64,000 nt of DNA from Angustibacter luteus (GTDB lineage Bacteria; Actinomycetota; Actinomycetes; Actinomycetales; Angustibacteraceae). A model generated the notes under the pieces. That model did not search any database and was not told the DNA's origin. It saw only the letters and a list, made by a program, of their open reading frames with translations. Of this stretch, positions 1 through 64,000 are shown piece by piece. Position numbers and translations under genes: made by a program. Location: positions 124,001 through 188,000 of the forward strand of contig NZ_BAABFP010000008.1 in NCBI RefSeq assembly GCF_039541115.1, given 5' to 3'. Every line of letters begins with the position of its first letter. The stretch's first letter is position 1.

Positions 1-1183
1 GCCGGGACAGCGCGGCCGTCACCTCGGGGTCGAGCAGCCGGGCCAGCGCGGGGTGCACGTTCCAGTCGGAGGTCATGGCCCGGTACTCCGCGAGCACCGA
101 GTCCTTGGCCGGGGCCGTCGTCCGGGTGGCGCGGATCATGGCGTTGCGCGGGGTGTGCCGGGAGTCGACGAACTCGACCACGTCGACCCGGTAGCCGACC
201 ATCCGCAGCACCAGGGCGCGCAGCGAGTCGGTGAGGACGTCGGCGAAGCGCTCGCGCAGGATCGGGTGCCGGGCCACCGCGCCGTACGGATTGGGCGCCC
301 CGGGGCCGGCGGCGAGCTGCCGCTGGACGTCGTGGTGGCAGCAGGGCGCGGCGAGGACGACGGCCGACTCCCACCGCTTGGCCCGGGCGAGGGCGTCGTC
401 GGTGGCGGTGTCGCAGGCATGCAGCGCGAGGACCAGCACGGGCGGCTGCCCGCCGAAGGGGTCGGCGTCCCCGATCGCGCCGACCCGGAAGGTGAGGCCA
501 TCGAGACCGGCCTCGGCGGCCAGCCGGGTGTTGCGCTCGACGACGTCCGGGCGGATGTCGATGCCGACGGTCTGCACGTCGCCCAGCCGTTCGGCCAGGA
601 ACCGGTGCGCGGCGAAGGTGAGGTAGGCGTTGCCGCAGCCCAGGTCGACCACCCGGACCGGCCGGTCGGTCGGCAGCTTGTCCAGCGTGGGCTCGAGCAG
701 GCGCAGGAACGCGTCCACCTGCCGGCGCTTGTCGCCGTCCGCGCCGAGCACCCGGAACAGCGGGTCGTCCGGCGAGACCAGCCGCTGGCGGACCCGGTCG
801 TGCGAGCGCACCTCGACGACCCGGCGGCTGGCCGGCGCCCGGTGCACCTGCGCGGCACCCTTCTTGGTGACCCGCAGCTGCACGGTCTCGTCGACGGTCT
901 CGACGTGCCAGTTGCCGAACGGCTCGGCCAGCAGCGCGTCCACGGTGGCCGCGGCGGCGCCGTACGGGGTGTTGCGGGTCGTCGCGGCGCGCCCGTCGTG
1001 CGTGACGACCTGCAGGACGCGGCCGCTCTTCAGGTCGACCGGCCGCAGCTCGGCGCGCGTCACGGACGGGTGCGCGGTGCGGCGGCGGCCGGCCGCGACG
1101 GCCCGGACGAGCTTGTCGGGGTCGAGCAGGGCGGGCCGCAGCTGGGCCAGGGCGTCGTCGAGGTCGAGCACGTCGTCCATCAT
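1..1183 (-). CDS. Class I SAM-dependent methyltransferase (3' end outside window)
   Basis: The protein begins MMDDVLDLDDALAQL and stays open to the window edge, giving 394 visible codons. A Rossmann motif I (VVDLGCGNAYLTF, around residues 177-189) and a later LAAPCCHHDVQRQL segment (around 278-291) mark it as a methyltransferase of the METTL25/Methyltransf_32 kind. The PCCHH segment is known in that family; the substrate is not evident. The N-terminal 170 residues form a separate accessory region. ATG codons at 1183 and 1180 are both possible starts. It is divergent from the ArsR gene, and the 88-base gap between them holds that regulator's operators. Fold confidence is high; function is unassigned. 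Confidence 0.8.
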   Translation of the reverse strand, partial: MMDDVLDLDDALAQLRPALLDPDKLVRAVAAGRRRTAHPSVTRAELRPVDLKSGRVLQVVTHDGRAATTRNTPYGAAAATVDALLAEPFGNWHVETVDETVQLRVTKKGAAQVHRAPASRRVVEVRSHDRVRQRLVSPDDPLFRVLGADGDKRRQVDAFLRLLEPTLDKLPTDRPVRVVDLGCGNAYLTFAAHRFLAERLGDVQTVGIDIRPDVVERNTRLAAEAGLDGLTFRVGAIGDADPFGGQPPVLVLALHACDTATDDALARAKRWESAVVLAAPCCHHDVQRQLAAGPGAPNPYGAVARHPILRERFADVLTDSLRALVLRMVGYRVDVVEFVDSRHTPRNAMIRATRTTAPAKDSVLAEYRAMTSDWNVHPALARLLDPEVTAALSR

Positions 1184-1220
1184 CACCGATCCCAGCGACC
1201 CTCCGCGCATCCCCAATCTT

Positions 1221-1264
1221 CTTTGCAAAGGAGTCTTGGCAAAGAAGTCTTTGCAAAGTAGCTT
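1221..1264 (+). promoter_or_regulatory. Promoter and triple palindromic operator of the ArsR/MFS operon
   Basis: Three 10-base palindromic elements start exactly 14 bases apart: CTTTGCAAAG at 1221, CTTGGCAAAG at 1235 and CTTTGCAAAG at 1249. The middle, imperfect copy contains a -35 candidate TTGGCA (1236-1241). Seventeen bases later comes a -10 candidate TAGCTT (1259-1264), followed by 7 bases and the ATG at 1272. Repressor binding here would cover the promoter, and the transcript would be essentially leaderless. That the adjacent ArsR protein is the ligand is inference. Confidence 0.65.
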
Positions 1265-1271
1265 TGGCACC

Positions 1272-1910
1272 ATGAACGAGACCCCCGACGGCAGCCAGCA
1301 GCCCGAGCCGGCCCAGGACCCCCAGGAGCTGCGGCTGGACGCCCGCACCCTGCGCGGCCTGGCCCACCCGCTGCGGGTGCGCATCCTCGGCATGCTGCGC
1401 CGCGACGGCGCCGCCACCGCGACCGGACTGGCCGAGAAGCTCGGCCAGTCCAGCGCCGCGACCAGCTACCACCTGCGCCAGCTCGCCGAGTACGGCTTCA
1501 TCGTCGAGGTCGAGGAGCTCGGCCAGGGCCGGGAGCGGTACTGGAAGTCGGCCAGCCGGTCGACGACGCTGGACGTCGGCGCCTACGTCACCGACCCCGA
1601 GCTGGCCGCGAACACGGAGACCTACCTGCGGGCCGTCACCCGGATGTCCGCGGACCTGGTGCAGAGCCACCTGGACGAGAAGGTCGCGCTGCCGGGCCAC
1701 TGGCAGTCCGCCGGCACGTTCAACGACATCCGGCTGCGCCTGACCCCCGACCAGGCCGACGAGCTCGCCGAGCGCATGTGGGCGCTGGTCAACGAGTACC
1801 CGCGCGCTGACGAGCTCGCGCCGCCGGTGGACGACACCGACCCGGGCGAGGCCCTGCGCCCCGTCGACGTCCAGCTCAACGTCTTCCCGGTCCCTGGGGA
1901 CGCGCGATGA
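1272..1910 (+). CDS. ArsR-family winged-helix transcriptional regulator
   Basis: A 212-residue cytoplasmic DNA-binding protein. Residues around 25-100 form an ArsR/HTH_5 winged helix: LRGLAHPLRVRILGML, then a recognition region SSAATSYHLRQLAEYGFI and a wing ending GRERYWKSA. The C-terminal half matches the long-form ArsR proteins that often accompany drug exporters; no metal-binding cysteine box is visible, so a metal sensor is unlikely. It overlaps the downstream MFS gene by 4 bases (ATGA), so the two are translationally coupled. It probably represses its own operon through the three palindromes just upstream. The ATG at 1272 is chosen because the -10 box lies 7 bases before it. Confidence 0.9.
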   Translation: MNETPDGSQQPEPAQDPQELRLDARTLRGLAHPLRVRILGMLRRDGAATATGLAEKLGQSSAATSYHLRQLAEYGFIVEVEELGQGRERYWKSASRSTTLDVGAYVTDPELAANTETYLRAVTRMSADLVQSHLDEKVALPGHWQSAGTFNDIRLRLTPDQADELAERMWALVNEYPRADELAPPVDDTDPGEALRPVDVQLNVFPVPGDAR

Positions 1911-3244
1911 GCCGGACGACGGCGCCCGCCCGCGCCTCCCTGCGCCCGATGATCGCGCTGCTGACCGCGTACGGCATCTCGCTGGTCGGCACCCGGCTCT
2001 CGATGATCGCGCTGCCGCTCTTCGTGCTGGCCACCACCGGCTCCCCCACCCGCACCGGCTTCGTCGCGATGGCCGAGATGGCGCCGTACGTCCTGGCCCA
2101 GGCACTGTCCGGTCCGGTGACCGACCGGGTCGGGCCACGCCGGATGAGCATCACGTCCGACCTGGTCAGCGTCGTCGTGGTCGGCCTGATCCCGGTGCTG
2201 CACCAGGCCGGGATGCTGCACTTCAGCACCCTGGTCGCGTTGGTCGCGGTAGCCGGTGCGGTCCGTGGGCCGGGCGACAGCGCCAAGTACGTGCTCGCCC
2301 CGGCCGTGGCGAAGGCCGCCGGCCAGCCCAACGAGCGCGTGCTCGGCCTCGAGGACGGGATCGGCCGCGCCGCCACCGTGATCGGGCCGCTCGCCGCCGC
2401 CGCGCTGGTCACCCTGGTCGGCGCACCAACCGCCATCGCGCTGGATGCCGCGACGTTCGCCGTCGCCGCCCTCGTGTTCGTCGTCGCGCTGCGGCCGAGC
2501 GAGGCGAGCGGTGCCGGCAGTGCCGCCGAGGACGCTGCGGACAGCGCCGACCCGTACTTCTCCCGGCTGCGCGCCGGCGCCCGGTTCGTCTGGGACGACG
2601 GCCTGCTGCGCGCCATCGTCGGCATGGTCGCGGTCACCAACATGATCGACGCGGCCATGGCCGGCGTGCTGATCGCCGTCTGGGCCCAGCACCAGGGTGG
2701 CGGCGCCGGGCTGATGGGGGCCACCGCCGCCGTGATGTCGGTCGGGGCCCTGCTGGGCGCCCTGTTCGCGGCGGCCGCCGGGCACCGGCTTCCCCGCCGG
2801 ATGGCCTTCGCCATCGGCTTCTTCGGGATCGGGGCACCCCGTTTCGCCGTGCTCGGCCTGGACGCGCCCCTGTGGCTGGTGTTCGCCGTGCTGTTCGTGG
2901 GCGGCCTGGGCTGCGGGCTGATCAACCCGATCCTCGGCGCCGTGCAGATGGAGCGGGTGCCCGAGCCGATGCGGGCCCGGGTGATGTCCCTGATCAACGC
3001 GGCCTGCTGGTGCCTGATCCCCCTCGGCGGCGTGTTCGGCGGCGTGCTCGCCACGAAGTTCGGCATCAGCACGGCCCTGCTGGTGTGCGGCGCCATCTAC
3101 CTGGTGGCGACCACCCTGCCGCTGGTCCGGCCGGAGTGGGCCCAGCTGAACCGCCCGCCGGCGGCCGTCCCTGAGCACGTCCCGGATGCACTTTCGCCCG
3201 AGATGGCCGATCATGGCGTGACCTTCGACGCGCCCGCTCGTTAG
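1907..3244 (+). CDS. MFS transporter, probable drug/metabolite exporter
   Basis: A 445-residue polytopic inner-membrane protein of the major facilitator superfamily, normal length for 12 transmembrane helices. The loop-2 type motif GPVTDRVGPRRMSI near residue 67 is typical of the fold. A long hydrophobic stretch, GLGCGLINPILGAVQMERVP, and a basic/acidic tail follow. Such pairs (ArsR regulator plus MFS permease) usually export a toxic small molecule using the proton gradient; the substrate cannot be told from sequence. It starts inside the ArsR stop codon and is the last gene of the operon. Confidence 0.88.
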   Translation: MSRTTAPARASLRPMIALLTAYGISLVGTRLSMIALPLFVLATTGSPTRTGFVAMAEMAPYVLAQALSGPVTDRVGPRRMSITSDLVSVVVVGLIPVLHQAGMLHFSTLVALVAVAGAVRGPGDSAKYVLAPAVAKAAGQPNERVLGLEDGIGRAATVIGPLAAAALVTLVGAPTAIALDAATFAVAALVFVVALRPSEASGAGSAAEDAADSADPYFSRLRAGARFVWDDGLLRAIVGMVAVTNMIDAAMAGVLIAVWAQHQGGGAGLMGATAAVMSVGALLGALFAAAAGHRLPRRMAFAIGFFGIGAPRFAVLGLDAPLWLVFAVLFVGGLGCGLINPILGAVQMERVPEPMRARVMSLINAACWCLIPLGGVFGGVLATKFGISTALLVCGAIYLVATTLPLVRPEWAQLNRPPAAVPEHVPDALSPEMADHGVTFDAPAR

Positions 3245-3298
3245 GCAGGTCGAGCCCCGGGGGTGGGGTGTGCCGAGACGACGACGGAGGCTTCAGCA

Positions 3299-4591
3299 GT
3301 GAGCGCCCATCGAGAGTGCAGGACCGTGCGGATCCGGTGGCGGCAGGCCGTCGCGCTCGTCCCGGCCGTCGTGCTCGCGGCCAGCGGCATCGCCCTCGCC
3401 TGGTCCGGTCCGCACGGCGCGCACCAGCTCAGCCTCCCGCCGGTGCCCGGCGCGGCGCTCGCCCAGCCCGACCGCAGCGGCAGTGTCCAGCCGGCCGGCT
3501 CCGGCGCGGCCGACCCGGGCGCCGCGCCCGGCGTCGCCCCCGGCCTGGACCTGCCGAACGGCGTGTCCCCCGGCAGCGCGCAGCTGGTCCGGCTGGACGC
3601 CCTGGGCATCCCCCGACCCGCCCTGGCCGCCTACCAGCTGGCCGCGCGGCTGGTCGACCAGGCCGACCCGGCCTGCCACATCGACTGGCCGCTGGTCGCC
3701 GCGATCGGCCGCGTCGAGAGCAACCACGCGCGGTTCGGCGGCAACGCCCTCGACGCCCAGGGCATCGCCCGCCCCGGGATCATCGGGCTGCCGCTCAACG
3801 GCTCCAACGGGACGGCGCGGATCACCGACACGGACGACGGGCGCTGGGACCGCGACACCACCTACGACCGCGCGGTCGGCCCCATGCAGTTCATCCCCGG
3901 CACCTGGCGGATCGTCGGCGCGGACGCCGACGGGGACGGCGCGCGCAACCCGCAGGACATGAACGACGCCGCGACGGCCACCGCGATCTACCTGTGCAGC
4001 GGCCCGGGCGACCTGCGCCGCGACAGCGACCTCTACGGCGCGATCAAGCGGTACAACAACTCCGACACCTACGTGCGCACCGTGATCGCCATCGCCGACG
4101 CGTACCGGCACGGCGTCGCCGAGCTGCCGGCGGCGAGCCTGCCCGCAGCGCACCAGGGCAGCGGGGCCGGGCCGGACGTCGAGGCCGCGGGTGCGCGTCC
4201 GGCCGCGACCACCACGACCGACCGCGCCGCGGGCTCGGGCTCTGGTGCTGCGCCGACCGCTGGCAGCGGCTCCGGCGGCTCGGGCTCCGGCAGCACCGGT
4301 GGCTCGGCCGGCCCGGGGTCGGGGCACAGCGGGAGCGGCGCGACCCTGCCCACGACCGCTCCGGGGCTCCCCGGCGTCGTCGGGTCGGTCGGTTCGGCGG
4401 CGTCGTCCGGTGTCTCGTCCGCCGTCAGCCTGGTCACCTCGGTGGTCACCCAGGTCGTCAAGCTCCCGACGCCCATCGTGACCACCACGACCCCGTGCAT
4501 CATCAACGTGCTCGGGATCAAGGTCTGCACGATCACGACGATCTCCAGCACGACCACCACGAAGACGACGACGAGCACCCACCGGCCGTAG
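3299..4591 (+). CDS. Secreted lytic murein transglycosylase (SLT/MltB-like)
   Basis: A 430-residue exported protein predicted to cleave peptidoglycan glycan strands. After a basic N-terminus and one hydrophobic signal/anchor segment (about residues 15-35) comes a lysozyme-like domain (about 105-270): AAIGRVESNHARFGG contains the probable catalytic Glu140, followed by GPMQFIPGTW, ADADGDGARNPQD and AIKRYNNSDTYV. The rest is a Gly/Ser/Ala-rich linker and a threonine-rich tail with two cysteines near the C-terminus. The start is GTG at 3299 because GGAGG lies 8 bases upstream; an in-frame GTG at 3263 is possible but poorer. It is convergent with the patatin gene. Confidence 0.85.
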   Translation: MSAHRECRTVRIRWRQAVALVPAVVLAASGIALAWSGPHGAHQLSLPPVPGAALAQPDRSGSVQPAGSGAADPGAAPGVAPGLDLPNGVSPGSAQLVRLDALGIPRPALAAYQLAARLVDQADPACHIDWPLVAAIGRVESNHARFGGNALDAQGIARPGIIGLPLNGSNGTARITDTDDGRWDRDTTYDRAVGPMQFIPGTWRIVGADADGDGARNPQDMNDAATATAIYLCSGPGDLRRDSDLYGAIKRYNNSDTYVRTVIAIADAYRHGVAELPAASLPAAHQGSGAGPDVEAAGARPAATTTTDRAAGSGSGAAPTAGSGSGGSGSGSTGGSAGPGSGHSGSGATLPTTAPGLPGVVGSVGSAASSGVSSAVSLVTSVVTQVVKLPTPIVTTTTPCIINVLGIKVCTITTISSTTTTKTTTSTHRP

Positions 4592-4601
4592 CCCGAGAAG
4601 C

Positions 4602-7600
4602 TCAGACCGGGCGCATGCTGGTGGTCGTCGCGGCCGCCGGGTGGTCCGGGTTGGCCGTGAAGTAGGCCTCGAGCATCTTCGTGGTGTTGGTGTAGCCGAG
4701 CAGCCGGTAGGCCTCGAAGTCGTACTCCCCGTAGAACTGGTTGCCGGTCGAGGTGATCGGGAACTCGCGGTTCTCCGCGGCGTACCCGTCGAGCTCGAGG
4801 TTCGGCTCGGCCGTCCGGATGTTCTTCACGAACCACACGTCGCTGACCACCGTGTCCGGGTCCTTGACCGTCGAGACGAGCAGGTGCATCCAGCCCTGGC
4901 TGGCCGGGCTCGGCAGCTCGACGCTGGTCTGCGAACCGCGCGGGATGACGTGCACGAGCTGGCTCGCGTTGCGACGCAGCATGAGCGCGGCGTCCTCGGG
5001 GCTGGGCCGGACGACCAGACCGAGATCCATCCGGGCCGTCACGATGGCGTCGCTGAGCGCGTCCAGGCTGTCCTGGGCGTCCGCCGACGCGTCCAGCACG
5101 AACAGCGTGCGGGGCATGTCCCGCAACGCCTCCACGATCGCCGTGTTGTCGTAGTGCCCGCCGTCGGTGACGTACACCTTGGTGTCGTCGATGGTCAGGC
5201 TGCCGAACGCCTCCCGGAAGATCCGCAGCGGGCCGGGGCGCACGGCCCGGCGCCAGAGCCAGAACGCTTGTCCCGCAACGCCGTCCGGCTTCGCGGCCAG
5301 CTTCGCTGCCGGGTTCACCAGGTACGGGTTGGGCAGCCACACGCCGAGCCTGGCGTTGGCCAGGGCCAGCAGCATCCGGTACGGCCGGACCCGTCCGTTC
5401 ATCCGCCCCACCCGCGGCGAGAAGGCCGCGGCGCTGGCCGCCATCGCCGCTGCGACGGTGGTGTCCAGGCCCTGCGGGTCGGACATCGCGGAGTACGCGT
5501 CGGCGGGCTGCATGCGGCCGCTGGGCAGCCGGGAGTCGCTGATGCCGATCAGCCCACCCGCGACCGGCGCGCCGTCCAGCACGCCGTCCCCGGTCCGGAA
5601 CTGGAACGGCGCGCAGCCGCGCGCGGCTGGGACGTAGTCCCGGTCCGAGATGTTCACCGTGCAGCACACGCACAGCTCCGGGCCGGACTCGGCGCCGTTC
5701 GCCGACACGTGGGTCGGCGTCTGGTACGGCAGCGGTTGTGCCTTGGAACCGGTGCGGCGCACCAGGAACGAGTCGGAGAGCCGCTCACGGTAGAAGGGGT
5801 GCAGCGAGCTGAGCATCGCGTCGCTGAACAGCCGGATCGCCAGCACGACGCCGATGGCGGCCAGCTCGACCTTGTGGTCGAGCAGCCGCTCGGGGTAGAG
5901 CAGGTTGTCCCGGACCAGCACCAGCAGCACGACGAACGCGGCCCCGATCACGATCAGGCCGGCCGCCCACGGCACCACCAGCCGTCGGAACACGTCGAGC
6001 AGGGCGCCGCGACGGGTCGTCGGCGAGCGGCTGGCCCCGGCCTTCAGCAGCCCACGGACCGCCGCCGCCAGGGCGACCACTGCGGTGAGCCAGGACGCCA
6101 GGGTGTCTGACAGGGAGCCGCCGCGGCCGCCGGGCCGGTCGTCGCAGAACGTGGGCACCGGCGTCTCGTCCGTCGGGTCGCACCACTGCCCGTGCTCGTT
6201 GGTGATCACGGCGCCGCCGGGTGCGAACACCACCGCGTCGTCCGTCCAGGTGCCACCGCAGCCGCTGTACGTGAACGGCACCGAGTCCTCCCGCTGCTTC
6301 GGGCTCGCGCGACCCCAGGCCAGCTCCGCCTCCGCGGTGAACTCGTCCTCCACCTTGGTCAGGCACCCGTCCGGCGTGGCGAGCCGGGACGCGGCCATCA
6401 CCTTGGCCACCAACGGGGTGGGCTTGTTGTTCAGCGTCGCGTTGTTGAGCACCACGACCAACCACGGCAGGACGATGATCAGCGCCCCGACAGCGAGACC
6501 GACGCTGACCAGCGTCTGGGTGGCACCGGCCAGGACCAGCCGCCCGCGCCCCAGGTACTTCGCCACGACCTTGGCGCCGACGAACAGCGCGAGCCCGAGG
6601 ATCAGGACACCCCAGCCGAACAGGAACCAGCCGCCGTGGTGGCCGTTCTCGGTGCTGAAGACCGCCTGCGACCCGTCCCCGAGGCAGGTCGCCGCACCGC
6701 CCGGGCCGCGAGCCGGGCAGACCACGGTGATCCGCTGGTGCACCCACCCGACGTACAGGGCCGCGCCGTACAACGAGACGCCGATCAGCGTGAGGTTGAC
6801 CGCGATGCCGTACAGGATCGACAAGATGCCCGACACCATCGTGGAACCCGTGGGGAGCAGGAACTTCGACCGGCGGCGCAGCCAGTCCTCCTCCGGCGAG
6901 CCCGGTTGGAAGAGCGACTCCTGCACGTCCGGGTCCTGGTCGCTGTGCCGCCGGGCCATGTGCAGCGCGGTCGCGATGTAGCCACCACCGCTCACGGCGT
7001 ACACCCGGTCGGCGTCGGCGTACAGCGAGCTGCCGCCGGTCCCGCTCTGCCGCAACCGTTGCAGGCCACCGAGGCAGAAGGCGGCGGACCGGATCCCCCC
7101 GCCCGAGCAGGCGATCGCGGTACCGCTGAACGCCGGCTTGTCGCCCATCGACGCGTCGAACCCCGAGGGCTGCGGCACGGGAGCCTGCGAGTCGTGGTCG
7201 GGGTCCGCGCGGCTGGGCTGCACCCGCAGCACGAGCAGGAACGAGCCGATCACGGCCAACGCCTGCAGGAGAAGGGACGTCGTCGCCGTCCCGGGCACGT
7301 CGAAGAACACCGCGACGAGCCCCGCGACCAGTCCCAGCCCGCTGATCAGGCACCAGATCGCCATGATCTGCGGCGCATCGGGCTTCGTCTGCACCTGCGG
7401 TCCTCGACCGCTGCGCAACCGCCCGTAGGCCACCACGAGCAGCCAGGCGACCAACGCCTCGAGCACCAGCACGAAGGGACGGTCGACGTCCTCGAGCGGG
7501 TCGTGCCCGACGGCCGGGGCGAGCAGGGCCGCGGCCACCACGGCCTTGAGCACCGGACGGCGGAAGGCCAGGAACCGCACGCGGGTCACGAGGGCGTGCT

Positions 7601-7709
7601 CGGCCGGCCCACCCGGCAGGGCCGGTGGCGGGGCCTGCGCGTCGAGCAGTGCGGCGTGCTCGCCGGCCGCCTTCAGGCGCGCCGAGAGCCGTCCCTGGTC
7701 CGGGCTCAT
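4602..7709 (-). CDS. Polytopic membrane patatin-like phospholipase
   Basis: A 1035-residue protein with a patatin hydrolase fold split by membrane segments. The oxyanion-hole motif CSGGGIRSAAF is at about 200-210, the nucleophile serine in YAVSGGGYIA at about 236-245 and the catalytic Asp in VTDGGHYDN at about 847-855, so the Ser/Asp dyad looks complete. About four hydrophobic segments precede the first motif and about six more lie between the serine and the Asp region. A membrane-embedded lipid acyl hydrolase is the natural reading; the substrate is unknown. A G-rich run and GTGAC precede the ATG. No partner gene is obvious; the only close neighbour is the convergent transglycosylase. Confidence 0.8.
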   Translation of the reverse strand: MSPDQGRLSARLKAAGEHAALLDAQAPPPALPGGPAEHALVTRVRFLAFRRPVLKAVVAAALLAPAVGHDPLEDVDRPFVLVLEALVAWLLVVAYGRLRSGRGPQVQTKPDAPQIMAIWCLISGLGLVAGLVAVFFDVPGTATTSLLLQALAVIGSFLLVLRVQPSRADPDHDSQAPVPQPSGFDASMGDKPAFSGTAIACSGGGIRSAAFCLGGLQRLRQSGTGGSSLYADADRVYAVSGGGYIATALHMARRHSDQDPDVQESLFQPGSPEEDWLRRRSKFLLPTGSTMVSGILSILYGIAVNLTLIGVSLYGAALYVGWVHQRITVVCPARGPGGAATCLGDGSQAVFSTENGHHGGWFLFGWGVLILGLALFVGAKVVAKYLGRGRLVLAGATQTLVSVGLAVGALIIVLPWLVVVLNNATLNNKPTPLVAKVMAASRLATPDGCLTKVEDEFTAEAELAWGRASPKQREDSVPFTYSGCGGTWTDDAVVFAPGGAVITNEHGQWCDPTDETPVPTFCDDRPGGRGGSLSDTLASWLTAVVALAAAVRGLLKAGASRSPTTRRGALLDVFRRLVVPWAAGLIVIGAAFVVLLVLVRDNLLYPERLLDHKVELAAIGVVLAIRLFSDAMLSSLHPFYRERLSDSFLVRRTGSKAQPLPYQTPTHVSANGAESGPELCVCCTVNISDRDYVPAARGCAPFQFRTGDGVLDGAPVAGGLIGISDSRLPSGRMQPADAYSAMSDPQGLDTTVAAAMAASAAAFSPRVGRMNGRVRPYRMLLALANARLGVWLPNPYLVNPAAKLAAKPDGVAGQAFWLWRRAVRPGPLRIFREAFGSLTIDDTKVYVTDGGHYDNTAIVEALRDMPRTLFVLDASADAQDSLDALSDAIVTARMDLGLVVRPSPEDAALMLRRNASQLVHVIPRGSQTSVELPSPASQGWMHLLVSTVKDPDTVVSDVWFVKNIRTAEPNLELDGYAAENREFPITSTGNQFYGEYDFEAYRLLGYTNTTKMLEAYFTANPDHPAAATTTSMRPV

Positions 7710-7805
7710 GTCACCCCCCGCCGGCGGTGTGGTTCCCCTCGCCAGTTATCCCACCGAGGTGATCATCTGTCTACGGCGGCGCGGATCCGGGGGTCGCTGC
7801 CGCGG

Positions 7806-7892
7806 TCAGCGCACCAGGGCGCCGACGACCGCGACCAGCACCAGGGCAGCCAGCGCGATGCTGACGACGAGGCGCCTGGTCCGGGGGGTCAC
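7806..7892 (-). CDS. Small single-span membrane protein, 28 residues
   Basis: A GTG-started frame encodes MTPRTRRLVVSIALAALVLV followed by AVVGALVR: a basic head followed by one transmembrane helix. It starts 10 bases after the stop of the upstream MFS gene on the same strand. Short proteins of this build (positive N-terminus plus one helix) are common in actinobacterial genomes, but I do not recognise a named family. The ribosome-binding site is weak, so the call depends on composition and position. It could also be chance coding. Confidence 0.4.
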   Translation of the reverse strand: MTPRTRRLVVSIALAALVLVAVVGALVR

Positions 7893-7902
7893 GCTGGCAA
7901 CT

Positions 7903-9228
7903 CTAGGCGGCGGAACGGGTGTCGGCCGCCTGGTCGGCGGCCATCCTGGCCCGGGCGAGCTCGCGCTCCGGGCCGGCGGGCTGCACCAGCAGGTGCGGCG
8001 TGCGGTCCAGCCGGTAGGTCACTCGCAGGTCCCGCTTGCGCACCACGTACGCCAGCGCCACCAACGCGGTCACGATGGACACGAGGCCGCCGAACCCGAT
8101 GGTCCAGCGCGGGCCGAGCGCGCTGCCGATCCAGCCGATGATCGGCGCGCCGATCGGCGTTCCGCCCATGAAGATCGCCATGTAGAGCGCCATCACCCGG
8201 CCGCGCATGTGCGGGGCAACGGACAGCTGGACGGTCGCGTTGGCGCTCGTCATCAAGGTCAGCGAGGACAGGCCGACCGGGATCAACGACAGCGCGAACA
8301 GCCCGTACGTCGGCATCAACGAGGAGATGGAGGCGAACACCCCGAAGGCCAGGGTGGCGCCGATGACCAGCCGCAGCCGCGGGCGCTCGCGCCGGGCGGC
8401 GAGCAGCGCGCCGGCCAGCGAGCCGATGGCCATGATCGACCCGAGCAGCCCGTACTCGCCCGACCCCTTGCCGAAGGCGCCGGTGGCCATGATCGCGGTG
8501 GTCATCTGGAAGTTCAGGCCGAAGGTGCCGACCAGGCACACGATGCTCATGATGAGCACCAGGTCGGGGCGGCGCTTCACGTAGCGCAGGCCCTCGCGCA
8601 GCTGGCCCTTGCCGCGCGGCGCGCGGTCAGCCGGGGTGAGCTCGCTGACCCGCATGCGCAGCAGCGACCCGATGACCGCGAGGAACGTGACCGCGTTGAT
8701 CAGGAACACCGGGCCGGTGCCGACCCAGGCGATCAGCAGGCCGGCGACGCCGGGGCCGATGATCCGGGCGGCGTGGAAGGACGCACTGTTCAGCCCCACC
8801 GCGTTGGACAGGTCCTCGCGCGGCACCATCTCGCTGACGAACGCCTGCCGGGCCGGTGAGTCGATGGCGGCGGCGATGCCGAGCGCGAAGGCGAGGGCGT
8901 AGGCGTGCCAGAGCTGGATGCTTCCGGTGACGACGAGCACGCCCGCGACGAGGCCGACGAGGCCCATGGCCGCCTGGGTGCCGATCAGCAGCCGGCGCTT
9001 GGGCAGCCGGTCGGCGAGCAGCCCGGCGAACGGGGCCAGCAGCAGCATCGGCGCGAACTGCAGACCGGTGGTGATGCCGACGGCGACCGCGGAGTGGTCG
9101 GTGAGGACCGTGAGGACGAGCCAGTCCTGGGCGACGCGCTGCATCCAGGTGCCGACGTTCGACACGATGGCGCCGGTGGCCCAGACGCGGTAGTTGAAGG
9201 TCCGCAGGGCGCGGAAGGTGGGGCTCAT
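7903..9228 (-). CDS. MFS transporter regulated by the adjacent MarR protein
   Basis: A 441-residue major facilitator protein. The start FRALRTFNYRVWATGAIVSN and GTWMQRVAQDWLVL are characteristic of the MFS_3/enterobactin-exporter-like (EntS) group, followed by the loop motif GLLADRLPKRRLL. Twelve helices are predicted by eye. It overlaps the upstream MarR gene by 4 bases (ATGA), so regulator and transporter form a two-gene operon, a common arrangement for exporters induced by their substrate. The substrate is unknown. A 28-residue membrane peptide may follow it. Confidence 0.88.
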   Translation of the reverse strand: MSPTFRALRTFNYRVWATGAIVSNVGTWMQRVAQDWLVLTVLTDHSAVAVGITTGLQFAPMLLLAPFAGLLADRLPKRRLLIGTQAAMGLVGLVAGVLVVTGSIQLWHAYALAFALGIAAAIDSPARQAFVSEMVPREDLSNAVGLNSASFHAARIIGPGVAGLLIAWVGTGPVFLINAVTFLAVIGSLLRMRVSELTPADRAPRGKGQLREGLRYVKRRPDLVLIMSIVCLVGTFGLNFQMTTAIMATGAFGKGSGEYGLLGSIMAIGSLAGALLAARRERPRLRLVIGATLAFGVFASISSLMPTYGLFALSLIPVGLSSLTLMTSANATVQLSVAPHMRGRVMALYMAIFMGGTPIGAPIIGWIGSALGPRWTIGFGGLVSIVTALVALAYVVRKRDLRVTYRLDRTPHLLVQPAGPERELARARMAADQAADTRSAA

Positions 9229-9674
9229 GATGCGGCCAGCCGGGTCAGGATCGCCGCGGCCTGGGCCAGCACCTCGCGCTCGGCCGGGGTGGCCTCGGCC
9301 AGCCGCTTGGCCAGCCAGGCGTCCCGGCGCTTGCGCGTCTCGCGGACGACGGTGGCCCCCTGCTCGGTCAGGCTCACCAGGACCTGGCGCCCATCGGAGG
9401 GGTGGTCGGTCCGGCCGACCAGCCCGAGCTGCTCGAGCGCCGCGACGGTGCGGGTCATGGACGGCGGCTGGACCTTCTCGCGCGCGGCCAGCTCGCGTGG
9501 GGTCATCGGGCCCTGGACATCGAGGAAGGCCAGCACGGAGTACTGGCCGGGCGTGACGTCGTCCACGCTGCGCTCCTGGCGCAGTCGGCGGGAGGTGCGC
9601 ATGACGGCCATGCGCAGCTCGACCGCGAGGGACGCGATCGGGGTGCGGGTCGGGGTCGTGGGTGCTGGTGACAT
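9225..9674 (-). CDS. MarR-family transcriptional regulator
   Basis: A 149-residue protein of usual MarR length. The winged helix runs through DDVTPGQYSVLAFLDVQGPM, TPRELAAREKVQPPSMTRTV and the wing LVGRTDHPSDGRQVLVSLTE, flanked by dimerisation helices. It probably represses the operon it shares with the MFS gene. I take ATG 9674 rather than the TTG one codon earlier. An AT-rich inverted repeat lies 7 bases upstream of the start and is the likely operator. Confidence 0.9.
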   Translation of the reverse strand: MSPAPTTPTRTPIASLAVELRMAVMRTSRRLRQERSVDDVTPGQYSVLAFLDVQGPMTPRELAAREKVQPPSMTRTVAALEQLGLVGRTDHPSDGRQVLVSLTEQGATVVRETRKRRDAWLAKRLAEATPAEREVLAQAAAILTRLAAS

Positions 9675-9680
9675 CAACAG

Positions 9681-9706
9681 TTAGCCTATCTCATTACCTT
9701 TGCTAA
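9681..9706. promoter_or_regulatory. Inverted repeat upstream of marR, candidate operator
   Basis: TTAGC at 9681-9685 is mirrored by GCTAA at 9702-9706 across a 16-base AT-rich centre, an unusually AT-rich island for this DNA. A -10-like TAGGCT is present on the minus strand inside the element, with only a weak -35. MarR proteins typically bind such inverted repeats over their own promoter; binding here is inferred. Confidence 0.5.
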
Positions 9707-9744
9707 GGATCCAGGGGTGTCAACGTCGAACGCGCCGCGCGGTA

Positions 9745-9792
9745 TTCCACAGGGGTTGTCCACGGGAGACTCTCTTGTCCCCACTGTCCACA
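9745..9792 (+). other. Cluster of DnaA-box-like sequences
   Basis: Within 48 bases occur TTGTCCACG (9756), TTGTCCCCA (9775) and CTGTCCACA (9784), each one mismatch from the bacterial DnaA box TTGTCCACA, plus TTCCACA at 9745. They lie between marR and the DUF222-HNH gene. A similar and larger cluster sits near 63.7 kb. Whether DnaA binds is unknown. Confidence 0.35.
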
Positions 9793-9831
9793 GATCCGTT
9801 GCGGGGCAGTGGTTCTGTCGGTCAGGTCGCC

Positions 9832-9837
9832 TAGATT
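9832..9837 (+). promoter_or_regulatory. -10 box for a leaderless transcript
   Basis: TAGATT lies 6 bases before the ATG at 9844, the spacing expected when transcription starts at the start codon. There is no Shine-Dalgarno sequence. The -35 region is weak. Confidence 0.5.
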
Positions 9838-9843
9838 CGAGGC

Positions 9844-11216
9844 ATGACCGCAGACCTGGACGACCCGCCCGACGCCGCGCTCGCGGCGTTGGCCGGGGTG
9901 TTGTCCGGGCTCGACGACGTGGGTGCGATACCCGACTGGCAGGTCTCGGACGACGCCCTGGCCCAGGCCGTCGCCGGCCTGGAACGGGTCATGCGGCTCG
10001 CCTCGGCCCAGCAACTGCGCCTGGCCGCCGAGGCCGGTGCGCGGGGGCTACCTGGCCGGCGCGGGCACGCCCGCCTGGAGCACTGGATCCGGGAGCAGGT
10101 CCCCACCACCAGCCCGCGAGTGGCCTCGGCGCAGGCCCGGCGCGCGGAGCGGCTGTTCACCAGCGCGGTCGCGGCCGACCTGGCGCCGACCCGGGAGGCG
10201 CTGCTGGCCGGGCAGGTCAGCGGTGACCAGGCCGACGTGGTGGCCCGCACCATCCAGGTGCTGGTGCCGCCGGTCGTGCCGGCCGGGGTGGTCCCCGACG
10301 TCGCCGTGGTCGAGGGGCAGGAGTTCCTGCTCGAGCAGGCCCGGGTCTTCGAACCGGGCCAGCTGAACCGCCTCGCCACCCACCTGCGGCACCGCCTGGA
10401 CCCCGACGCCGACGACCGCCTCGCCCGCGACGAGCACGCCCAGCACCGGGCCCGCACCCTCACCCTCGCGCCCACCCTGTCCGGGATGGTGCACCTCCAA
10501 GGACTCCTCACCCCCGCCTGCGGCGCCGCGCTGCGCACCGCCATCGACGCCTGGTCCGCACCCCAACCCGCCGCAGACGGCACGCCCGATCCACGCAGCG
10601 CGGCCCAACGCCGCCATGACGGCCTGCAGCAGCTCGCCGAACGCGCCATCGGCTCCGACCAGCTCCCCAGCACCCACGGTTCCCCCTACCGGATCGTGGT
10701 CACCGTCCCCCACCAGACCCTCACTGCCGCGGCGCAGCACGAGCCGGTGGCCGGGCTGGCGCCCGCGACCCTGCCCGACGGCACCCCGATCTCCTCCACC
10801 GCGCTGGCCACCTCAGCTGCGACGCCGACCTGCTCCCGATCCTGATCGACCACCTCGGCAACCCCCTCGACGTTGGCGAGACCCAACGCCTGTTCCCACC
10901 CAAGCAACGCGCCGCCATCGCCCACCGCGACCAGCACTGCACCTACCCCGGCTGCCAGGCCCCACCCCCCTGGTGCGACGCCCACCACCTCATCCCGTTC
11001 TCCGAAGGGGGCCCTACCAGCGTTCACAACGGGGCGCTCCTCTGCGGACGCCACCACCGCCACGTCCACGCCACCGGCCAGACCGGACACCTCCTCGACG
11101 GCCAGATCCACTGGGGCACCAGCCCACCCGACGCACCGCCGGCAGCGAGCGTCACCCGCGCCACCCGACTCCTCGACGACCTCACCCGCCGATGGCGCGC
11201 GCCCCGACCGCCGTGA
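9844..11216 (+). pseudogene. DUF222/13E12-family HNH endonuclease, frameshifted
   Basis: The first frame (from ATG 9844) encodes a DUF222 domain and stops at 10845 after reading through ALATSAATPTCSRS. Shifting by one base at about 10809 restores the family sequence: ALA-HLSCDADLLPILIDHL, then HRDQHCTYPGCQAPP, WCDAHHLIPF and GALLCGRHHRHVH, the HNH nuclease, ending at 11216. One C appears to be missing in a run reading GGCCACC. The family is abundant and repeated in actinobacteria, with a proposed mobile/homing-like history. The gene is either a true one-base-deletion pseudogene or carries an assembly error. Only the first part would be made as it stands. Confidence 0.85.
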
Positions 11217-11222
11217 CCCGCG

Positions 11223-12032
11223 CTACTGCGCGGCGATCTTCAGGCGTGCCCGCAGCCGGGTCAGCACGGCCTCGTTCCCGGACTCCTCGGTCACTCCCGT
11301 GAGCTCGGCCGGCCGGCCCCACAGGTGCAGGTCCAGCGCGAAGGCGTCCCCGGACAGGCGCGCGTCGGCCGACGACCCGGACTCGACCAGCGTCACGGTC
11401 TGCGCGCCATCCGGCAGGTCAACGAGCCAGCCGCCACCGTCACCGTCACCGTCACCGTCACCGCCGAAGTCGACCAGCACACTCCCGGCAGTGCCGTCGT
11501 CCGCGCCGTCCGACGTGAGGACGTCGGGGTCACCGGCCATCCACGTCAGGATCTCGTTGATCCCGTCGACCGCCAGCCCCTCGGCGGCCGGTGCGAGGGG
11601 TCGGCCCAGCACGGACTCGGCGTCCACCCGGTGCACCAGCGCCTCGTGCGCCATCCGGCGCGCCCAGGCGCCGGTGGTCGCCTCGCCGACGCCCTCCATC
11701 CACGTCCAGCAGGCGGAGTCCGGGCCGAGCTCGGCCAGCAGTGCGGCGAGCTCGGCGCGGACGCTGTCGTGCCAGTCCAGCGCGGTCGCCTGATCCATCG
11801 CGTCCGCCAGGGTCCACTCCCCCGGGTGCAGCGACCGTCCCAGGCGCAGCACCGCGACCTTGTGCGAGTAGACGTCGCACACGTGCCGGAGCAGGTCCAG
11901 CGCCGTCCAGCCGGGGCAGGTCGGCACCGGCGCGTCCGGTGCCGCCTCGCCGAGGAGCAGCGCCATGCGGTCACCGTCGGCGCGGTACGACGCAAGGTAC
12001 TGCTGGTGGCTCAGCCAGCCCGGGAAGCCCAC
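11223..12032 (-). CDS. Maleylpyruvate isomerase-type mycothiol-dependent protein
   Basis: A 269-residue protein with a DinB/MDMPI four-helix domain: VPTCPGWTALDLLRHVCDVY, DWHDSVRAELAALLAELGP and ARRMAHEALVHRVDAE, a typical signature with His residues suited to metal binding. The C-terminal domain is SCP2-like. Known members use mycothiol, the actinobacterial thiol; the substrate here is unknown. It starts with GTG immediately after the stop codon of the upstream permease gene, so the two may be co-translated. An in-frame hexanucleotide repeat gives a GDGDGDGDGG stretch near residue 195. Confidence 0.8.
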   Translation of the reverse strand: MGFPGWLSHQQYLASYRADGDRMALLLGEAAPDAPVPTCPGWTALDLLRHVCDVYSHKVAVLRLGRSLHPGEWTLADAMDQATALDWHDSVRAELAALLAELGPDSACWTWMEGVGEATTGAWARRMAHEALVHRVDAESVLGRPLAPAAEGLAVDGINEILTWMAGDPDVLTSDGADDGTAGSVLVDFGGDGDGDGDGGGWLVDLPDGAQTVTLVESGSSADARLSGDAFALDLHLWGRPAELTGVTEESGNEAVLTRLRARLKIAAQ

Positions 12033-13520
12033 CTACGACACCCCCAGCGCCTGCTTGATCGGGTCGATGGCGAAGTAGACCACGAAGAGTCCGCTGACCA
12101 CGTAGAGCAGCGGGTGCACCGACTTGGCCTTGCCGCGCACCAGCTTCAGCAGCACGTAGGTGACGAAACCCGCTCCGATGCCCGCCGTGATCGAGTAGGT
12201 GAACGGCATCAGCACGATCGTCAGGAAGGCCGGGACGGCGATCTCCAGGTCGTCCCAGCTGATGTCCTTGACCTGGGTCATCATCAGGAAGCCGACGATC
12301 ACCAGTGCGGGGGTCGCGGCCTCGTAGGGCACGATCTCGACGAGCGGCGCGAAGAACGTGGCGAGCAGGAACAGCACGCCCGTGACCACGGATGCCAGAC
12401 CGGTCCGCGCGCCCTCGCCGACACCGGACGCGGACTCGATGTACGAGGTGTTGCTCGACACGCTGGCCGCACCACCCGCGGCGGCAGCCAGCGAGTCGAC
12501 CACCAGGATCCGCTCGACGTACGGCGGGTTGGAGTCCTCGTCCAGCAGGTCGCCCTCCTTGCCGATGGCCACGACGGTGCCCATCGTGTCGAAGAAGTCC
12601 GCGAGCATCAGGGTGAAGATCAGCAGGATCGCGCTGACCGCGCCGATGGCCGAGAACGACCCCAGCAGGTTGAAGTCACCGAGCAGCGAGAAGTCGGGCT
12701 TGGCGATCCAGGTGTCCGGCAGCTTCGGCACGTTCAGGCCCCAGCCGGTGGGGTTCACCACCTTGCCGGTCGCGTCGGTCTGGCTGCCCACGTTGGCGAT
12801 GGCCTCGATGATGATCGCCAGCACCGTCGCACCCACGATGCCGTAGAGGATCGCGCCCTTCACCTTGTTGACCATCATCACGACGATGGCCAGCAGGCCG
12901 ACGATGAACACGACGGCCGGCCAGCCGGCCAGGAAGCCGCCGACGCCGAGCTCGACGGGCGTCGGACCGGCCGGCTTGCGCACGATGCCCGAGTCCACCA
13001 GGCCGATGATCGTGATGAAGAGACCGATGCCGACGCTGATGGCCGTCTTCAGCTGCGCGGGTACGGCCCGGAACACGGCTTGGCGGAACCCGGTCAGCAC
13101 CAGCAGCAGGATGATCAGGCCCTCGATGACGACCAGGCCCATCGCATCGGCCCAGGTCATCTTGGGCAGCTGCGCGATGCCGAAGGTCACGAAGGCGTTC
13201 AGCCCCAGGCCCGTGGCCAGGGCGAGCGGGTAGTTCGCCACGACGCCCATCAGGATCGTCATGACGCCGGCGACCAGCGCGGTGGCCGCCGCGACCAGGC
13301 GCACGTCCGGCACGGTGCCGCCGCCCACGAAGTGGCCGGTGGAGTCGGGCTGGGTGCCGATGATCAGCGGGTTCAGCACCACGATGTACGCCATCGTGAA
13401 GAAGGTGACGAGCCCTCCACGGAGCTCTCGCCCGAGGGTCGAGCGTCGCTTGGTGATCTCGAAGAAGCGGGTGAGCGCGTTCTCACGAACGGGGGTCTCG
13501 GTGCTCTTGGGCGCTGACAT
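12033..13520 (-). CDS. NCS2-family (AzgA-type) purine permease
   Basis: A 495-residue membrane transporter, normal length for the AzgA adenine/hypoxanthine/guanine permease branch of NCS2. Diagnostic segments are TFFTMAYIVVLNPLII near the N-terminus, LGLNAFVTFGIAQ, VSSNTSYIESASGVGEGART and the C-terminal VLMPFTYSITAGIGAGFVTY. It probably imports purine bases by proton symport. ATG 13520 is chosen because GAGAGG lies 6 bases upstream, although the frame is open further. It is followed without a gap by the isomerase gene and is divergent from DUF2530, a neighbourhood seen in many actinobacteria. Confidence 0.88.
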   Translation of the reverse strand: MSAPKSTETPVRENALTRFFEITKRRSTLGRELRGGLVTFFTMAYIVVLNPLIIGTQPDSTGHFVGGGTVPDVRLVAAATALVAGVMTILMGVVANYPLALATGLGLNAFVTFGIAQLPKMTWADAMGLVVIEGLIILLLVLTGFRQAVFRAVPAQLKTAISVGIGLFITIIGLVDSGIVRKPAGPTPVELGVGGFLAGWPAVVFIVGLLAIVVMMVNKVKGAILYGIVGATVLAIIIEAIANVGSQTDATGKVVNPTGWGLNVPKLPDTWIAKPDFSLLGDFNLLGSFSAIGAVSAILLIFTLMLADFFDTMGTVVAIGKEGDLLDEDSNPPYVERILVVDSLAAAAGGAASVSSNTSYIESASGVGEGARTGLASVVTGVLFLLATFFAPLVEIVPYEAATPALVIVGFLMMTQVKDISWDDLEIAVPAFLTIVLMPFTYSITAGIGAGFVTYVLLKLVRGKAKSVHPLLYVVSGLFVVYFAIDPIKQALGVS

Positions 13521-13641
13521 GGAGGGCCTCTCGGGACGGCCGGGCGGGGATCCGATCAGGGCCGGCGACGCTGCCGGGCGACGCACATGCTGCCAGAAGG
13601 ACGTCGGCCGCGGCAGGGGGGTCTGCGACCGGCCCAGGGCC

Positions 13642-13647
13642 TACCCT
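13642..13647 (+). promoter_or_regulatory. -10 box for a leaderless transcript
   Basis: TACCCT lies 6 bases before the GTG at 13654. The intervening GGAGGG touches the start codon and is too close to act as a ribosome-binding site, which favours leaderless initiation. Confidence 0.5.
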
Positions 13648-13653
13648 GGAGGG

Positions 13654-13914
13654 GTGCCAACCGACTCCGAGCCGCTCGCTCCCATCGCCGTGGACACCGT
13701 CCGCATCGTGCTGATCGGCACGGCCTGCTGGGTGGTCGCGCTCGTCCTCACCCTGGTCGTCCCCGCCCTGCACAGCGGGGACCGCGACTGGTGGCCGTGG
13801 GCCTGCGTGTCCGGTCTGGTCCTGGGGCTGGTGGGTCTGGCCTACCTGCTGCGCGGTCGGGGCAACGCGGCCGGCGCCCGCGGTCAGGGCTCCGAGACGG
13901 TTCCGTCGAAGTAG
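13654..13914 (+). CDS. DUF2530 small membrane protein
   Basis: An 86-residue protein with two transmembrane helices (VDTVRIVLIGTACWVVALVL, then WPWACVSGLVLGLVGLAYLL) and a polar tail. The pattern VDxVRxxxxGTxxW followed by a WWxW-like turn matches DUF2530, an actinobacterial family of unknown function often beside an NCS2 permease, as here. The GTG at 13654 is supported by the -10 box 6 bases upstream. Its last 31 bases overlap the 3' end of the convergent secreted-protein gene. Confidence 0.75.
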   Translation: MPTDSEPLAPIAVDTVRIVLIGTACWVVALVLTLVVPALHSGDRDWWPWACVSGLVLGLVGLAYLLRGRGNAAGARGQGSETVPSK

Positions 13915-16832
13915 AAGAACGGACGACCGCGGGTCGCGAGGTTCTGCACCCCGATCGTGTGGAACCCGCTGCGCACGGTCTTGCGGAAGATCAGCACCCG
14001 GCGCTGCACGGTCGGGGCGTACGTGTCCACCACGTACCCGCGACCGCCGTCGACGAAGATGCGCACCTTGCCGCACGTGGGACAGCGGGTGGCCAGCACC
14101 CGCACCAGCCGGGAGTCGAGGTCCTCGAACGTGATCACGTACGCGGTCGCGTTGTTGGCCCGGTGCTGCGAGCTCATGAACGCCCCGGCCACGTGCTGCG
14201 CCGACCACGACCCGGAGTAGGTGTTGGCCGGGTAGCCGTACCGCCGGCTGGCGTCGTCCAGCGGGATGTTCACCGTGCGGATCGCCGACCACGGTCCGAC
14301 CGCGCCACCGTCGGCGACCGCCCGGACCCGGAACTGCCAGTGCCGCGTGGTCGGCTCGTAGGTGCGCGGGTCGAACGTCCGGCCGCTGGCGGCGGTCTGC
14401 GCCCACGTGGTCCACGAGTTCCAGTACTGCTCGAGCGGTGCCGCGTACAGGGACCGGGTCTGCACCTCGTAGGTGATCCGGGACCAGGCGGGCTGTGCGG
14501 TCGTCGTCCGCCAGCTGACCGGGACCAGGCCGGACGACGACGCCGTGGTCGACACCTCGGGTGCCGTGAGGGCGGCGACCGGGCGAGACCGTCGCAGGGC
14601 GACCGATCCGGTCAACGGGCCCTTGAGGCTGGTGACGTCGGTGCCGCGGGCCGTCTGCGCGCTCACCCGCCAGGTGTACAGGCCGTCCGGGGCGGGCCCG
14701 CCGCCGTCCAGCAGCCCGTCCCACGTCACCTCGATCCGCCCGGCGGTCCCCGCATCGGCGAAGTGGCGTACCACCTGGGAGCCGGACAGCAGGTCGACCG
14801 TGACCGGTCCGAGCGTGGGCACCGACGTGGTCACGTGCAGGGTCCAGCGGTCCTGGTTGCCGTCGCCGTTGGGCGAGAACCCGGTCGGCGCACTCAGGTC
14901 GACCGGGACGACCCGAGACGCTCGGCCCAGCGGCAGCGGCGCGACGCGGACCCGGAGGTCCGCGCCCACCCACGCCAGCCGGCCGTCGCGCAGCTCGACC
15001 GCGCGGACATCCGGGTTACGCCTCGCGACCGCCACGTCGACCGGCACCGGGTCGGCCGCCCGCAGGTCCATCACCCGCAGCACGCCGACCCCGGAACCGG
15101 AACCGGCGCCGTCGGGCGACGGGTCGACCCAGGCGACCACGCCGTCCTCGACGGCGAGCGCCGGCGGCTTCGCCGACCCGGACGCCGGCAGGGCCGGCGC
15201 GGTGCGGACCAAGGCCCCGGTCAGCGTGCGGATCTGCAGGGGTCCGGTGGTGGGCTGCACCAGGAGCTGGTCGCCCCACAGGCCCAGCTGCGCCGGGCAG
15301 CCGGCGGTGCAGGCCGGCGGGACCACCCGGACCGGCGGCCAGTGCAGCGGGTCGCTCCGCAGCACCTCGCCCCTCGTCGTCCCCCAGACCGCCTCGTTGC
15401 CCCACACGACGGCCGTGACGGCGCCCTCGAGGTCAGGGCCGATCGGCCCCTCGTCCCAGCCCACCCAGCTGTTCCCGAGCACCACCGCGTCGCCGGCGCC
15501 CTCAGGGTGGACGTCGTCGCCGTAGCCCAACCAGCCCCGAGGGCTCGACCCCGAGGTCAGGTCCACCACCGCGGACGCTCCCCCAGCCTGCACGACCACG
15601 TGCGAGTCGACCGCGGCCAGCCGAACCGGGAAGGACGACGGCTTGGGCAGCACCCGCGCGGGACCGATCGTCCCGTCCGCGCCCACCGGCTGCGACGAGA
15701 TCTCGCTCGAGCGCGTCCCGGCCGTGACCTCCACCGCGAGGTTCAGGCCGTCGAAGGCGAAGGCCCCGACCGGGCGGACCGGCGGCCGCAGGTCCCCGAT
15801 CCGGGTGGGCACCCCGGTGGCGGACACCCGGTAGATCCCGGTCCGCTCCACCGGCCACCGTGCCGCCATGACGACGTCAGTGCCGTCCGGGACGACGGAA
15901 GCGGCGTTGAGCCCGACGTCGACCACGCCGGTCAGGTCGGCGCGCGCGACCCGGGCGAAGGTCGGGTCGCTGTCGGGTGTCGTCGACCCCGGTCGGGTGC
16001 CGACCCAGGCGGTGACTCCCGGCGTGATCGCGAGCTGGCGGACGTCGGGCGCCTCGACCGACACGGGTGACCCGCCGACCTTCGCGACCCGGTGGACCAG
16101 CGCTGGCTCCGCCGGAAAGGTGCCGCTCGCGACGTGCGCCGGCGTGTACCAGGCCACGTCGTCGCCGGCGACCGCCGCGAGCTGGGGCTGGACCTGGTCG
16201 CTCGCCACGACGACGGGGGTCGTGCCGTCGAACGGCACCCAGGCGACGAGGCCCTGCAGGGTCAGGGCGACCCCGTCGGCATCGGCTGCACCCAAGCTGC
16301 TCAGCGTGGAGGGCAAGATGCAGCCGCACACCAGCGGCACCGTCGACCCGTCGCCCAGGTGCCGGCGCAGCTGGCCGGTCGGGCGGTCGAGCTCGACCCA
16401 GCCGTCCGGGGTCGCGGCTACGACGCTCACTCCGGAGGGCAGCGCGGCCACCGTCCGGGTCTCGAGGTCGAGCGAGTACCAGGCCGATCCGCGTCCCCTG
16501 GCCAGGACGTGGCTCGCGGAGACCGAGCTGGTCAACGTCGTGGTGTCGCCCTTCACGATGGTGCGCACGTCGGGCCCGACACCGTCGTGCCACCAGAGCG
16601 ACCAGGTGCCGCTGTCGTCCGGCTGCCACAGCAGCTGCTGGCCGCCGTGGCTCGCGACCACGGTCGAGCCCAGGCCCCGGGCCAGCTGGGCGGGGAGGAC
16701 GACGGTGCCAGGCGGGTCGTCGGGTGGCGCCGCCGGCGCCGCGACGGAGGGCACCGCGATGAGCAGCGTGGCGAGCACCGCGCTGACCACGGCACCGATG
16801 ACGGTCAGCGCTGACGCCGGTCCCCGTCTCAT
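13884..16832 (-). CDS. Secreted multidomain protein, third of three tandem paralogues
   Basis: A 982-residue protein with a signal peptide (LIAVPSVAAPAAPPD at its end), then a conserved PPGTVVLPAQ start of the mature chain. About 500 residues of repeating beta segments follow, suggestive of a beta-propeller (TPDGWVELDR and similar). A FlgD-type Ig domain begins FSPNGDGNQDRWTLHV near 650, and a fibronectin-like segment has SWRTTTAQPAWSRITYEVQ. A C-terminal jelly-roll-like domain carries CPTCGKVRIFVDGG (about 913-926) and VQNLATRGRPFFYFDG. Its ATG overlaps the stop of the preceding paralogue (ATGA). I do not recognise a named function; a surface or carbohydrate-binding role is inference. Confidence 0.8.
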   Translation of the reverse strand: MRRGPASALTVIGAVVSAVLATLLIAVPSVAAPAAPPDDPPGTVVLPAQLARGLGSTVVASHGGQQLLWQPDDSGTWSLWWHDGVGPDVRTIVKGDTTTLTSSVSASHVLARGRGSAWYSLDLETRTVAALPSGVSVVAATPDGWVELDRPTGQLRRHLGDGSTVPLVCGCILPSTLSSLGAADADGVALTLQGLVAWVPFDGTTPVVVASDQVQPQLAAVAGDDVAWYTPAHVASGTFPAEPALVHRVAKVGGSPVSVEAPDVRQLAITPGVTAWVGTRPGSTTPDSDPTFARVARADLTGVVDVGLNAASVVPDGTDVVMAARWPVERTGIYRVSATGVPTRIGDLRPPVRPVGAFAFDGLNLAVEVTAGTRSSEISSQPVGADGTIGPARVLPKPSSFPVRLAAVDSHVVVQAGGASAVVDLTSGSSPRGWLGYGDDVHPEGAGDAVVLGNSWVGWDEGPIGPDLEGAVTAVVWGNEAVWGTTRGEVLRSDPLHWPPVRVVPPACTAGCPAQLGLWGDQLLVQPTTGPLQIRTLTGALVRTAPALPASGSAKPPALAVEDGVVAWVDPSPDGAGSGSGVGVLRVMDLRAADPVPVDVAVARRNPDVRAVELRDGRLAWVGADLRVRVAPLPLGRASRVVPVDLSAPTGFSPNGDGNQDRWTLHVTTSVPTLGPVTVDLLSGSQVVRHFADAGTAGRIEVTWDGLLDGGGPAPDGLYTWRVSAQTARGTDVTSLKGPLTGSVALRRSRPVAALTAPEVSTTASSSGLVPVSWRTTTAQPAWSRITYEVQTRSLYAAPLEQYWNSWTTWAQTAASGRTFDPRTYEPTTRHWQFRVRAVADGGAVGPWSAIRTVNIPLDDASRRYGYPANTYSGSWSAQHVAGAFMSSQHRANNATAYVITFEDLDSRLVRVLATRCPTCGKVRIFVDGGRGYVVDTYAPTVQRRVLIFRKTVRSGFHTIGVQNLATRGRPFFYFDGTVSEP

Positions 16833-19800
16833 CGGACCTGGAAGGCGATGGCGTCGAGGTAGAGGTAGGGCCGACCCCGGGTTGCCAGGTTCTGGACCTC
16901 GACCAGGTGGACGGCGAGCGAGCGGGTGCTCTGGTACACCGAGACCCGGCGCCGCACGCTGCGCGAGTAGGTGTCCACGGTCAGCCAGGGGCCCCGGTCG
17001 ACGCGGATCCGCACCTTGCCGCACTGCGGGCAGGTCGTCACCAGCACCCGGACCCGGTTCGACTTCTGCCAGGGCTTGGACCAGGCCACCCCGTCGGGCC
17101 GCCCCGACCGGTGCTGGGTCCCCATGAACGCGCCGCTGACGTGCTGGGCCACCCAGGCTCCCGCCTGCCCGTCGTACTGGACCTGGTAGCGCGTGGAGTC
17201 GTCGAAGGGGATCGTCATGGTCGACCAGGGTGACCAGGCTCCGGCGACCTCCCCCGCGACCACCGCCCGTGCCCGGAACCGCCACACCCGCGCCCCGACC
17301 CCGTTGCAGCGGTTCGGGTTGAAGGTGAGGTGGGTGCTGGTGGTCACCAGCAGCTCGCAGCCCAGGTCCCAGCGCACGGCCGGCGACGCGTCGCCCCACG
17401 GCTGGACGTCGACCTCGTAGCGGGCCGGCGGCGACCAGCTCGGCTGCGGCGTGGTCGGCCGCCAGCTGATCGGCACCAACGCGGACGACGACACCGTCGT
17501 GCTGACCTCGGGCACGGACAGCACGACGGCGGGCGCGGTCCGGCGGAGCACCACCGTGCCCGTGGCGGCGGGCGTGGTCGTGCCCCCGTTGCTCCGGCCG
17601 GTCAGCTGCCACCGGTAGGCACCCTCGGCGGCCGGCTGCCCGGCGTCCGTGGTGCCGTCCCAGTCCAGGTCGATGCGCGCGTCGGCGGCAGAGGTGGTGA
17701 CGGTGCGGACCGCGGTGCCGTCGCCCGCCCGGATGGTCAGCGTCACCGCGTCGAGGGGCTGGGTGCCGGTGGCGTGCACCGACCAGGTGTCGAAGGCGCC
17801 GTCGCCGTTGGGTGACAGGACCGTCCCGGCCGTGAGCCCGAGCAGCCCGACGGCCGGCGCGCGGGTGATCGGGGAGGCCGCGAGCCGCAGTCCGCGGTCC
17901 TGGGCGGACACCCAGGCGAGGCGTCCGCCGCGCAGCTGCACGGCGCGGACGCCGGGATCCCGGCGGGCCCGGGCGACGTCGGTCGGCTGCGGGTCGGCGA
18001 CGGTCAGGTCCATGACGCGCAGTACGCCGTTGCGGCCCGCGGTCTGCTCGACCCAGGCGAGCACGCCGTCCTCGAGCGTCAGCGCGGGCGGGTTGGCCGT
18101 GTCGGCCGCCGGGATCGCGGGCAGGGTCCGGACCAGGCCGCTGTCGGACGTGCGCCGGACCTGCAACGAGCCGACCAGCGGCTGGACCACCAGGACGTCC
18201 CCCCAGATCCCGACCAGGGCGGGGCAGTCGGCCGCGCAGGCGGCCGAGAGCACCTCCTGCGCGGCGGCACCACCGGTCTGCCGCCACACCTGGCCGCGGC
18301 TGGTCGACCACACCACGGTGCGGTCGAACACCGCCCAGGTCACGGCGCCGGGCAGCGTCGTGCCGCCACTCGGGTGGTCGGGCGTGGTGAGCCTGCCCTG
18401 GACGACCGCGGTGTCGGCGGACACCTCGGCCAGCGCCGGACCGGAACCGTTGACCCAGCTCTGCGAACCGCTCGGGTGGGTGAGGTCGACGTCGTCGGTG
18501 GCCGACGTGGATGCCAGGACCGCACGGCCGGCGTCCACTGCGACAGCGAACGACTCCGTGGGGTACTGACCCTGGACCTGCACCGGCTGGCCGAGGGTCC
18601 CGGCGCTGCTGACCGTGCGCGACGTCGTCTCGCTCCGGAAGGTCTGCCGCTCATTGGGTACGCGGTCGTCCACCAGGTGCCTGCCGTCGAACGCAAACCC
18701 CCGCACCGGTTGCGCCGGTGAGGTCGTGGCCGCTAGCACGGTGGGCTCCCCGACGGCCGAGACCCGGTACAGGCCGGCGTCGGCGATGGGCAGCTCGTCG
18801 ACCATCACCACGTGGTCGCCCTCGGCCGCCATCGAGGTCGCGTTCATCCCGCTGAGCTTCGTGGCACCGGACAGGTCGGCGCCGGCCCGGTAGGCGACCC
18901 GGTTGCTGCCGTCGCCGGGGATCACCACGACGGAGGTGCGTCCGATCCAGTAGGTGGCATCGGGGGTGATCGCCGTCTGGTCGATCTGCTCGAAGGTGTT
19001 GGGCAGCGCGAGCGTGCGGTCGTCGCCGCCGGTGCGCCGCACCCGGTGGATCGTCGGCAGCAGCGCGGGTGCGGTGTCGGTGGCCGCCACGGCCGCGGTC
19101 TGCCAGGCGGCGTCCGCGCCGGCCAGGCTGAAGCCGAAGGGCACCCCGCGGGTCGTGGCCAGCAGCGTCGTGGGGCCGCCGTCGAAGGGGATGTACCGCA
19201 CCCCGGTCTGGGCCGGGTCGGACGCGAAGGCCACCAGCACCATCCCGTCGCTGTCGGCTGCCGCCACGGCGGCCCGGCCGAACGGGTTGCCGCTCGTCTG
19301 CGCATTGGTCAGCGTGAAGTCCAGGGTCAGCGTGCTGGTCGCACCACCCTCGACCACGCGCTGCAGCACCGGCGTCGGGCTGCGGACCAGCTTGACCCAG
19401 CCGTCCGGCGTCGCGGTCACCAGGTCGGAGATCGCGACCTGCGTGACCGTCCGGGTGTCGAGGTGGATGGAGTACGTCCGCACCGTCGTGGTGCCCACCA
19501 GCCGGGCCAGCACGTGCGGGCCGGACACCGAGATCGCGTTGCCCTGCACCAGGCAGGTCCCGGGGCCCAGCGCGAGCTCGCTGGGCACCGGAGCCGCATC
19601 GTCCGTCTGCCACCACAACCGGCACTCGCCGTCCAGATCGGGCTGGAGCAGTGCCCGGGTTCCGGCGTACGCGCCGAGCACGGACCGGCCCGCCGGGGAG
19701 AGCTGCGCCACCCGCGGCACCCGGACCGTCCCGGCCGGGTCGGTGACCGTCGGGTCGGGGGCGGCGTAGCCGGGTGAGCCGTCCGCCGGCAGGGCGGCGG

Positions 19801-19879
19801 CGGGTCGAGCCGCGAGGGGCACGATGGCGCCGACGACGACCGCGGCCAGGGCGGCGAAGGTGACCACGGGACGGCGCAA
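16829..19879 (-). CDS. Secreted multidomain protein, second of three tandem paralogues
   Basis: A protein of about 1016 residues with the same architecture as its neighbours: signal peptide (TFAALAAVVVGAIVPLAARP), a DPAGTVRVPR mature start, a beta-repeat region with TPDGWVKLVRS, a FlgD-like LSPNGDGAFDTWSV near 688, SWRPTTPQPSWSPPARYEVD, and the C-terminal CPQCGKVRIRVDRG near 950 with VQNLATRGRPYLYLDA. The start is uncertain: TTG 19879 has AGGAG 5 bases upstream and gives a clean signal peptide; in-frame GTG codons at 19933 and 19942 are alternatives. It is translationally coupled to the next paralogue by a 4-base overlap. Confidence 0.78.
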   Translation of the reverse strand: MRRPVVTFAALAAVVVGAIVPLAARPAAALPADGSPGYAAPDPTVTDPAGTVRVPRVAQLSPAGRSVLGAYAGTRALLQPDLDGECRLWWQTDDAAPVPSELALGPGTCLVQGNAISVSGPHVLARLVGTTTVRTYSIHLDTRTVTQVAISDLVTATPDGWVKLVRSPTPVLQRVVEGGATSTLTLDFTLTNAQTSGNPFGRAAVAAADSDGMVLVAFASDPAQTGVRYIPFDGGPTTLLATTRGVPFGFSLAGADAAWQTAAVAATDTAPALLPTIHRVRRTGGDDRTLALPNTFEQIDQTAITPDATYWIGRTSVVVIPGDGSNRVAYRAGADLSGATKLSGMNATSMAAEGDHVVMVDELPIADAGLYRVSAVGEPTVLAATTSPAQPVRGFAFDGRHLVDDRVPNERQTFRSETTSRTVSSAGTLGQPVQVQGQYPTESFAVAVDAGRAVLASTSATDDVDLTHPSGSQSWVNGSGPALAEVSADTAVVQGRLTTPDHPSGGTTLPGAVTWAVFDRTVVWSTSRGQVWRQTGGAAAQEVLSAACAADCPALVGIWGDVLVVQPLVGSLQVRRTSDSGLVRTLPAIPAADTANPPALTLEDGVLAWVEQTAGRNGVLRVMDLTVADPQPTDVARARRDPGVRAVQLRGGRLAWVSAQDRGLRLAASPITRAPAVGLLGLTAGTVLSPNGDGAFDTWSVHATGTQPLDAVTLTIRAGDGTAVRTVTTSAADARIDLDWDGTTDAGQPAAEGAYRWQLTGRSNGGTTTPAATGTVVLRRTAPAVVLSVPEVSTTVSSSALVPISWRPTTPQPSWSPPARYEVDVQPWGDASPAVRWDLGCELLVTTSTHLTFNPNRCNGVGARVWRFRARAVVAGEVAGAWSPWSTMTIPFDDSTRYQVQYDGQAGAWVAQHVSGAFMGTQHRSGRPDGVAWSKPWQKSNRVRVLVTTCPQCGKVRIRVDRGPWLTVDTYSRSVRRRVSVYQSTRSLAVHLVEVQNLATRGRPYLYLDAIAFQVR

Positions 19880-20005
19880 CGTTGCTCCTGGACGTCGAAC
19901 TCGCTGGCCCCGCGGGAACGTGGCCGCGCGCACTCTAGCCACCCGGCGGCCCCCGTGGGAACAAGTCGGACGGAGCGTGCCCCGTCCGGCCCGCTGACGC
20001 AGCGG

Positions 20006-23000
20006 CTACAACGTCTCGAAGGCCACCCCGTCCAGGTACAGGTAGGGCCGTCCGCGGGTGCCGAGGTTCTGCACGGTGACCCGGTGCTGAGCCCGCTTCA
20101 GGGTCGCGCGGTAGACCAGGTGGCGACGAACGACGGTGCGGGAGTAGGTGTCCACGGTCAGCCACCGACCCTGGTCGACCCGGATGCGCACCTTGCCGCA
20201 GCTCGGGCAGGTGGTGACCAGCACCCGGACCCGGCTCGACGCGGTGTCGTCGAAGACGTCCACCACGGCCCCGGCCGTGGCGGTCCGGTGCTGGGTGCCC
20301 ATGAAGGTGCCGGCGACGCGTTGCCGGGCCCAGGTGCCGGTCACGTAGTGCGCAGCGGACGACGCGTCGTCCACCGGGATCGTGGTCGAGGCCGAGGACC
20401 ACGCCCCGGTCGCACCGCCCGGCGCGACGGCCCGGACGCGGAACTGCCACTGCCGCGAGCCCGTCTGGAACCGTCGCAGGTCGAACGTGCCACCGGTCGC
20501 GCTCGTCCCGGTGAGCCACGGCCAGTAGGTGGTCTCCCAGCCGGACCGCGGGGAGCCGCCGCGCAACGTCCTGGCCTGGACCTCGTAGGTGACCTCGGAC
20601 CACGCGGGCTGGGCGGTCGTCGTCCGCCAGGACACCGGGAACAGTCCGGTGCTCGACACCGAGGAGCTGATCTGCGGGGCCGCCACGACCACGGCCGGCG
20701 CCGTGCGCCGCAGCGCCATCGAACCGGTGACCGGGGCCAGCGGCCCACCTGAGGTGCTCGTCCCGCTCAGCCGCCAGGTGTACGGGCCGTCCGGCGCGGC
20801 GACGTCCCCGTCGGTCCGCCCGTCCCAGGTGACGTCGAGCCGGCCCAGCGGAGCTCCGGTGGGCAACCGGCGGACAAGTCCGCCGTTGGCGTCCAGCACC
20901 TCCACGAAGGCCGTGCCGGCCAGTGGCGCCGTGAGGATCGCAGTCAGCTGCCAGGTGTCCTGGTGATGGTCGCCGTTCGGCGAGAAGGCCGCCGCGGCCG
21001 AGGACTCGACCTTCACGACGTGCACCGGCCGGGTGATCGGGGACGGGGCGAGCCGCAGCCCGCGGTCGTCGGCGGACACCCAGGCGAGCCGGCCCTGCCG
21101 GAGCTCGACGGCGCGCACCCCGGCGCCGCGCCAGGCGCGGGCCACGTCGACCGGGGTCGGCGTCGCGGCCAGCAGGTCCATCACCCGCAGCACGCCAGGC
21201 CCGCCGGACGTCGGCTCGACCCACGCCAGGACACCGTCCTCGAGCGTCAGGGCCGTCGGGTGAGGGCTGTCCGCCGCCGGGATGGCGGGCAAGGTCTTGA
21301 CCAGGCTGCCGTCGAGGCGGCGCAACTGCAGCGGGCCGACCAGTGGTTGCACGACGACCTCGTCCCCCCACACCCCCACCTCGGCCGGGCAGTCCAGCGC
21401 GCAGCCGGCGGCGAGCAGCCGGGTGGCGGCCGCCGTGCCGGTGCGTCGCCACACCTCACCGCGCGACGTCGACCAGACGACCGTCGGCCCGAACACCGCC
21501 CAGGTCACCGCCCCCGGCAGGGCGTACCGCTCCGCCAGGCTGGCGGCGTCCAGCACGTGCCCGGCGACCACCGCGGTGGATCCGGACAGCTCGGCGAGGC
21601 GCGCCGACCCGGTGAGGGTGGTCGAGTCGTCGACGACCGGGAACGCGCCGAAGTCGCTCACCAGTGTCGTGGACCCGTCGGTCAGGACCCGTCCGGCGGA
21701 GGCCGCGATCGTCAGCGGCGTCGTCCCGCCGCCGGTGCTGACGGTGGCCGCGACGGACGACGGCACGCCGGTGCTGCTCACGGCCCGGGTCACCGTGCTG
21801 GTGCTTGACCCGGTGGCGTCCAGGCGCTGCTCGACCAGCCGGGTGCCGTCGTAGGCGAAGGCCCTGATCGGCATGACCGGGGCGGTGGTGCGGGTCAGCA
21901 GGGTCGCGGCGTCCGCGGCGTCGACCGCGTAGAGGCCGGCATCAGCCGCGGGCAGCTCGTCGGTCATCAGCACGTCGTCACCCTCGGCCAGCACCGAGGT
22001 GGCATTCATGCCGGTGATGCGGTGCGGGTTCGCCAGGGCCGCGTCGGCCGAGTACGCCAGGCGCGAGCTGTGGTCGCCGGTACCGCCCCAGGTCACGAAC
22101 TGCGCGGGGCCGGTCCACGCGGTGCTCGTGCCGGTGATCGCCGTGCCGTCCACGACGAGCACGCTGTCCGTGATGTCGAGCACGTGCTCGGTGCCGCCGG
22201 CCTTGGCCACCCGGTGCACCCGCTTCGGGAAGGGCGGTGGCGTCGTCCCGTTCCAGGCCTCGCTCGCCCACGTCACGTCGGTCGCGGACAACGAGAAGGC
22301 GTGCGCGGAGTACTGCTGCTCGGCCAGTCTCGTGGACGGCGAACCGTCGAAGGGGAACCAGCGGATACCGCGCTCGGCGCTCGTTCCCCCCCAGCTACCG
22401 CTCAGCACGACGCCGTCGCCGTCCGCCGCCGCGTGGTTGGCCGCCCTCGCCGAGTTGGGCGGCGCGGTCGAGACCGACGTGAGCGGGACGTCCAGCGGAA
22501 CCGTGGTCGTGGTCCCGTCGGCCCGGACTCGCTCGAGGACCCGGGCGCTGGCGGTGCCGTTCCACTGCACCCAGCCGTCCGGCGTGGCCGCCACGAGGCT
22601 GACCAGGCTGGGCAGCGTGACCTTCTGCACGGTCTTGCTCGCTGCGAAGGCGGAGTACCAGGCGCCGGCCACCTTGAACATCGCGTGCCCACCGGACGCG
22701 GACACCCCTTCGGTCGCCACGGCCGAGGTGGTCCCGAAGCTGGTGTCGCTGCGTTCTGGCGCCTGGGTGCCGGTCTGCCACCAGAACCACCAGGTCCCGT
22801 TCACGTCCGGCTGCAGGAGCACTCGGTGCGTCCCGTCGGTGGCCAACACCCGGCGGGTGACCGGGGAGTTCAGCTCGGCCCGCGGCAGCAGGACGGTGCC
22901 GGGTGGGTCGGAGACGCCCGGGTCGGGTGCGGCGACGGCGGCCGGGACGGCCACGCTGACACCCAGCAGGGCCAGACCGACGGCCGCGGCCGCAGCCCGG

Positions 23001-23017
23001 GTGAACGTCCAGCGCAT
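20006..23017 (-). CDS. Secreted multidomain protein, first of three tandem paralogues
   Basis: A 1003-residue protein. The signal peptide (AAAAAVGLALLGVSVAVPAA) is followed by DPPGTVLLPRAEL, a beta-rich region (AATPDGWVQWNGT and related units), a FlgD-like FSPNGDHHQDTWQL near 676, SWRTTTAQPAWSEVTYEVQ, and a C-terminal domain with CPSCGKVRIRVDQG near 933 and VQNLGTRGRPYLYLDG. GGAGGAAAC immediately precedes the ATG, the best ribosome-binding site of the three. Upstream TATCGT may be a -10 box. It is probably the first gene of a three-gene transcript. Function is not recognised; it could be a cell-envelope or matrix protein. Confidence 0.82.
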   Translation of the reverse strand: MRWTFTRAAAAAVGLALLGVSVAVPAAVAAPDPGVSDPPGTVLLPRAELNSPVTRRVLATDGTHRVLLQPDVNGTWWFWWQTGTQAPERSDTSFGTTSAVATEGVSASGGHAMFKVAGAWYSAFAASKTVQKVTLPSLVSLVAATPDGWVQWNGTASARVLERVRADGTTTTVPLDVPLTSVSTAPPNSARAANHAAADGDGVVLSGSWGGTSAERGIRWFPFDGSPSTRLAEQQYSAHAFSLSATDVTWASEAWNGTTPPPFPKRVHRVAKAGGTEHVLDITDSVLVVDGTAITGTSTAWTGPAQFVTWGGTGDHSSRLAYSADAALANPHRITGMNATSVLAEGDDVLMTDELPAADAGLYAVDAADAATLLTRTTAPVMPIRAFAYDGTRLVEQRLDATGSSTSTVTRAVSSTGVPSSVAATVSTGGGTTPLTIAASAGRVLTDGSTTLVSDFGAFPVVDDSTTLTGSARLAELSGSTAVVAGHVLDAASLAERYALPGAVTWAVFGPTVVWSTSRGEVWRRTGTAAATRLLAAGCALDCPAEVGVWGDEVVVQPLVGPLQLRRLDGSLVKTLPAIPAADSPHPTALTLEDGVLAWVEPTSGGPGVLRVMDLLAATPTPVDVARAWRGAGVRAVELRQGRLAWVSADDRGLRLAPSPITRPVHVVKVESSAAAAFSPNGDHHQDTWQLTAILTAPLAGTAFVEVLDANGGLVRRLPTGAPLGRLDVTWDGRTDGDVAAPDGPYTWRLSGTSTSGGPLAPVTGSMALRRTAPAVVVAAPQISSSVSSTGLFPVSWRTTTAQPAWSEVTYEVQARTLRGGSPRSGWETTYWPWLTGTSATGGTFDLRRFQTGSRQWQFRVRAVAPGGATGAWSSASTTIPVDDASSAAHYVTGTWARQRVAGTFMGTQHRTATAGAVVDVFDDTASSRVRVLVTTCPSCGKVRIRVDQGRWLTVDTYSRTVVRRHLVYRATLKRAQHRVTVQNLGTRGRPYLYLDGVAFETL

Positions 23018-23131
23018 GTTTCCTCCACACGCCTTGCGGCGCGCATCTCGAGCGTCGGGGCCCCCGCGCCACCGAGACGATAACGGCTGCTCGTCCTGAT
23101 CGAGGGCGAACGGGGTCGCCGGACCTGCGCG

Positions 23132-26100
23132 CTAGCTGTCTTCCGCGAGCCGCCAGCCCAGCGAGCCCGGGTCGGCGAGCACCTCCGCGAGCAGGTAGCG
23201 GGCCGACCACGCCCCGGCGGCCCACGCCAACGCCCGCGCCAACCCGTCCGACGTCGCCGCGTGCGCGGCGCCGTCGACGTCCACCCACCAGTCCACGGCG
23301 TGCCCGTCGACGGTCAGCGCGTCGTGCTCGACCCACGTCCTCGGGGCCGTCGGGAGGAGCGCGCGGACGACGTCCGAGACGTCGGCCCGCGACCCGGCGC
23401 TGGTCACCGCACCGTCCGCCCGCTCACCGGCCAGGTCGAGGTCGAGCAGGTCGGCCAGCGCCGGCGCTCGGTCGAAGGGCGCCACCACGAGGCCGCCGAG
23501 GTCGCCGCGCTGCAACCACCGCGGGTCGTCGGGGACCACTGCGGCCGACGCGTCCGACATCCGGATCCGGTCGCCGTCCAGCACCCGAAGCCGTTGCGGC
23601 ACGGGCAGATCGACGCCGTCAAAGGTGGCGAGCAGGCGCCACAGCCGTAGACAGGCCACGACGTCCAGGTCACGTTCGGGGTCGCTCAATGCGGCCAGCA
23701 ACCGGCCGGCGACCGCCGCGCCCGGCTGCTGCCCGCCGGTCGGCTCGAGGACGCCCAGGGCGACTCGCACCTGCGGGTCGACGTCCCGACACCAGTCCGG
23801 CGCCTGACCCAGGACCCCGCCCAGGTCGTCGGCCCCCGGCGGCACGGTGCCGGCCAGGCCCAGCTCACGCTGCAGCCACCAGGCCGTGTACGACGGCGCG
23901 CTACTCACCCGCTCAGCCGCCACTCGCTCACCCGCGCGCACCCGCACCGGCTCCAGCAGCGCCCGTCGCAGCTCCGGCTCGGACGCCAGGTGCCGCACCA
24001 GCTCCGGCCAGCGATCGGGGCGGACGACGTCCAGGTCGCGCACCGCCGCCACCGGCCCGACGACATCGCCCCCGACGACCTCGCCCGAGCGCAGCAGCTC
24101 GTCGGCCCAGTCGTCGAAGCCGTCGAGGTCGGCGAGTGCCTCGGGCGGGTCGCGCAGGTCCGGGTCCTGCACCACGACCGCAGCCAGGCCGTCCAGGACC
24201 CCCACCGCCGCCAGCGCGGCCCGCGGCCAGCGGGAGACCGCGTCCTGGCGCAGCACACCGATCTCGTCGCCGTCCAGCAGGTCGGCGGCGACCGAGCCGG
24301 GCATGGCCAGCAGGCCGGCTGGGGTCGGCTCGCCGTCCTCGTCGGGCAGCGGCAGGTCGCGCAGCCACTCGAGGTCGCCCTGCTCAGCGGTCAGGAGCCC
24401 TTGGGCGCCAACGGCGGCCGCGACCAGGGCCAGCACCGCGTCGACGACCTGGTCCGGCTCGGCGGCCTCGTCGTCCGCGACCTGCTCGACGGCGGTTCGC
24501 ACCGCGGGGTCGTCCAGAACCTCCCGGGCGGACGCCGGACGCGCACCCAGCCGCTCCAGCAGCGGGTGCGCCGCCTCGGGGTGCACGACCCGCAGACCGA
24601 ACGGCGCCAACGCTTCCAGCGCCGTGGCGGGCAGCTGGCCAGGGCCGCCGAGCAGCAGTCCGCGAGCCCCGCGCACCACCCGTCCGTCGGCCAGCGGCAC
24701 CGGCAGCGCGGCCAGGGCCTCGCGCGCGTTGGCGTCCACGGCAAGCGGTGACAGGGCCTCGTAGAGGGCGAGCCAGGACGCCGGGTCGCCTTGTGCGGGA
24801 AGGGTTTCCACCACATCGGCGAGGGGCGTCACGGCCACGTCGAGGGCCCGCAGCACCGCCCGCGCCGAGGCTGGTGCGCGGACCAGTCCGGCCACTCGCG
24901 GCGCCAGCGCCTCGAGCGCGGCCGGATCGGCGTCGACGTCGAGCGCGACAGCGTCCCGGGGACGCAGCGCCCGACCGTCCTGGACGCCGCGCAGGATCGG
25001 CGCGCCGACCAGGACGCGCAGCACCTGCTCACGCAGGGCACCGTCCAGCGCGCCGGCGGGCAGTCCGACGGGGACCAGCGCCAGGACGTCCTGCTCGACG
25101 TCCTGCTCGACGTCCGCCCCACCGCCGGCCAGCTCGGTGAGCAGCTCGGCGTACGCCGTGGCGCACTCGCTGACCAGTCGGTCGGCCAGGGGCCCGGCCG
25201 CGACGTGCCGACGGGTCGGGTCCAGGGGCAGGGTGGCGAGCAGGAGGGCCGGCAGCGAGATCGGCTCGTCCGTGGGCGTCGGGGCGTGCAGCGTGCGGGG
25301 TACCGGCTGCGACGGGTCGCGGGGCACGGCCCACAGCACCTGCCATCCCCGCTGTCGCCGTTCCTCGGTGGGACGGTCGGCCAGGAGGTCGGCGCGCTCG
25401 GCCGGCGACCAGTCACCGGCCCTTCGGTGCACCCGCCAGCGGTCACCGGCCCTGGTCAGCACCCGACGGCTCCCGCCGACGTCCAGCACCACCTCCGTGA
25501 GCGCCGGCAGCGCGAGCAGCAGGGCGTCGTCCACGGCGTCCAGCTGGGCGCGGACCACGTCCGCGGCGGCCTCGTCGCGCAGCGGCAGGACGACCGCCGT
25601 GTCGAAGCCGACCGGTGGCTCTCCCGCGGCGGCGAACGGCAGCCGCAGCACCGGCACGTGGCCGTCGCGGCGCTGGACCTCGGCGCCGAGCGCGGGGGCG
25701 CCGACGGCGGCGGCCGCGACCAGGTCCGCGGTGTCGTCGCGGGAGAACCGCACCCCGCCGGTCCGGGACAGCACGGCCGGCTCGTCGCTGACCGCCAGGA
25801 CCGCGGCGAAGCCCACGCCGAACCGGCCGACGCTGCCGGGCGCCGCGTCAGCACTGTCAGCACTGCCCTCGTCCGTCAGGCGTTTCGCGGAGGCCCGCAG
25901 GGTCGCGAGGGACTGCACGCCGTCCGCGTCCAGCGGTGCCCCGGTGTTGGCCGCGACGAGCACCGGGGTCTCCCCGGGCCGCTCGGCCAGCGTGAGTGAC
26001 AGCCGGCCCGGCACGCCCGCCCGGCTGGCGGCGTCGGCCGCGTTCTGGGCCAGCTCCACGACGAGCCGGTCGCGGTAGCCCCCGAGGGCCAGGTCCTCCT

Positions 26101-26194
26101 CGGCGTTCGCGTCCTCGCGCAGCCGGACGGGGGCCGCGGACCAGCCGGCCAGCACCCGCTGCCGGATGCCGGCCGTGCCGAACGGGTCGGTCAC
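23132..26194 (-). CDS. Sacsin/Hsp90-like ATP-binding protein
   Basis: A 1020-residue protein whose first 200 residues form a GHKL-type ATPase fold: the N-box ELAQNAADA (about 46-54), an AANTGAPLD segment in the place of motif G1, and GRFGVGFAAVL (about 122-132) as the G2 lid. This is the sacsin N-terminal/Hsp90-like arrangement. The remaining 800 residues are Leu/Ala-rich helical repeats with no known motif. It starts with GTG overlapping the DUF3027 stop by 4 bases (GTGA), and the pair is conserved in actinobacteria as far as I know. A chaperone role is inferred from the ATPase family only. Confidence 0.8.
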   Translation of the reverse strand: MTDPFGTAGIRQRVLAGWSAAPVRLREDANAEEDLALGGYRDRLVVELAQNAADAASRAGVPGRLSLTLAERPGETPVLVAANTGAPLDADGVQSLATLRASAKRLTDEGSADSADAAPGSVGRFGVGFAAVLAVSDEPAVLSRTGGVRFSRDDTADLVAAAAVGAPALGAEVQRRDGHVPVLRLPFAAAGEPPVGFDTAVVLPLRDEAAADVVRAQLDAVDDALLLALPALTEVVLDVGGSRRVLTRAGDRWRVHRRAGDWSPAERADLLADRPTEERRQRGWQVLWAVPRDPSQPVPRTLHAPTPTDEPISLPALLLATLPLDPTRRHVAAGPLADRLVSECATAYAELLTELAGGGADVEQDVEQDVLALVPVGLPAGALDGALREQVLRVLVGAPILRGVQDGRALRPRDAVALDVDADPAALEALAPRVAGLVRAPASARAVLRALDVAVTPLADVVETLPAQGDPASWLALYEALSPLAVDANAREALAALPVPLADGRVVRGARGLLLGGPGQLPATALEALAPFGLRVVHPEAAHPLLERLGARPASAREVLDDPAVRTAVEQVADDEAAEPDQVVDAVLALVAAAVGAQGLLTAEQGDLEWLRDLPLPDEDGEPTPAGLLAMPGSVAADLLDGDEIGVLRQDAVSRWPRAALAAVGVLDGLAAVVVQDPDLRDPPEALADLDGFDDWADELLRSGEVVGGDVVGPVAAVRDLDVVRPDRWPELVRHLASEPELRRALLEPVRVRAGERVAAERVSSAPSYTAWWLQRELGLAGTVPPGADDLGGVLGQAPDWCRDVDPQVRVALGVLEPTGGQQPGAAVAGRLLAALSDPERDLDVVACLRLWRLLATFDGVDLPVPQRLRVLDGDRIRMSDASAAVVPDDPRWLQRGDLGGLVVAPFDRAPALADLLDLDLAGERADGAVTSAGSRADVSDVVRALLPTAPRTWVEHDALTVDGHAVDWWVDVDGAAHAATSDGLARALAWAAGAWSARYLLAEVLADPGSLGWRLAEDS

Positions 26195-26982
26195 TCGAGC
26201 TCGACGGACTCGTACCCCAGCTCGTCCAGCACGGGGGGCTCGACGACCTCGGGGCGGTGCTCGACGTCCACCTCGCTGTGCGCGCCGCAGCCGTGGTCGA
26301 GGCTGACCACGGACCCGTCCGAGGGCGACCACTCGTTGGCGCACACCCCGAAGACCTGGCGCAGCGCGCCAGCCATCGGCACGAAGTAGCCGCAGGTCGT
26401 GCACTTCGCCGGGGCCTGCTCGGCGTGCGGGTCCCGCGGACCGTGCGTGCCGTCGTACCAGCGCTGGGCGGCGTCCTCGCGGCCGAGCAGCGACAGCACG
26501 CGCGGCCGGCCCAGGCCGAGCTCGTACAGCGCGAGCTCGTCGGACTCCTCGTCGCCCGTCGCCGCGTAGCCCTCCTCCAGGAAGGGGTCGTCGACCCGCT
26601 TGGGCAGCACGTCGCCCGGCGATACGTCGCCGGGCGCCAACCGGTCGGCCCAGGGCAGCCACTGCGGCGACAGCAGTGCACCGTCGCCGGGCAGCAGGTT
26701 CACCTCGCTGACCGTGACGGTCTTCGAGCGCGACACCCGCGACAGGGTGACCACCCAGCGCCACCCTCGGTAGCCCGCGGAGGTGCAGGCGAAGGAGTGG
26801 CTGACCAGCCGCTCCCCCTCAGCCGTCAGGCCCAGGTGCTCACCGACCGAACCGCCCTCCGCGACGTCCCGGGCCGCCGCCAGCGCGACGTCCACGGCGT
26901 CGGCCAGCACGGCGTCGACGGGCGCCGTGCGGGCGCGCGGGGTCTGGACGGTCTCGACGCTGGTGGGGGCAGGGCTCGACAT
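26191..26982 (-). CDS. DUF3027 family protein
   Basis: A 263-residue protein. Recognisable DUF3027 features are YRGWRWVVTLSRV, VNLLPGDGALLSPQW, the zinc-ribbon-like CTTCGYFVPMAGALRQVFGV and CANEWSPSDGSVVSLDHGCG, with Cys and His placed to bind a metal. Its function is unknown. ATG 26982 is chosen over an upstream in-frame codon at 27048 because the conserved region begins after it. It is coupled to the Hsp90-like gene and divergent from the MFS gene, sharing an upstream region of about 59 bases. Confidence 0.82.
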   Translation of the reverse strand: MSSPAPTSVETVQTPRARTAPVDAVLADAVDVALAAARDVAEGGSVGEHLGLTAEGERLVSHSFACTSAGYRGWRWVVTLSRVSRSKTVTVSEVNLLPGDGALLSPQWLPWADRLAPGDVSPGDVLPKRVDDPFLEEGYAATGDEESDELALYELGLGRPRVLSLLGREDAAQRWYDGTHGPRDPHAEQAPAKCTTCGYFVPMAGALRQVFGVCANEWSPSDGSVVSLDHGCGAHSEVDVEHRPEVVEPPVLDELGYESVELE

Positions 26983-27028
26983 GGACCGAGTGTCTCCTAC
27001 CCGACGCACGATGGCGAACAAGGCCCGG

Positions 27029-27034
27029 CAGGAT
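27029..27034 (+). promoter_or_regulatory. -10 box for a leaderless transcript
   Basis: CAGGAT is followed by 7 bases and GTG 27042. It overlaps an earlier in-frame ATG at 27033, which would be upstream of the transcription start if this reading is right. Confidence 0.45.
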
Positions 27035-27041
27035 GGGTGAC

Positions 27042-28376
27042 GTGCCACCTGACACCCAGCGCGCCGCCAAGCGGGTCGCGGGTGCCTCGAAGCGGGCCGT
27101 CGGGGCGACCGGACGGCGGGTCCGCCGGCTGACCCGGGCCCAGGGGGCCGGCGAGTCGGGCCTGGCCAAGGTCATCGAGCTGCACGGGGTGTCCGCAGCG
27201 GGCGACGCCCTCGTGCTGCTCGCGCTGGCCAACACGGTGTTCTTCTCGGTGCCGGTGGGCGAGGCCCGGGGCCGCGTCGCGCTGTACCTGCTCGTGACGA
27301 TGCTGCCCTTCTCGATCCTGGCGCCCATCCTGGGGCCGCTGCTGGACCGGTACCGGCACGGCCGCCGCTACGCGCTCGCGGTCACCTTCGTGTCGCGGGC
27401 CTTCCTGGCCTGGGTGATGGCCGGTGCCGTGGCGGGCGGGAAGGAGGCGTTCGCCCTGTATCCCGCTGCGTTCGGCTACCTGGTCGCGACCAAGGCCTAC
27501 AGCGTCACCCGGGCGGCGGCCATCCCACGCGTCCAGCCGCGCGGGGTGAGCCTCGTGACGGCAAACTCCCGCGTGCTGCTGGGCGGCATCGTGGCGGTGA
27601 CCATCGCCACCCCGATCGGCTTCCTGCTCATGCAGGCCGGCCCGGAGTGGGTGCTGCGTTTCGCCTTCGTGGTCTTCGGGGTGGGTACCGGCCTGTCCCT
27701 CGCGCTGCCCCGCCGGGTGGACTCGGCGGTCGGCGAGGTCGGCGCGCGGCTGTCCTCGGACGACACGGCCGAGATCCCCGTCGGCTCCCGCACGGCGCGC
27801 TGGAACATCGGCCCGCGGGTCGTGCTGGGGCTGCGCGCGGTGGCGACCCTGCGCTGGTTCACCGGCTTCCTGACGTTCTTCCTCGCGTTCGCGTTGCGCA
27901 CCGACCCGGTGTCGGACTCGCTGCCGCTGCTGGCCTCCATCGGCCTGGTGGTGGGCGCGGCCGGCGTCGGCAACACGATCGGGACGTCGCTGGGCGCACT
28001 GCTGCGCCGGCTGCGGCCCGAGCTGGTCGTCACCGCCATGCTCGTGCTGGCCGCGGTCGGCGCGACGGTGGGCGCGCTCTGGTACGGCCTGGTCGCCGTC
28101 CTGGTGACCGGGCTGTGCGCCGGACTGGCCGCCGCGCTCGGCAAGCTGTCGCTGGACGCCCTGATCCAGATCGAGGTGCCCGAGGACGTCCGCTCCTCCG
28201 CCTTCGCCCGCTCCGAGACCGTGCTGCAGCTGGCCTGGGTGGTCGGCGGTGGGGTGGGGATCGCGTTGCCGGTCAGCGGCGAGTGGGGCCTGGCCGTGGC
28301 GGCCGTCGCCCTGCTCGGGTCGCTGGCCGTGACGCTGCGGTCCCTCGTGCGGACGCGCCGTCCGCACCCCGCCTAA
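27042..28376 (+). CDS. MFS transporter
   Basis: A 444-residue integral membrane protein with a 35-residue basic cytoplasmic head (TQRAAKRVAGASKRAVGATG) before the first helix. The remainder is MFS-like: ILAPILGPLLDRYRHGRRYA is the loop-2 motif, and PRVQPRGVSLVTANSRVLLG and GKLSLDALIQIEVPEDVRSS are typical of actinobacterial members. The substrate is unknown. The start at GTG 27042 is preferred because of the -10 box; ATG 27033 adds three residues. It converges on the cold-shock gene so tightly that the two stop codons overlap. Confidence 0.82.
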   Translation: MPPDTQRAAKRVAGASKRAVGATGRRVRRLTRAQGAGESGLAKVIELHGVSAAGDALVLLALANTVFFSVPVGEARGRVALYLLVTMLPFSILAPILGPLLDRYRHGRRYALAVTFVSRAFLAWVMAGAVAGGKEAFALYPAAFGYLVATKAYSVTRAAAIPRVQPRGVSLVTANSRVLLGGIVAVTIATPIGFLLMQAGPEWVLRFAFVVFGVGTGLSLALPRRVDSAVGEVGARLSSDDTAEIPVGSRTARWNIGPRVVLGLRAVATLRWFTGFLTFFLAFALRTDPVSDSLPLLASIGLVVGAAGVGNTIGTSLGALLRRLRPELVVTAMLVLAAVGATVGALWYGLVAVLVTGLCAGLAAALGKLSLDALIQIEVPEDVRSSAFARSETVLQLAWVVGGGVGIALPVSGEWGLAVAAVALLGSLAVTLRSLVRTRRPHPA

Positions 28377-28756
28377 GCGTCCAGATCGTCCGCGACGGCC
28401 CGCAGCAGCGAGGCGTACTTGGCGCCGGCCGCCTTGTCCGGGTAGCGCCCCCGGCGCAGGCCGTTGCCGATGCCGTCGAGGACCTTGATCAGGTCCTCCA
28501 CGATGACGCCGAGGTCGTCGGCCGGACGACGGGTGCGGGCCGCCACCGAGGGCGGGGCGTCGAGCAGCTGCACGGACAGCGCCTGCGCGCCGCGGCGTCC
28601 CTCGACCACGCTGAACTCGACCTTGGCGCCGCCCTTGACGGCGGTGGTGCCGGACGGCAGCGCCGAGCTGGGCAGGAAGACGTCGCCGCCCTCGTCCGAG
28701 CTGATGAACCCGAACCCCTTGGCCGTGTCGAACCACTTGACCTTGCCAGTCGGCAC
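28373..28756 (-). CDS. Cold-shock domain protein with C-terminal extension
   Basis: A 127-residue protein. Residues 1-66 are a CspA-type OB fold: TGKVKWFDTAKGFGFISSDE carries the RNP1 motif, and DVFLPSSALPSG stands where RNP2 normally reads VFVH. About 60 extra residues follow, with a helix-like LGVIVEDLIKVLDGIGNGLR, longer than the usual 67-residue Csp. It is expected to bind single-stranded RNA or DNA in the cytoplasm. GAGGGG lies 6-7 bases before the GTG start. The leader contains a strong stem-loop. Confidence 0.88.
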   Translation of the reverse strand: MPTGKVKWFDTAKGFGFISSDEGGDVFLPSSALPSGTTAVKGGAKVEFSVVEGRRGAQALSVQLLDAPPSVAARTRRPADDLGVIVEDLIKVLDGIGNGLRRGRYPDKAAGAKYASLLRAVADDLDA

Positions 28757-28782
28757 CGTGAACCCCTCGCATCGTGCAGGAA

Positions 28783-28815
28783 GGGCGTGCCGCCTCGCGA
28801 GGAGACCGCACGCCC
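28783..28815 (-). promoter_or_regulatory. Stem-loop in the leader of the cold-shock gene
   Basis: GGGCGTGC at 28783-28790 pairs with GCACGCCC at 28808-28815 (8 base pairs). Inside the loop is the self-complementary CCTCGCGAGG (28793-28802). It lies 27 bases upstream of the start codon. Leaders of cold-shock mRNAs often fold to control translation; that role is inferred here. Confidence 0.4.
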
Positions 28816-28870
28816 GAGATCGACATCAGGGTATCGCCCGTGTCCAGCCCGTTCTGACCAGTCGATCTGC

Positions 28871-30331
28871 TCAGCGATAGCGCTCGGGCGTGGCCAGCAG
28901 CTCGTTCATCGATCCGGACCGGAAGCCCTGCGGGTCGATCTCGGCCGACCCGAAGCCGGCAGCGAGCACCGCGGCGACCAGGGCGGCCCCGGCATCGGGG
29001 CGCTGGAGCACCGCCGCCAGCGCGGCGGCGTCCAGCTCGATGCGCGCCCGGTCCTGCCCGAGGTCGCGCACCCGCAGGTCCCGGACGTCGACGCCGCCCT
29101 CGCGGCACCAGGTGCGCGCGTCGGCCTCGGCCCGGTCGACCCGGGCCAGGCCGGAGGTCGTGATCTGCACGCCGTAGGCGATCCGGCTGGACAGGCAGGC
29201 GGCCGCCGGCTTGTCCCAGGTCGGTAGCTCCCAGCGGGCCGCGGCGGCCCGGACCTGCGCCTTCGTGAACCCGGCGTCGCGCAGCGGCGTGAGCGCACCA
29301 CGCTCGGCGGCGGCGCGGATGCCCGGCCGGAAGCCGGCCAAGGCGTCGTCCGCGTTGGTGCCGGTGGCGACCGCCTCGATGCCGAGCGAGCGGGCGAGCG
29401 GACCAACGACGTCGAGCAGCTCGGCCTTGCAGAAGAAGCACCGGTCGCCCGCGTTGGCCCGGTAGCCGTCGCGGGCCATCTCGTCGGTCTGCGGCGTCAG
29501 GTGCCGCACGCCGAGGCCGCGCGCGAAGGCGGCTGCGCCATCCAGCTCGCCGTCGGCCAGCGAGCCGCTCACCGCCGTGGCGGCGACGACGTTCGTCGGC
29601 CCCAGCGCGCGCACCGCGGCGGCCAGCAGGAACGCCGAGTCCACGCCGCCGGAGAAGGCCACCACCAGGGAGCCCGTCGCCGCCAGCCGCGCGTGCAGGT
29701 CGGCCAGCCGCGCGTCCAGGACGTGCGCGTCGAGCCAGACCGGGAACGGCTCGAGGCCGGGCAGGACGACGTCCGCGCCCACCGCGGCCAGCGCCGGCGC
29801 GTCGTGCGGGCCGGTGGCGACCGCCACGGCCACCGCGTCGGCGGCGTGCGCACCCGCGACGTCACCGGGGTGGTCGCCGAGGTACACGCTGACGCCGTGC
29901 TCGCGCAGCGCGATGCCCTTGTCGGCGGCGAACAGCCGGCCCACGACGACGTCCGCCTGCAGGCCGACCTGCTCGAGGACCAGCCGGACGGCGGGCTCGG
30001 GCTTGGCGCTGACCACCACCACCTGCCCGTGCACGGCGCGGACGGCGGCGAAGGCCTCGTGCGCGCCGGGCAGGGCGACGGTGCGTGGTACCCCGATCGC
30101 CGGGTAGAGCTCGCGGTAGCGGTCGGCCACCGGGAGCAGCAGCTCGGGCGGCAGGTAGGGCGCGAGCATGTCCTCCATGGGAATCCCGATGGTGGCGGCC
30201 AGCGCGGCAGGGTCGATCGAGTAGCCGCTGTCCGGCCCCAGCTCGGCGACCGCGGCCAGCACCGTGGCCACGATGCCCTCGGAGGAGTCGACCAACGTCA
30301 TGTCCAGGTCGAAGCCGACGGCGAGATCCAC
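28871..30331 (-). CDS. larE: HAD hydrolase fused to LarE-type sulfur transferase
   Basis: One 486-residue frame joins two enzymes. Residues 1-210 are a HAD phosphatase: DLDMTLVDSS (8-17) with nucleophile Asp, VVVVSAKPEP as motif II, AADKG as motif III and YLGDHPGDVAGA as motif IV. Residues 211-486 are LarE/ExsB-like: the PP-loop AFSGGVDSAF (about 223-232), DRCFFCKAEL (about 295-304) and AACLSSRIAYG (about 374-384), where the LarE sulfur-donor cysteine normally lies. LarE makes the nickel-pincer cofactor of lactate racemase; no larB or larC is near. There is no stop codon or frameshift between the parts. The start is GTG with TACAGT 6 bases before it. Confidence 0.82.
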   Translation of the reverse strand: MDLAVGFDLDMTLVDSSEGIVATVLAAVAELGPDSGYSIDPAALAATIGIPMEDMLAPYLPPELLLPVADRYRELYPAIGVPRTVALPGAHEAFAAVRAVHGQVVVVSAKPEPAVRLVLEQVGLQADVVVGRLFAADKGIALREHGVSVYLGDHPGDVAGAHAADAVAVAVATGPHDAPALAAVGADVVLPGLEPFPVWLDAHVLDARLADLHARLAATGSLVVAFSGGVDSAFLLAAAVRALGPTNVVAATAVSGSLADGELDGAAAFARGLGVRHLTPQTDEMARDGYRANAGDRCFFCKAELLDVVGPLARSLGIEAVATGTNADDALAGFRPGIRAAAERGALTPLRDAGFTKAQVRAAAARWELPTWDKPAAACLSSRIAYGVQITTSGLARVDRAEADARTWCREGGVDVRDLRVRDLGQDRARIELDAAALAAVLQRPDAGAALVAAVLAAGFGSAEIDPQGFRSGSMNELLATPERYR

Positions 30332-30337
30332 CCGGCC

Positions 30338-30343
30338 ACTGTA
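30338..30343 (-). promoter_or_regulatory. -10 box for a leaderless transcript
   Basis: On the minus strand TACAGT is followed by GGCCGG and then the GTG of the HAD-LarE gene: 6-base spacing and no ribosome-binding site. Confidence 0.5.
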
Positions 30344-30432
30344 TGTCTCGTCACGCGCGGCCTCGCACGGAGCACCCGGACGGCGCAGGGGGAGGTTTAA
30401 CGGTTTGGGGAGTGTCGGTGGTCCTTGCGACC

Positions 30433-31749
30433 ATGGACGACATGTCCCCCGCTGTCTCGCCTCGCCCCACCCTGTCCTCGTTCTGGCACGACCTGCCGCG
30501 CGAGGGCCGGCTGCTGCTGTCCACCGTCATCGTCGACGCGCTCGGGATCGGCTTCGTCCTGCCCTTCGGCGTCGTCTACCTGCACGAGGTGCGGGACATC
30601 GCCCTGCCCACCGTCGGCGTGCTGCTCGCCCTGCCGTCCGCGATCGCGCTGGCGCTGCTCGGCCCGATCGGCACCGTGATCGACCGGTACGGCCCGCGCC
30701 GCCTGCAGATGCTGGCGCTGTCGATGAACGTCCTGGGCAGCCTGGTGCTGGCCTTCGCCACCACCCCGGCCGCGGCCGCCCTGGCGTTCACGCTGTTCGG
30801 TGCCGGGCAGGCCGTCTTCTGGCCGGCGTCGCAGTCCCTGGTCGCCGCGATCGTCCCGGTGGAGATCCGCCAGCGGTACTACGGCCTGAGCTTTACGGTG
30901 CTGAACCTCGGCATCGGCATCGGTGGGCTGGCCTCCGGCCTGTTCGTCTCCGAGGCGCACCCGTGGACCTTCCAGGCGATCTACGTCGCGAACGCGCTGT
31001 CGTTCCTCGCGCCGCTGAGCGTGCTGGCCATCCCGCTGCGGCACGTCGGCAACACCGTCGCGCCGCACGAGGACGACGAGGCACCGACGGCGAGCTACCG
31101 GGTGGTCCTGCGGCACGGCGTGTTCCGCCGGTTCCTGGTCGTCGTGTTCTTCTCCGCGTTCGTGGGCTACGCCCAGTTCGAGGCGGGGTGGACGGCGTAC
31201 GCGCGCACCGTGGCGGACGCGTCGACGAAGCTGATCGGCATCGCGTTCGCGGTCAACACCGCCACCATCGTGCTGCTGCAGCTCGTGGTCATCCAGCGCA
31301 TCGAGGGACACCGGCGCACCCGCGTGCTGATGCTGATGAGCGTCGTCTGGGCACTGTCCTGGTCGCTGATGGGCATCGCGGGGCTGCTGCCCGGCTCGGT
31401 CGTCGCGGCCGTCCTGCTCAGCGCCAGCATGGGGGTCTTCGCCCTCGGCGAGACGTTCCAGTCACCGGTCGTGCCGGCGATCACGAACGACCTCGCACCC
31501 GAGCACCTGCGCGGTCGCTACAACGCCGTCGGCTCCGGGGTGTTCCAGGTCGCGGCCGTGGTCGGACCGGTCACGGCCGGGTTCCTGCTCGGGCACCACC
31601 TGTCGGCGGCCTTCGTGGTGCTGCTGCTCGTCGGCTGCGCGGTCATGGTGGCCATGCTGGGGCGGCTCGAGCGGGTCATCTCGCCCGAGGCGAACGGGGT
31701 CGCGGCTGCGCACCCGCTCCCGGCCCAGGAGCTCACCTCGGTCAGCTGA
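30433..31749 (+). CDS. MFS transporter
   Basis: A 438-residue major facilitator protein. After SSFWHDLPREGRLLLSTVIV comes the first helix, then GPIGTVIDRYGPRRLQMLAL as the conserved loop-2 motif and GAGQAVFWPASQSLVAAIVP in helix 4-5. Twelve helices are apparent. An unknown small molecule is the likely substrate, exported or imported. ATG 30433 is taken; ATG 30442 is a close alternative. It stands alone on this strand, and its last 8 bases overlap the convergent epimerase gene. Confidence 0.85.
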   Translation: MDDMSPAVSPRPTLSSFWHDLPREGRLLLSTVIVDALGIGFVLPFGVVYLHEVRDIALPTVGVLLALPSAIALALLGPIGTVIDRYGPRRLQMLALSMNVLGSLVLAFATTPAAAALAFTLFGAGQAVFWPASQSLVAAIVPVEIRQRYYGLSFTVLNLGIGIGGLASGLFVSEAHPWTFQAIYVANALSFLAPLSVLAIPLRHVGNTVAPHEDDEAPTASYRVVLRHGVFRRFLVVVFFSAFVGYAQFEAGWTAYARTVADASTKLIGIAFAVNTATIVLLQLVVIQRIEGHRRTRVLMLMSVVWALSWSLMGIAGLLPGSVVAAVLLSASMGVFALGETFQSPVVPAITNDLAPEHLRGRYNAVGSGVFQVAAVVGPVTAGFLLGHHLSAAFVVLLLVGCAVMVAMLGRLERVISPEANGVAAAHPLPAQELTSVS

Positions 31750-32758
31750 GCGGTGTGATCGGCTGGTCCAGCGCAAGACCCCAGGTGGCGACGTGCTCGT
31801 CGCCTGGGGCCAGCCGCACGACACCGACCGCGGCCGGGTCCGGGGCGTTGAAGGCGTCCGGCGGGCAGGTCATCGGCTCGACCGCCAGGCCGCGGCGCCG
31901 TTCCGCGCCGTGCAGCGTGTCGCCCGAGAAGACCTGCGCGTAGTCGTACGCCCCGTCGGCCCACATGACCAGCCTCGACGCGCTGGCGGGGCCGGCGAGC
32001 CGCACGCGCCAGCGCCCGTCGTCGTCCCGGTCCAGGTCGCCGTACGCCGTGTCCAGCACGCGCTCGCCGATCCGCTGCGGGGTACGCAGGTCGTACGGGG
32101 TGCCCTGCACCGGGTACGCGCCGGTGGGGATGCCCCCGTCGTCCGTCTCGAACCAGGTCGCCGCCGGCACGGTGACGCTCAGGTCGTCGACGAGCGCGGT
32201 GCCCAACGTCAGGTACGGGTGCGAGCCGGTGCCGTAGAGGCAGTCGGCGGAGCCGACGTTGCGCGCGGACGTCGTCACGCTCAGCCCGTCGTCGTCCAGC
32301 GCGTAGGTCACCCGGCAGGCCAGCAGCGTCGGCCAGCCCGGCTGCGGGACGAGCAGGTGCGACCAGGTCACCGAGCTCGCGGTGCGGTCCGCGACGTCCC
32401 AGGTGGCCCAGCGCGCCAGCCCGTGGATGGCGTTGCCGGTGCTCGGCTCGGTGATCGCGAGCTGCTGGTCGGCGCCGTCGAGCGGGTAGCGGCCGCCGGC
32501 GATCCGGTTGGGCCACGGCACCAGCGTCTGACCGCGGCCACCCGAGGGCCGGTCGTGCTCGCCGAAGCCGTCGACGACGTCGCGCCCGGCCAGCCGCAGC
32601 GTGCGCAGCCCGGCCGCGACGGACACGGTCCACGCCTCGTGGTCGCCGTGCGCGATGCGCACCTGGGTCGCCGTGGGAGGCAGCGGGGTCGGCGGGGTCG
32701 GCGGGGTCGGCGAGGAACCGGTGGCGTCGTCAGTGGTCACGCGCGCATTCTGCATCAC
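31742..32758 (-). CDS. Aldose 1-epimerase family protein
   Basis: A protein of about 338 residues with the galactose mutarotase beta-sandwich. [11 protein letters not shown] is the family entry motif, NAIHGLARW supplies the first catalytic His (about residue 109), GTGSHPYL the second and [12 protein letters not shown] the Glu that acts as base. It probably interconverts sugar anomers, though its substrate is unknown. The first 30 residues are proline-rich and not part of the fold. GTG 32758 overlaps the acyl-CoA synthetase stop by 4 bases; ATG 32755 and a GTG seven codons in are alternatives. Coupling of a sugar epimerase to a fatty-acid enzyme has no obvious metabolic logic. Confidence 0.85.
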
Positions 32759-34380
32759 GTCGGCAGGCCGAGGATCTCGACCGCCGCCTCGCGCATCTCC
32801 ACCTTGCGGATCTTGCCCGTCACCGTCATCGGGAAGCCGTCCACCACGTGCACGTAGCGGGGCACCTTGTAGTGCGCGATCTTGCCGGCGCAGAAGGCGC
32901 GCACGGCCTCGGCGTCCAGCGGCTCGGCGTCCGGCTTCAGCACGATCCAGGCCATCAGCTCCTCGCCGTACTTCTCGTCCGGCACCCCGACCACCGAGAC
33001 GTCGGCGATGTCCGGGTGGCCGTACAGGAACTCCTCGACCTCACGGGGGTAGACGTTCTCGCCCCCACGGATCACCAGGTCCTTGATCCGGCCGACGATG
33101 TTGACGTAGCCGTCGCCGTCCATCGTCGCCAGGTCACCGGTGTGCATCCAGCGCGCCGCGTCGATCGCCTCGGCGGTCTTCTCCGGCTCGTCCCAGTAGC
33201 CCAGCATCACGGTGTGCCCACGGGTGCACAGCTCGCCCGGCTCACCGCGCCGCACGGTCAGGCCCGTCGCCGGGTCGACCACCTTGGACTCCAGGTGCGG
33301 CATGGTCCGCCCGACCGTCTCGGTGCGACGGGCCAGGTCGTCGTCCGAGCGGGTCATGGTGGACACCGGCGAGGTCTCCGTCATGCCGTAGCAGATGGCC
33401 ACCTCGGCCATGTGCATCTCGGCGACCACCCGCTTCATCACCTCGACGGGGCAAGGCGAGCCGGCCATGATCCCGGTGCGCAGGGACGTCAGGTCGTAGT
33501 CGGCGAAGTCGGCCAGGCCGAGCTCGCCGATGAACATGGTCGGGACGCCGTACAGCGAGGTGCACTGCTCGTCCTGCACCGCCGCCAGCGTCGCGGCCGG
33601 GTCGAACGACGGCGCCGGGATCACCATGCAGGCACCGTGCGAGGTGGCCGCCAGGTTGCCCATCACCATGCCGAAGCAGTGGTAGAAGGGCACCGGGATG
33701 CAGATCCGGTCGAGCTCGCTGTAGTGCACGAGCTCCCCGACGAAGAACCCGTTGTTCAGGATGTTGTGGTGGCTCAGCGTGGCGCCCTTGGGGAAGCCCG
33801 TGGTGCCCGACGTGTACTGGATGTTGATCGGGTCGTCGGCGCCGAGCAGCGCCTCCCGCTCGTGCAACCGGACGTGGTCGACCCGGCTGCCGTTGGCCAC
33901 CAGGTCCGTCCAGGACTGCTCGCCGATGTAGACGACGTCACTCAGCCCCGGGCAGTCCCCGCGCACCTGCTCGACCATGCCGCGGTAGTCCGAGGTCTTG
34001 TGCTGCACCGCGCTGACCAGCAGCCGCAGCCCGGACTGGTTGATCACGTAGGCCAGCTCGTGGCTGCGGTAGGCCGGGTTGACGTTGACCAGGACCGCGC
34101 CGATCTTGGCCGTCGCGTACTGCAGCAGCACCCACTCCGCGCAGTTCGGGCTCCAGATGCCCACCCGCTCGCCCTTCGCGATGCCGAGCTCGAGCAGCCC
34201 GAGCGCGAGCTCGTCGACCTCGACGTCCAGCTCGCTGTACGTCCAGCGCCGGTGCGTCGGCACGTCCACCAGAGCCTCGCGGTCACCCCAGCGGGCCACC
34301 GTGCGCTCCAGGTTCGCCCCGATCGTCTCGCCCAGCAGTGGGGTGTCCGAGATGGCTGAGGTGTACGACGGCGCGGTCAT
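32755..34380 (-). CDS. AMP-binding acyl-CoA synthetase (fatty-acyl-CoA ligase)
   Basis: A 541-residue adenylate-forming enzyme that should activate a fatty acid with ATP and CoA. The phosphate-binding motif [16 protein letters not shown] is at about 186-201, [15 protein letters not shown] near 330, the hinge/A8 region [20 protein letters not shown] near 430, and the catalytic lysine lies in [11 protein letters not shown] near the C-terminus. It resembles the ACSF2/FadD group of medium- to long-chain ligases. It is first in a two-gene unit with the epimerase, and lies 16 bases downstream of the hydrolase start-to-stop string on the same strand, so all may be co-transcribed. Confidence 0.92.
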
Positions 34381-34396
34381 GGGCCCATCCTGGCCC

Positions 34397-35833
34397 TCAA
34401 CCCAGGAAGTCGGCCACCACTGCGCGCGCCGAGGCTGGTCCGCGGGTCTGGACGCCGTGGCCCGCGCCGGGGACGACGACCAGCCGCGACCCTGGCAGGT
34501 CGGCCTGCGCCCGGTGCGCCCAGGCCAGGGGCGTGGACAGGTCGCGCGAGCCGTGCAGCAGCAGCGCGCGCACGCCGCGCAGCTCGAGCGACGCGGGCTG
34601 CGGGTCGGCGACCTTCGGCCACAGCTCGCAGGTGCGCAGCTCGCCGTTGCCGCGCGCGGTCTGCGCGTCGAAGGGAAACAGCTGGGACGACGAGAGCCGG
34701 GCCACCGCGCGGTCCGCGGCCTGGGCCCGGCTCGCCGGGGCGGCGTCCGCGCCGCCCCACGGGAAGTCGAGGTCCAGGCACAGAGTGCTGGCGTGCAGGC
34801 CCTGGCTGAGCTGGTCCGCCGGGCCGGCGCTGGCGTCCTGCCAGTGGTGGACCAGCGTGCGCAACGCCTCGGGCTCGCCCGCGGCCGCGGCGTGCAGCGC
34901 CGCGAGCAGGCCGGTGAAGTCCGGGTCGACCACCGACATCAGGGAGACGACGTCCAGCAGGGCGGGGCCGAGCCGGTACCGCGCGACGACCGTGGACAGG
35001 TCCTGGGCCGGGTCGCCGGCGCAGTGCTCAGCGGCGCACACGTCACGCAGCACGGCGGCGACGTCCGGGAAGGACTCGACGTTCGTGCCGGAGAACGCGT
35101 CCACCGGCACCACGGAGTCCAGCACCAGCCGGTCGACGTGGGCCTGGTGCGCGGCGGCGTACCGCTGGGCGACGTAGGTGCCGTACGAGACGCCGTCGAT
35201 CGACCACCGGTCCACCCCGATCGCGGCCCGTAGCTGCTCCAGGTCGGCGACCGTGTCGGTGGTCCCGTAGTGCGCGGCGTCCGCGCCGATCGCCGAGCCG
35301 CACTCGGTGACCGCCTGGTCGGTCGGCACCTCGAGGTCCGCGTAGCCGACCTGCTCCTGCAGCAGGGGGCAGACCAGCGCGTTCGCCCCCGTCCCGCGCT
35401 GGTCGACGAGCACGACGCGATGATGCTGAGCGATCTCGCCGAGCGACGCGATGATCCGCGGCGCGAACGGGACGCCGGGTTGCCCCGGGCCTCCGGTCAG
35501 GAAGAGCAGCGTGCGGTCGGCAGACCGGTCCCCGCCCTCGGCGACCTCGAGCGTGAGGGTGCGGCCAGCCTGACCAGCTGGGTCAGCCGGATGGTCGTGG
35601 TCGAGCGGGACGACGAGGGACCCGCAGAGCAGCGACGCGAGCTCCGTGCCGGCGCACGACCGCCAACCGGACCAGCCGGGCCCGCCCGGCCCGGTCGCCC
35701 CTGCTCCCGCTGCCGCCGCAGTCGTCGCTGCGCTCGAGGCTGCCCCGCGTGGTCCTGCCCCCGTGCACGAGCAGGTCAGCAGCGCGAGGCCCAGGAGCGC
35801 TGCCCCGACCTGCCGTCGCCGACGACCACCCAC
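34397..35833 (-). CDS. Secreted alpha/beta-hydrolase (TAP-like C-terminus), probable lipoprotein
   Basis: A 478-residue exported hydrolase. A basic head (GGRRRRQ) and hydrophobic stretch end in ALLTCSCTG, a lipobox-like cysteine. The nucleophile elbow is [12 protein letters not shown] (Ser near residue 210), preceded by [11 protein letters not shown] and VDQRGTG typical of the proline-iminopeptidase/tripeptidyl-aminopeptidase group. The C-terminal TAP-like region has [15 protein letters not shown] and GAGHGVQ with the expected Asp and His. GTG 35833 is chosen because GAGGAGG sits 5 bases upstream. The likely role is extracellular peptidase or ester hydrolase; the substrate is unknown. Confidence 0.85.
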
Positions 35834-35943
35834 CTCGACCTCCTCGCCGCCGTCCATCGGACCAGACGGAGGCAAGGAGCGAGGTCACGCGGGTGTCTCG
35901 ATGTCGTACCGTTCGGCAGCTGCGGAGCAGGTCTGCCGTGGGC

Positions 35944-36690
35944 TCAGCGGACCGTGACGCAGTCGACCGGGCTGACGGCGTCGTCCGTCGTGGCGGTGCC
36001 GACGGCGACCAGACGCCAGCAGCCGGTGACGCGCTGGCGGACGGTGCCCGCGACCTTGCCGGCGGAGCTGGGCGTCAGGGTGCGGTAGGTCTTCCAGGCG
36101 CCCTTCGTCTTGAACTGCAGCTGCACCGGGGTCACCCAGCCGTGGTACTTCGCGTCCGCGAAGCTCGCCCGCTGCAGGGTCGCGCTCGTGGTCACTGCCG
36201 CGCCGGCCGCGATCGGCTCGGGGCCGCTGTTGGCGCCCAGGAAGCGCGAGGCCCGCAGGATGTACTGGTAGTCGACCGCCGTGTCCTTGCCGTCGTTCGG
36301 TCCGGTCGCCGTGTAGGTCAGCTTCCAGCGACCGGCGCAGCCGTTGTCGCCGTAGCCCTGGAAGTCCTTGGCGACGATCGACACCCTGGAGCCGAACTCC
36401 GTGATGGACGGGTCGTCCTGCGACGGGCCGAGGTTCTCCAGGGTGTCCGTGAAGCCGGCGCACAGCCCTGCGGTCGCGCGCTCCCCGACCACCGTGACCG
36501 CGGTGGTGCCACGGACGGCGGCGACGGACAGCGAGTCGTGCGCCTGTGTGATGCCGAGCACCACGACGTCCGTGGTGAAGGTGTCGACGATCTCGGTGGC
36601 GACGGAGGCGTGCGCGGTCAGGGGTCCGAACGCCACGCAGGCGGTGGCACCGACGACGGCCAGCGCGACGGTGGAACGGCGGAAGAACAT
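35944..36690 (-). CDS. Secreted protein of unknown function
   Basis: A 248-residue protein with a clear signal peptide (FFRRSTVALAVVGATACVAF and AHAS cleavage region) and no recognised domain. The mature part is beta-rich and carries four cysteines (TAGLCAGF, NGCAGRW, VTGCWRL, VDCVTV) that could form two disulfides. KFKTKGAWKTYR-like phrasing (QFKTKGAWKTYRTLTPSSAG) resembles actinobacterial Ig-like surface modules. AGGAG lies 4 bases before the ATG. It is downstream of, and possibly co-transcribed with, the ArsR/MFS pair; the gap to the MFS stop is 7 bases. Confidence 0.7.
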   Translation of the reverse strand: MFFRRSTVALAVVGATACVAFGPLTAHASVATEIVDTFTTDVVVLGITQAHDSLSVAAVRGTTAVTVVGERATAGLCAGFTDTLENLGPSQDDPSITEFGSRVSIVAKDFQGYGDNGCAGRWKLTYTATGPNDGKDTAVDYQYILRASRFLGANSGPEPIAAGAAVTTSATLQRASFADAKYHGWVTPVQLQFKTKGAWKTYRTLTPSSAGKVAGTVRQRVTGCWRLVAVGTATTDDAVSPVDCVTVR

Positions 36691-36697
36691 GGGGCTC

Positions 36698-37939
36698 CTA
36701 GGCGAGGGGCTGCGGGTGTGTCGGTTCAACCTCGGCAGTTCCGGGCCCGACCCTGAGCCCGGGGACCGGTTCGCGCAGCCGGACGGCGGCGTACAGGGCA
36801 CCCAGCAGGTTGCCGACCGCCATGAACAGCAGCAGCCAGCGGTAGTCGACGACGGCCACCAGGGCCGCCCCGACGAGGATCGACACCAGCTGCGGGCCGC
36901 CGGTGAGGAACTCGAACGCGGTGAACACGCGGCCCTGCACCGGTCCCGGGGTGCGGCGCTGCAGCGCGGTGACGATCGCGACCACGACGATCGGCAACCC
37001 GGCGCCGAGCAGGAACGACCCGGCCGCGACGACGGGCAGCAGGTCGCTGACCGGCAGCAGGCAGCCCACCCCGATGAGCGCGAGCCCGACCGGGACGAGG
37101 CGCAGCTCGCCCACCCTGCTGATCAGCACGGTCACCGCGATGCCTCCCAGCACCGCTCCCGCGCCCTGCACAGCGGCCAGCACGCCGATGAAGGAGACCG
37201 GTCGACCCAGGCCCTGGTCGACGACGGCGAAGAACACGCTCTCGCCGAACCCGATCGCCAGCATGCAGATCACCGTGGCCACGACGAGCGCCCGCAGCAC
37301 CGGGTGCGTGAAGAGGTGGCGCGCCCCGGCGGTCGCCTCGTGCAGCACGTGGTGCTCGTGCGGCTCGGGCTTGGGCTCGGCGACCCGCATCAGGGCCAGC
37401 GCGAGCGCCGAGACCAGGAAGGTCGCGGCGTCCAGGACGGCGACCGCGTGCCCGCCGAACCCGGCGAACAGCGCCGCCCCGGTCAGCGGGCCGACCAGCC
37501 GCAGCGCCTCGCGCACCGTCCCGAGGCTGCCGTTGGCCGGGCCCAGCAGCTGCTCGGGCAGCATCGTGGTCAGCAGCGCGGCGCGCGCCGACTGGAACAG
37601 CACCAGGGACGCGCCGTACAGGAAGCCGACGACGTACAGCAGCCACAGGTCGCCCTCGTCGTGGACGAGCAACAGCGTCAGCACGACCGCGGCCGTCGCG
37701 ACGTCCACCGCGATCATCAGGGGGCGCCGGGGCAGCCGGTCGATGACGATCCCGCCGAGCGGGGCGAGCAGCGTCGGCACGATCACGGCGGCCAGCACGG
37801 TGCCGGCCGCCGAGTTCGAACCGGTGAGCTGCTTGGCCCACATGGCCAGGACCAGCAGCATCGCCGTGTCGCCGAACATCGACAGCGTCTGCCCCACCAG
37901 CAGCAGCCGCAGGTTGCGGTCCTTCAGCAGCTCACGCAT
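36698..37939 (-). CDS. MFS transporter coupled to ArsR regulator
   Basis: A 413-residue MFS protein of the MFS_3 kind: LLKDRNLRLLLVGQTLSMFG at the start, APLGGIVIDRLPRRPLMIAV as the loop-2 motif, and FLYGASLVLFQSARAALLTT in the fourth helix region. It overlaps its regulator by 8 bases. The substrate is unknown. It is only distantly similar to the ArsR-linked transporter at 1.9 kb, so the two ArsR/MFS modules look like parallel systems rather than a recent duplication. Confidence 0.88.
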   Translation of the reverse strand: MRELLKDRNLRLLLVGQTLSMFGDTAMLLVLAMWAKQLTGSNSAAGTVLAAVIVPTLLAPLGGIVIDRLPRRPLMIAVDVATAAVVLTLLLVHDEGDLWLLYVVGFLYGASLVLFQSARAALLTTMLPEQLLGPANGSLGTVREALRLVGPLTGAALFAGFGGHAVAVLDAATFLVSALALALMRVAEPKPEPHEHHVLHEATAGARHLFTHPVLRALVVATVICMLAIGFGESVFFAVVDQGLGRPVSFIGVLAAVQGAGAVLGGIAVTVLISRVGELRLVPVGLALIGVGCLLPVSDLLPVVAAGSFLLGAGLPIVVVAIVTALQRRTPGPVQGRVFTAFEFLTGGPQLVSILVGAALVAVVDYRWLLLFMAVGNLLGALYAAVRLREPVPGLRVGPGTAEVEPTHPQPLA

Positions 37940-38549
37940 CGCTGTCGTCCATTCCGGGCTCCAGTCCGTCCGCGCGCGGGAAGCCGAGCGCGGCCAGGTG
38001 CACCAGGCGCGCCCCGGCGGGCCGCTGGGAGGGGTCGGTGATCCGGTCGAGGTAGCGCGACATGACCGCGAGCAGGTCGGCCTGGATCTCGGCGAGCTCG
38101 GCCACGGTCAGGTACGCGTTGCCGGTGAGGTCCAGCGCCGCCTCCGTCCACTGCGGCCCGAACGCCGCGGCGACCTCGGCGTACTCGCGGTGCAGCTCGG
38201 CAGTGCGCTCCCGGAAGCGCTCGCTGAGCGCCGCCCCCGCGGCCCGCGCCGCGACGTCCGAGTCCTGCGCCGGAGACCACTGGTGCGAGACCGACGTCAT
38301 CTGCCACGGCCGGTTGCGCCCGGTGCCACCGGGCGCCTCCTCGACGTACCCGTACTTGGCCAGCTGGCGTAGGTGGAACGAGCAGGACGACGGCGACTCG
38401 CCGACCAGCGCAGCGCACTGGCTCGCGGTCAGCGGGCCGCGCAGGCTGACCAGTTCGAGCAGCTTCAGCCGGACGGGGTGAGCCAGCGCTCGCAGCGTCT
38501 GGGCCCCGGACAGGACGCGCACCGGCTGCGGCTCGCGGGACTCGGGCAT
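37932..38549 (-). CDS. ArsR-family winged-helix transcriptional regulator
   Basis: A 205-residue regulator. The winged helix covers TLRALAHPVRLKLLELVSLR, TASQCAALVGESPSSCSFHL and RQLAKYGYVEEAPGG, followed by a helical effector half with EIQADLLAVMSRYLDRITDP. As with the 1.27-kb protein, no canonical metal-binding CxC box is present. The ATG lies 6 bases after a -10 box within a 28-base palindrome, so autoregulation of this ArsR/MFS operon is likely. Confidence 0.9.
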   Translation of the reverse strand: MPESREPQPVRVLSGAQTLRALAHPVRLKLLELVSLRGPLTASQCAALVGESPSSCSFHLRQLAKYGYVEEAPGGTGRNRPWQMTSVSHQWSPAQDSDVAARAAGAALSERFRERTAELHREYAEVAAAFGPQWTEAALDLTGNAYLTVAELAEIQADLLAVMSRYLDRITDPSQRPAGARLVHLAALGFPRADGLEPGMDDSDA

Positions 38550-38554
38550 GCGTC

Positions 38555-38584
38555 GAAAGTACTCTTTCGAAAGAGTGCTTTCAA
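38555..38584 (-). promoter_or_regulatory. Promoter with palindromic operator of the second ArsR/MFS operon
   Basis: On the minus strand TTGAAA (38584-38579) and TACTTT (38561-38556) are exactly 17 bases apart, a good sigma-A promoter, and the ATG follows 6 bases after the -10. The perfect palindrome ACTCTTTCGAAAGAGT (38561-38576) fills the spacer. Extending it outward gives a 28-base palindrome (38555-38582) with one mismatched pair. It is the probable ArsR binding site. Confidence 0.7.
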
Positions 38585-38598
38585 TACCCCCGACCGTT

Positions 38599-39492
38599 TC
38601 AGGCGTTCGGGGCGATCGCCTCCAGCACCCGGACGTCGCCGGCGTAGATCCCGGCCTCGCGCGGCCAGTGCGTCACCACGTCCGTGAACCCCAGCTCAGC
38701 AGCCCGACCGACCGCGTCCGCGAACGCGTCCGCGGAGGACAGCGAGAACACGGCGCCGGAGTCCAGGTTCAGGTAGCGCCCCATGGCGACGGGGTCGCGA
38801 CCCGCCTCTCCCGCGGCGTCCTCGAACCGGCCCACCAGCCCCGCGACCCCGCGCCACCAGGCGTCCTGGTCGTCCGCGCCGTCCGAGCTGGCGGGCGCCC
38901 CGGTCGTCGCCCAGGCATCCCCGCGCCGGGCCGCCACGGCGATCCCCTTCGGACCGTTGGCCGCGACCACGAACGGCATCCGCGGCCGCTCGACGCTGCC
39001 CGGCACCATCCGCGCCTCGACCGCGCTGAACCACTCGCCGCGCCACGTCGTCGACGGCTGGGTGAGCAGCAGGTCCAGCAGCTGCACGAACTCCTCCAGC
39101 CGCCGCACCCTGGCGCCCGGCGAGGGCGCCTCGACGCCCAGCACCGCGGCGTCCCACCCGCTGCCACCCGCGCCGACCCCGAGCAGGAAGCGGCCGCCGC
39201 TGACGTCGTCCAGGCTCATCAGGTCCTTGGCGAAGGGCACCGGGTGGCGGTAGTTCGGCGACGCCACCCACGTGCCGAGGCGGATCCGCTCGGTCACCAG
39301 GGCCGCCGCGGTGAGCGTCGGCACGGTGGCGAACCAGGGCTCGTCGGCCAGTGACTGCCAGGCCAGGTGGTCGTAGGTCCAGGCGTGCGCGAACCCCATC
39401 TGCTCGACCGCTCGCCAGCGGGCCGCCGCCTCGGCCCAGCGCTGCTGCGGGAGAACGACGACGCCGATGTTCGGACCAGCTGATGCAGCCAT
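38599..39492 (-). CDS. LLM-class flavin-dependent oxidoreductase
   Basis: A 297-residue TIM-barrel protein of the luciferase-like monooxygenase superfamily: GFAHAWTYDHLAWQ, TERIRLGTWVASPNYRHPVP, FAKDLMSLDDVSGGRFLLGV and GAGGSGWDAAVLG are the family landmarks. Members use FMN or F420; the cofactor and substrate here cannot be decided. The start at ATG 39492 is supported by TACGGT 6 bases upstream. It is divergent from the helicase-associated gene with only 36 bases between start codons. Confidence 0.85.
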   Translation of the reverse strand: MAASAGPNIGVVVLPQQRWAEAAARWRAVEQMGFAHAWTYDHLAWQSLADEPWFATVPTLTAAALVTERIRLGTWVASPNYRHPVPFAKDLMSLDDVSGGRFLLGVGAGGSGWDAAVLGVEAPSPGARVRRLEEFVQLLDLLLTQPSTTWRGEWFSAVEARMVPGSVERPRMPFVVAANGPKGIAVAARRGDAWATTGAPASSDGADDQDAWWRGVAGLVGRFEDAAGEAGRDPVAMGRYLNLDSGAVFSLSSADAFADAVGRAAELGFTDVVTHWPREAGIYAGDVRVLEAIAPNA

Positions 39493-39528
39493 GAGCCCAC
39501 CGTAGAGGGGGCGCGTAACGTAGAGCGG
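39493..39528. promoter_or_regulatory. Back-to-back leaderless promoters in a 36-base gap
   Basis: TACGGT on the minus strand (39504-39499) precedes ATG 39492 by 6 bases, and TAACGT on the plus strand (39516-39521) precedes ATG 39529 by 7 bases. Each promoter's -35 position falls on or next to the other's start region, and neither gene has a ribosome-binding site. Polymerase could hardly occupy both at once. Confidence 0.5.
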
Positions 39529-41817
39529 ATGGCTACTCGACCGGCTGCGGCACCACGCAGTCTCGCCGACGAGCTGCGGTCGTGGGACGACGCGCGGCTC
39601 GTCGCCCTGCTGCGCGCCCGCCCGGACGTGATGACCCCGCTGCCGAACGACCTGACGACCGTGGCCGCCCGCTGCACGACCCGGGCCAGCGTGCACCGGG
39701 TGCTCGACAGCCTGGACACCTTCGAGCTGCAGGTCCTTGACGCGCTCGCGGCGCTGCCCGACCCGGCCAGTCGCACGGACGTGGCGCGGCTGCTCGGCGT
39801 CCGGCCGACGAGCCTGGCCGCGACGCTGGACCGGCTGCGGGACCTCGCCCTGGTCTGGGGTCGGGATGCCGCGCTGCGACTGGTGCTGACCGTGCGGGAC
39901 ACGCTCGGACCGTTCCCCGCCGGCCTGGGGCCGCCCTCACCGACCGCCCCCGACGGCGCCGAGGTGGACGCGCTGCTCGCCCAGGCACCCGAAGGGGCGC
40001 GGGAGGTCCTGGACCGGCTGGTCTGGCAGTCGCCCGTAGGTGCCGTGCGGGGCGCGGACCGGCCGACCAGCCGGACGACGGCCCGGTCGCCGGTGGAGTG
40101 GTTACTGGCCCACCGCCTGCTCGCGGTGCTGGACCCGGACCACGTCGTGCTGCCCCGCGAGGTCGGCCTGCACCTGCGAGGCGGACGGGTGCACCGCGAC
40201 GTCCAGCCGGAGCCACCCGCCATCGCGGCGAGCGAGCGGGCCCCGCGGTTGGTCGACGCCGCGGCCGGTGGGGCGGCCAGCGACCTGCTCCGGCTGGTCG
40301 CCGAGCTCGGTGAGCTCTGGGGGGTGACGCCGCCGCCGGTGCTGCGCTCCGGTGGCCTCGGCGTCCGCGACCTGCGCCGGACGGCGGCCGCGTTGGACCT
40401 CCCCGAGCCGGCCGCAGCGGTCGTCATCGAGCTGGCGTACGCGGCGGGGCTCGTCGCGGACGACGGCCAGGTCGGCGCGTCGTGGGCGCCGACCCCGGCT
40501 TACGACGCGTGGACGTCGGAGCCGCCGGCCGGACGGTGGCGCCGGATCGCCGGAGCGTGGCTGGGCATGTCGCGGGTCCCGGAGCTGGTCGGCCAGCGCG
40601 ACGACCGCGACACCGTGCGCGCGGCCCTGTCCGCCGACGTGGACCGGGCGCCGGCAGCGAGCGTGCGGCAGAGCGTGCTCGCCGTGCTCGCCGAGCTTCC
40701 CACGGGTAGCGCGCCGGACGTGGAGACCCTGCTGAGCCGGCTGCGGTGGCGGCGGCCTCGACGGACCGGTTCGTTGGCCGAGCAGCTCGCCCGCTGGACC
40801 GTGCAGGAAGCCGAGCTGCTGGGCGTGACCGGCCGGGGCGCGCTCAGCGCGGCGGGTCGCGCCCTGCTGGCGGGTGACGACGACGAGGTCGAGCAGGTGG
40901 TCGCCGCGCTGCTGCCGGCCCCGGTCGACCACGTGCTGCTGCAGGCCGACCTCACCGCGGTGGCTCCGGGTCCGCTCGAGGTCGACCTCGGCCGCCTGAT
41001 GCACCTGGCCGCAGACGTCGAGTCCCGCGGCGGCGCGACCGTCTACCGGTTCACCCCGGACAGCGTGCGCCGAGCCCTGGACAGCGGCTGGGCCGCGGAG
41101 CAGCTGCTCGCCGAGCTGGGCGAGGCCAGCCGGACGCCGGTGCCCCAACCCCTGGAGTACCTGGTGCGCGACGTCGCCCGTCGGCACGGCCGGATCCGGG
41201 TCGGCGCCGCGAAGTCCTTCGTGCGCAGTGACGACGAGAGCGTGCTGCGCGAGCTGATGGCCGACCGGCGGGCGGCCCCGCTGTCCTTGCGCGCGCTGGC
41301 ACCCAGTGTCCTGGCGGCCCAGGCGGAGCCGGCGACCGTCCTGCAGGTCCTGCGGTCCATGGGCCTGGCCCCGGCGGCCGAGTCCGCGACCGGCGAGGTG
41401 GTGGTGCGTCGTCCGGACGCCCGCCGCACCCCGCTGCGCCAGCCCCCAGCCCCCACCCGCGGCGAGGTCACCCCCGCCGCCGACCCGCTGCTGCAGGCCG
41501 TGGTCCGGGCGCTGCGCTCGGCGGCGCCGCCCGCACCCGCGCCAGCCGGTCCGGCCCTGGCCCCGACCGAGCCGACGCACACGCTCGCCGTGCTGCGCGA
41601 GGCGATCGAGCGCCGGCAAAGGGTGTGGATCGGCTACGCCGACGGCACCGGCCGGGTGGAGCGCCGCGTCGTCGAACCCCTCAGCGTCGAGGGCGGGCGG
41701 GTGACGGCGTTCGACCACAGCCGCGAGGAGGTCCGCTCGTTCTCGGTGCACCGGGTGACAGGGGTCGCGCCGGCGTCGGTCGACGAATCCAGGCCCGGAG
41801 GTCACCCCGATCGCTAG
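39529..41817 (+). CDS. Helicase-associated protein, XPB N-terminal-like with WYL-like C-terminus
   Basis: A 762-residue protein of the actinobacterial helicase-associated family that sits near XPB helicase genes, as here. The N-terminal LADELRSWDDARLVALLRAR is the usual opening. Middle winged-helix repeats are Leu/Ala-rich, and VLLQADLTAVAPGPLEVDLG is the conserved XPB-type Helicase_C_3 segment near residue 465. The C-terminus (LREAIERRQRVWIGYADGTG, VEPLSVEGGRVTAFDH) resembles a WYL ligand-binding module. No Walker motifs are present, so it is not itself a motor. A DNA-repair partner role for XPB is inferred from context. Confidence 0.82.
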   Translation: MATRPAAAPRSLADELRSWDDARLVALLRARPDVMTPLPNDLTTVAARCTTRASVHRVLDSLDTFELQVLDALAALPDPASRTDVARLLGVRPTSLAATLDRLRDLALVWGRDAALRLVLTVRDTLGPFPAGLGPPSPTAPDGAEVDALLAQAPEGAREVLDRLVWQSPVGAVRGADRPTSRTTARSPVEWLLAHRLLAVLDPDHVVLPREVGLHLRGGRVHRDVQPEPPAIAASERAPRLVDAAAGGAASDLLRLVAELGELWGVTPPPVLRSGGLGVRDLRRTAAALDLPEPAAAVVIELAYAAGLVADDGQVGASWAPTPAYDAWTSEPPAGRWRRIAGAWLGMSRVPELVGQRDDRDTVRAALSADVDRAPAASVRQSVLAVLAELPTGSAPDVETLLSRLRWRRPRRTGSLAEQLARWTVQEAELLGVTGRGALSAAGRALLAGDDDEVEQVVAALLPAPVDHVLLQADLTAVAPGPLEVDLGRLMHLAADVESRGGATVYRFTPDSVRRALDSGWAAEQLLAELGEASRTPVPQPLEYLVRDVARRHGRIRVGAAKSFVRSDDESVLRELMADRRAAPLSLRALAPSVLAAQAEPATVLQVLRSMGLAPAAESATGEVVVRRPDARRTPLRQPPAPTRGEVTPAADPLLQAVVRALRSAAPPAPAPAGPALAPTEPTHTLAVLREAIERRQRVWIGYADGTGRVERRVVEPLSVEGGRVTAFDHSREEVRSFSVHRVTGVAPASVDESRPGGHPDR

Positions 41818-41820
41818 GGT
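41815..41820 (+). promoter_or_regulatory. -10 box overlapping the previous stop codon
   Basis: TAGGGT is both the stop codon (TAG) of the helicase-associated gene and a -10 box. Six bases later comes the GTG of the DUF4190 gene. It indicates an internal leaderless promoter within the gene string. Confidence 0.5.
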
Positions 41821-41826
41821 GACGAC

Positions 41827-42387
41827 GTGCCTGACGAGACGACGCCGGTGCCCGGCGAGAGCCACGACGACAACCGCGACGACAACCGCGACGACAACCC
41901 GTACGCGCCGCCCGCCCCACAGCAGCCGGCTGCACCGCAGCCACCCCCTGCACCCCAGCCGCCGCCGCCGTACGGACAGCCCCCGGCCTACGGCCAGCCG
42001 CCCACGTACGGACAGCCACCTGCGTACGGACAGCCTCCTGCCTACGGCCAGCCGCCGCAGTACGGCCAGCCGCCGGCCTATGGCCAGCAGTACGGCCAGC
42101 AGCAGTACGCGAGCTACGCGACGACGCCGGGTAAGGCCATCGGCGTCCTGATCTGCGGGATCGCCTCGATCGTCCTGTCCTTCTTCTGCGGCGTCGGCGT
42201 CATCCCCGGCATCGTGGCCGTGGTGCTCGCCGGAGGCGCGAAGCGGGAGATCGAGGAGTCGGGCGGCCGCTTCGTCGGCGCCGGGGTGGTGACCGCCGGA
42301 CGCATCTGCGCGATCGTCGGCATCGTGCTGAGCGTGCTCTTCGTCGGCCTCATCGTGGGCCTAGGCAGCATGGGGAACATGAGCTGA
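41827..42387 (+). CDS. DUF4190 membrane protein with Pro/Tyr/Gln repeats
   Basis: A 186-residue protein. The first 100 residues are low-complexity: charged DDNRDDNRDDN, then proline-rich, then repeated YGQPPAYGQPP units. Two transmembrane helices follow (GVLICGIASIVLSFFCGVGV and AGRICAIVGIVLSVLFVGLI) separated by AKREIEESGGR, the DUF4190 pattern. The function is unknown; such tails may act in envelope assemblies. A frame-neutral 5-base repeat lies just downstream of its stop. The start is supported by the -10 box at 41815. Confidence 0.8.
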   Translation: MPDETTPVPGESHDDNRDDNRDDNPYAPPAPQQPAAPQPPPAPQPPPPYGQPPAYGQPPTYGQPPAYGQPPAYGQPPQYGQPPAYGQQYGQQQYASYATTPGKAIGVLICGIASIVLSFFCGVGVIPGIVAVVLAGGAKREIEESGGRFVGAGVVTAGRICAIVGIVLSVLFVGLIVGLGSMGNMS

Positions 42388-42414
42388 CGTCGGCGGCCCC
42401 AGCCACGGCCCGTT

Positions 42415-42442
42415 ACGTCACGTCACGTCACGTCACGTCACG
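42415..42442. repeat. Pentanucleotide tandem repeat (ACGTC)n over the VOC gene 3' end
   Basis: Five perfect ACGTC units plus ACG run from 42415 to 42442. The repeat overlaps the last codons and stop (42433-42435) of the VOC gene and fills most of the gap to the convergent DUF4190 gene. A copy-number change would alter the reading frame at the C-terminus. Confidence 0.8.
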
Positions 42443-42864
42443 CAGAACTCGTTGCCCTCCACGTCCTGCATGACCAGCCAGCGCGAGCCCATCCCCTCGC
42501 GCCACTCGACGCGACTCGCGCCGATCGACTCGAGCCGTTCGGCCTCGGCGAGCACGGCCGCGTCGGCGACCTCGCGGTCGTCACCCCGCGCGCTGACCCG
42601 GATGTCGAGGTGGACCCTGTTCTTGACGGTCTTGCCCTCGGGCACCTTCTGGATGAAGAGCCGTGGGCCCGATCCGTCGGGGTCGACGACGGCGTCGGCG
42701 GAGTCCCACAGCGCTTCGGGCACACCGAACGCCTCCAAGGCTTGGGGCCACGTGTCGAACCCTTCCGGCGGCGACTCCCGGACGTACCCGAGAGCCGAGG
42801 CCCAGAAGTCACCCACCTTCGCGGGCTCGGCGGCGTCGAAGACGATCTGCACTGTTCGCGACAT
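42433..42864 (-). CDS. VOC-family (glyoxalase/bleomycin-resistance fold) protein
   Basis: A 143-residue single-domain protein with the VOC pattern: VQIVFDAAEPAKVGDFWASA at the start, GPRLFIQKVPEGKTVKNRVH in the middle, HLDIRVSARGDD with a metal-ligand-type His, and VMQDVEGNEFCVT at the end. This is the subgroup annotated as glyoxalase-like. Reaction unknown. The last residues are written by the pentanucleotide repeat. It is divergent from XPB, sharing a 78-base upstream region full of repeats. Confidence 0.82.
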   Translation of the reverse strand: MSRTVQIVFDAAEPAKVGDFWASALGYVRESPPEGFDTWPQALEAFGVPEALWDSADAVVDPDGSGPRLFIQKVPEGKTVKNRVHLDIRVSARGDDREVADAAVLAEAERLESIGASRVEWREGMGSRWLVMQDVEGNEFCVT

Positions 42865-42889
42865 GAGGGGCACGCTGCCAGACGGCACC

Positions 42890-42923
42890 GACAACGGGCA
42901 CTGACAACGGGCACTGACAGTGC
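42890..42923. repeat. 13-base tandem repeat and palindrome in front of the XPB gene
   Basis: GACAACGGGCACT occurs twice in perfect tandem (42890-42902 and 42903-42915). The second copy runs into the perfect palindrome GCACTGACAGTGC (42911-42923), followed at 42931 by a shorter one, GACACTGTC. It lies between the divergent VOC and XPB genes, where an operator would be expected. No known SOS box (GAAC-N4-GTTC) is visible. Confidence 0.6.
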
Positions 42924-42942
42924 GTCCTGAGACACTGTCCTG

Positions 42943-44610
42943 GTGAGCGCACCCGACGGACCGCTGATCGTGCAGAGCGACAAGACGCTGCTGCTCGAGG
43001 TCGACCATGCCGAGGCGGACGCGTGCCGCAAGGCGATCGCGCCCTTCGCCGAGCTCGAGCGCGCTCCCGAGCACGTGCACACCTACCGGTTGACCCCGCT
43101 GGGGCTGTGGAACGCCAGGGCCGCCGGGCACGACGCCGAGCAGGTGGTGGACACGCTGCTCACCTACAGCCGCTACCCCGTGCCGCACTCGCTGCTGGTC
43201 GATGTCGCCGAGACCATGGACCGGTTCGGTCGACTGCGGCTCGAGAAGCACCCCAGCCACGGCCTGGTGCTGCACGCCAGCGACGTGCCGGTGCTCGAGG
43301 AGGTGCTGCGCAGCAAGAAGGTGCAGCCCCTCGTCGGCGCCCGGCTGGACACCGAGACGGTGGCGGTGCACCCGAGCGAGCGCGGGCACCTGAAGCAGGT
43401 GCTGCTGAAGCTGGGCTGGCCGGCCGAGGACCTGGCTGGCTACGTGGACGGCGAGAAGCACGCGATCGAGCTGGACCTGCGCGACTGGCACCTGCGGCCG
43501 TACCAGAGCGAGGCGGTGGACAACTTCTGGCACGGCGGCTCCGGCGTCGTGGTGCTGCCCTGTGGGGCGGGCAAGACGTTGGTCGGGGCGGCGGCGATGG
43601 CGCGGGCCAGCGCGACCACGTTGATCCTGGTGACGAACACCGTGTCTGCCCGGCAGTGGCGCGAGGAGCTGCTCAAGCGCACCTCGCTCACCGAGGACGA
43701 GATCGGCGAGTACTCGGGCGCCCGCAAGGAGGTACGCCCGGTCACCATCGCGACCTACCAGGTGCTCACCGTGAAGCGGAAGGGTGTCTACCCGCACCTG
43801 GACCTGCTGGACGCCCGCGACTGGGGCCTGATCCTGTACGACGAGGTGCACCTGCTGCCGGCGCCGATCTTCCGGATGACCGCGGACCTGCAGGCCCGAC
43901 GGCGGCTGGGCCTGACCGCGACGCTCGTCCGCGAGGACGGGCGCGAGGGCGACGTCTTCAGCCTGATCGGCCCGAAGCGGTACGACGCCCCGTGGAAGGA
44001 CATCGAGGCGCAGGGGTACATCGCCCCCGCTGACTGCGTCGAGGTGCGGGTGAGCCTGCCCGAGCGCGAACGGCTGGCCTACGCGACGGCCGAGCCCGAC
44101 GTCCGCTACCGGTTGGCGGCGTCGTCCGACGTCAAGACGAAGGTGGTCGAGCGGCTGGTCGAGCAGCACCGTGGCGAGCCCACCCTGGTCATCGGGCAGT
44201 ACATCGACCAGCTGGACGAGCTGGGCGAGCACCTGGACGCGCCCGTCATCAAGGGCGAGACCACCGTGACCCAGCGACAGAAGCTGTTCGAGGCGTTCCG
44301 CACCGGCGAGATCCAGCTGCTCGTGGTGAGCAAGGTGGCGAACTTCTCCATCGACCTGCCCGAGGCGAGCGTCGCGATCCAGGTGTCCGGCAGCTTCGGC
44401 TCGCGCCAGGAGGAGGCCCAACGCCTCGGCCGGGTGCTGCGGCCGAAGGGCGACGGGCGGTCCGCGCGGTTCTACACCGTGGTCGCGCGGGACACCGTGG
44501 ACGCCGACTTCGCAGCCCACCGCCAGCGGTTCCTCGCCGAGCAGGGCTACGCCTACCGCATCATCGACGCGACCGACGTCCTGACCGGCCCTGTGGACGG
44601 CGAGGCCTGA
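42943..44610 (+). CDS. DNA repair helicase of the XPB type
   Basis: A 555-residue superfamily 2 helicase. An N-terminal domain (SDKTLLLEVDHAEADACRKA) is shared with archaeal and bacterial XPB. Walker A is LPCGAGKTLVGA (GAGKT at 208-212), the DEVH box is YDEVHLLPAP (300-303), motif III region LGLTATLVREDGREGD, the XPB-specific RED motif lies in that segment, and motif VI is EAQRLGRVLRPKGDGR. It should unwind DNA with 3'-5' polarity during repair. GACACT lies 6 bases before the GTG and may be a leaderless -10 box. Context with the helicase-associated gene agrees with the call. Confidence 0.93.
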   Translation: MSAPDGPLIVQSDKTLLLEVDHAEADACRKAIAPFAELERAPEHVHTYRLTPLGLWNARAAGHDAEQVVDTLLTYSRYPVPHSLLVDVAETMDRFGRLRLEKHPSHGLVLHASDVPVLEEVLRSKKVQPLVGARLDTETVAVHPSERGHLKQVLLKLGWPAEDLAGYVDGEKHAIELDLRDWHLRPYQSEAVDNFWHGGSGVVVLPCGAGKTLVGAAAMARASATTLILVTNTVSARQWREELLKRTSLTEDEIGEYSGARKEVRPVTIATYQVLTVKRKGVYPHLDLLDARDWGLILYDEVHLLPAPIFRMTADLQARRRLGLTATLVREDGREGDVFSLIGPKRYDAPWKDIEAQGYIAPADCVEVRVSLPERERLAYATAEPDVRYRLAASSDVKTKVVERLVEQHRGEPTLVIGQYIDQLDELGEHLDAPVIKGETTVTQRQKLFEAFRTGEIQLLVVSKVANFSIDLPEASVAIQVSGSFGSRQEEAQRLGRVLRPKGDGRSARFYTVVARDTVDADFAAHRQRFLAEQGYAYRIIDATDVLTGPVDGEA

Positions 44611-44627
44611 CCGCTCGCCGTCCGCGC

Positions 44628-44633
44628 CAGACT
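44628..44633 (+). promoter_or_regulatory. -10 box for a leaderless transcript
   Basis: CAGACT is followed by GTTCAG and then the GTG at 44640: 6-base spacing and no Shine-Dalgarno sequence. The 29-base gap after XPB would otherwise imply read-through transcription. Confidence 0.4.
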
Positions 44634-44639
44634 GTTCAG

Positions 44640-45353
44640 GTGGACCCCCACGCGCCCGGTGCGCCCGACGCGCCGTCACTGGTCCTGCGACAGGCACGGG
44701 AGCGGGCGATGCTCACGCAGCGGGAGCTCGCCGTCCGCGCCGGCGTCTCACAGTCGGTCGTGTCCCGACTCGAGACCGGCGCCCGACCGACCTCCTGGAC
44801 GGTCTTCACCCTGCTCCTGGGCGCCCTCGACCTGCAACCGCGGATCGCGCTGGAACCCCTGGAATCGCACGTCTCCCGGATGCTCGAGCTCGAGCAGTCG
44901 CGGCCGGCGCTGGACTGGTTCGACGACCTGGTGTTCGACCAGCGCGCGGTCGCGATGCTGCCCAGCCTGGTCCCGGTCGTGGTGGACGGGACGCTGGGCG
45001 CACGGCTGCACGGCCTGCCCCTCCCGGTGGGTGACATCGAGTTCCTGGTGCCGCCCAGCCTGGACGCGGCCGAGCTGGCGGCCGCGTGCCGTGCCTCGGT
45101 GATCAGCCTCCGAGCGGGGCCCGACGAGCGCACGGTGGTGGCCGAGCGCGAGAGCCGACGGCTGGTGTTCCGCACCGTGGCCGAGCCACCGGCAGCGACC
45201 CTGGTCACGCCACCGTGGGCCGGGACCTTTCCCGGCGACGTGTTCGACGACGGCGCACCGGTGCGAGTCGTACCGGTGGGCTCCCTGCGACTGACGAACG
45301 ACGAGCAACGGTTCCTTCGCCACGCTCTGTCGAGGGCACCTCGCCGGGAGTAA
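44640..45353 (+). CDS. XRE-type HTH protein with nucleotidyltransferase-like C-terminal half
   Basis: A 237-residue protein. Residues about 14-66 are a lambda-repressor-like HTH: RQARERAMLTQRELAVRAGV, SQSVVSRLETGARPTSWTVF. The second half contains VVVDGTLGARLHGLPLPVGD followed by IEFLVP. This resembles the start of nucleotidyltransferase-fold domains of the AbiEii/MNT kind, where a G-rich turn, LHG, and D-x-D/E motifs bind nucleotide. Here the pair reads DIE and the rest is divergent, so activity is uncertain. It could be a self-contained regulator or a toxin-antitoxin-like fusion. The call of HTH is firm; the second domain is inference. Confidence 0.7.
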   Translation: MDPHAPGAPDAPSLVLRQARERAMLTQRELAVRAGVSQSVVSRLETGARPTSWTVFTLLLGALDLQPRIALEPLESHVSRMLELEQSRPALDWFDDLVFDQRAVAMLPSLVPVVVDGTLGARLHGLPLPVGDIEFLVPPSLDAAELAAACRASVISLRAGPDERTVVAERESRRLVFRTVAEPPAATLVTPPWAGTFPGDVFDDGAPVRVVPVGSLRLTNDEQRFLRHALSRAPRRE

Positions 45354-45384
45354 CCGCAGGAAAAGGGCGCGGCTCGAGCGTCGA

Positions 45385-45418
45385 ATGCCATGGGGGCATG
45401 CGCATGCCAAACCGGCAT
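45385..45418. promoter_or_regulatory. Two inverted repeats ATGCC-N5-GGCAT upstream of the two-component system
   Basis: ATGCC (45385) pairs with GGCAT (45395), and ATGCC (45404) with GGCAT (45414); both have 5-base spacers and start 19 bases apart. The inner arms form the perfect palindrome GGCATGCGCATGCC (45395-45408). The array lies 126 bases before the response-regulator ATG. It is a likely operator, perhaps for that regulator; binding is not shown. Confidence 0.55.
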
Positions 45419-45543
45419 GGGTCGCCCGACCGGAGCGGGTTGGCCCGCGACACGCTGAACGCGTCGTGGGGCCAGCGTGCACCGTGCGTTCAGCCAACTC
45501 CCAGACTCTGCCCCCACACTGGTGCGCAGGAAGGTGGTGGGGC

Positions 45544-46260
45544 ATGCCCGCTTCGAGTACGCCAGAGGCTCGACTGCTCGTGGTCGAGGACGAGCCCAAC
45601 ATTCGTGAGCTGCTCTCGACGTCCCTGAGGTTCGCGGGCTTCGAGGTGCACACGGCAGCCGACGGCGCCACCGCGCTGAAGCTCGCCGAGACCACGCGAC
45701 CAGACCTGCTCGTGCTGGACGTCATGCTCCCCGACATGGACGGCTTCGCCGTCACCCGCCGGCTGCGCGACCAGGGACGGCGCATGCCCGTCGTCTTCCT
45801 CACCGCGCGCGACGACACCCAGGACAAGGTCACCGGCCTCACCGTCGGCGGCGACGACTACGTCACCAAGCCGTTCAGCCTGGAGGAGGTCGTGGCCCGG
45901 ATCCGCGCCGTGCTGCGCCGCACCAGCGGGCTCGAGGCGGACGACGGCGCGCGGCTCGCGTTCGCCGACCTCGAGCTCGACGAGGACTCCCACGAGGTGC
46001 GGCGGAGCGGGCGGCTCGTCGACCTGTCCCCCACCGAGTTCAAGCTGCTGCGCTACCTGATGCTCAACCCCAACCGGGTGCTGTCCAAGGCTCAGATCCT
46101 GGACCACGTCTGGGACTACGACTTCCGCGGCGAGTCCGGCATCGTCGAGTCCTACATCTCCTACCTGCGGCGCAAGATCGACGCCGACTCCCTCGAGCCG
46201 CTGATCCACACGCGGCGCGGGGTCGGCTACGTGCTGCGGCTGCCCCCCGAGCGAGGCTGA
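45544..46260 (+). CDS. OmpR-family response regulator (TrcR-like)
   Basis: A 238-residue two-domain regulator. The receiver has acidic EDEPN, phospho-acceptor Asp59 in LLVLDVMLPDMDGF, the conserved Thr in VVFLTARDD, and Lys in YVTKPFSLEE. The C-terminal winged helix contains LSPTEFKLLRYLMLNPNRVL, SKAQILDHVWDYDF and LRRKIDADSLEPLIHTRRGV, standard for OmpR/PhoB. It resembles mycobacterial TrcR in overall wording. It forms an operon with the histidine kinase (1-base gap) and possibly the HtrA protease, suggesting an envelope-stress role. ATG 45544 is preferred because the receiver begins right after it. Confidence 0.92.
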   Translation: MPASSTPEARLLVVEDEPNIRELLSTSLRFAGFEVHTAADGATALKLAETTRPDLLVLDVMLPDMDGFAVTRRLRDQGRRMPVVFLTARDDTQDKVTGLTVGGDDYVTKPFSLEEVVARIRAVLRRTSGLEADDGARLAFADLELDEDSHEVRRSGRLVDLSPTEFKLLRYLMLNPNRVLSKAQILDHVWDYDFRGESGIVESYISYLRRKIDADSLEPLIHTRRGVGYVLRLPPERG

Positions 46261-46261
46261 C

Positions 46262-47764
46262 GTGGCTGAAGCAGGCCTGGCCGCCCGGCTCGACCGGGTC
46301 TCTCTTCGCGACCGGCTGGTCGCGGTCCTGGTGCTGCTCGCGCTCGTCGCGCTCACGATCATGGGCACCCTCGCCGTGACGCTGCTGCGCGGCCAGCTGG
46401 TGAGCAAGGTCGACGACCAGATCCTGGCCACCGAGCAGGTCCTGGTGCGCAACCCCGACTCCGGCCCGCAGCAGCAGCAACAGCAGCAGTCACCGCGCGG
46501 CATCCCGACGTCCACGTTCGGGGTGTTCCTGCCCGACACCGGTGGCAACTACCCGATCGGCCGGCGGATCGGCTCCGGCAGCCCGGACCTGGACGCGATC
46601 ACCGACCAGGTCGTCGCCCAGCACGACGGCAAGCCGTTCACCGTGCAGAGCGCGACGGGCGGCGGCCACTGGCGCGTCGTCGCCGTCCAGGGGACCGACG
46701 CCGAACTCGGCCCGGGCACCCTGGTGATCGGTCAGAGCCTGCGGGACGTCGACGACACCGTGACCCGGATGGCCGTCATCCTGCTCGTGGTCGGCGTCAT
46801 CGTGCTCGTGCTGGTCGGTGTTGCTGGCGCGCTGATCGTCCGGCAGACCCTGCGCCCGCTGCGCGAGGTCGAGGACGTCGCGGGAGCCATCGCGGCCGGC
46901 GACCTGTCCCGGCGCGTCCCGGAGCACCCGACGTCCACCGAGGTGGGCCGGCTGGCCGCGTCGCTGAACGCCATGCTCAGCCAGATCGAGCGGGCCTTCG
47001 CCGTGCAGTCCGCCTCCGAGGAGCGGATGCGCCGCTTCGCCTCCGACGCCAGCCACGAGCTGCGCACGCCGCTGGCCGCCGTCCGCGGCTACGCCGAGCT
47101 GTACCGCCAGGGCGCCGTCACGCAGAAGGCCGACCTCGACACCACGATGCGCCGCATCGAGAACGAGGCGACCCGGATGGGCGGCCTCGTCGAGGACCTG
47201 CTCACGCTCGCCCGGCTCGACGAGCAGCGCGACGAGAAGCGGGTGCCCGTCGACCTCACCGTCGTCGCGGCGGACGCCGTGCAGGACGCCCGCGCCCTGG
47301 ACCCGGCCCGCTCCGTCCGGCTGACCGGACGCGGCGGCGAGCCGCTCGGCCCCATCGAGGTGCTGGGCGACGAACCCCGGCTGCGCCAGGTGGTCACGAA
47401 CCTCGTGGCCAACGCGCTGCGGCACACCCCGGCCGGCTCCCCCGTCGAGCTGGCGGTGGGCCACGACGGCGCTTTCGGCATCGTCGAGGTCCGCGACCAC
47501 GGCACCGGCATCGCCCCGGACCACGCCCGCAAGGTCTTCGAACGCTTCTTCCGCGCCGACGCGTCGCGGCAACGAAGCTCGGGCGGCTCCGGCCTCGGGC
47601 TGGCCATCGTCGCCGCGATCGTGGGCGCCCACGGTGGCCAGGTCGGCGTCAGCGAGACCCCCGGCGGCGGCGCCACCTTCGCCGTCCGGCTGCCGCTGGT
47701 CCGCAACGGGCTCGCATTCACAGGCCACTCCCAGGAAGAGCCCAGCGCCCAGCCAACTGCGTGA
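46262..47764 (+). CDS. Sensor histidine kinase (HAMP type)
   Basis: A 500-residue membrane kinase partner of the preceding regulator. The first transmembrane helix (RLVAVLVLLALVALTIMGTL) is followed by an extracellular sensor of about 130 residues with a glutamine run, a second helix (VILLVVGVIVLVLVGVAGAL), a HAMP domain (RPLREVEDVAGAIAAGDLSR), HisKA with phospho-acceptor His265 in SDASHELRTPLAAVRGYAEL, and HATPase motifs NLVANALRHTPAG, DHGTGIAPDHA and GSGLGLAIVAAIV. The glutamine run comes from CAG/CAA codons. It begins with GTG just after the regulator stop. Confidence 0.92.
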   Translation: MAEAGLAARLDRVSLRDRLVAVLVLLALVALTIMGTLAVTLLRGQLVSKVDDQILATEQVLVRNPDSGPQQQQQQQSPRGIPTSTFGVFLPDTGGNYPIGRRIGSGSPDLDAITDQVVAQHDGKPFTVQSATGGGHWRVVAVQGTDAELGPGTLVIGQSLRDVDDTVTRMAVILLVVGVIVLVLVGVAGALIVRQTLRPLREVEDVAGAIAAGDLSRRVPEHPTSTEVGRLAASLNAMLSQIERAFAVQSASEERMRRFASDASHELRTPLAAVRGYAELYRQGAVTQKADLDTTMRRIENEATRMGGLVEDLLTLARLDEQRDEKRVPVDLTVVAADAVQDARALDPARSVRLTGRGGEPLGPIEVLGDEPRLRQVVTNLVANALRHTPAGSPVELAVGHDGAFGIVEVRDHGTGIAPDHARKVFERFFRADASRQRSSGGSGLGLAIVAAIVGAHGGQVGVSETPGGGATFAVRLPLVRNGLAFTGHSQEEPSAQPTA

Positions 47765-47806
47765 GGTGTCCTTGACTCAGACCCCCACACAGAGGTGAGA
47801 GCCAGG

Positions 47807-49249
47807 ATGAGCCAGATGACCGAACCGCAGCCGCAGGCATCGCAGTCCACCGCGACGAGCACCCAGGACGCCGAGCCCACCATCGAGTGGTACGGCCCCT
47901 CGACGCCGGCGCACGAGAGCACGACGCCGCTCGCGCTGGGCGAGACGAACCCCTACGGCCAGCAGCCGGCCGGCGCCCCGCCGGTTCCGCCGACCCCGAC
48001 CCACGGCACCGGTGGCCACGGCCGCCCGCGCTGGGTCGACGTCTGCGTCGCCGCCGTGGTAGCCGCCGTCGTCGCCGGTGGGACCACCGCCGGGGTGCTC
48101 GCCGCCACGAACGACGACAGCACCGCGAACGTCTCGAGCAGCGGCAACCACAGCAGCGGCAACGCTGCCGCCGGCACCGGCTCCGGCCCGGTCTCCCAGG
48201 CCAGCGCCGTCGCGCCGGACTGGAACAAGGTGGCCACCGCCGTCGAGCCGAGCGTCGTCGCGATCACCGCGACCACGCAGAGCGGCGGCGCCCAGGGTTC
48301 CGGCGTCATCCTCGACGCCAAGGGCCGCGTGCTCACCAACAACCACGTGGTGGCCGGTGTCGGCAGCGACGCCAAGCTGACCGTGACCACGTCCGGCGGG
48401 CTCACCTACACCGCGACCGTCGTCGGCACCGACCCCTCGACCGACCTCGCCGTCATCCAGATGAAGGGCGCCACCAACCTCACCCCCGCGACCCTGGGCG
48501 ACTCCGACGCCGTCAAGGTCGGCGCCCCCGTGATGGCCGTCGGCAACCCGCTCGGGCTGGCCGGCACGGTCACCACCGGCATCGTCAGCGCGCTGGACCG
48601 CCCGGTCACCACGTCGAACGAGACCGAGGGCGACCAGGGTAGCCAGGACCAGCAGGGCCAGGGCACCATCCCCGGCCTGCCCGGCCAGGGCGAGCAGCAG
48701 CCCACCCAGCCCAGCCAGGGCTCCAGCACCGACAGCACCGTGGTCACCAACGCCATCCAGACCGACGCGGCCGTGAACCCCGGCAACTCGGGCGGCGCGC
48801 TGGTCGACATCAACGGCCGGGTGATCGGCGTCCCGTCGTCCATCGCCTCGCTCGGTGCCAGCGCCGGCAGCCAGGCCGGCAGCATCGGCCTCGGCTTCTC
48901 GATCCCGATCAACGAGGCCAAGTCGATCGCCGACCAGCTGATCGCCGACGGCACCGCGGAGCACCCCTTCCTGGGCGTCAGCCTGAAGGACGGCTCGGTC
49001 AAGCAGGACCAGGCCGAGCGCAACGCCGCGATCGTCGGGGACGTCACCGCGAACAGCCCGGCCTCCGCGGCCGGCCTGAAGAAGGACGACGCGATCATCG
49101 CCGTGGACGGCGAGTCCGTGAACGGCTCGGAGTCGCTGGTCGCTCAGATCCGCGAGCGCTCGGTCGGCAGCAAGGTCGAGCTGACCATCGTGCGGGACGG
49201 CAAGCAGCAGAGCGTCAGCGCGACGCTCACCAAGAAGTCGGCCGGCTGA
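47807..49249 (+). CDS. HtrA/DegP-like membrane-anchored serine protease with PDZ domain
   Basis: A 480-residue protease. A disordered cytoplasmic N-terminus (about 70 residues) precedes one transmembrane helix (VCVAAVVAAVVAGGTTAGVL). The trypsin-like domain has the triad His180 in TNNHVVAG, Asp213 in STDLAVIQ and Ser328 in NPGNSGGALVDI. The PDZ domain at the C-terminus has AEHPFLGVSL and SPASAAGLKKDDAIIAVDGE. A glycine/glutamine-rich insert lies just before the Ser loop. It resembles mycobacterial PepD/HtrA proteins that act at the envelope and is placed right after a two-component system. ATG 47807 follows an AGAGG; GTG 47795 is an alternative. Confidence 0.9.
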   Translation: MSQMTEPQPQASQSTATSTQDAEPTIEWYGPSTPAHESTTPLALGETNPYGQQPAGAPPVPPTPTHGTGGHGRPRWVDVCVAAVVAAVVAGGTTAGVLAATNDDSTANVSSSGNHSSGNAAAGTGSGPVSQASAVAPDWNKVATAVEPSVVAITATTQSGGAQGSGVILDAKGRVLTNNHVVAGVGSDAKLTVTTSGGLTYTATVVGTDPSTDLAVIQMKGATNLTPATLGDSDAVKVGAPVMAVGNPLGLAGTVTTGIVSALDRPVTTSNETEGDQGSQDQQGQGTIPGLPGQGEQQPTQPSQGSSTDSTVVTNAIQTDAAVNPGNSGGALVDINGRVIGVPSSIASLGASAGSQAGSIGLGFSIPINEAKSIADQLIADGTAEHPFLGVSLKDGSVKQDQAERNAAIVGDVTANSPASAAGLKKDDAIIAVDGESVNGSESLVAQIRERSVGSKVELTIVRDGKQQSVSATLTKKSAG

Positions 49250-50450
49250 GCCGGGGACGGCTGAGCACGGCCAGCACGAACGCAGCACACCCCGCGGCCA
49301 CCGGGACGGCGAAAGCCGCCCGGTGGCCGTGGTCGTCCGCGAGGACGCCGGCCACCGCGGTCCCGGCGGCGTACCCGACGATCACGGCACTGGACAGCAT
49401 CGTCATGACCGTGGCGGCCCGCTCGATCGGAGTGGCCCGCTCGGCGAGCGCGTAGAGCACGATGAGGTACGGGGCCACCGCGCAGCCGAACGCCATGACC
49501 GCCAGGGACACCGTCCACAGCTGGTTGACCAGCAGCAGCGGCAGCGACAGCAGGGCGAGGGCGAGCGCGAAGGCGACCAGCCGGTCCGGCAGGGCGAACC
49601 GCTGCGGGATGCGGGCGCTCGCCAGCCCGGCCAGCGCGCTGCCGAGGCCGAGCAGGCCGTAGACCAACCCGCCGGCGCCCGCATGGCCCAGCGAGGCGGT
49701 CAGGCTGGTGACGCCGACCTGGGTGCCGCCGAAGACCAGACCCAGCAGGGCGCCGCCGACCAGCAGCAGCACCGTGGTCGCCCCGCCCGGCAGCCCGCCA
49801 CGCCGGGCTGCGGTCAGGTGCGGCGTGTGCGAGGGCCGGACGACGCGGGCCGTGGGGTGCAGCGCGAACGCCGTCACCGCCGTCAGTGACAGGACGGCGA
49901 TCACGACCGGCACCGACTGCGGACCGGCGAGGCTGGCCAGCAGCCCGACCAGGGCCGGGCCGGCGACGAAGCTCGCCTCGTCCGTGGCGCCCTCGAGCGC
50001 GAACGCCTGGGTCACCCGCTGGCGTTCCGCCTCGGGCTCGCCGGCGCGCCGGATCAACGCCACCCAGCGCACCCGGGCCAGCGGCCCCACCTGCGGCGCG
50101 AACAGCCCGGCCAGCGCCCCGGCCGCGACCAGCGCCCCGGTGGAGGCGCCGCTGCGGGTGAGGGCGAGGACGCCCAGCATCCCGGCGGCGTACAGCGGGC
50201 CGACCACGAGCAGGACGATGCGCTGGCCGAACCGGTCGGCGGACGCGCCCGCCGCCGGGGCGCCGATCGCCGAGCCGAGGCCGATGGCGGCGGCCGCCAG
50301 GCCGCCGGTCGCGTACGAGTCCGTGCGGTCCGCGACGACCAGCAGCATGCCCAGCTGACCCATGGCCAGCGGCAGCTTCGCGAGGAAGCCGAGCGGCAGG
50401 AAGGTGGGCCCGGCGAGGCCCACGAGGGCACGGGTGGACGAGCGGTTCAC
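49227..50450 (-). CDS. MFS transporter
   Basis: A 407-residue MFS protein. FLPLGFLAKLPLAMGQLGML forms the first helix, APAAGASADRFGQRIVLLVV is the loop-2 motif and FVAGPALVGLLASLAG the fifth helix. It has the compact composition of actinobacterial sugar- or drug-type efflux proteins; substrate unknown. GGAGACCCC precedes GTG 50450, chosen over an upstream in-frame codon at 50486. Its 3' end overlaps the protease gene by 23 bases in convergent orientation. Confidence 0.83.
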   Translation of the reverse strand: MNRSSTRALVGLAGPTFLPLGFLAKLPLAMGQLGMLLVVADRTDSYATGGLAAAAIGLGSAIGAPAAGASADRFGQRIVLLVVGPLYAAGMLGVLALTRSGASTGALVAAGALAGLFAPQVGPLARVRWVALIRRAGEPEAERQRVTQAFALEGATDEASFVAGPALVGLLASLAGPQSVPVVIAVLSLTAVTAFALHPTARVVRPSHTPHLTAARRGGLPGGATTVLLLVGGALLGLVFGGTQVGVTSLTASLGHAGAGGLVYGLLGLGSALAGLASARIPQRFALPDRLVAFALALALLSLPLLLVNQLWTVSLAVMAFGCAVAPYLIVLYALAERATPIERAATVMTMLSSAVIVGYAAGTAVAGVLADDHGHRAAFAVPVAAGCAAFVLAVLSRPRLSRPTSW

Positions 50451-50541
50451 GGGGTCTCCGGGTTGGCCGACGTGGCGCCGTCCCACCCCCGACGCAATAA
50501 CCCTGTGCGCCGGACATGCTACCCGCGTAAGGTCGATCCTC

Positions 50542-52602
50542 GTGCCTGCCGCTGATCCGGATCCCCTCGAAGCGGAGCGCGGCTACCTGGAGCGGGCCCG
50601 ATCGCAGCTCGCCCGGATGCGCGAGCGGACGCTGTCGCTGGAGGCGCAGGGCGGGGACCGGGTGTCCAGCGAGTTCCTGGCCGCCACGCTCTACCACCGG
50701 GCCGCGTCGTTGGCCGACGACCCGACGTCCACGCTGTTCTTCGGCCGGATCGACACCGACGCCGTACCCCCGGACCCCGAGGAGCGCTGGTACATCGGCC
50801 GCCGGCACGTGGCCGACGAGGCCGGCGACCCGGTGGTGATCGACTGGCGGGCGGACGTCTCGCGGGCCTTCTACCGGGCCAGCCGGGCCGAGCCGATGGG
50901 CGTGCGGCTGCGCCGCCGGTTCGGCGTGGACCACGGGCGGATCACGGCGTACGAGGACGAGCACCTCACCGACGCCGGCGAGACGGAGCAGCGCAGCCAG
51001 ATCCTGGCCGGCGAGATCGAGCGGCCGCGCGTCGGGCCGATGCGCGACATCGTCGCCACCATCCAGCCCGAGCAGGACGCGATCGTGCGCGCCGACGTGT
51101 CCACCACGGTCTGCGTGCAAGGAGCGCCGGGCACCGGCAAGACGGCGGTGGGGCTGCACCGGGCGGCCTGGCTGCTGTACGCCTACCGCGAGCGGCTGGC
51201 CCGCAGCGGCGTGCTGGTCGTCGGCCCGAACCGCGCCTTCCTCGAGCACGTCGGGTCGGTGCTCCCGGCGCTCGGCGAGATCGAGGTCGCGCACACCACG
51301 GCCGAGCAGCTGGTCGGCTCCGTGCCGGTGCGGGCGAGCGAGCCGGCCGCCCTGGCCACGTTGAAGGGCGACGCGCGGATGGCGGAGGTGCTGTCCCGCG
51401 CGGTGTGGGCCACGGTGCGCGAGCCGGACGACGCCCTCGTCGTGCCGCGCGGCTCGCGGCGCTGGCGGGTACCGGCGTACGAGGTGCGCGAGATCCTCAC
51501 CGAGCTGCGCACCCGAGGCGTGCGGTACTCGGCCGCCCGGGCCATGCTGTCGCACCGGCTGGCGCACGCCGTGCTGCTGCTGATGGAGGAGGCCGGCGAC
51601 TCACCGGACGACCGGGTGCAGGACGCGGTGGCCCGCTCACGCCCGGTGAAGGCGTACGTGGACGCCGTGTGGCCGGCCGTGGATGCACCCCGGCTGGTGA
51701 TGACCCTGCTGTCCGACCGGGACCTGCTGGCCGCGAGCGCCGACGGCATCCTGTCCGAGGCGGAGCAGGACCTGCTCGCCTGGCCGACGCCGGCCCGCGG
51801 CCCGCGGTCGGCGCCGTGGACGCCGGCCGATGCCGTGCTGGTCGACGAGGTCGAGGACGTGCTGACCCGCACCCCCTCCCTCGGCCACGTGGTGCTGGAC
51901 GAGGCGCAGGACCTGTCCCCCATGCAGCTGCGGGCCGTCGGACGACGGTGCTCCACGGGGTCGATGACCGTGCTCGGCGACATCGCGCAGGGCACGACGC
52001 CCTGGTCGACGCGCTCCTGGGCCGAGTCGTTGCGGCACCTGGGTCAGGACGGCGCGCACGTCGAGGAGCTGGTCCGCGGCTTCCGCGTGCCCTCGGCGGT
52101 CATCGACTTCGCGGCGCAGCTGCTGCCGTTCATGGCGCCCGGCCTGGCGGCGCCCGAGTCGGTCCGCGAGGACCCGGGCGTGCTCGAGCTGCGCGCGGTG
52201 GCCGCGGACGACGTCGTGCCCGCGACCGTCGAGGCGGCCCGGTCGGCGCTGGCGATCGAGGGGTCGGTCGGCGTCATCGTGGCGGACGCGGAGGTCGCCG
52301 CCGTGGCGCGGGCGTTCTCAACCGCGGGCCTCGAGCACCTGCGGCTGGGCCGCGACGACGAGCTGGACGGTGGCACGGCCGACCACGAGGACGGCGCGCA
52401 CCGGCTGCACCTGGTCCCGGCCACGGTCGCCAAGGGCCTGGAGTTCGACCGGGTCGTCGTCGTGGAACCGGCCGCGATCGCCGCCGCCGAGCCGGACGAG
52501 CGGACCGGCCTGCGCCGGCTGTACGTCGTCCTGACCCGTGCGGTGACCGGGCTCACCGTCGTCCACGCCGAGCCCCTGCCCGAAGCCCTCAGCCCCGGGT
52601 GA
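50542..52602 (+). CDS. HelD-like UvrD-family ATPase
   Basis: A 686-residue superfamily 1 ATPase resembling HelD/HelR, proteins that release stalled RNA polymerase. An N-terminal helical part (EAERGYLERARSQLARMRER) is followed by YIGRRHVADEAGDPVVIDWR, a HelD hallmark. Walker A is QGAPGTGKTAVGLHRAAWLL (GAPGTGKT at 194-201), VVLDEAQDLSPMQ is motif II, GDIAQGTTPWSTRSW motif III, LRRLYVVLTRAVTGL motif VI. Its known relatives include a rifampicin-related polymerase rescuer, but no rifamycin-associated element is visible upstream. TAAGGT 8 bases before the GTG may be the -10. Confidence 0.85.
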   Translation: MPAADPDPLEAERGYLERARSQLARMRERTLSLEAQGGDRVSSEFLAATLYHRAASLADDPTSTLFFGRIDTDAVPPDPEERWYIGRRHVADEAGDPVVIDWRADVSRAFYRASRAEPMGVRLRRRFGVDHGRITAYEDEHLTDAGETEQRSQILAGEIERPRVGPMRDIVATIQPEQDAIVRADVSTTVCVQGAPGTGKTAVGLHRAAWLLYAYRERLARSGVLVVGPNRAFLEHVGSVLPALGEIEVAHTTAEQLVGSVPVRASEPAALATLKGDARMAEVLSRAVWATVREPDDALVVPRGSRRWRVPAYEVREILTELRTRGVRYSAARAMLSHRLAHAVLLLMEEAGDSPDDRVQDAVARSRPVKAYVDAVWPAVDAPRLVMTLLSDRDLLAASADGILSEAEQDLLAWPTPARGPRSAPWTPADAVLVDEVEDVLTRTPSLGHVVLDEAQDLSPMQLRAVGRRCSTGSMTVLGDIAQGTTPWSTRSWAESLRHLGQDGAHVEELVRGFRVPSAVIDFAAQLLPFMAPGLAAPESVREDPGVLELRAVAADDVVPATVEAARSALAIEGSVGVIVADAEVAAVARAFSTAGLEHLRLGRDDELDGGTADHEDGAHRLHLVPATVAKGLEFDRVVVVEPAAIAAAEPDERTGLRRLYVVLTRAVTGLTVVHAEPLPEALSPG

Positions 52603-53332
52603 CCGCCCAGACGATGATGGCGACCACCACGAGGCCACCGACCCAGGGCCCGTAGCGCTTGAGCAGGACCGGGCCGACGACGCTGCCCAGGTTGACCTCG
52701 GCCGGCTCCGCGGGTGGCCCCGGCGGGATCGCCACCGGCGGCGGGACGGCGGCCTCCACCGGCGGCGCGGAGGCCACCGGCTCGCCCGTAGCGTCCGAAG
52801 GCATCTCACCTGTGGGTGCGATCGGTTCGGACCCGGTGGGTTCGGACGCCGTAGGTTCGGACGCTGTGGGTACGTCGGCGGCGGCGGCGGGCTCGGCGAG
52901 GCGGGTGGACAGGCACAGCGCGAACTGGTCGAGCAGCTTGCCACCGACGTCCTGGATGACGCCGCGGCCGAACTGGGCCGGGCGCCCGGTGATCTTCAGC
53001 TCGGTGTCGACGACGACCTTGGTGCCGGCGGCGTCGGGCTCCAGGTGCGCCCTGATGGTCGCGCCCGCCGTCCCGTTGCCGCGCTTGTCCTTGCCCTGCG
53101 CCTCGATGACGGCGCTGTACGTCGCGTCGTCCCGGGAGACCCAGGTGCCCTTGCCGGCGTACTGCAGGGCGATCGGGCCGAGCTTGACCTTGGCCGTGCC
53201 CTCGAAGTCGTCACCGTCCACCGAGGTGATCACGGCGCCGGGCAGGCAGGGCGCGATCCGCTCGATGTCGGTGAACGCCGCCCACGCCTCGTCGATCCCG
53301 ATGGGCACGGTGAACGTGTGCTGCAGCTCCAT
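52589..53332 (-). CDS. CoxG-like SRPBCC protein with C-terminal membrane helix
   Basis: A 247-residue protein. Residues 1-150 are a CoxG-type START-like domain: LQHTFTVPIGIDEAWAAFTD, RIAPCLPGAVITSVDGDDFE and LDQFALCLSTRL. A Pro/Ala/Ser-rich linker with repeated SEPTASEPTGSEP leads to one transmembrane helix (PWVGGLVVVAIIVWAVTRG). CoxG anchors CO dehydrogenase-type enzymes to the membrane in characterised organisms. It is last in the CoxS-L-M-G string, 9 bases after CoxM, and overlaps the HelD-like gene by 14 bases tail to tail. Confidence 0.85.
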   Translation of the reverse strand: MELQHTFTVPIGIDEAWAAFTDIERIAPCLPGAVITSVDGDDFEGTAKVKLGPIALQYAGKGTWVSRDDATYSAVIEAQGKDKRGNGTAGATIRAHLEPDAAGTKVVVDTELKITGRPAQFGRGVIQDVGGKLLDQFALCLSTRLAEPAAAADVPTASEPTASEPTGSEPIAPTGEMPSDATGEPVASAPPVEAAVPPPVAIPPGPPAEPAEVNLGSVVGPVLLKRYGPWVGGLVVVAIIVWAVTRG

Positions 53333-53341
53333 CCGAGAGCC

Positions 53342-54208
53342 TCAGGCCCCGGCGGCGCTGAGCACGGCGCGGCCGGTCAGCACCCCCGCGAGGTGACGTC
53401 GGTAGTCGGCGTCGGCGTTCGCGTCCGTGGGCGGGGTGGTCCCGTCACCGGCCGCCGCGCACGCCACCCGCACCGCGTCGGACGTCGCCCGCTGGCCGAC
53501 CAGCGCGGCCTCGACCCCGGTGGCCCGCACCGGCACCGAGCCCATGTTGGTCAGCCCGACGCGGGCCTCGGCGATCGTGCCGCCCTCGACCTTCAGCGCC
53601 ACGGCCGCCCCGACCATCGCCCAGGCGTGCGAGATCCGGTTGAACTTCTCGTAGCAGGCACCCCAGCCGGTGTACTTCGGCACCCGGACCTGGACGAGCA
53701 GCTCGCCCTCGCCGACGGCGGTGGTGAACAGGTCCTGGAAGAAGTCGGCCGCGGCCACGGTGCGCCGCTCGCCGCCGGCCCCGGCGATGACCATCTCCGC
53801 GCCCAGCGCGAGCGTCGGGGCCGGCAGGTCACCAGCCGGGTCGGCGTGCACCAGCGCGCCGCCGAAGGTGCCGCGGTGCCGCACCTGCGGGTCGGCCACC
53901 GTCTCGGTGGCCAGGGCGAGCAGCAGCGCGTGCTGGCGGACCAGCTCGTGCCGCAGCACCGTGTCGTGGGTCGCCATGGCGCCGATGACGAGGGCGTCGC
54001 CGTCGTCGCGGACGTCGGCCAGGTCGCCGATCCGGCCGAGGTCGACGATGACCTCGGGCGCCGCGAGCCGCAGCCGCAGCACCGGTATCAGGCTCTGCCC
54101 ACCGCCCATGACCTTGACGTCCTTGCCGTCGGCCGCGGCGGCAGCGAGCAGCTGCAGCGCCTCGTCCACGGAGGTCGGCGCGTGGTAGTCGAACGCCGCG
54201 GGGATCAT
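53342..54208 (-). CDS. FAD-binding medium subunit of a molybdenum hydroxylase (CoxM-like)
   Basis: A 288-residue subunit that carries FAD between the iron-sulfur clusters and the external acceptor. FAD motifs are VMGGGQSLIPVLRLRLAAP and RHRGTFGGALVHADPAGDLP, the classical AGGxS/TxGG positions. VKVKFNRISHAWAMVGAAVA-like (YEKFNRISHAWAMVGAAVAL) and the C-terminal LTNMGSVPVRATGVEAAL follow the CoxM/CutM family. ATG 54208 overlaps the CoxL stop by 4 bases. It is normal in length for the family. Confidence 0.9.
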   Translation of the reverse strand: MIPAAFDYHAPTSVDEALQLLAAAAADGKDVKVMGGGQSLIPVLRLRLAAPEVIVDLGRIGDLADVRDDGDALVIGAMATHDTVLRHELVRQHALLLALATETVADPQVRHRGTFGGALVHADPAGDLPAPTLALGAEMVIAGAGGERRTVAAADFFQDLFTTAVGEGELLVQVRVPKYTGWGACYEKFNRISHAWAMVGAAVALKVEGGTIAEARVGLTNMGSVPVRATGVEAALVGQRATSDAVRVACAAAGDGTTPPTDANADADYRRHLAGVLTGRAVLSAAGA

Positions 54209-56706
54209 GCCGGGCTCCCTTCGTCGGAGCCCTCGGCTCGGGTGGGCGACGGTTCGACCCCGCCGGACTGCGCGGGCTCCTCCCAGTGCGGCACGGCCGC
54301 AGCGGCCTCGCCGGCGGCACCGGCGGCACCGTCCCGCAGCGCCCGCCAGACACGCTGCGGGGACAGCGGCATCTCGATGTCGGACACCCCGAGGTGCCGG
54401 ACGGCGTCCAGCACCGCGTTGACCACGGCCGGCGTCGAGGCGATGGTGCCGGCCTCGCCGACCCCCTTGACGCCCAACGGGTTCGTGGTGGACGGCGTCG
54501 TCGTCCGGTCCGTGGTGAAGTGCGGCAGGTCGACCGCGGTGGGCAGCAGGTAGTCCACGAACGTCGCCGTGGTCAGCGTGCCCTGGTCGTCGTGCACGGC
54601 CTCCTCGTAGAGCGCCTGCGCGATGCCCTGGGCGAGCCCGCCGTGCACCTGGCCCTCGACGATCAGCGGGTTGATCACCTCGCCGATGTCGTCCACGCAC
54701 ACGTACGAGCGCAGCTTCACCGCACCGGTCTCGGTGTCCACCTCGGCGGCGCACAGGTGCGTGCCGTGCGGGTAGGAGAAGTTCTCCGGGTCGAAGGTCG
54801 CGTCGGAGTCCAGGGTCGGCTCCACGCCGTCCGGCAGGTTGTGGCCCTGGAAGACGGCGAACGCGAGCTCGCCCATCGAGACGCCCTGGTCGGTGCCGCG
54901 CACGCTGAACCTGCCGCCGGTGAACTCCAGGTCGTCCTCACTGGCCTCGAGCAGGTGCGCCGCGATGGGCCGCGCCTTCTCGATCACCTTGTCGGCGGCG
55001 TTCACGATGGCGATGCCGCCGACCACCAGCGAGCGCGAGCCGTAGGTGTCCAGGCCCTTGTGCGAGATCTGGGTGTCGCCGTGCAGCACCTCGACGTCCT
55101 CGAAGGCGACGCCGAGCCGGTCGGCGACGATCTGGCTGAAGGCCGTCTCGTGGCCCTGCCCGTGCGCGCTGGCGCCGGTCAGCACCTCGACCTTGCCCGT
55201 GGGCAGCATTCGGATGGACGCCGACTCCCAGCCGCCGCCGACGTAGCTGAGCGCACCCAGCACCCGGGACGGCGCGAGCCCGCACATCTCGGTGAAGGTG
55301 GAGATCCCCAGCCCGAGCTGGACGGCGTCCCCGCTGTCCCGGCGCTGCTGCTGCTCGGCACGCAGCGCGTCGTAGCCGAACAGCTCCTTGGCCTTCTCGG
55401 TGGCCGCCTCGTAGTTGCCGGAGTCGTACTCCAGCCCGGCGACCGTGGTGAACGGGAACTCCTCGTGCTTGATCCAGTTCTGCTCGCGCACCTCGAGCGG
55501 GTCGCGGCCCAGCTCGGCGGCGAGCTCGTCCATCATCCGCTCGATGCCGAAGGTGGCCTCGGGCCGGCCGGCGCCGCGGTAGGCGTCCGTCCAGGTCTTG
55601 TTGGTGAACACGTTCGTGCAGGTGAACCGGTACGCCGGGAACTTGTAGATGGCGGTGAACATGAAGGCGCCCAGGATCGGCACGCCCGAGGTGACCAGGC
55701 CCAGGTAGGCGCCCATGTCGGCCAGCAGGTCGACCTTGAAGCCGGTGACCGTGCCGTCCTTGGTGGCGGACAGCGTGAGCCGCTGGATCTGGTCGCGCCC
55801 GTGGTGCGCGGTCAGGATCGACTCGGTGCGGGTCTCGGTGCTCTTGCACGGCTTGCCGAGCCGGCGGGCGACCAGGAAGGTGATCAGCTCCTCCGGCGTG
55901 AACTGGAGCTTGCCACCGAACCCGCCGCCGACGTCCGGCGCGATGACCCGGATCTTGGACTCCGGGACGCCGGTGCCGAGCGCCAGGAAGATCCGAACGA
56001 AGTGCGGCACCTGGGTCGCGCTCCACACGGTGATCTGCTCACCGGTCGGGTCGACGACGACCGAGCGCGGCTCCATGAACGCCGGCACGAGCCGCTGCTG
56101 GCGGAACTGGCGCTCGATCACCACGCCGTTGAGCCGCGCGTCGGAGATGGCGGCGTCGACGTCGGTGCCCGTGCCGGCCTCGGCCGAGTCGAAGACCCAG
56201 ACGGCGCTGACGTTGCTGTCCAGCGAGGGGTGGGCCAGGGCGGCGCCGTCCTCGACGGCGGCCGCCATGTCCAGCACGACGGGCAGCTCGTCGTAGTCGA
56301 CGTCCACCAGCTCGGCGGCGTCCCGGGCCTCGCGCAGCGTCCGCGCCGCCACGACCGCGACGGCCTCGCCGGCGAACGCGACGTGGTCGACGGCGAGCGC
56401 CGGGTGCCGCGGGGCCTTCATGTCCGGGGTGATCGGCCACGCGTTGGGCAGGCCGCCCTGCTCGGCGTCCAGGTCGGCGCCGGTGTAGACGGCCACGACG
56501 CCGGACGACGCCAGCGCCGCACTCGTGTCGATCGAGGTGATCGTGGCGTGCGCGAAGGGGCTGCGCACGTAGGCCAGGTGCAGCATGCCGGGCAGCGTGA
56601 TGTTGTCCGTCCAGCGGGTGCGGCCGGTGATCAGCCGCTGGTCCTCCTTGCGGCGGCGGGCCCGGCCGACCTCCGCGGTGGCGGTCGGGTCGTCGACGGC
56701 GGTCAC
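54205..56706 (-). CDS. Molybdopterin-binding large subunit, form II CO-dehydrogenase type
   Basis: An 833-residue catalytic subunit of the xanthine oxidase superfamily. Landmarks: [86 protein letters not shown] and the active-site region [13 protein letters not shown], whose Glu is the expected base. The signature loop is AYRGAGR (about 373-379). True CO dehydrogenases (form I) have AYxCSFR, so this is form II, whose substrate is often unproven. GTG 56706 overlaps the CoxS stop (GTGA). Expected to work in the cytoplasm with the CoxM and CoxS subunits. Confidence 0.92.
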
Positions 56707-57170
56707 CGCGCACCGGCCTTCGACGCGGCCTGCACCGCGGCCACGATGTTCTGGTAGCCGGTGCACCGGCACAGGTTGCCCTCGAGCCCCTCGCGGACCT
56801 CGTCCTCCGACGGGTCCGGGTTGTCGTTGAGCAGCGCGCAGGCCGACATGATCATGCCGGGGGTGCAGTAGCCGCACTGCAGGGCGTGGTGCTCGTGGAA
56901 GGCGGCCTGCATCGGGTGCAGCTCACCGTCGGTGGCCAGCCCCTCGATGGTGGTGACCTCGTGCCCGTCGGCCTGGACGGCGAGCACCGTGCAGGACTTC
57001 ACGCTCACCCCGTCCAGGTGCACGGTGCAGGCGCCGCAGTTGCTGGTGTCGCACCCGATCACGGTGCCGGTCTTGCCGAGGTTCTCGCGCAGGTGCTGCA
57101 CGAGGAGCAGTCGGGGCTCGACGTCGTCGCTGTACTGGACTCCGTCGACGGTGACGGTGACACGGGTCAT
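56703..57170 (-). CDS. [2Fe-2S] small subunit of a molybdenum hydroxylase (CoxS-like)
   Basis: A 155-residue subunit with two [2Fe-2S] clusters. The N-terminal plant-ferredoxin-like cluster is bound by [16 protein letters not shown] and a following SCTVLAVQ; the C-terminal cluster by [12 protein letters not shown] and [12 protein letters not shown]. It shuttles electrons from the molybdenum site to FAD. GGAGG is 4 bases before the ATG. It is the first gene of the enzyme operon, preceded by a 123-base gap from the maturation genes, where TTGTGC and TTGGAT 17 bases apart could be a weak promoter. Confidence 0.93.
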
Positions 57171-57293
57171 GCGGCCTCCACGGATGCGGTGCGCGAAGGT
57201 CCACCCGAGAGGTGCGCGAGCAGAACACGACGCTGTGGCTCGATGGCCTCATCCAATGCCGTTGAGAGCGCAAGCACAAGGGGAACGGCGCGT

Positions 57294-58076
57294 TTAGGCC
57301 GCAGATCGCAGTGGCAGCAGGCTCTGCATCGCCCGGACCTGCTCCGCGTCCTTCGGGTCCACGACGACGTGGTCGACCCCGTCCAGCAGGTGCTGCTGGC
57401 AGGTGGCCAGCGGCGCGGCCCCGGCGCGCGGCCAGACCGGCAGCGGGTCCGTGCCCAGGGCGCGCAGCCCCGTCCGGTGCGCCGCGAGCACCAGGTCGTT
57501 CGGTCCGCCCCGGCCCGCGCACGCCCAGCAGGGCAGCTGGACGACGGCGAGCCGGTGGTCCCCGCGCACCGCCCGGGCCAGTTCCACCCAGCGCTGCAGC
57601 AGCCGCGCGCCGGCCGCCTGGGACGTGCCGATCCGCACGCCGTAGCAGCCGAGCTCACCGCGGTCGCCCAGCAGCTCGCAGGTGGCGAAGGCAGCCGTCA
57701 GGGCCTGCTCGACGGCGGCCTGGTCGACCGCCGCCTGCTCGGGGTCCGGCGCCGCGTCCGCCATCAGCAGCCTGGTCGGGTCGAGCACCAGGACGTCGAG
57801 CCGGTCCCGCCGCAGCCGGGACGCCGCGACCCGGACCCGCCGCACCACCGCGTGCGGGTCCAGCTCGCCGGTGCTCGCCACGACGGCCACGTCGTCGAGT
57901 CGGCGGGACAGCACCCGCCCGACTGCGGTCTCGGCCTGCTCGGGAGCGGGCCCCGCGACGTCCACGAGGGAGCACCCGCGGTCCAGCGCGATGGCCAGGG
58001 TGCGCTCCTCGTCGTCGGCCCCCGTCCAGCGACGGGTGCCGAACCCGATGGCCGATGCCTGCGCGAGCTCGAGCAC
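57294..58076 (-). CDS. Degenerate aldo-keto-reductase-like protein
   Basis: A 260-residue protein with an AKR-like opening, AIGFGTRRWTGADDEERTLA followed by IALDRGCSLVDVAG and VGRVLSRRLDDVAVVASTGE. In real AKRs the segment reads D-x-A-x-x-Y and a Lys follows the second motif; here VDVAGPAPEQ and ASTGEL lack both the catalytic Tyr and Lys. It is therefore probably not a reductase, though the TIM-barrel core may persist. Located between XdhC and the enzyme operon, it may be an accessory protein. GTG 58076 is preferred (AGGGGA 6 bases upstream) over GTG 58082. Confidence 0.6.
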   Translation of the reverse strand: MLELAQASAIGFGTRRWTGADDEERTLAIALDRGCSLVDVAGPAPEQAETAVGRVLSRRLDDVAVVASTGELDPHAVVRRVRVAASRLRRDRLDVLVLDPTRLLMADAAPDPEQAAVDQAAVEQALTAAFATCELLGDRGELGCYGVRIGTSQAAGARLLQRWVELARAVRGDHRLAVVQLPCWACAGRGGPNDLVLAAHRTGLRALGTDPLPVWPRAGAAPLATCQQHLLDGVDHVVVDPKDAEQVRAMQSLLPLRSAA

Positions 58077-58121
58077 GATCACTCCCCTGCCACGTGGTGG
58101 CCGCCGGACGCGGCCACTCGG

Positions 58122-59312
58122 TCAGGAAGAGCCCGCGGTGGCTTCTGGTGATACGTCCGGTGATACGTCCGGTGATGCGTGTGGTGCCACGTGGTGGATC
58201 GGCCCGGCGAGCTCGACGAGCCGACTGCCGCGACCGCCCCAGCGCAGCTGGACGATCTCCGCCGCGATCGAGATCGCCGTCTCCTCCGGGGTGCGGGCGC
58301 CGAGGTCCAGCCCGATCGGCGAGCTCAGCCGCGCCAGCGCGGCGGCACTCACCCCGGCCTCCTGCAGCCGCTTGACCCGGTCGTCGTGGGTCCGCCGCGA
58401 CCCCATCGCACCGACGTAGGCGACGTCCAGCTCGAGCGCGACCTCCAGCAGCGGCACGTCGAACTTCGGGTCGTGGGTGAGCACGGCGAGCACCGCGCGC
58501 TCGTCGACCCGCCCGGCGTCCGCCTCGGCTCGCAGGTACTGGTGCGGCCAGCGCACGACGACCTCGTCGGCCTCCGGGAACCGCGTCGCGGTAGCGAACA
58601 CGGGCCGGGCGTCGCAGACGGTCACGTGGTAGCCGAGGAACGAGCCCACCCGGGCCACCGCGGCGGCGAAGTCGATCGCCCCGAACACCAGCATCCGCGG
58701 CTTCGGCGCGTACGACGCGACGAACACCCGCATCCCCTCGCCGCGCCGCTCGCCGTCCGGACCGTACGTCAGCGTCTCGGTGCGGCCGGCGGCCAGCAGA
58801 CCGCGCGCGTCGTCCGCGACGGCGTCGGTGGCGCGCTCGGAGACCAGCCGGCCGACCGTCGGCTCGGAGTCGTCGTCGGGGTGCACGACGAGCCGGCTGC
58901 CGACCAGCGCCGGGTCCGGGTGCTCGATGACGGTGCACACCGCGACGGGGCGACCGGCCCGGACGTCGTCCGCGACCTGACCCAGCTCGGGAAAGGTCAG
59001 CGGGTCGACCCGCTGCACCAGGACGTCCAGGATGCCGCCGCAGGTCAGGCCGACCGCGAAGGCGTCGTCGTCGCTGACCCCGTAGCGCTGCAGGACCGGC
59101 ACGCCGTCGGCGATGACCTGCTGGCCGAGCTCGTAGACGGCGCCCTCGACGCAGCCGCCGCTCACGCTGCCGACGGCCTCGCCGTCCGGACCGACCAGCA
59201 TCGAGGCGCCAGCGGGGCGCGGCGCCGACTGCCAGGTCGCGACGACCGTGGCCATCGCGGACGGTTTGCCGTCCCGCCACCAGCCGAGCAGCTCGTCCAG
59301 GACCTCACGCAC
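58122..59312 (-). CDS. XdhC/CoxI-family molybdenum cofactor maturation protein
   Basis: A 396-residue protein. XdhC-family proteins bind molybdenum cofactor and help its sulfuration and insertion into xanthine dehydrogenase-type enzymes. SAPRPAGASMLVGPDGEAVG, SVSGGCVEGAVYELG and GLTCGGILDVLVQRV match the XdhC/CoxI domain, and the Rossmann part contains MLVFGAIDFAAAVARVGSFL, THDPKFDVPLLEVAL and YVGAMGSRRTHDDR. The tail has three DVSP/DVSP repeats from 12-base DNA repeats. GGAGG lies 9 bases before GTG 59312; its start overlaps the VWA gene by 8 bases. Confidence 0.9.
   Translation of the reverse strand: MREVLDELLGWWRDGKPSAMATVVATWQSAPRPAGASMLVGPDGEAVGSVSGGCVEGAVYELGQQVIADGVPVLQRYGVSDDDAFAVGLTCGGILDVLVQRVDPLTFPELGQVADDVRAGRPVAVCTVIEHPDPALVGSRLVVHPDDDSEPTVGRLVSERATDAVADDARGLLAAGRTETLTYGPDGERRGEGMRVFVASYAPKPRMLVFGAIDFAAAVARVGSFLGYHVTVCDARPVFATATRFPEADEVVVRWPHQYLRAEADAGRVDERAVLAVLTHDPKFDVPLLEVALELDVAYVGAMGSRRTHDDRVKRLQEAGVSAAALARLSSPIGLDLGARTPEETAISIAAEIVQLRWGGRGSRLVELAGPIHHVAPHASPDVSPDVSPEATAGSS
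58147..58182. repeat. 12-base tandem repeat in the XdhC 3' end
   Basis: Two perfect copies of GGTGATACGTCC (58147-58158, 58159-58170) and a third with changes (58171-58182) encode the repeated Ser-Pro-Asp-Val of the XdhC tail. The unit is a multiple of three, so length changes stay in frame. Confidence 0.7.
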
Positions 59313-60456
59313 CCGCGACCACCTCCATGAGCCGGGCGTACGACGCCACCGAGTGCCCCGCCACGAAGTCGTCAACGTACGGCAGCACCGCAGCCATCCC
59401 GCCCTGCACGGGTTGGTAGCCCTCCTTGCCGCGGTGCGGGTTCACCCAGACCAGCCGGTGAGCCAGCCGGTGCAGCTGGTGGACCTGCTCGCCGAGCTGC
59501 GCGGGGTCGCCGCGCTCCCAGCCGTCGGAGCAGATCACGACGACCGCCCCGCGCGCCACCCCCCGACGTCCCCAGCGCTCCACGAACGCGGCGAGCGTCT
59601 CGCCGAGCCGGGTGCCGCCGGACCAGTCCGGCACCTGCTCGCCGGCCGCCCGCAGCGCCCGCTCGACGTCGCGGTGGGCGAACGACGGCGTGACCCGGGT
59701 CAGCCGGGTGCCGACCGTGAACACCTCGACGCGCGAGCGCCCCTGCCCAACTCCGGCCCGGACCTGGGCGTGCGCGAGCCGCAGCAGCACGTCGGCGTAG
59801 GGCGCCATCGAGCCGGACACGTCGACGAGCCAGACCACCCGGCGCGGACGGCGCCCGGCGCGCCGATAGCGCAGCGGGCCGGGCTCGCCGCCACGGCGCA
59901 GCTCCTCGCGCAGGGTGCGGCGGACGTCGAGCTCGCCGCGGGCTGAGGACCGCCGCCGGGCGGAGCGCCGGCTCGGCATCTGGACGTCGAGCTCGGCGAG
60001 GAGCCGGCGCATCTGGGCGCGGCCGCCCTCGTCGAGGTCGGCGACGTCGCGGTGCCGCAGCACCTCGGTGGCGCTGGCCGCGGCGCGCACCGGGTCGTCG
60101 TCCAGGTCCTCGGGGTCGCCGGAGCGACCCGAGTCGCTCTCCAGCGACGCCATGGTGGACGGCGGCAGCGGGGTCGGCGCGTCGGCGCCGCGGGGGCGAG
60201 GGCGACGTCCGCCGAACCAGTCGTCGAAGGCCAGGTCGTACAGCCGCAGATGGTCCGGGTCACCGCACAAGGTGGCCCGCCCGGCCCAGTAGACGCCCGC
60301 CCGGTCCGCCGCGCCGACCTCGGCGGCCGCGGTCAGGAACGCCGTCGTCCGGTCCGGGGTGACCGGGACGCCGGCCGCGCGCAGCGTGCGGGCGAACCCC
60401 GCCAGCACGGTCGCGACATCAGGCGTGGCGACGTCGGGCACCGCGACGTCAGGCAT
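59305..60456 (-). CDS. VWA-domain CoxE-like protein
   Basis: A 383-residue protein whose C-terminal half is a von Willebrand A domain: VWLVDVSGSMAPYADVLLRL carries the MIDAS DxSxS, GTRLGETLAAFVERWGRRGV the following Thr, and VVICSDGWERGDPAQLG the Asp. The N-terminal half contains DRTTAFLTAAAEVGAADRAG typical of CoxE. MoxR ATPase and CoxE partners mature CO dehydrogenase-type enzymes in characterised systems. ATG 60456 starts 1 base after the MoxR stop; a TTG at 60468 would overlap it. The N-terminus has repeated PDVA units. Confidence 0.88.
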   Translation of the reverse strand: MPDVAVPDVATPDVATVLAGFARTLRAAGVPVTPDRTTAFLTAAAEVGAADRAGVYWAGRATLCGDPDHLRLYDLAFDDWFGGRRPRPRGADAPTPLPPSTMASLESDSGRSGDPEDLDDDPVRAAASATEVLRHRDVADLDEGGRAQMRRLLAELDVQMPSRRSARRRSSARGELDVRRTLREELRRGGEPGPLRYRRAGRRPRRVVWLVDVSGSMAPYADVLLRLAHAQVRAGVGQGRSRVEVFTVGTRLTRVTPSFAHRDVERALRAAGEQVPDWSGGTRLGETLAAFVERWGRRGVARGAVVVICSDGWERGDPAQLGEQVHQLHRLAHRLVWVNPHRGKEGYQPVQGGMAAVLPYVDDFVAGHSVASYARLMEVVAGA

Positions 60457-60457
60457 G

Positions 60458-61348
60458 TCAGCCGGCAAGCAGCCGGGCCAGGTCCTGGCGGACCCGGTCG
60501 GCGTCCTCGCGGTACTTCAGCACGGCGCCCAGGGTGGTGGCGGCGACCTCGGTGTCCAGCTCCTGCGCGCCGAGCTCGACGAGGCAGCGCGCCCAGTCCA
60601 GCGACTCGGCGACGCCGGGCGGCTTCAGCAGCCCGATGGTGCGCAGCCGCTGGGCGGCCGCGGCGACCTGCTCGGCGAGGCGCTGCGGCACCTGCGGCAC
60701 GCGGGACCGGACGATCTCGATCTCGCGGACCAGTCCGGGGTGCTCGACCCAGTGGTAGAGGCAGCGCCGCTTGAGCGCGTCGTGCACCTCGCGGGTCCGG
60801 TTGCTGGTGAGCACCACGATCGGTGGCTGGGCCGCGGTGACGGTGCCGAGCTCGGGGATGGTCACGGCGTACGTGGAGAGCACCTCGAGCAGGAACGCCT
60901 CGAACTCGTCGTCCGCGCGGTCGATCTCGTCGACCAGCAGCACGCTGGGGCTGGTGCGCAGCGCGGCCAGCACCGGCCGGGCCAGCAGGAACCGCTCGTC
61001 GAACAGCGAGCGCTCGGCGGCCTCGACGTCGATCCGCTGGTCACCACGGGTGGCTTCGAGCGCACGCAGGTGCAGGACCTGGCGGGTGACGTCCCAGTCG
61101 TACAGCGCCTGGCTGGCGTCGATGCCCTCGTAGCACTGGAGCCGGATCAGCGGGGCGCCGGTGACCTGGGCGAGGGCCTCGGCCAGGGCGGTCTTGCCGG
61201 TGCCGGGCTCGCCCTCGAGCAGCAGCGGGCGGTGCAGCCGCATGGCCAGCCAGGCGACCGTGGACAGGCCGGGGTCGGGCAGGTAGCCGGTGCCGCGCAG
61301 GCTCTCCCCCAGCACCTGCGCGCTCGACCAGGCCTCGTCGGCGCTCAT
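60458..61348 (-). CDS. MoxR-type AAA+ ATPase (CoxD-like)
   Basis: A 296-residue AAA+ protein. Walker A is LLEGEPGTGKTALAEALAQ, Walker B VLLVDEIDRADDEFEAFLLE, and sensor 1 TSNRTREVHDALKRRCLYHW, typical of the MoxR/CoxD branch. It is expected to remodel or activate the molybdenum hydroxylase together with the VWA protein. ATG 61348 is chosen; GATGCT lies 6 bases upstream and could be a leaderless -10. It is the first gene of the minus-strand maturation and enzyme string and is divergent from the HD gene. Confidence 0.9.
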   Translation of the reverse strand: MSADEAWSSAQVLGESLRGTGYLPDPGLSTVAWLAMRLHRPLLLEGEPGTGKTALAEALAQVTGAPLIRLQCYEGIDASQALYDWDVTRQVLHLRALEATRGDQRIDVEAAERSLFDERFLLARPVLAALRTSPSVLLVDEIDRADDEFEAFLLEVLSTYAVTIPELGTVTAAQPPIVVLTSNRTREVHDALKRRCLYHWVEHPGLVREIEIVRSRVPQVPQRLAEQVAAAAQRLRTIGLLKPPGVAESLDWARCLVELGAQELDTEVAATTLGAVLKYREDADRVRQDLARLLAG

Positions 61349-61408
61349 GGCGACAGCATCGCACGCGGCACGCACCCGCACCTCGTGGATCATCGGCGCG
61401 CTGTCCGC

Positions 61409-61414
61409 GACAAT
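61409..61414 (+). promoter_or_regulatory. -10 box for a leaderless transcript
   Basis: GACAAT is followed by 7 bases and ATG 61422. The alternative ATG at 61413 would overlap this box, which favours the later codon as start. Confidence 0.5.
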
Positions 61415-61421
61415 GGCGCGC

Positions 61422-62051
61422 ATGGAGCTGCTCGGCGGATGGGTACGGCACGCGCGCCGGATGGCGCCCGGCATCGACCGGACGGACCTCGAGGCGGCCG
61501 GCCTGGAGCTGCTGGCCCGCTACGAGGAGCCGCACCGGGCCTACCACGACCAGCGGCACCTGTCAGAGGTGCTGGCCGCGGTGGCGCTGCTCGCCGAGCA
61601 CGCGCACGACCTGTCGGCCGTGGTGCTGGCGGCGTGGTGGCACGACGCGGTGTACGAGATCGGCGCGGACGACAACGAGGAGGCCAGCGCCCGGCTGGCC
61701 ACGGCGACGCTGGCCGGCTGGGAGTCCGACCCGGACCGCGTGCTGCACGTCGGCGACCTGGTCCGGATGACGGCCCACCACGCTCCCGAGCAGCACGACG
61801 CCGACGGGCAGGTGCTCAGTGACGCCGACCTCGCCGTCCTGGCCAGCCCGGAGCACCGCTACTCGGTGTACGCCGCCGACGTCCGCCGCGAGTACGCCGC
61901 CGTGCCGGACGTCGCGTTCCGCGCTGGCCGGGCCGCGCTGCTGCGCGGCCTGCTCGAGCGGCCGGCGATCTACCGGACGCCGTCGGCGCACGAGCGCTGG
62001 GAGGCGTCGGCGCGCGCGAACGTCGAGGCCGAGCTGCGCGACCTGGGGTGA
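61422..62051 (+). CDS. HD-superfamily metal-dependent phosphohydrolase
   Basis: A 209-residue protein of the small HD family (COG4339-like). The metal and active-site motifs are YHDQRHLSEVLAAVALLAEH, WWHDAVYEIGADDNEEASAR and LVRMTAHHAPE with a later DADLAVLAS. Substrate unknown; probably a phosphate ester or nucleotide. The C-terminal helices end in RPAIYRTPSAHERWEASARA, a common family ending. The start is set by the -10 box at 61409. Confidence 0.85.
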   Translation: MELLGGWVRHARRMAPGIDRTDLEAAGLELLARYEEPHRAYHDQRHLSEVLAAVALLAEHAHDLSAVVLAAWWHDAVYEIGADDNEEASARLATATLAGWESDPDRVLHVGDLVRMTAHHAPEQHDADGQVLSDADLAVLASPEHRYSVYAADVRREYAAVPDVAFRAGRAALLRGLLERPAIYRTPSAHERWEASARANVEAELRDLG

Positions 62052-62085
62052 GCGGCGGGCGGCTGGGGCGCCGGCGCCTGGTGCC

Positions 62086-62748
62086 TCAGCGGGGCCCGCG
62101 CAGCCGGTCCAGCAGCGGCAGCCAGTAGGTCAGCGCCGGCAGGTCCGCCAGCTCCTCGGCCGCCGCCCAGCGCAGGGGCTGCTGCTCCGCCAGGGCGGCG
62201 ATGAGCTCGGCGGGGCTGACCCCGCGCAGCGCGACGTGCAGCTTGCGGCTGGCGGGCTCGGGACCGAACCGTGCACGCAGGTGGCCGAGCGGCTGACCGC
62301 GCTGAGGGTCGGGGAGCGCGGGCAGTGCGTCGTCGGCCAGCGCGAACCGGCCCCCGGCCCGGGCCAGCAGGGCCACGCCGACCGTGGTGTCCGCCGGTGG
62401 CCCCAGCCGCGAGGCGATGACGTCGACCCGGTGCGGGCCGACGTCGGGCAGCAGGTGCCCGTCCGGCCAGGTGCGCAGGACGCGTTCGCCCTTGCGCTTG
62501 GGCACCCGCAGCCCACTGCGCTGCAGGCCGAGCAGCAGGTCGCGCCCGGCCACCGCGCGGGCGCCGGCCGCGACCAGGGCGTGGTACCGCTCCTGGGGCA
62601 CGTCGTAGTGGTCGCCCTCGAACGCCCGCCGCGGCACCCCGGCGGCGGCGGCGAACGCGTGCAGCTCCTCGTACGACACGTCGCTGACCAGGTGCGACCA
62701 GAGGCGGCCGTGCGCCGGCCACGCGGGAGGGTCGATGAGGACGGCCAC
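62086..62748 (-). CDS. DUF4031 domain protein
   Basis: A 220-residue protein. The first 90 residues match DUF4031: VLIDPPAWPAHGRLWSHLVS, YEELHAFAAAAGVPRRAFEG, DHYDVPQERY; the His/Asp cluster suggests a metal site, but no activity is known. The rest, PDGHLLPDVGPHRVDVIASR and a long helical end, is unassigned and may be a second small domain. GTG 62748 has TACGCT 6 bases upstream and no ribosome-binding site, which argues against the longer frame that starts near 62829. Confidence 0.8.
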   Translation of the reverse strand: MAVLIDPPAWPAHGRLWSHLVSDVSYEELHAFAAAAGVPRRAFEGDHYDVPQERYHALVAAGARAVAGRDLLLGLQRSGLRVPKRKGERVLRTWPDGHLLPDVGPHRVDVIASRLGPPADTTVGVALLARAGGRFALADDALPALPDPQRGQPLGHLRARFGPEPASRKLHVALRGVSPAELIAALAEQQPLRWAAAEELADLPALTYWLPLLDRLRGPR

Positions 62749-62754
62749 CAGCGC

Positions 62755-62760
62755 AGCGTA
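62755..62760 (-). promoter_or_regulatory. -10 box for a leaderless transcript
   Basis: TACGCT on the minus strand is followed by GCGCTG and GTG 62748. The spacing of 6 bases fits transcription starting at the start codon. Confidence 0.5.
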
Positions 62761-62855
62761 GGTGAGCCCGAGCCTGTGGATGACCGCAGCGCGGTCGTCG
62801 CGACCTCCCCTAGCGTCGGAGGGACACACCCAGCAGGACGACGAGAGGGGCCTTC

Positions 62856-63146
62856 ATGAGCAGCCAGTTCCAGGTCGACACCGACCGGATCAGCGGCGCG
62901 AGCGGCACCGTGCAGCGGATCGGCGCGGACATCGACAGCGCCGTCAGCCGGATGACCAGCGAGCTCACCGCGCTGCAGGACGCCTGGCGCGGCGAGGCGT
63001 CCGGCCGCTTCCACGCGGTCGCGGTCGAGTGGCGGGGGACGCAGGTGCGGGTGCGCGAGGCGTTGGACCACATCGGCCAGCTGCTCGCCCAGGCGGGGCA
63101 GCAGTACGCCGCCGCGGAGCAGCAGAACGCCGCGATGTTCCGCTGA
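62856..63146 (+). CDS. WXG100-family (ESAT-6-like) secreted protein
   Basis: A 96-residue helix-turn-helix protein: FQVDTDRISGASGTVQRIGA, a WRG turn (DAWRGEAS, near residue 44) and a second helix ending YAAAEQQNAAMFR. WXG100 proteins are type VII secretion substrates and usually dimerise. The C-terminal Y-x-x-x-E export signal is present as YAAAE. GAGAGGGG precedes the ATG. No secretion ATPase or partner gene lies in the window, so this is a solitary copy. Confidence 0.85.
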   Translation: MSSQFQVDTDRISGASGTVQRIGADIDSAVSRMTSELTALQDAWRGEASGRFHAVAVEWRGTQVRVREALDHIGQLLAQAGQQYAAAEQQNAAMFR

Positions 63147-63242
63147 GCCGGACTCACTGTCGGGGTCCGTTCACGCCAGGGTCGGCGTGGCGACACCTAT
63201 CGGCGGCGCGAACCGGGTAGAAAGGTGGTGGCACCACGCGAA

Positions 63243-63277
63243 CGAGGCCCCTCCAAGTATGAGTTGGAGGGGCCTCG
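63243..63277. terminator. 14-bp hairpin, probable bidirectional terminator
   Basis: CGAGGCCCCTCCAA (63243-63256) pairs perfectly with TTGGAGGGGCCTCG (63264-63277) across a 7-base loop. It lies 97 bases after the WXG100 stop and could terminate that gene, or a minus-strand RNA. There is no T-run, as is usual in high-GC actinobacteria. Confidence 0.55.
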
Positions 63278-63560
63278 CGTGTGCGTCGCCATGATCACCT
63301 GGCCGGCGAACCGACCCTGCCATCACCCGGGATGACGCCCGCCGCGTCCGGCCTATCCGACAGCCGAGGCCACCGGGACTCCGAACGACGTGCCACGCTC
63401 GACCAGGCCCGTGCGCTCCCGACGTCTCGTCATCGACGTCGCCCGCTCGGCAAGCCGCTCGGGGGTGGAGCACCGGTCTCCTGACCGCCCACCTCAGTCT
63501 GCTGTCGGCGCCTTCCGCTCGGGTTGCCCCGGTCTTCCGGCCCCGCATGCGTTCTGCGGT
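63243..63560 (-). ncRNA. Possible stand-alone structured RNA
   Basis: The minus strand from about 63560 to the hairpin at 63243 is gene-free and dense in complementary segments (for example GGTC-AGGA-GACC and CGACGTC...GACGTCG). A weak promoter may precede it (TTGCGC, 18 bases, TAGAAA near 63596-63567). A GGAAGGC segment followed about 30 bases later by GGTCAGGAGACCGG resembles the 3' half of a cobalamin riboswitch, but the 5' half is not recognisable and no minus-strand gene follows closely. Boundaries are guesses. Confidence 0.25.
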
Positions 63561-63649
63561 GTGGGAGATTTCTATCCTCCGATCCGACTGCCGCGCAAGG
63601 GTTTTGGCGAGATCTCGTCGGAAGAATTTTGGCCGGGTCGCCGCCGGCT

Positions 63650-63792
63650 TGTGGATCATCCTGTGGACCAGGTGTGGATCACATGTGGACGACGAACCGG
63701 CCGTGGGACGGGAGTGGCGTCCCCCAGCGCGCCGCCGTCCCCTGCCGTCATCAACAGGCTGTGGACGCGCTGGGGACGACCGCTGTGGACAA
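63650..63792. other. Array of TGTGGA motifs resembling DnaA boxes
   Basis: TGTGGA occurs at 63650, 63662, 63673 and 63684 (spacings 12, 11 and 11), then at 63760 and 63784; the last, TGTGGACAA, is a perfect DnaA box (complement TTGTCCACA). Others differ at one or two end positions. Two more copies form the arms of the groEL terminator hairpin. dnaA and dnaN are not in the window. Confidence 0.45.
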
Positions 63793-63804
63793 TCGCGGGG
63801 AACA

Positions 63805-63841
63805 CCGAACCCCCTGTCCACCATGTGGACAGGGGGTTCGG
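63805..63841 (-). terminator. 17-bp hairpin downstream of groEL, probable terminator
   Basis: A perfect 17-base-pair stem (63805-63821 with 63825-63841) with a 3-base loop lies 34 bases beyond the groEL stop codon. The arms contain TGTCCAC and GTGGACA. No T-tract follows. Position and stability make it the natural end of the groEL transcript. Confidence 0.7.
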
Positions 63842-63875
63842 GTCGTTCAGACGCTGTGAGCCAGCGCGGCGGGAC

Positions 63876-64000
63876 TCAGAAGTCCATGCCGCCCATGCCA
63901 CCGTCGCCACCGGGCATGGCCGGAGCGGCCTTCTCCGGCTTGTCGGCGATGACGGCCTCGGTCGTCAGGAACAGCGCGGCGATCGACGCGGCGTTCTGCA
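63876..64000 (-). CDS. groL: Chaperonin GroEL, C-terminal end (5' part outside window)
   Basis: The visible 41 codons end [20 protein letters not shown] followed by DGGMGGMDF and a stop. [12 protein letters not shown] and the Gly/Met-rich GGMGGMDF tail are the conserved end of GroEL, the ATP-driven cage chaperonin. Only this tail is present, so whether this is the groES-linked or stand-alone paralogue cannot be told, although the GGM tail fits the general folding type. The terminator hairpin follows directly. Confidence 0.95.

What the first reader, a model, noticed from the sequence alone, without database searches (positions are those of the whole stretch)
1221..1264. Three phased palindromes embedded in an ArsR/MFS promoter
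Three CTTTGCAAAG-type sites are spaced exactly 14 bases apart. The imperfect middle one has a G that creates the -35 TTGGCA, and the -10 follows the third site. The architecture suggests cooperative binding that directly covers the promoter, and the degenerate centre is explained by double use of the sequence.
Basis: partly seen in the sequence, partly recalled or inferred. Interest (0 to 1): 0.55.

Follow-up and report, generated by a model that had tools for sequence, protein, structure and literature searches.

The report
Phased repressor sites over efflux promoter
In front of a regulator-plus-exporter gene pair lies a row of repeated DNA sites, set exactly 14 letters apart and built into the gene's on-switch; many related bacteria keep the 14-letter spacing even where the site's own letters have changed, which points to a row of repressor molecules sitting side by side on the switch.

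Summary
The three sites are real: CTTTGCAAAG at 1221 and 1249, CTTGGCAAAG at 1235, exactly 14 bp apart, plus an unreported fourth core, TTGGCA 1264-1269, in register. The spacing is a property of a large actinobacterial group of ~200-residue HTH_20 (ArsR-like) regulators: of 206 non-redundant loci, 140 have at least two TTGCAA-like cores exactly 14 bp apart (shuffles: mean 0.2), and a motif-free test also singles out 14. Some sub-families keep 14 bp with other words (TTTCGAAA, TTCGCGAA, TTGTACAA); one clade uses TGTGCA at 13. Array ends suggest that the unit is not CTTTGCAAAG but the 8-4-8 dyad TTGCAAAG-N4-CTTTGCAA between cores, the geometry published for M. tuberculosis Rv2034; successive dyads overlap by the 6-bp core. 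The promoter is locked to the register: the core supplies the -35, TANNNT starts 6-8 nt after the next core's G (113 of 121), and the start codon follows 6-7 nt later (probably leaderless). Cooperative promoter occlusion by the adjacent regulator is a well-supported model, untested in the laboratory. The G as the maker of the -35 is not supported as a rule (2 of 113 promoters, both in the window's genus; 86 have TTGCAA), but remains possible within that genus.

The parts
1221..1230 (.). palindrome 1, CTTTGCAAAG (core TTGCAA 1223-1228)
1235..1244 (.). palindrome 2, CTTGGCAAAG (one mismatch), contains the -35
1249..1258 (.). palindrome 3, CTTTGCAAAG
1264..1269 (+). fourth core TTGGCA in the same 14-bp register; right half-site of dyad D3
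   Evidence: HMM array of L010 has 4 cores
1223..1242 (+). dyad D1, TTGCAAAG-GAGT-CTTGGCAA, covers the -35
   Evidence: 1 mismatch to TTGCAAAGN4CTTTGCAA
1237..1256 (+). dyad D2, TGGCAAAG-AAGT-CTTTGCAA, lies between -35 and -10
   Evidence: 1 mismatch
1251..1270 (+). dyad D3, TTGCAAAG-TAGC-TTTGGCAC, covers the -10 and ends one base (1271) before ATG
   Evidence: 3 mismatches
1236..1241 (+). -35 hexamer TTGGCA, 17-bp spacer
   Evidence: family position
1259..1264 (+). -10 element TAGCTT (TANNNT), 7 nt before ATG: probable leaderless start
1272..1910 (+). ArsR-like winged-helix regulator, 212 aa, Pfam HTH_20 52.1 bits, no cysteine
1907..3244 (+). MFS transporter, overlapping the regulator gene (probably one operon)
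38553..38582 (-). second array in the window, core TTTCGAAA, same 14-bp spacing, before a paralogous regulator
37932..38549 (-). paralogous HTH_20/HTH_5 regulator, 205 aa
36698..37939 (-). MFS transporter gene overlapping that paralogue
   Evidence: first 200 aa scanned

Best explanation
The array is the autoregulatory operator of the adjacent ArsR-like regulator (1272-1910). Shown by sequence: cores every 14 bp; conserved sequence between the cores and not outside the end cores; -35, -10 and start codon in fixed register with the array. Inferred: each dimer binds an 8-4-8 dyad, TTGCAAAG-N4-CTTTGCAA, one recognition helix per half-site about one helical turn apart; successive dimers sit 14 bp (about 1.33 turns, 120 degrees) apart and share the 6-bp core, so CTTTGCAAAG is the overlap of two dyads. 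In the window D1, D2 and D3 cover the -35, the spacer and the -10 to one base before the start codon, so a filled array excludes RNA polymerase and shuts off regulator and exporter together. A ligand, presumably a substrate of the exporter, would release it; the protein has no cysteine, so the classical ArsR/SmtB metal site is unlikely.
For: Lag 14 wins a motif-free test (lags 8-30, ties shared, rounded) in 69 of 109, 56 of 80 and 18 of 30 upstream regions, against at most 4 at lag 14 in control regions. TTGCAA-like pairs (up to 1 mismatch): 291 at spacing 14, 13 at 13, 1 at 15. 140 of 206 loci have at least 2 cores at 14 (20 base shuffles: mean 0.2, at most 1), 95 have at least 3 (shuffles 0); control region 3 of 205 for both. 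Ends, in 94 of the 95 runs of 3 or more cores: first core has AG on its right in 76 but CT on its left in 4; last core has CT on its left in 83 but AG on its right in 10 (HMM version). TANNNT in register in 113 of 121; TANNNT 5-9 nt before the start in 121 of 150, against 6 of 148, 1 of 145, 0 of 140 and 0 of 132 at shifted positions. Words change with sub-family while 14 bp mostly stays and cluster on the regulator tree (12 changes, shuffled mean 24.8). Rv2034, an ArsR regulator, was footprinted on an 8-4-8 inverted repeat at its own promoter, protected from -30 to +3 on the coding strand (passages of PMC3338718). The genome holds no other copy of the dyad.
Against: No binding or expression data. 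Inner cores mostly lack the left CTT half (CT on the left in 26 of 146, AG on the right in 88 of 146, both in 10), so the upstream repeats are closer to direct repeats, and a simple two-fold dimer would meet one strong and one weak half-site there. In the window itself the first palindrome has an unpaired left half (CTTT 1221-1224). 42 of 206 loci gave no TTGCAAAG array of 28 nt or more; some of them have variant words, 8 of 206 none that I recognised, 3 have CTTCA/TGAAG repeats without 14 bp. Two full palindromes at this spacing are rare: 5 of 396 genomes of the phylum with up to 2 mismatches, window included, while the reversed control pattern also hit 5 of 396. The link between word and recognition helix is confounded with descent.
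Confidence: 0.72

Rival explanations
1. Each CTTTGCAAAG palindrome is bound by one dimer, possibly in a TubR-like way with both recognition helices in one major groove, and the dimers stack along the DNA every 14 bp.
For: The cores stay palindromic in several sub-families whose letters differ (TTGCAA, TTCGAA, TCGCGA, TGTACA). TubR, a winged-helix protein, puts the recognition helices of a dimer into the major groove in an atypical way and binds direct repeats upstream of its own operon (passages of PMC5016525). It explains the direct-repeat character of inner cores. In the window all three reported sites are full or near-full palindromes.
Against: The outer half of the end cores is not conserved. 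24 of 288 inner cores are full CTTTGCAAAG. The published ArsR precedent that I saw is an 8-4-8 dyad.
Confidence: 0.2
2. The array is bound by another, shared regulator and not by the adjacent gene product.
For: I saw no binding data for the family; word sharing across many genera is also what a global factor would show.
Against: The dyad occurs nowhere else in the 4.16-Mb genome; words differ between paralogues in one genome and cluster on the regulator tree; arrays are present at regulator genes where no related MFS gene was found nearby (48 of 121).
Confidence: 0.06
3. Chance or a promoter-sequence by-product: TTGCAA is merely a common -35 and the repetition is accidental.
For: The core does serve as -35.
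Against: A core also lies 14 bp upstream of the -35 core in 100 of 113 promoters, and one lies 14 bp past the core before the -10 in 52 of 113 (HMM arrays); shuffles lack such runs and control regions nearly so.
Confidence: 0.02

Closest known systems
Rv2034 of M. tuberculosis, ArsR-like autorepressor (PMC3338718, passages seen)
   Same: ArsR-like regulator bound at its own promoter next to its start codon; inverted repeat of two 8-bp half-sites with a 4-bp spacer, as in TTGCAAAG-N4-CTTTGCAA; one half-site suffices weakly and two bind better
   Different: one dyad, other letters; no array of overlapping dyads at 14 bp in the passages seen
ArsR/SmtB metal-sensing repressors (SmtB, CadC, CzrA)
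   Same: winged-helix fold (fold matches); autoregulation and efflux genes (recalled)
   Different: window protein has no cysteine, is about twice as long, and scores under the NCBIfam metalloregulator cut-off (45.9 against 55 bits); their operator is recalled as a 12-2-12 repeat
4g6q, Kfla_6221 of Kribbella flavida, function unknown
   Same: best Foldseek match, and of the 50 listed VIA rows the one aligned over most of the model (164 residues, Z 10.6, rmsd 5.5)
   Different: 16-18% identity; its upstream DNA was not looked at
TubR on tubC repeats; omega repressor on its repeats (PMC5016525, passages seen)
   Same: small autoregulators that bind rows of repeats upstream of their operon or promoter and form helical nucleoprotein complexes
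   Different: plasmid partition proteins; omega is ribbon-helix-helix; not claimed as relatives

Membership tests
ArsR-like winged-helix regulators (Pfam HTH_20 / HTH_5) | winged helix-turn-helix domain over the family cut-off | tested here: met
   HTH_20 52.1 bits (cut-off 27), HTH_5 35.1 (cut-off 22); fold matches
ArsR/SmtB metal sensors | cysteine-containing metal site; NCBIfam HTH_metalloreg cut-off | tested here: not met
   no cysteine in the 212 residues; 45.9 bits against a cut-off of 55
Autoregulated ArsR operator | operator overlapping the promoter of the regulator's own gene | tested here: met
   array covers the predicted -35 and -10 and ends one base before the start codon; register kept in 113 of 121 promoters of the set. 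The promoter itself is predicted, not mapped
Autoregulated ArsR operator | direct binding by the regulator | not testable with these tools
   needs gel shift or footprint
8-4-8 dyad of the Rv2034 kind | two 8-bp inverted half-sites with a 4-bp spacer | tested here: met
   three overlapping copies with 1, 1 and 3 mismatches; published geometry
14-bp phased array of HTH_20 regulators (described here) | at least two cores exactly 14 bp apart upstream of the regulator | tested here: met
   window; 140 of 206 loci
TubR/tubC | partner GTPase TubZ and plasmid partition | not tested
   regulator-exporter gene pair on a 622-kb contig; no search for TubZ made

The most novel reading that the evidence does not exclude
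A whole sub-family of ArsR-like regulators across Actinomycetota tiles its own leaderless promoter as a helical row of overlapping dimers, each turned 120 degrees from the last and sharing a 6-bp core. The register (14 bp; 13 bp in one clade) is fixed by the protein-protein contact and outlives changes in the DNA word read by the recognition helix.
Probability: 0.45. Interest if true: 0.65.

Novelty: new variant of a known kind. Interest (0 to 1): 0.52.

Why it matters
It gives a rule for finding the operator of a large regulator group, often beside exporters: look for cores 14 bp apart, the last of them 6-8 nt before a TANNNT next to the start codon (or one more core past it). It offers a natural series in which the spacing is mostly fixed and the word changes, useful for reading the recognition code of the helix and for making orthogonal repressor-operator pairs. 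It also gives a directly testable case of promoter silencing by overlapping, phased dimers.

Tried and rejected
MFS neighbour count: a first tblastn with the window MFS found 65 of 139 downstream, 2 on the other strand, 72 none; an iterated HMM was spoilt because open frames fused regulator and transporter, so it began to match the regulator; I dropped it and use (segments overlapping the regulator left out), which is a lower bound because flanks end at 1.5-2.5 kb and distant MFS genes are missed. A Pfam scan of 10 open frames near 9 loci without MFS hits gave 2 ABC permease components, 3 Lon_C matches, 1 transposase and 4 with no family; the frames were picked largely by hydrophobicity and are not all genes.

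Considered and dropped or lowered: the G as a generally selected -35 base; a regulon of several targets under the same dyad (one search finds only this locus); metal sensing (no cysteine).

Literature: searches for CTTTGCAAAG (29 papers, 20 listed), TTGCAAAG, ArsR with direct repeats, 14-bp, MFS, and HTH_20 (48 papers, 12 listed) listed no paper whose title or abstract start describes this array; most listed papers were not opened. Only open-licence PubMed Central papers were searched, so it may be in print elsewhere. Of the papers cited I saw passages only; PMC7764795 was looked into and gave nothing relevant. The TubR plus ArsR search found nothing; supplied the TubR and leaderless papers.

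Weak points of my own tests: the HMM was trained on the loci it then scores, so I rely on HMM-free counts for the spacing; the register of the -10 uses HMM cores. One search sets are not de-duplicated and hold the window more than once; later counts use 206 of 219 loci after dropping near-copies. Loci were the best-scoring ones, not a random draw: of the listed matches I took 29 new loci it gave and 80 more; the rest were left. In one search the start codon is the first in-frame one after the array, a choice that favours closeness to the array (14 of 164 had none; 28 of 150 had no TANNNT). Helix data are missing for some 751-bp loci (161 used). Word classes are my own regular expressions, and one row (L218) put with TGTGCA reads as a 14-bp array. 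PADLOC matches to Csa3/CasR probably reflect the shared winged helix only.

Full report
What is there. The window lies in a 4.16-Mb genome (organism not named; its relatives are Actinomycetota). Three sites at 1221, 1235 and 1249 are exactly 14 bp apart; shuffles make chance very unlikely. A fourth core, TTGGCA 1264-1269, continues the register up to the start codon. Upstream a methyltransferase gene runs leftward (Methyltransf_32); downstream are a 212-residue HTH_20 regulator and an overlapping MFS gene.

Is the spacing conserved? Yes. The one same-genus relative (54% identical regulator, L011) has CTTTGCAAAG-AAGT-CTTGGCAAAG-GAGT-CTTGGCGAAG before its own start. I then collected upstream regions anchored on the regulator protein, not on the DNA motif: 30 from the order and nearer, 109 from the class and 80 named loci. 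A test that knows no motif, the longest self-match at each lag from 8 to 30, gives lag 14 in 18 of 30, 69 of 109 and 56 of 80 regions (ties shared, rounded), with 28 as a weaker harmonic; control stretches further upstream and inside the gene give 4 or fewer at lag 14. After removing near-copies (206 of 219 kept), 140 of 206 have at least two TTGCAA-like cores exactly 14 bp apart and 95 at least three; base shuffles give 0.2 and 0, the control region 3 of 205 for both. Spacing 14 has 291 pairs, 13 has 13, 15 has 1. Arrays occur outside the class too: in G009 and G075, ranked 'same phylum', and in Solirubrobacter (L187) and an Acidimicrobiales bin (L219) (other classes by recalled taxonomy).

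What is the unit? A cyclic HMM with free entry and exit phases settled on TCTTTGCAAAGAAA and on arrays that begin at TTGCAAAG and end at CTTTGCAA. Counted without the HMM on 94 of 95 runs of three or more cores (one too near an edge): first core, AG on the right 76, CT on the left 4; last core, CT on the left 83, AG on the right 10. The outer halves of the end cores decay as well. So what is conserved lies between cores: TTGCAAAG-N4-CTTTGCAA. That is the 8-4-8 geometry footprinted for the ArsR regulator Rv2034 (CCGTAAGT-4-ACTTACGG; passages of PMC3338718). Against a clean picture, inner cores lean to one side (AG right 88 of 146, CT left 26 of 146), so upstream copies look like direct repeats; the most complete dyad is the one ending at the core just before the -10 (both half-sites exact in 35 of 113, against 6 of 113 for the next one upstream and 5 of 113 for the next one downstream). 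I read this as a strong promoter dyad plus weaker neighbours filled cooperatively (inference).

How it sits on the promoter. TANNNT lies 5-9 nt before the start codon in 121 of 150 loci (6 of 148, 1 of 145, 0 of 140 and 0 of 132 at positions shifted by 40, 60, 80 and 100). In 113 of these 121 it starts 6-8 nt after a core's G: 15 at 6, 88 at 7, 10 at 8. With a 17-bp spacer the commonest -35 is TTGCAA itself (72 of 122; TTTGCA 10, TTGGCA 2). TANNNT was found before 73% of primary starts in M. tuberculosis, where leaderless messages are extensive (passages and title of PMC3898074). So double use of the core as -35 and operator is real and general, but it does not need the window's G: 86 of 113 promoters have plain TTGCAA at that core. 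The G occurs in 9 of 616 cores, at a -35 in 2 of 113 (window and L011) and elsewhere in the other 7. A tuning within the genus is therefore possible.

Same spacing, other words. The window itself holds a second case: a paralogous HTH_20 regulator (37932-38549, minus) followed by an MFS gene, with TTTCGAAA cores 14 bp apart. Across the set, TTCGCGAAG (7 of 7), TTGTACAAG (8 of 9), TTGCGCAA (3 of 3) and TGCAGAG (6 of 8) arrays keep 14 as best of lags 11-16, as do 137 of 156 TTGCAAAG loci, while TGTGCA arrays have 13 in 10 of 11 and the 3 CTTCA/TGAAG loci have neither (ties counted for each lag). Six of the seven TGTGCA rows on the 129-row tree form one clade (support 100/99); all word groups need 12 changes against 24.8 for shuffled labels (some long branches, so deep joins are unsure). 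Recognition-helix positions carry more information on the word than 200 shuffles (161 loci), as expected if this protein reads the site, though descent alone could produce much of that. Of the 18 HTH_20 matches in the genome only these two regulators show the array (one other, L241, scored at lag 14 on a stretch without such cores).

The protein. AlphaFold2 with 28 sequences gives mean pLDDT 87: a winged helix and a longer C-terminal part with helices. Foldseek and VIA place it with ArsR-type proteins; the best full-length match is 4g6q, of unknown function. It has no cysteine.

Verdict. Observation confirmed; interpretation right in its main point (phased sites over the promoter, conserved spacing), not supported as a rule on the role of the G, and probably off by half a period on where the dimer sits. 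I found no description of this array in the searches listed under Tried and rejected.

Noticed in passing
window 38553-38582 (-), genes 37932-38549 and 36698-37939 (-): A second regulator-MFS pair in the same window with its own 14-bp array built on TTTCGAAA; a two-word natural comparison in one genome.
   Followed up: partly
window 1-1183 (-): A leftward methyltransferase gene (Methyltransf_32) starts about 40 bp left of the array; the sequence left of the array in L011 looks similar. Whether the array also controls it is open; I saw no promoter for it by eye.
   Followed up: no
L006 and L007 (G009, G075), about 20 bp upstream of the main array: A separate dyad-like repeat (GCAAAGN4CTTTGC type) beside a gene that appears to run the other way, as if two divergent operators stood back to back.
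   Followed up: no
L017, L018, L036, L052, L068, L181: A clade of regulators whose arrays have a 13-bp register and the word TGTGCA: a natural change of spacing to compare with the protein contacts.
   Followed up: partly
L034, L035, L037: A sister clade with CTTCA/TGAAG repeats that do not keep 14 bp.
   Followed up: no
L110, L121, L137: Some arrays are one long near-perfect palindrome of about 40 bp or more (for example GCAAACATTCATTTGCAAACGACTCTTTGCAAATGAATGTTTGC).
   Followed up: no
L165, L167, L204: In these Streptomyces loci an open frame with a Lon_C match lies nearby on the other strand, and no related MFS gene was found.
   Followed up: no
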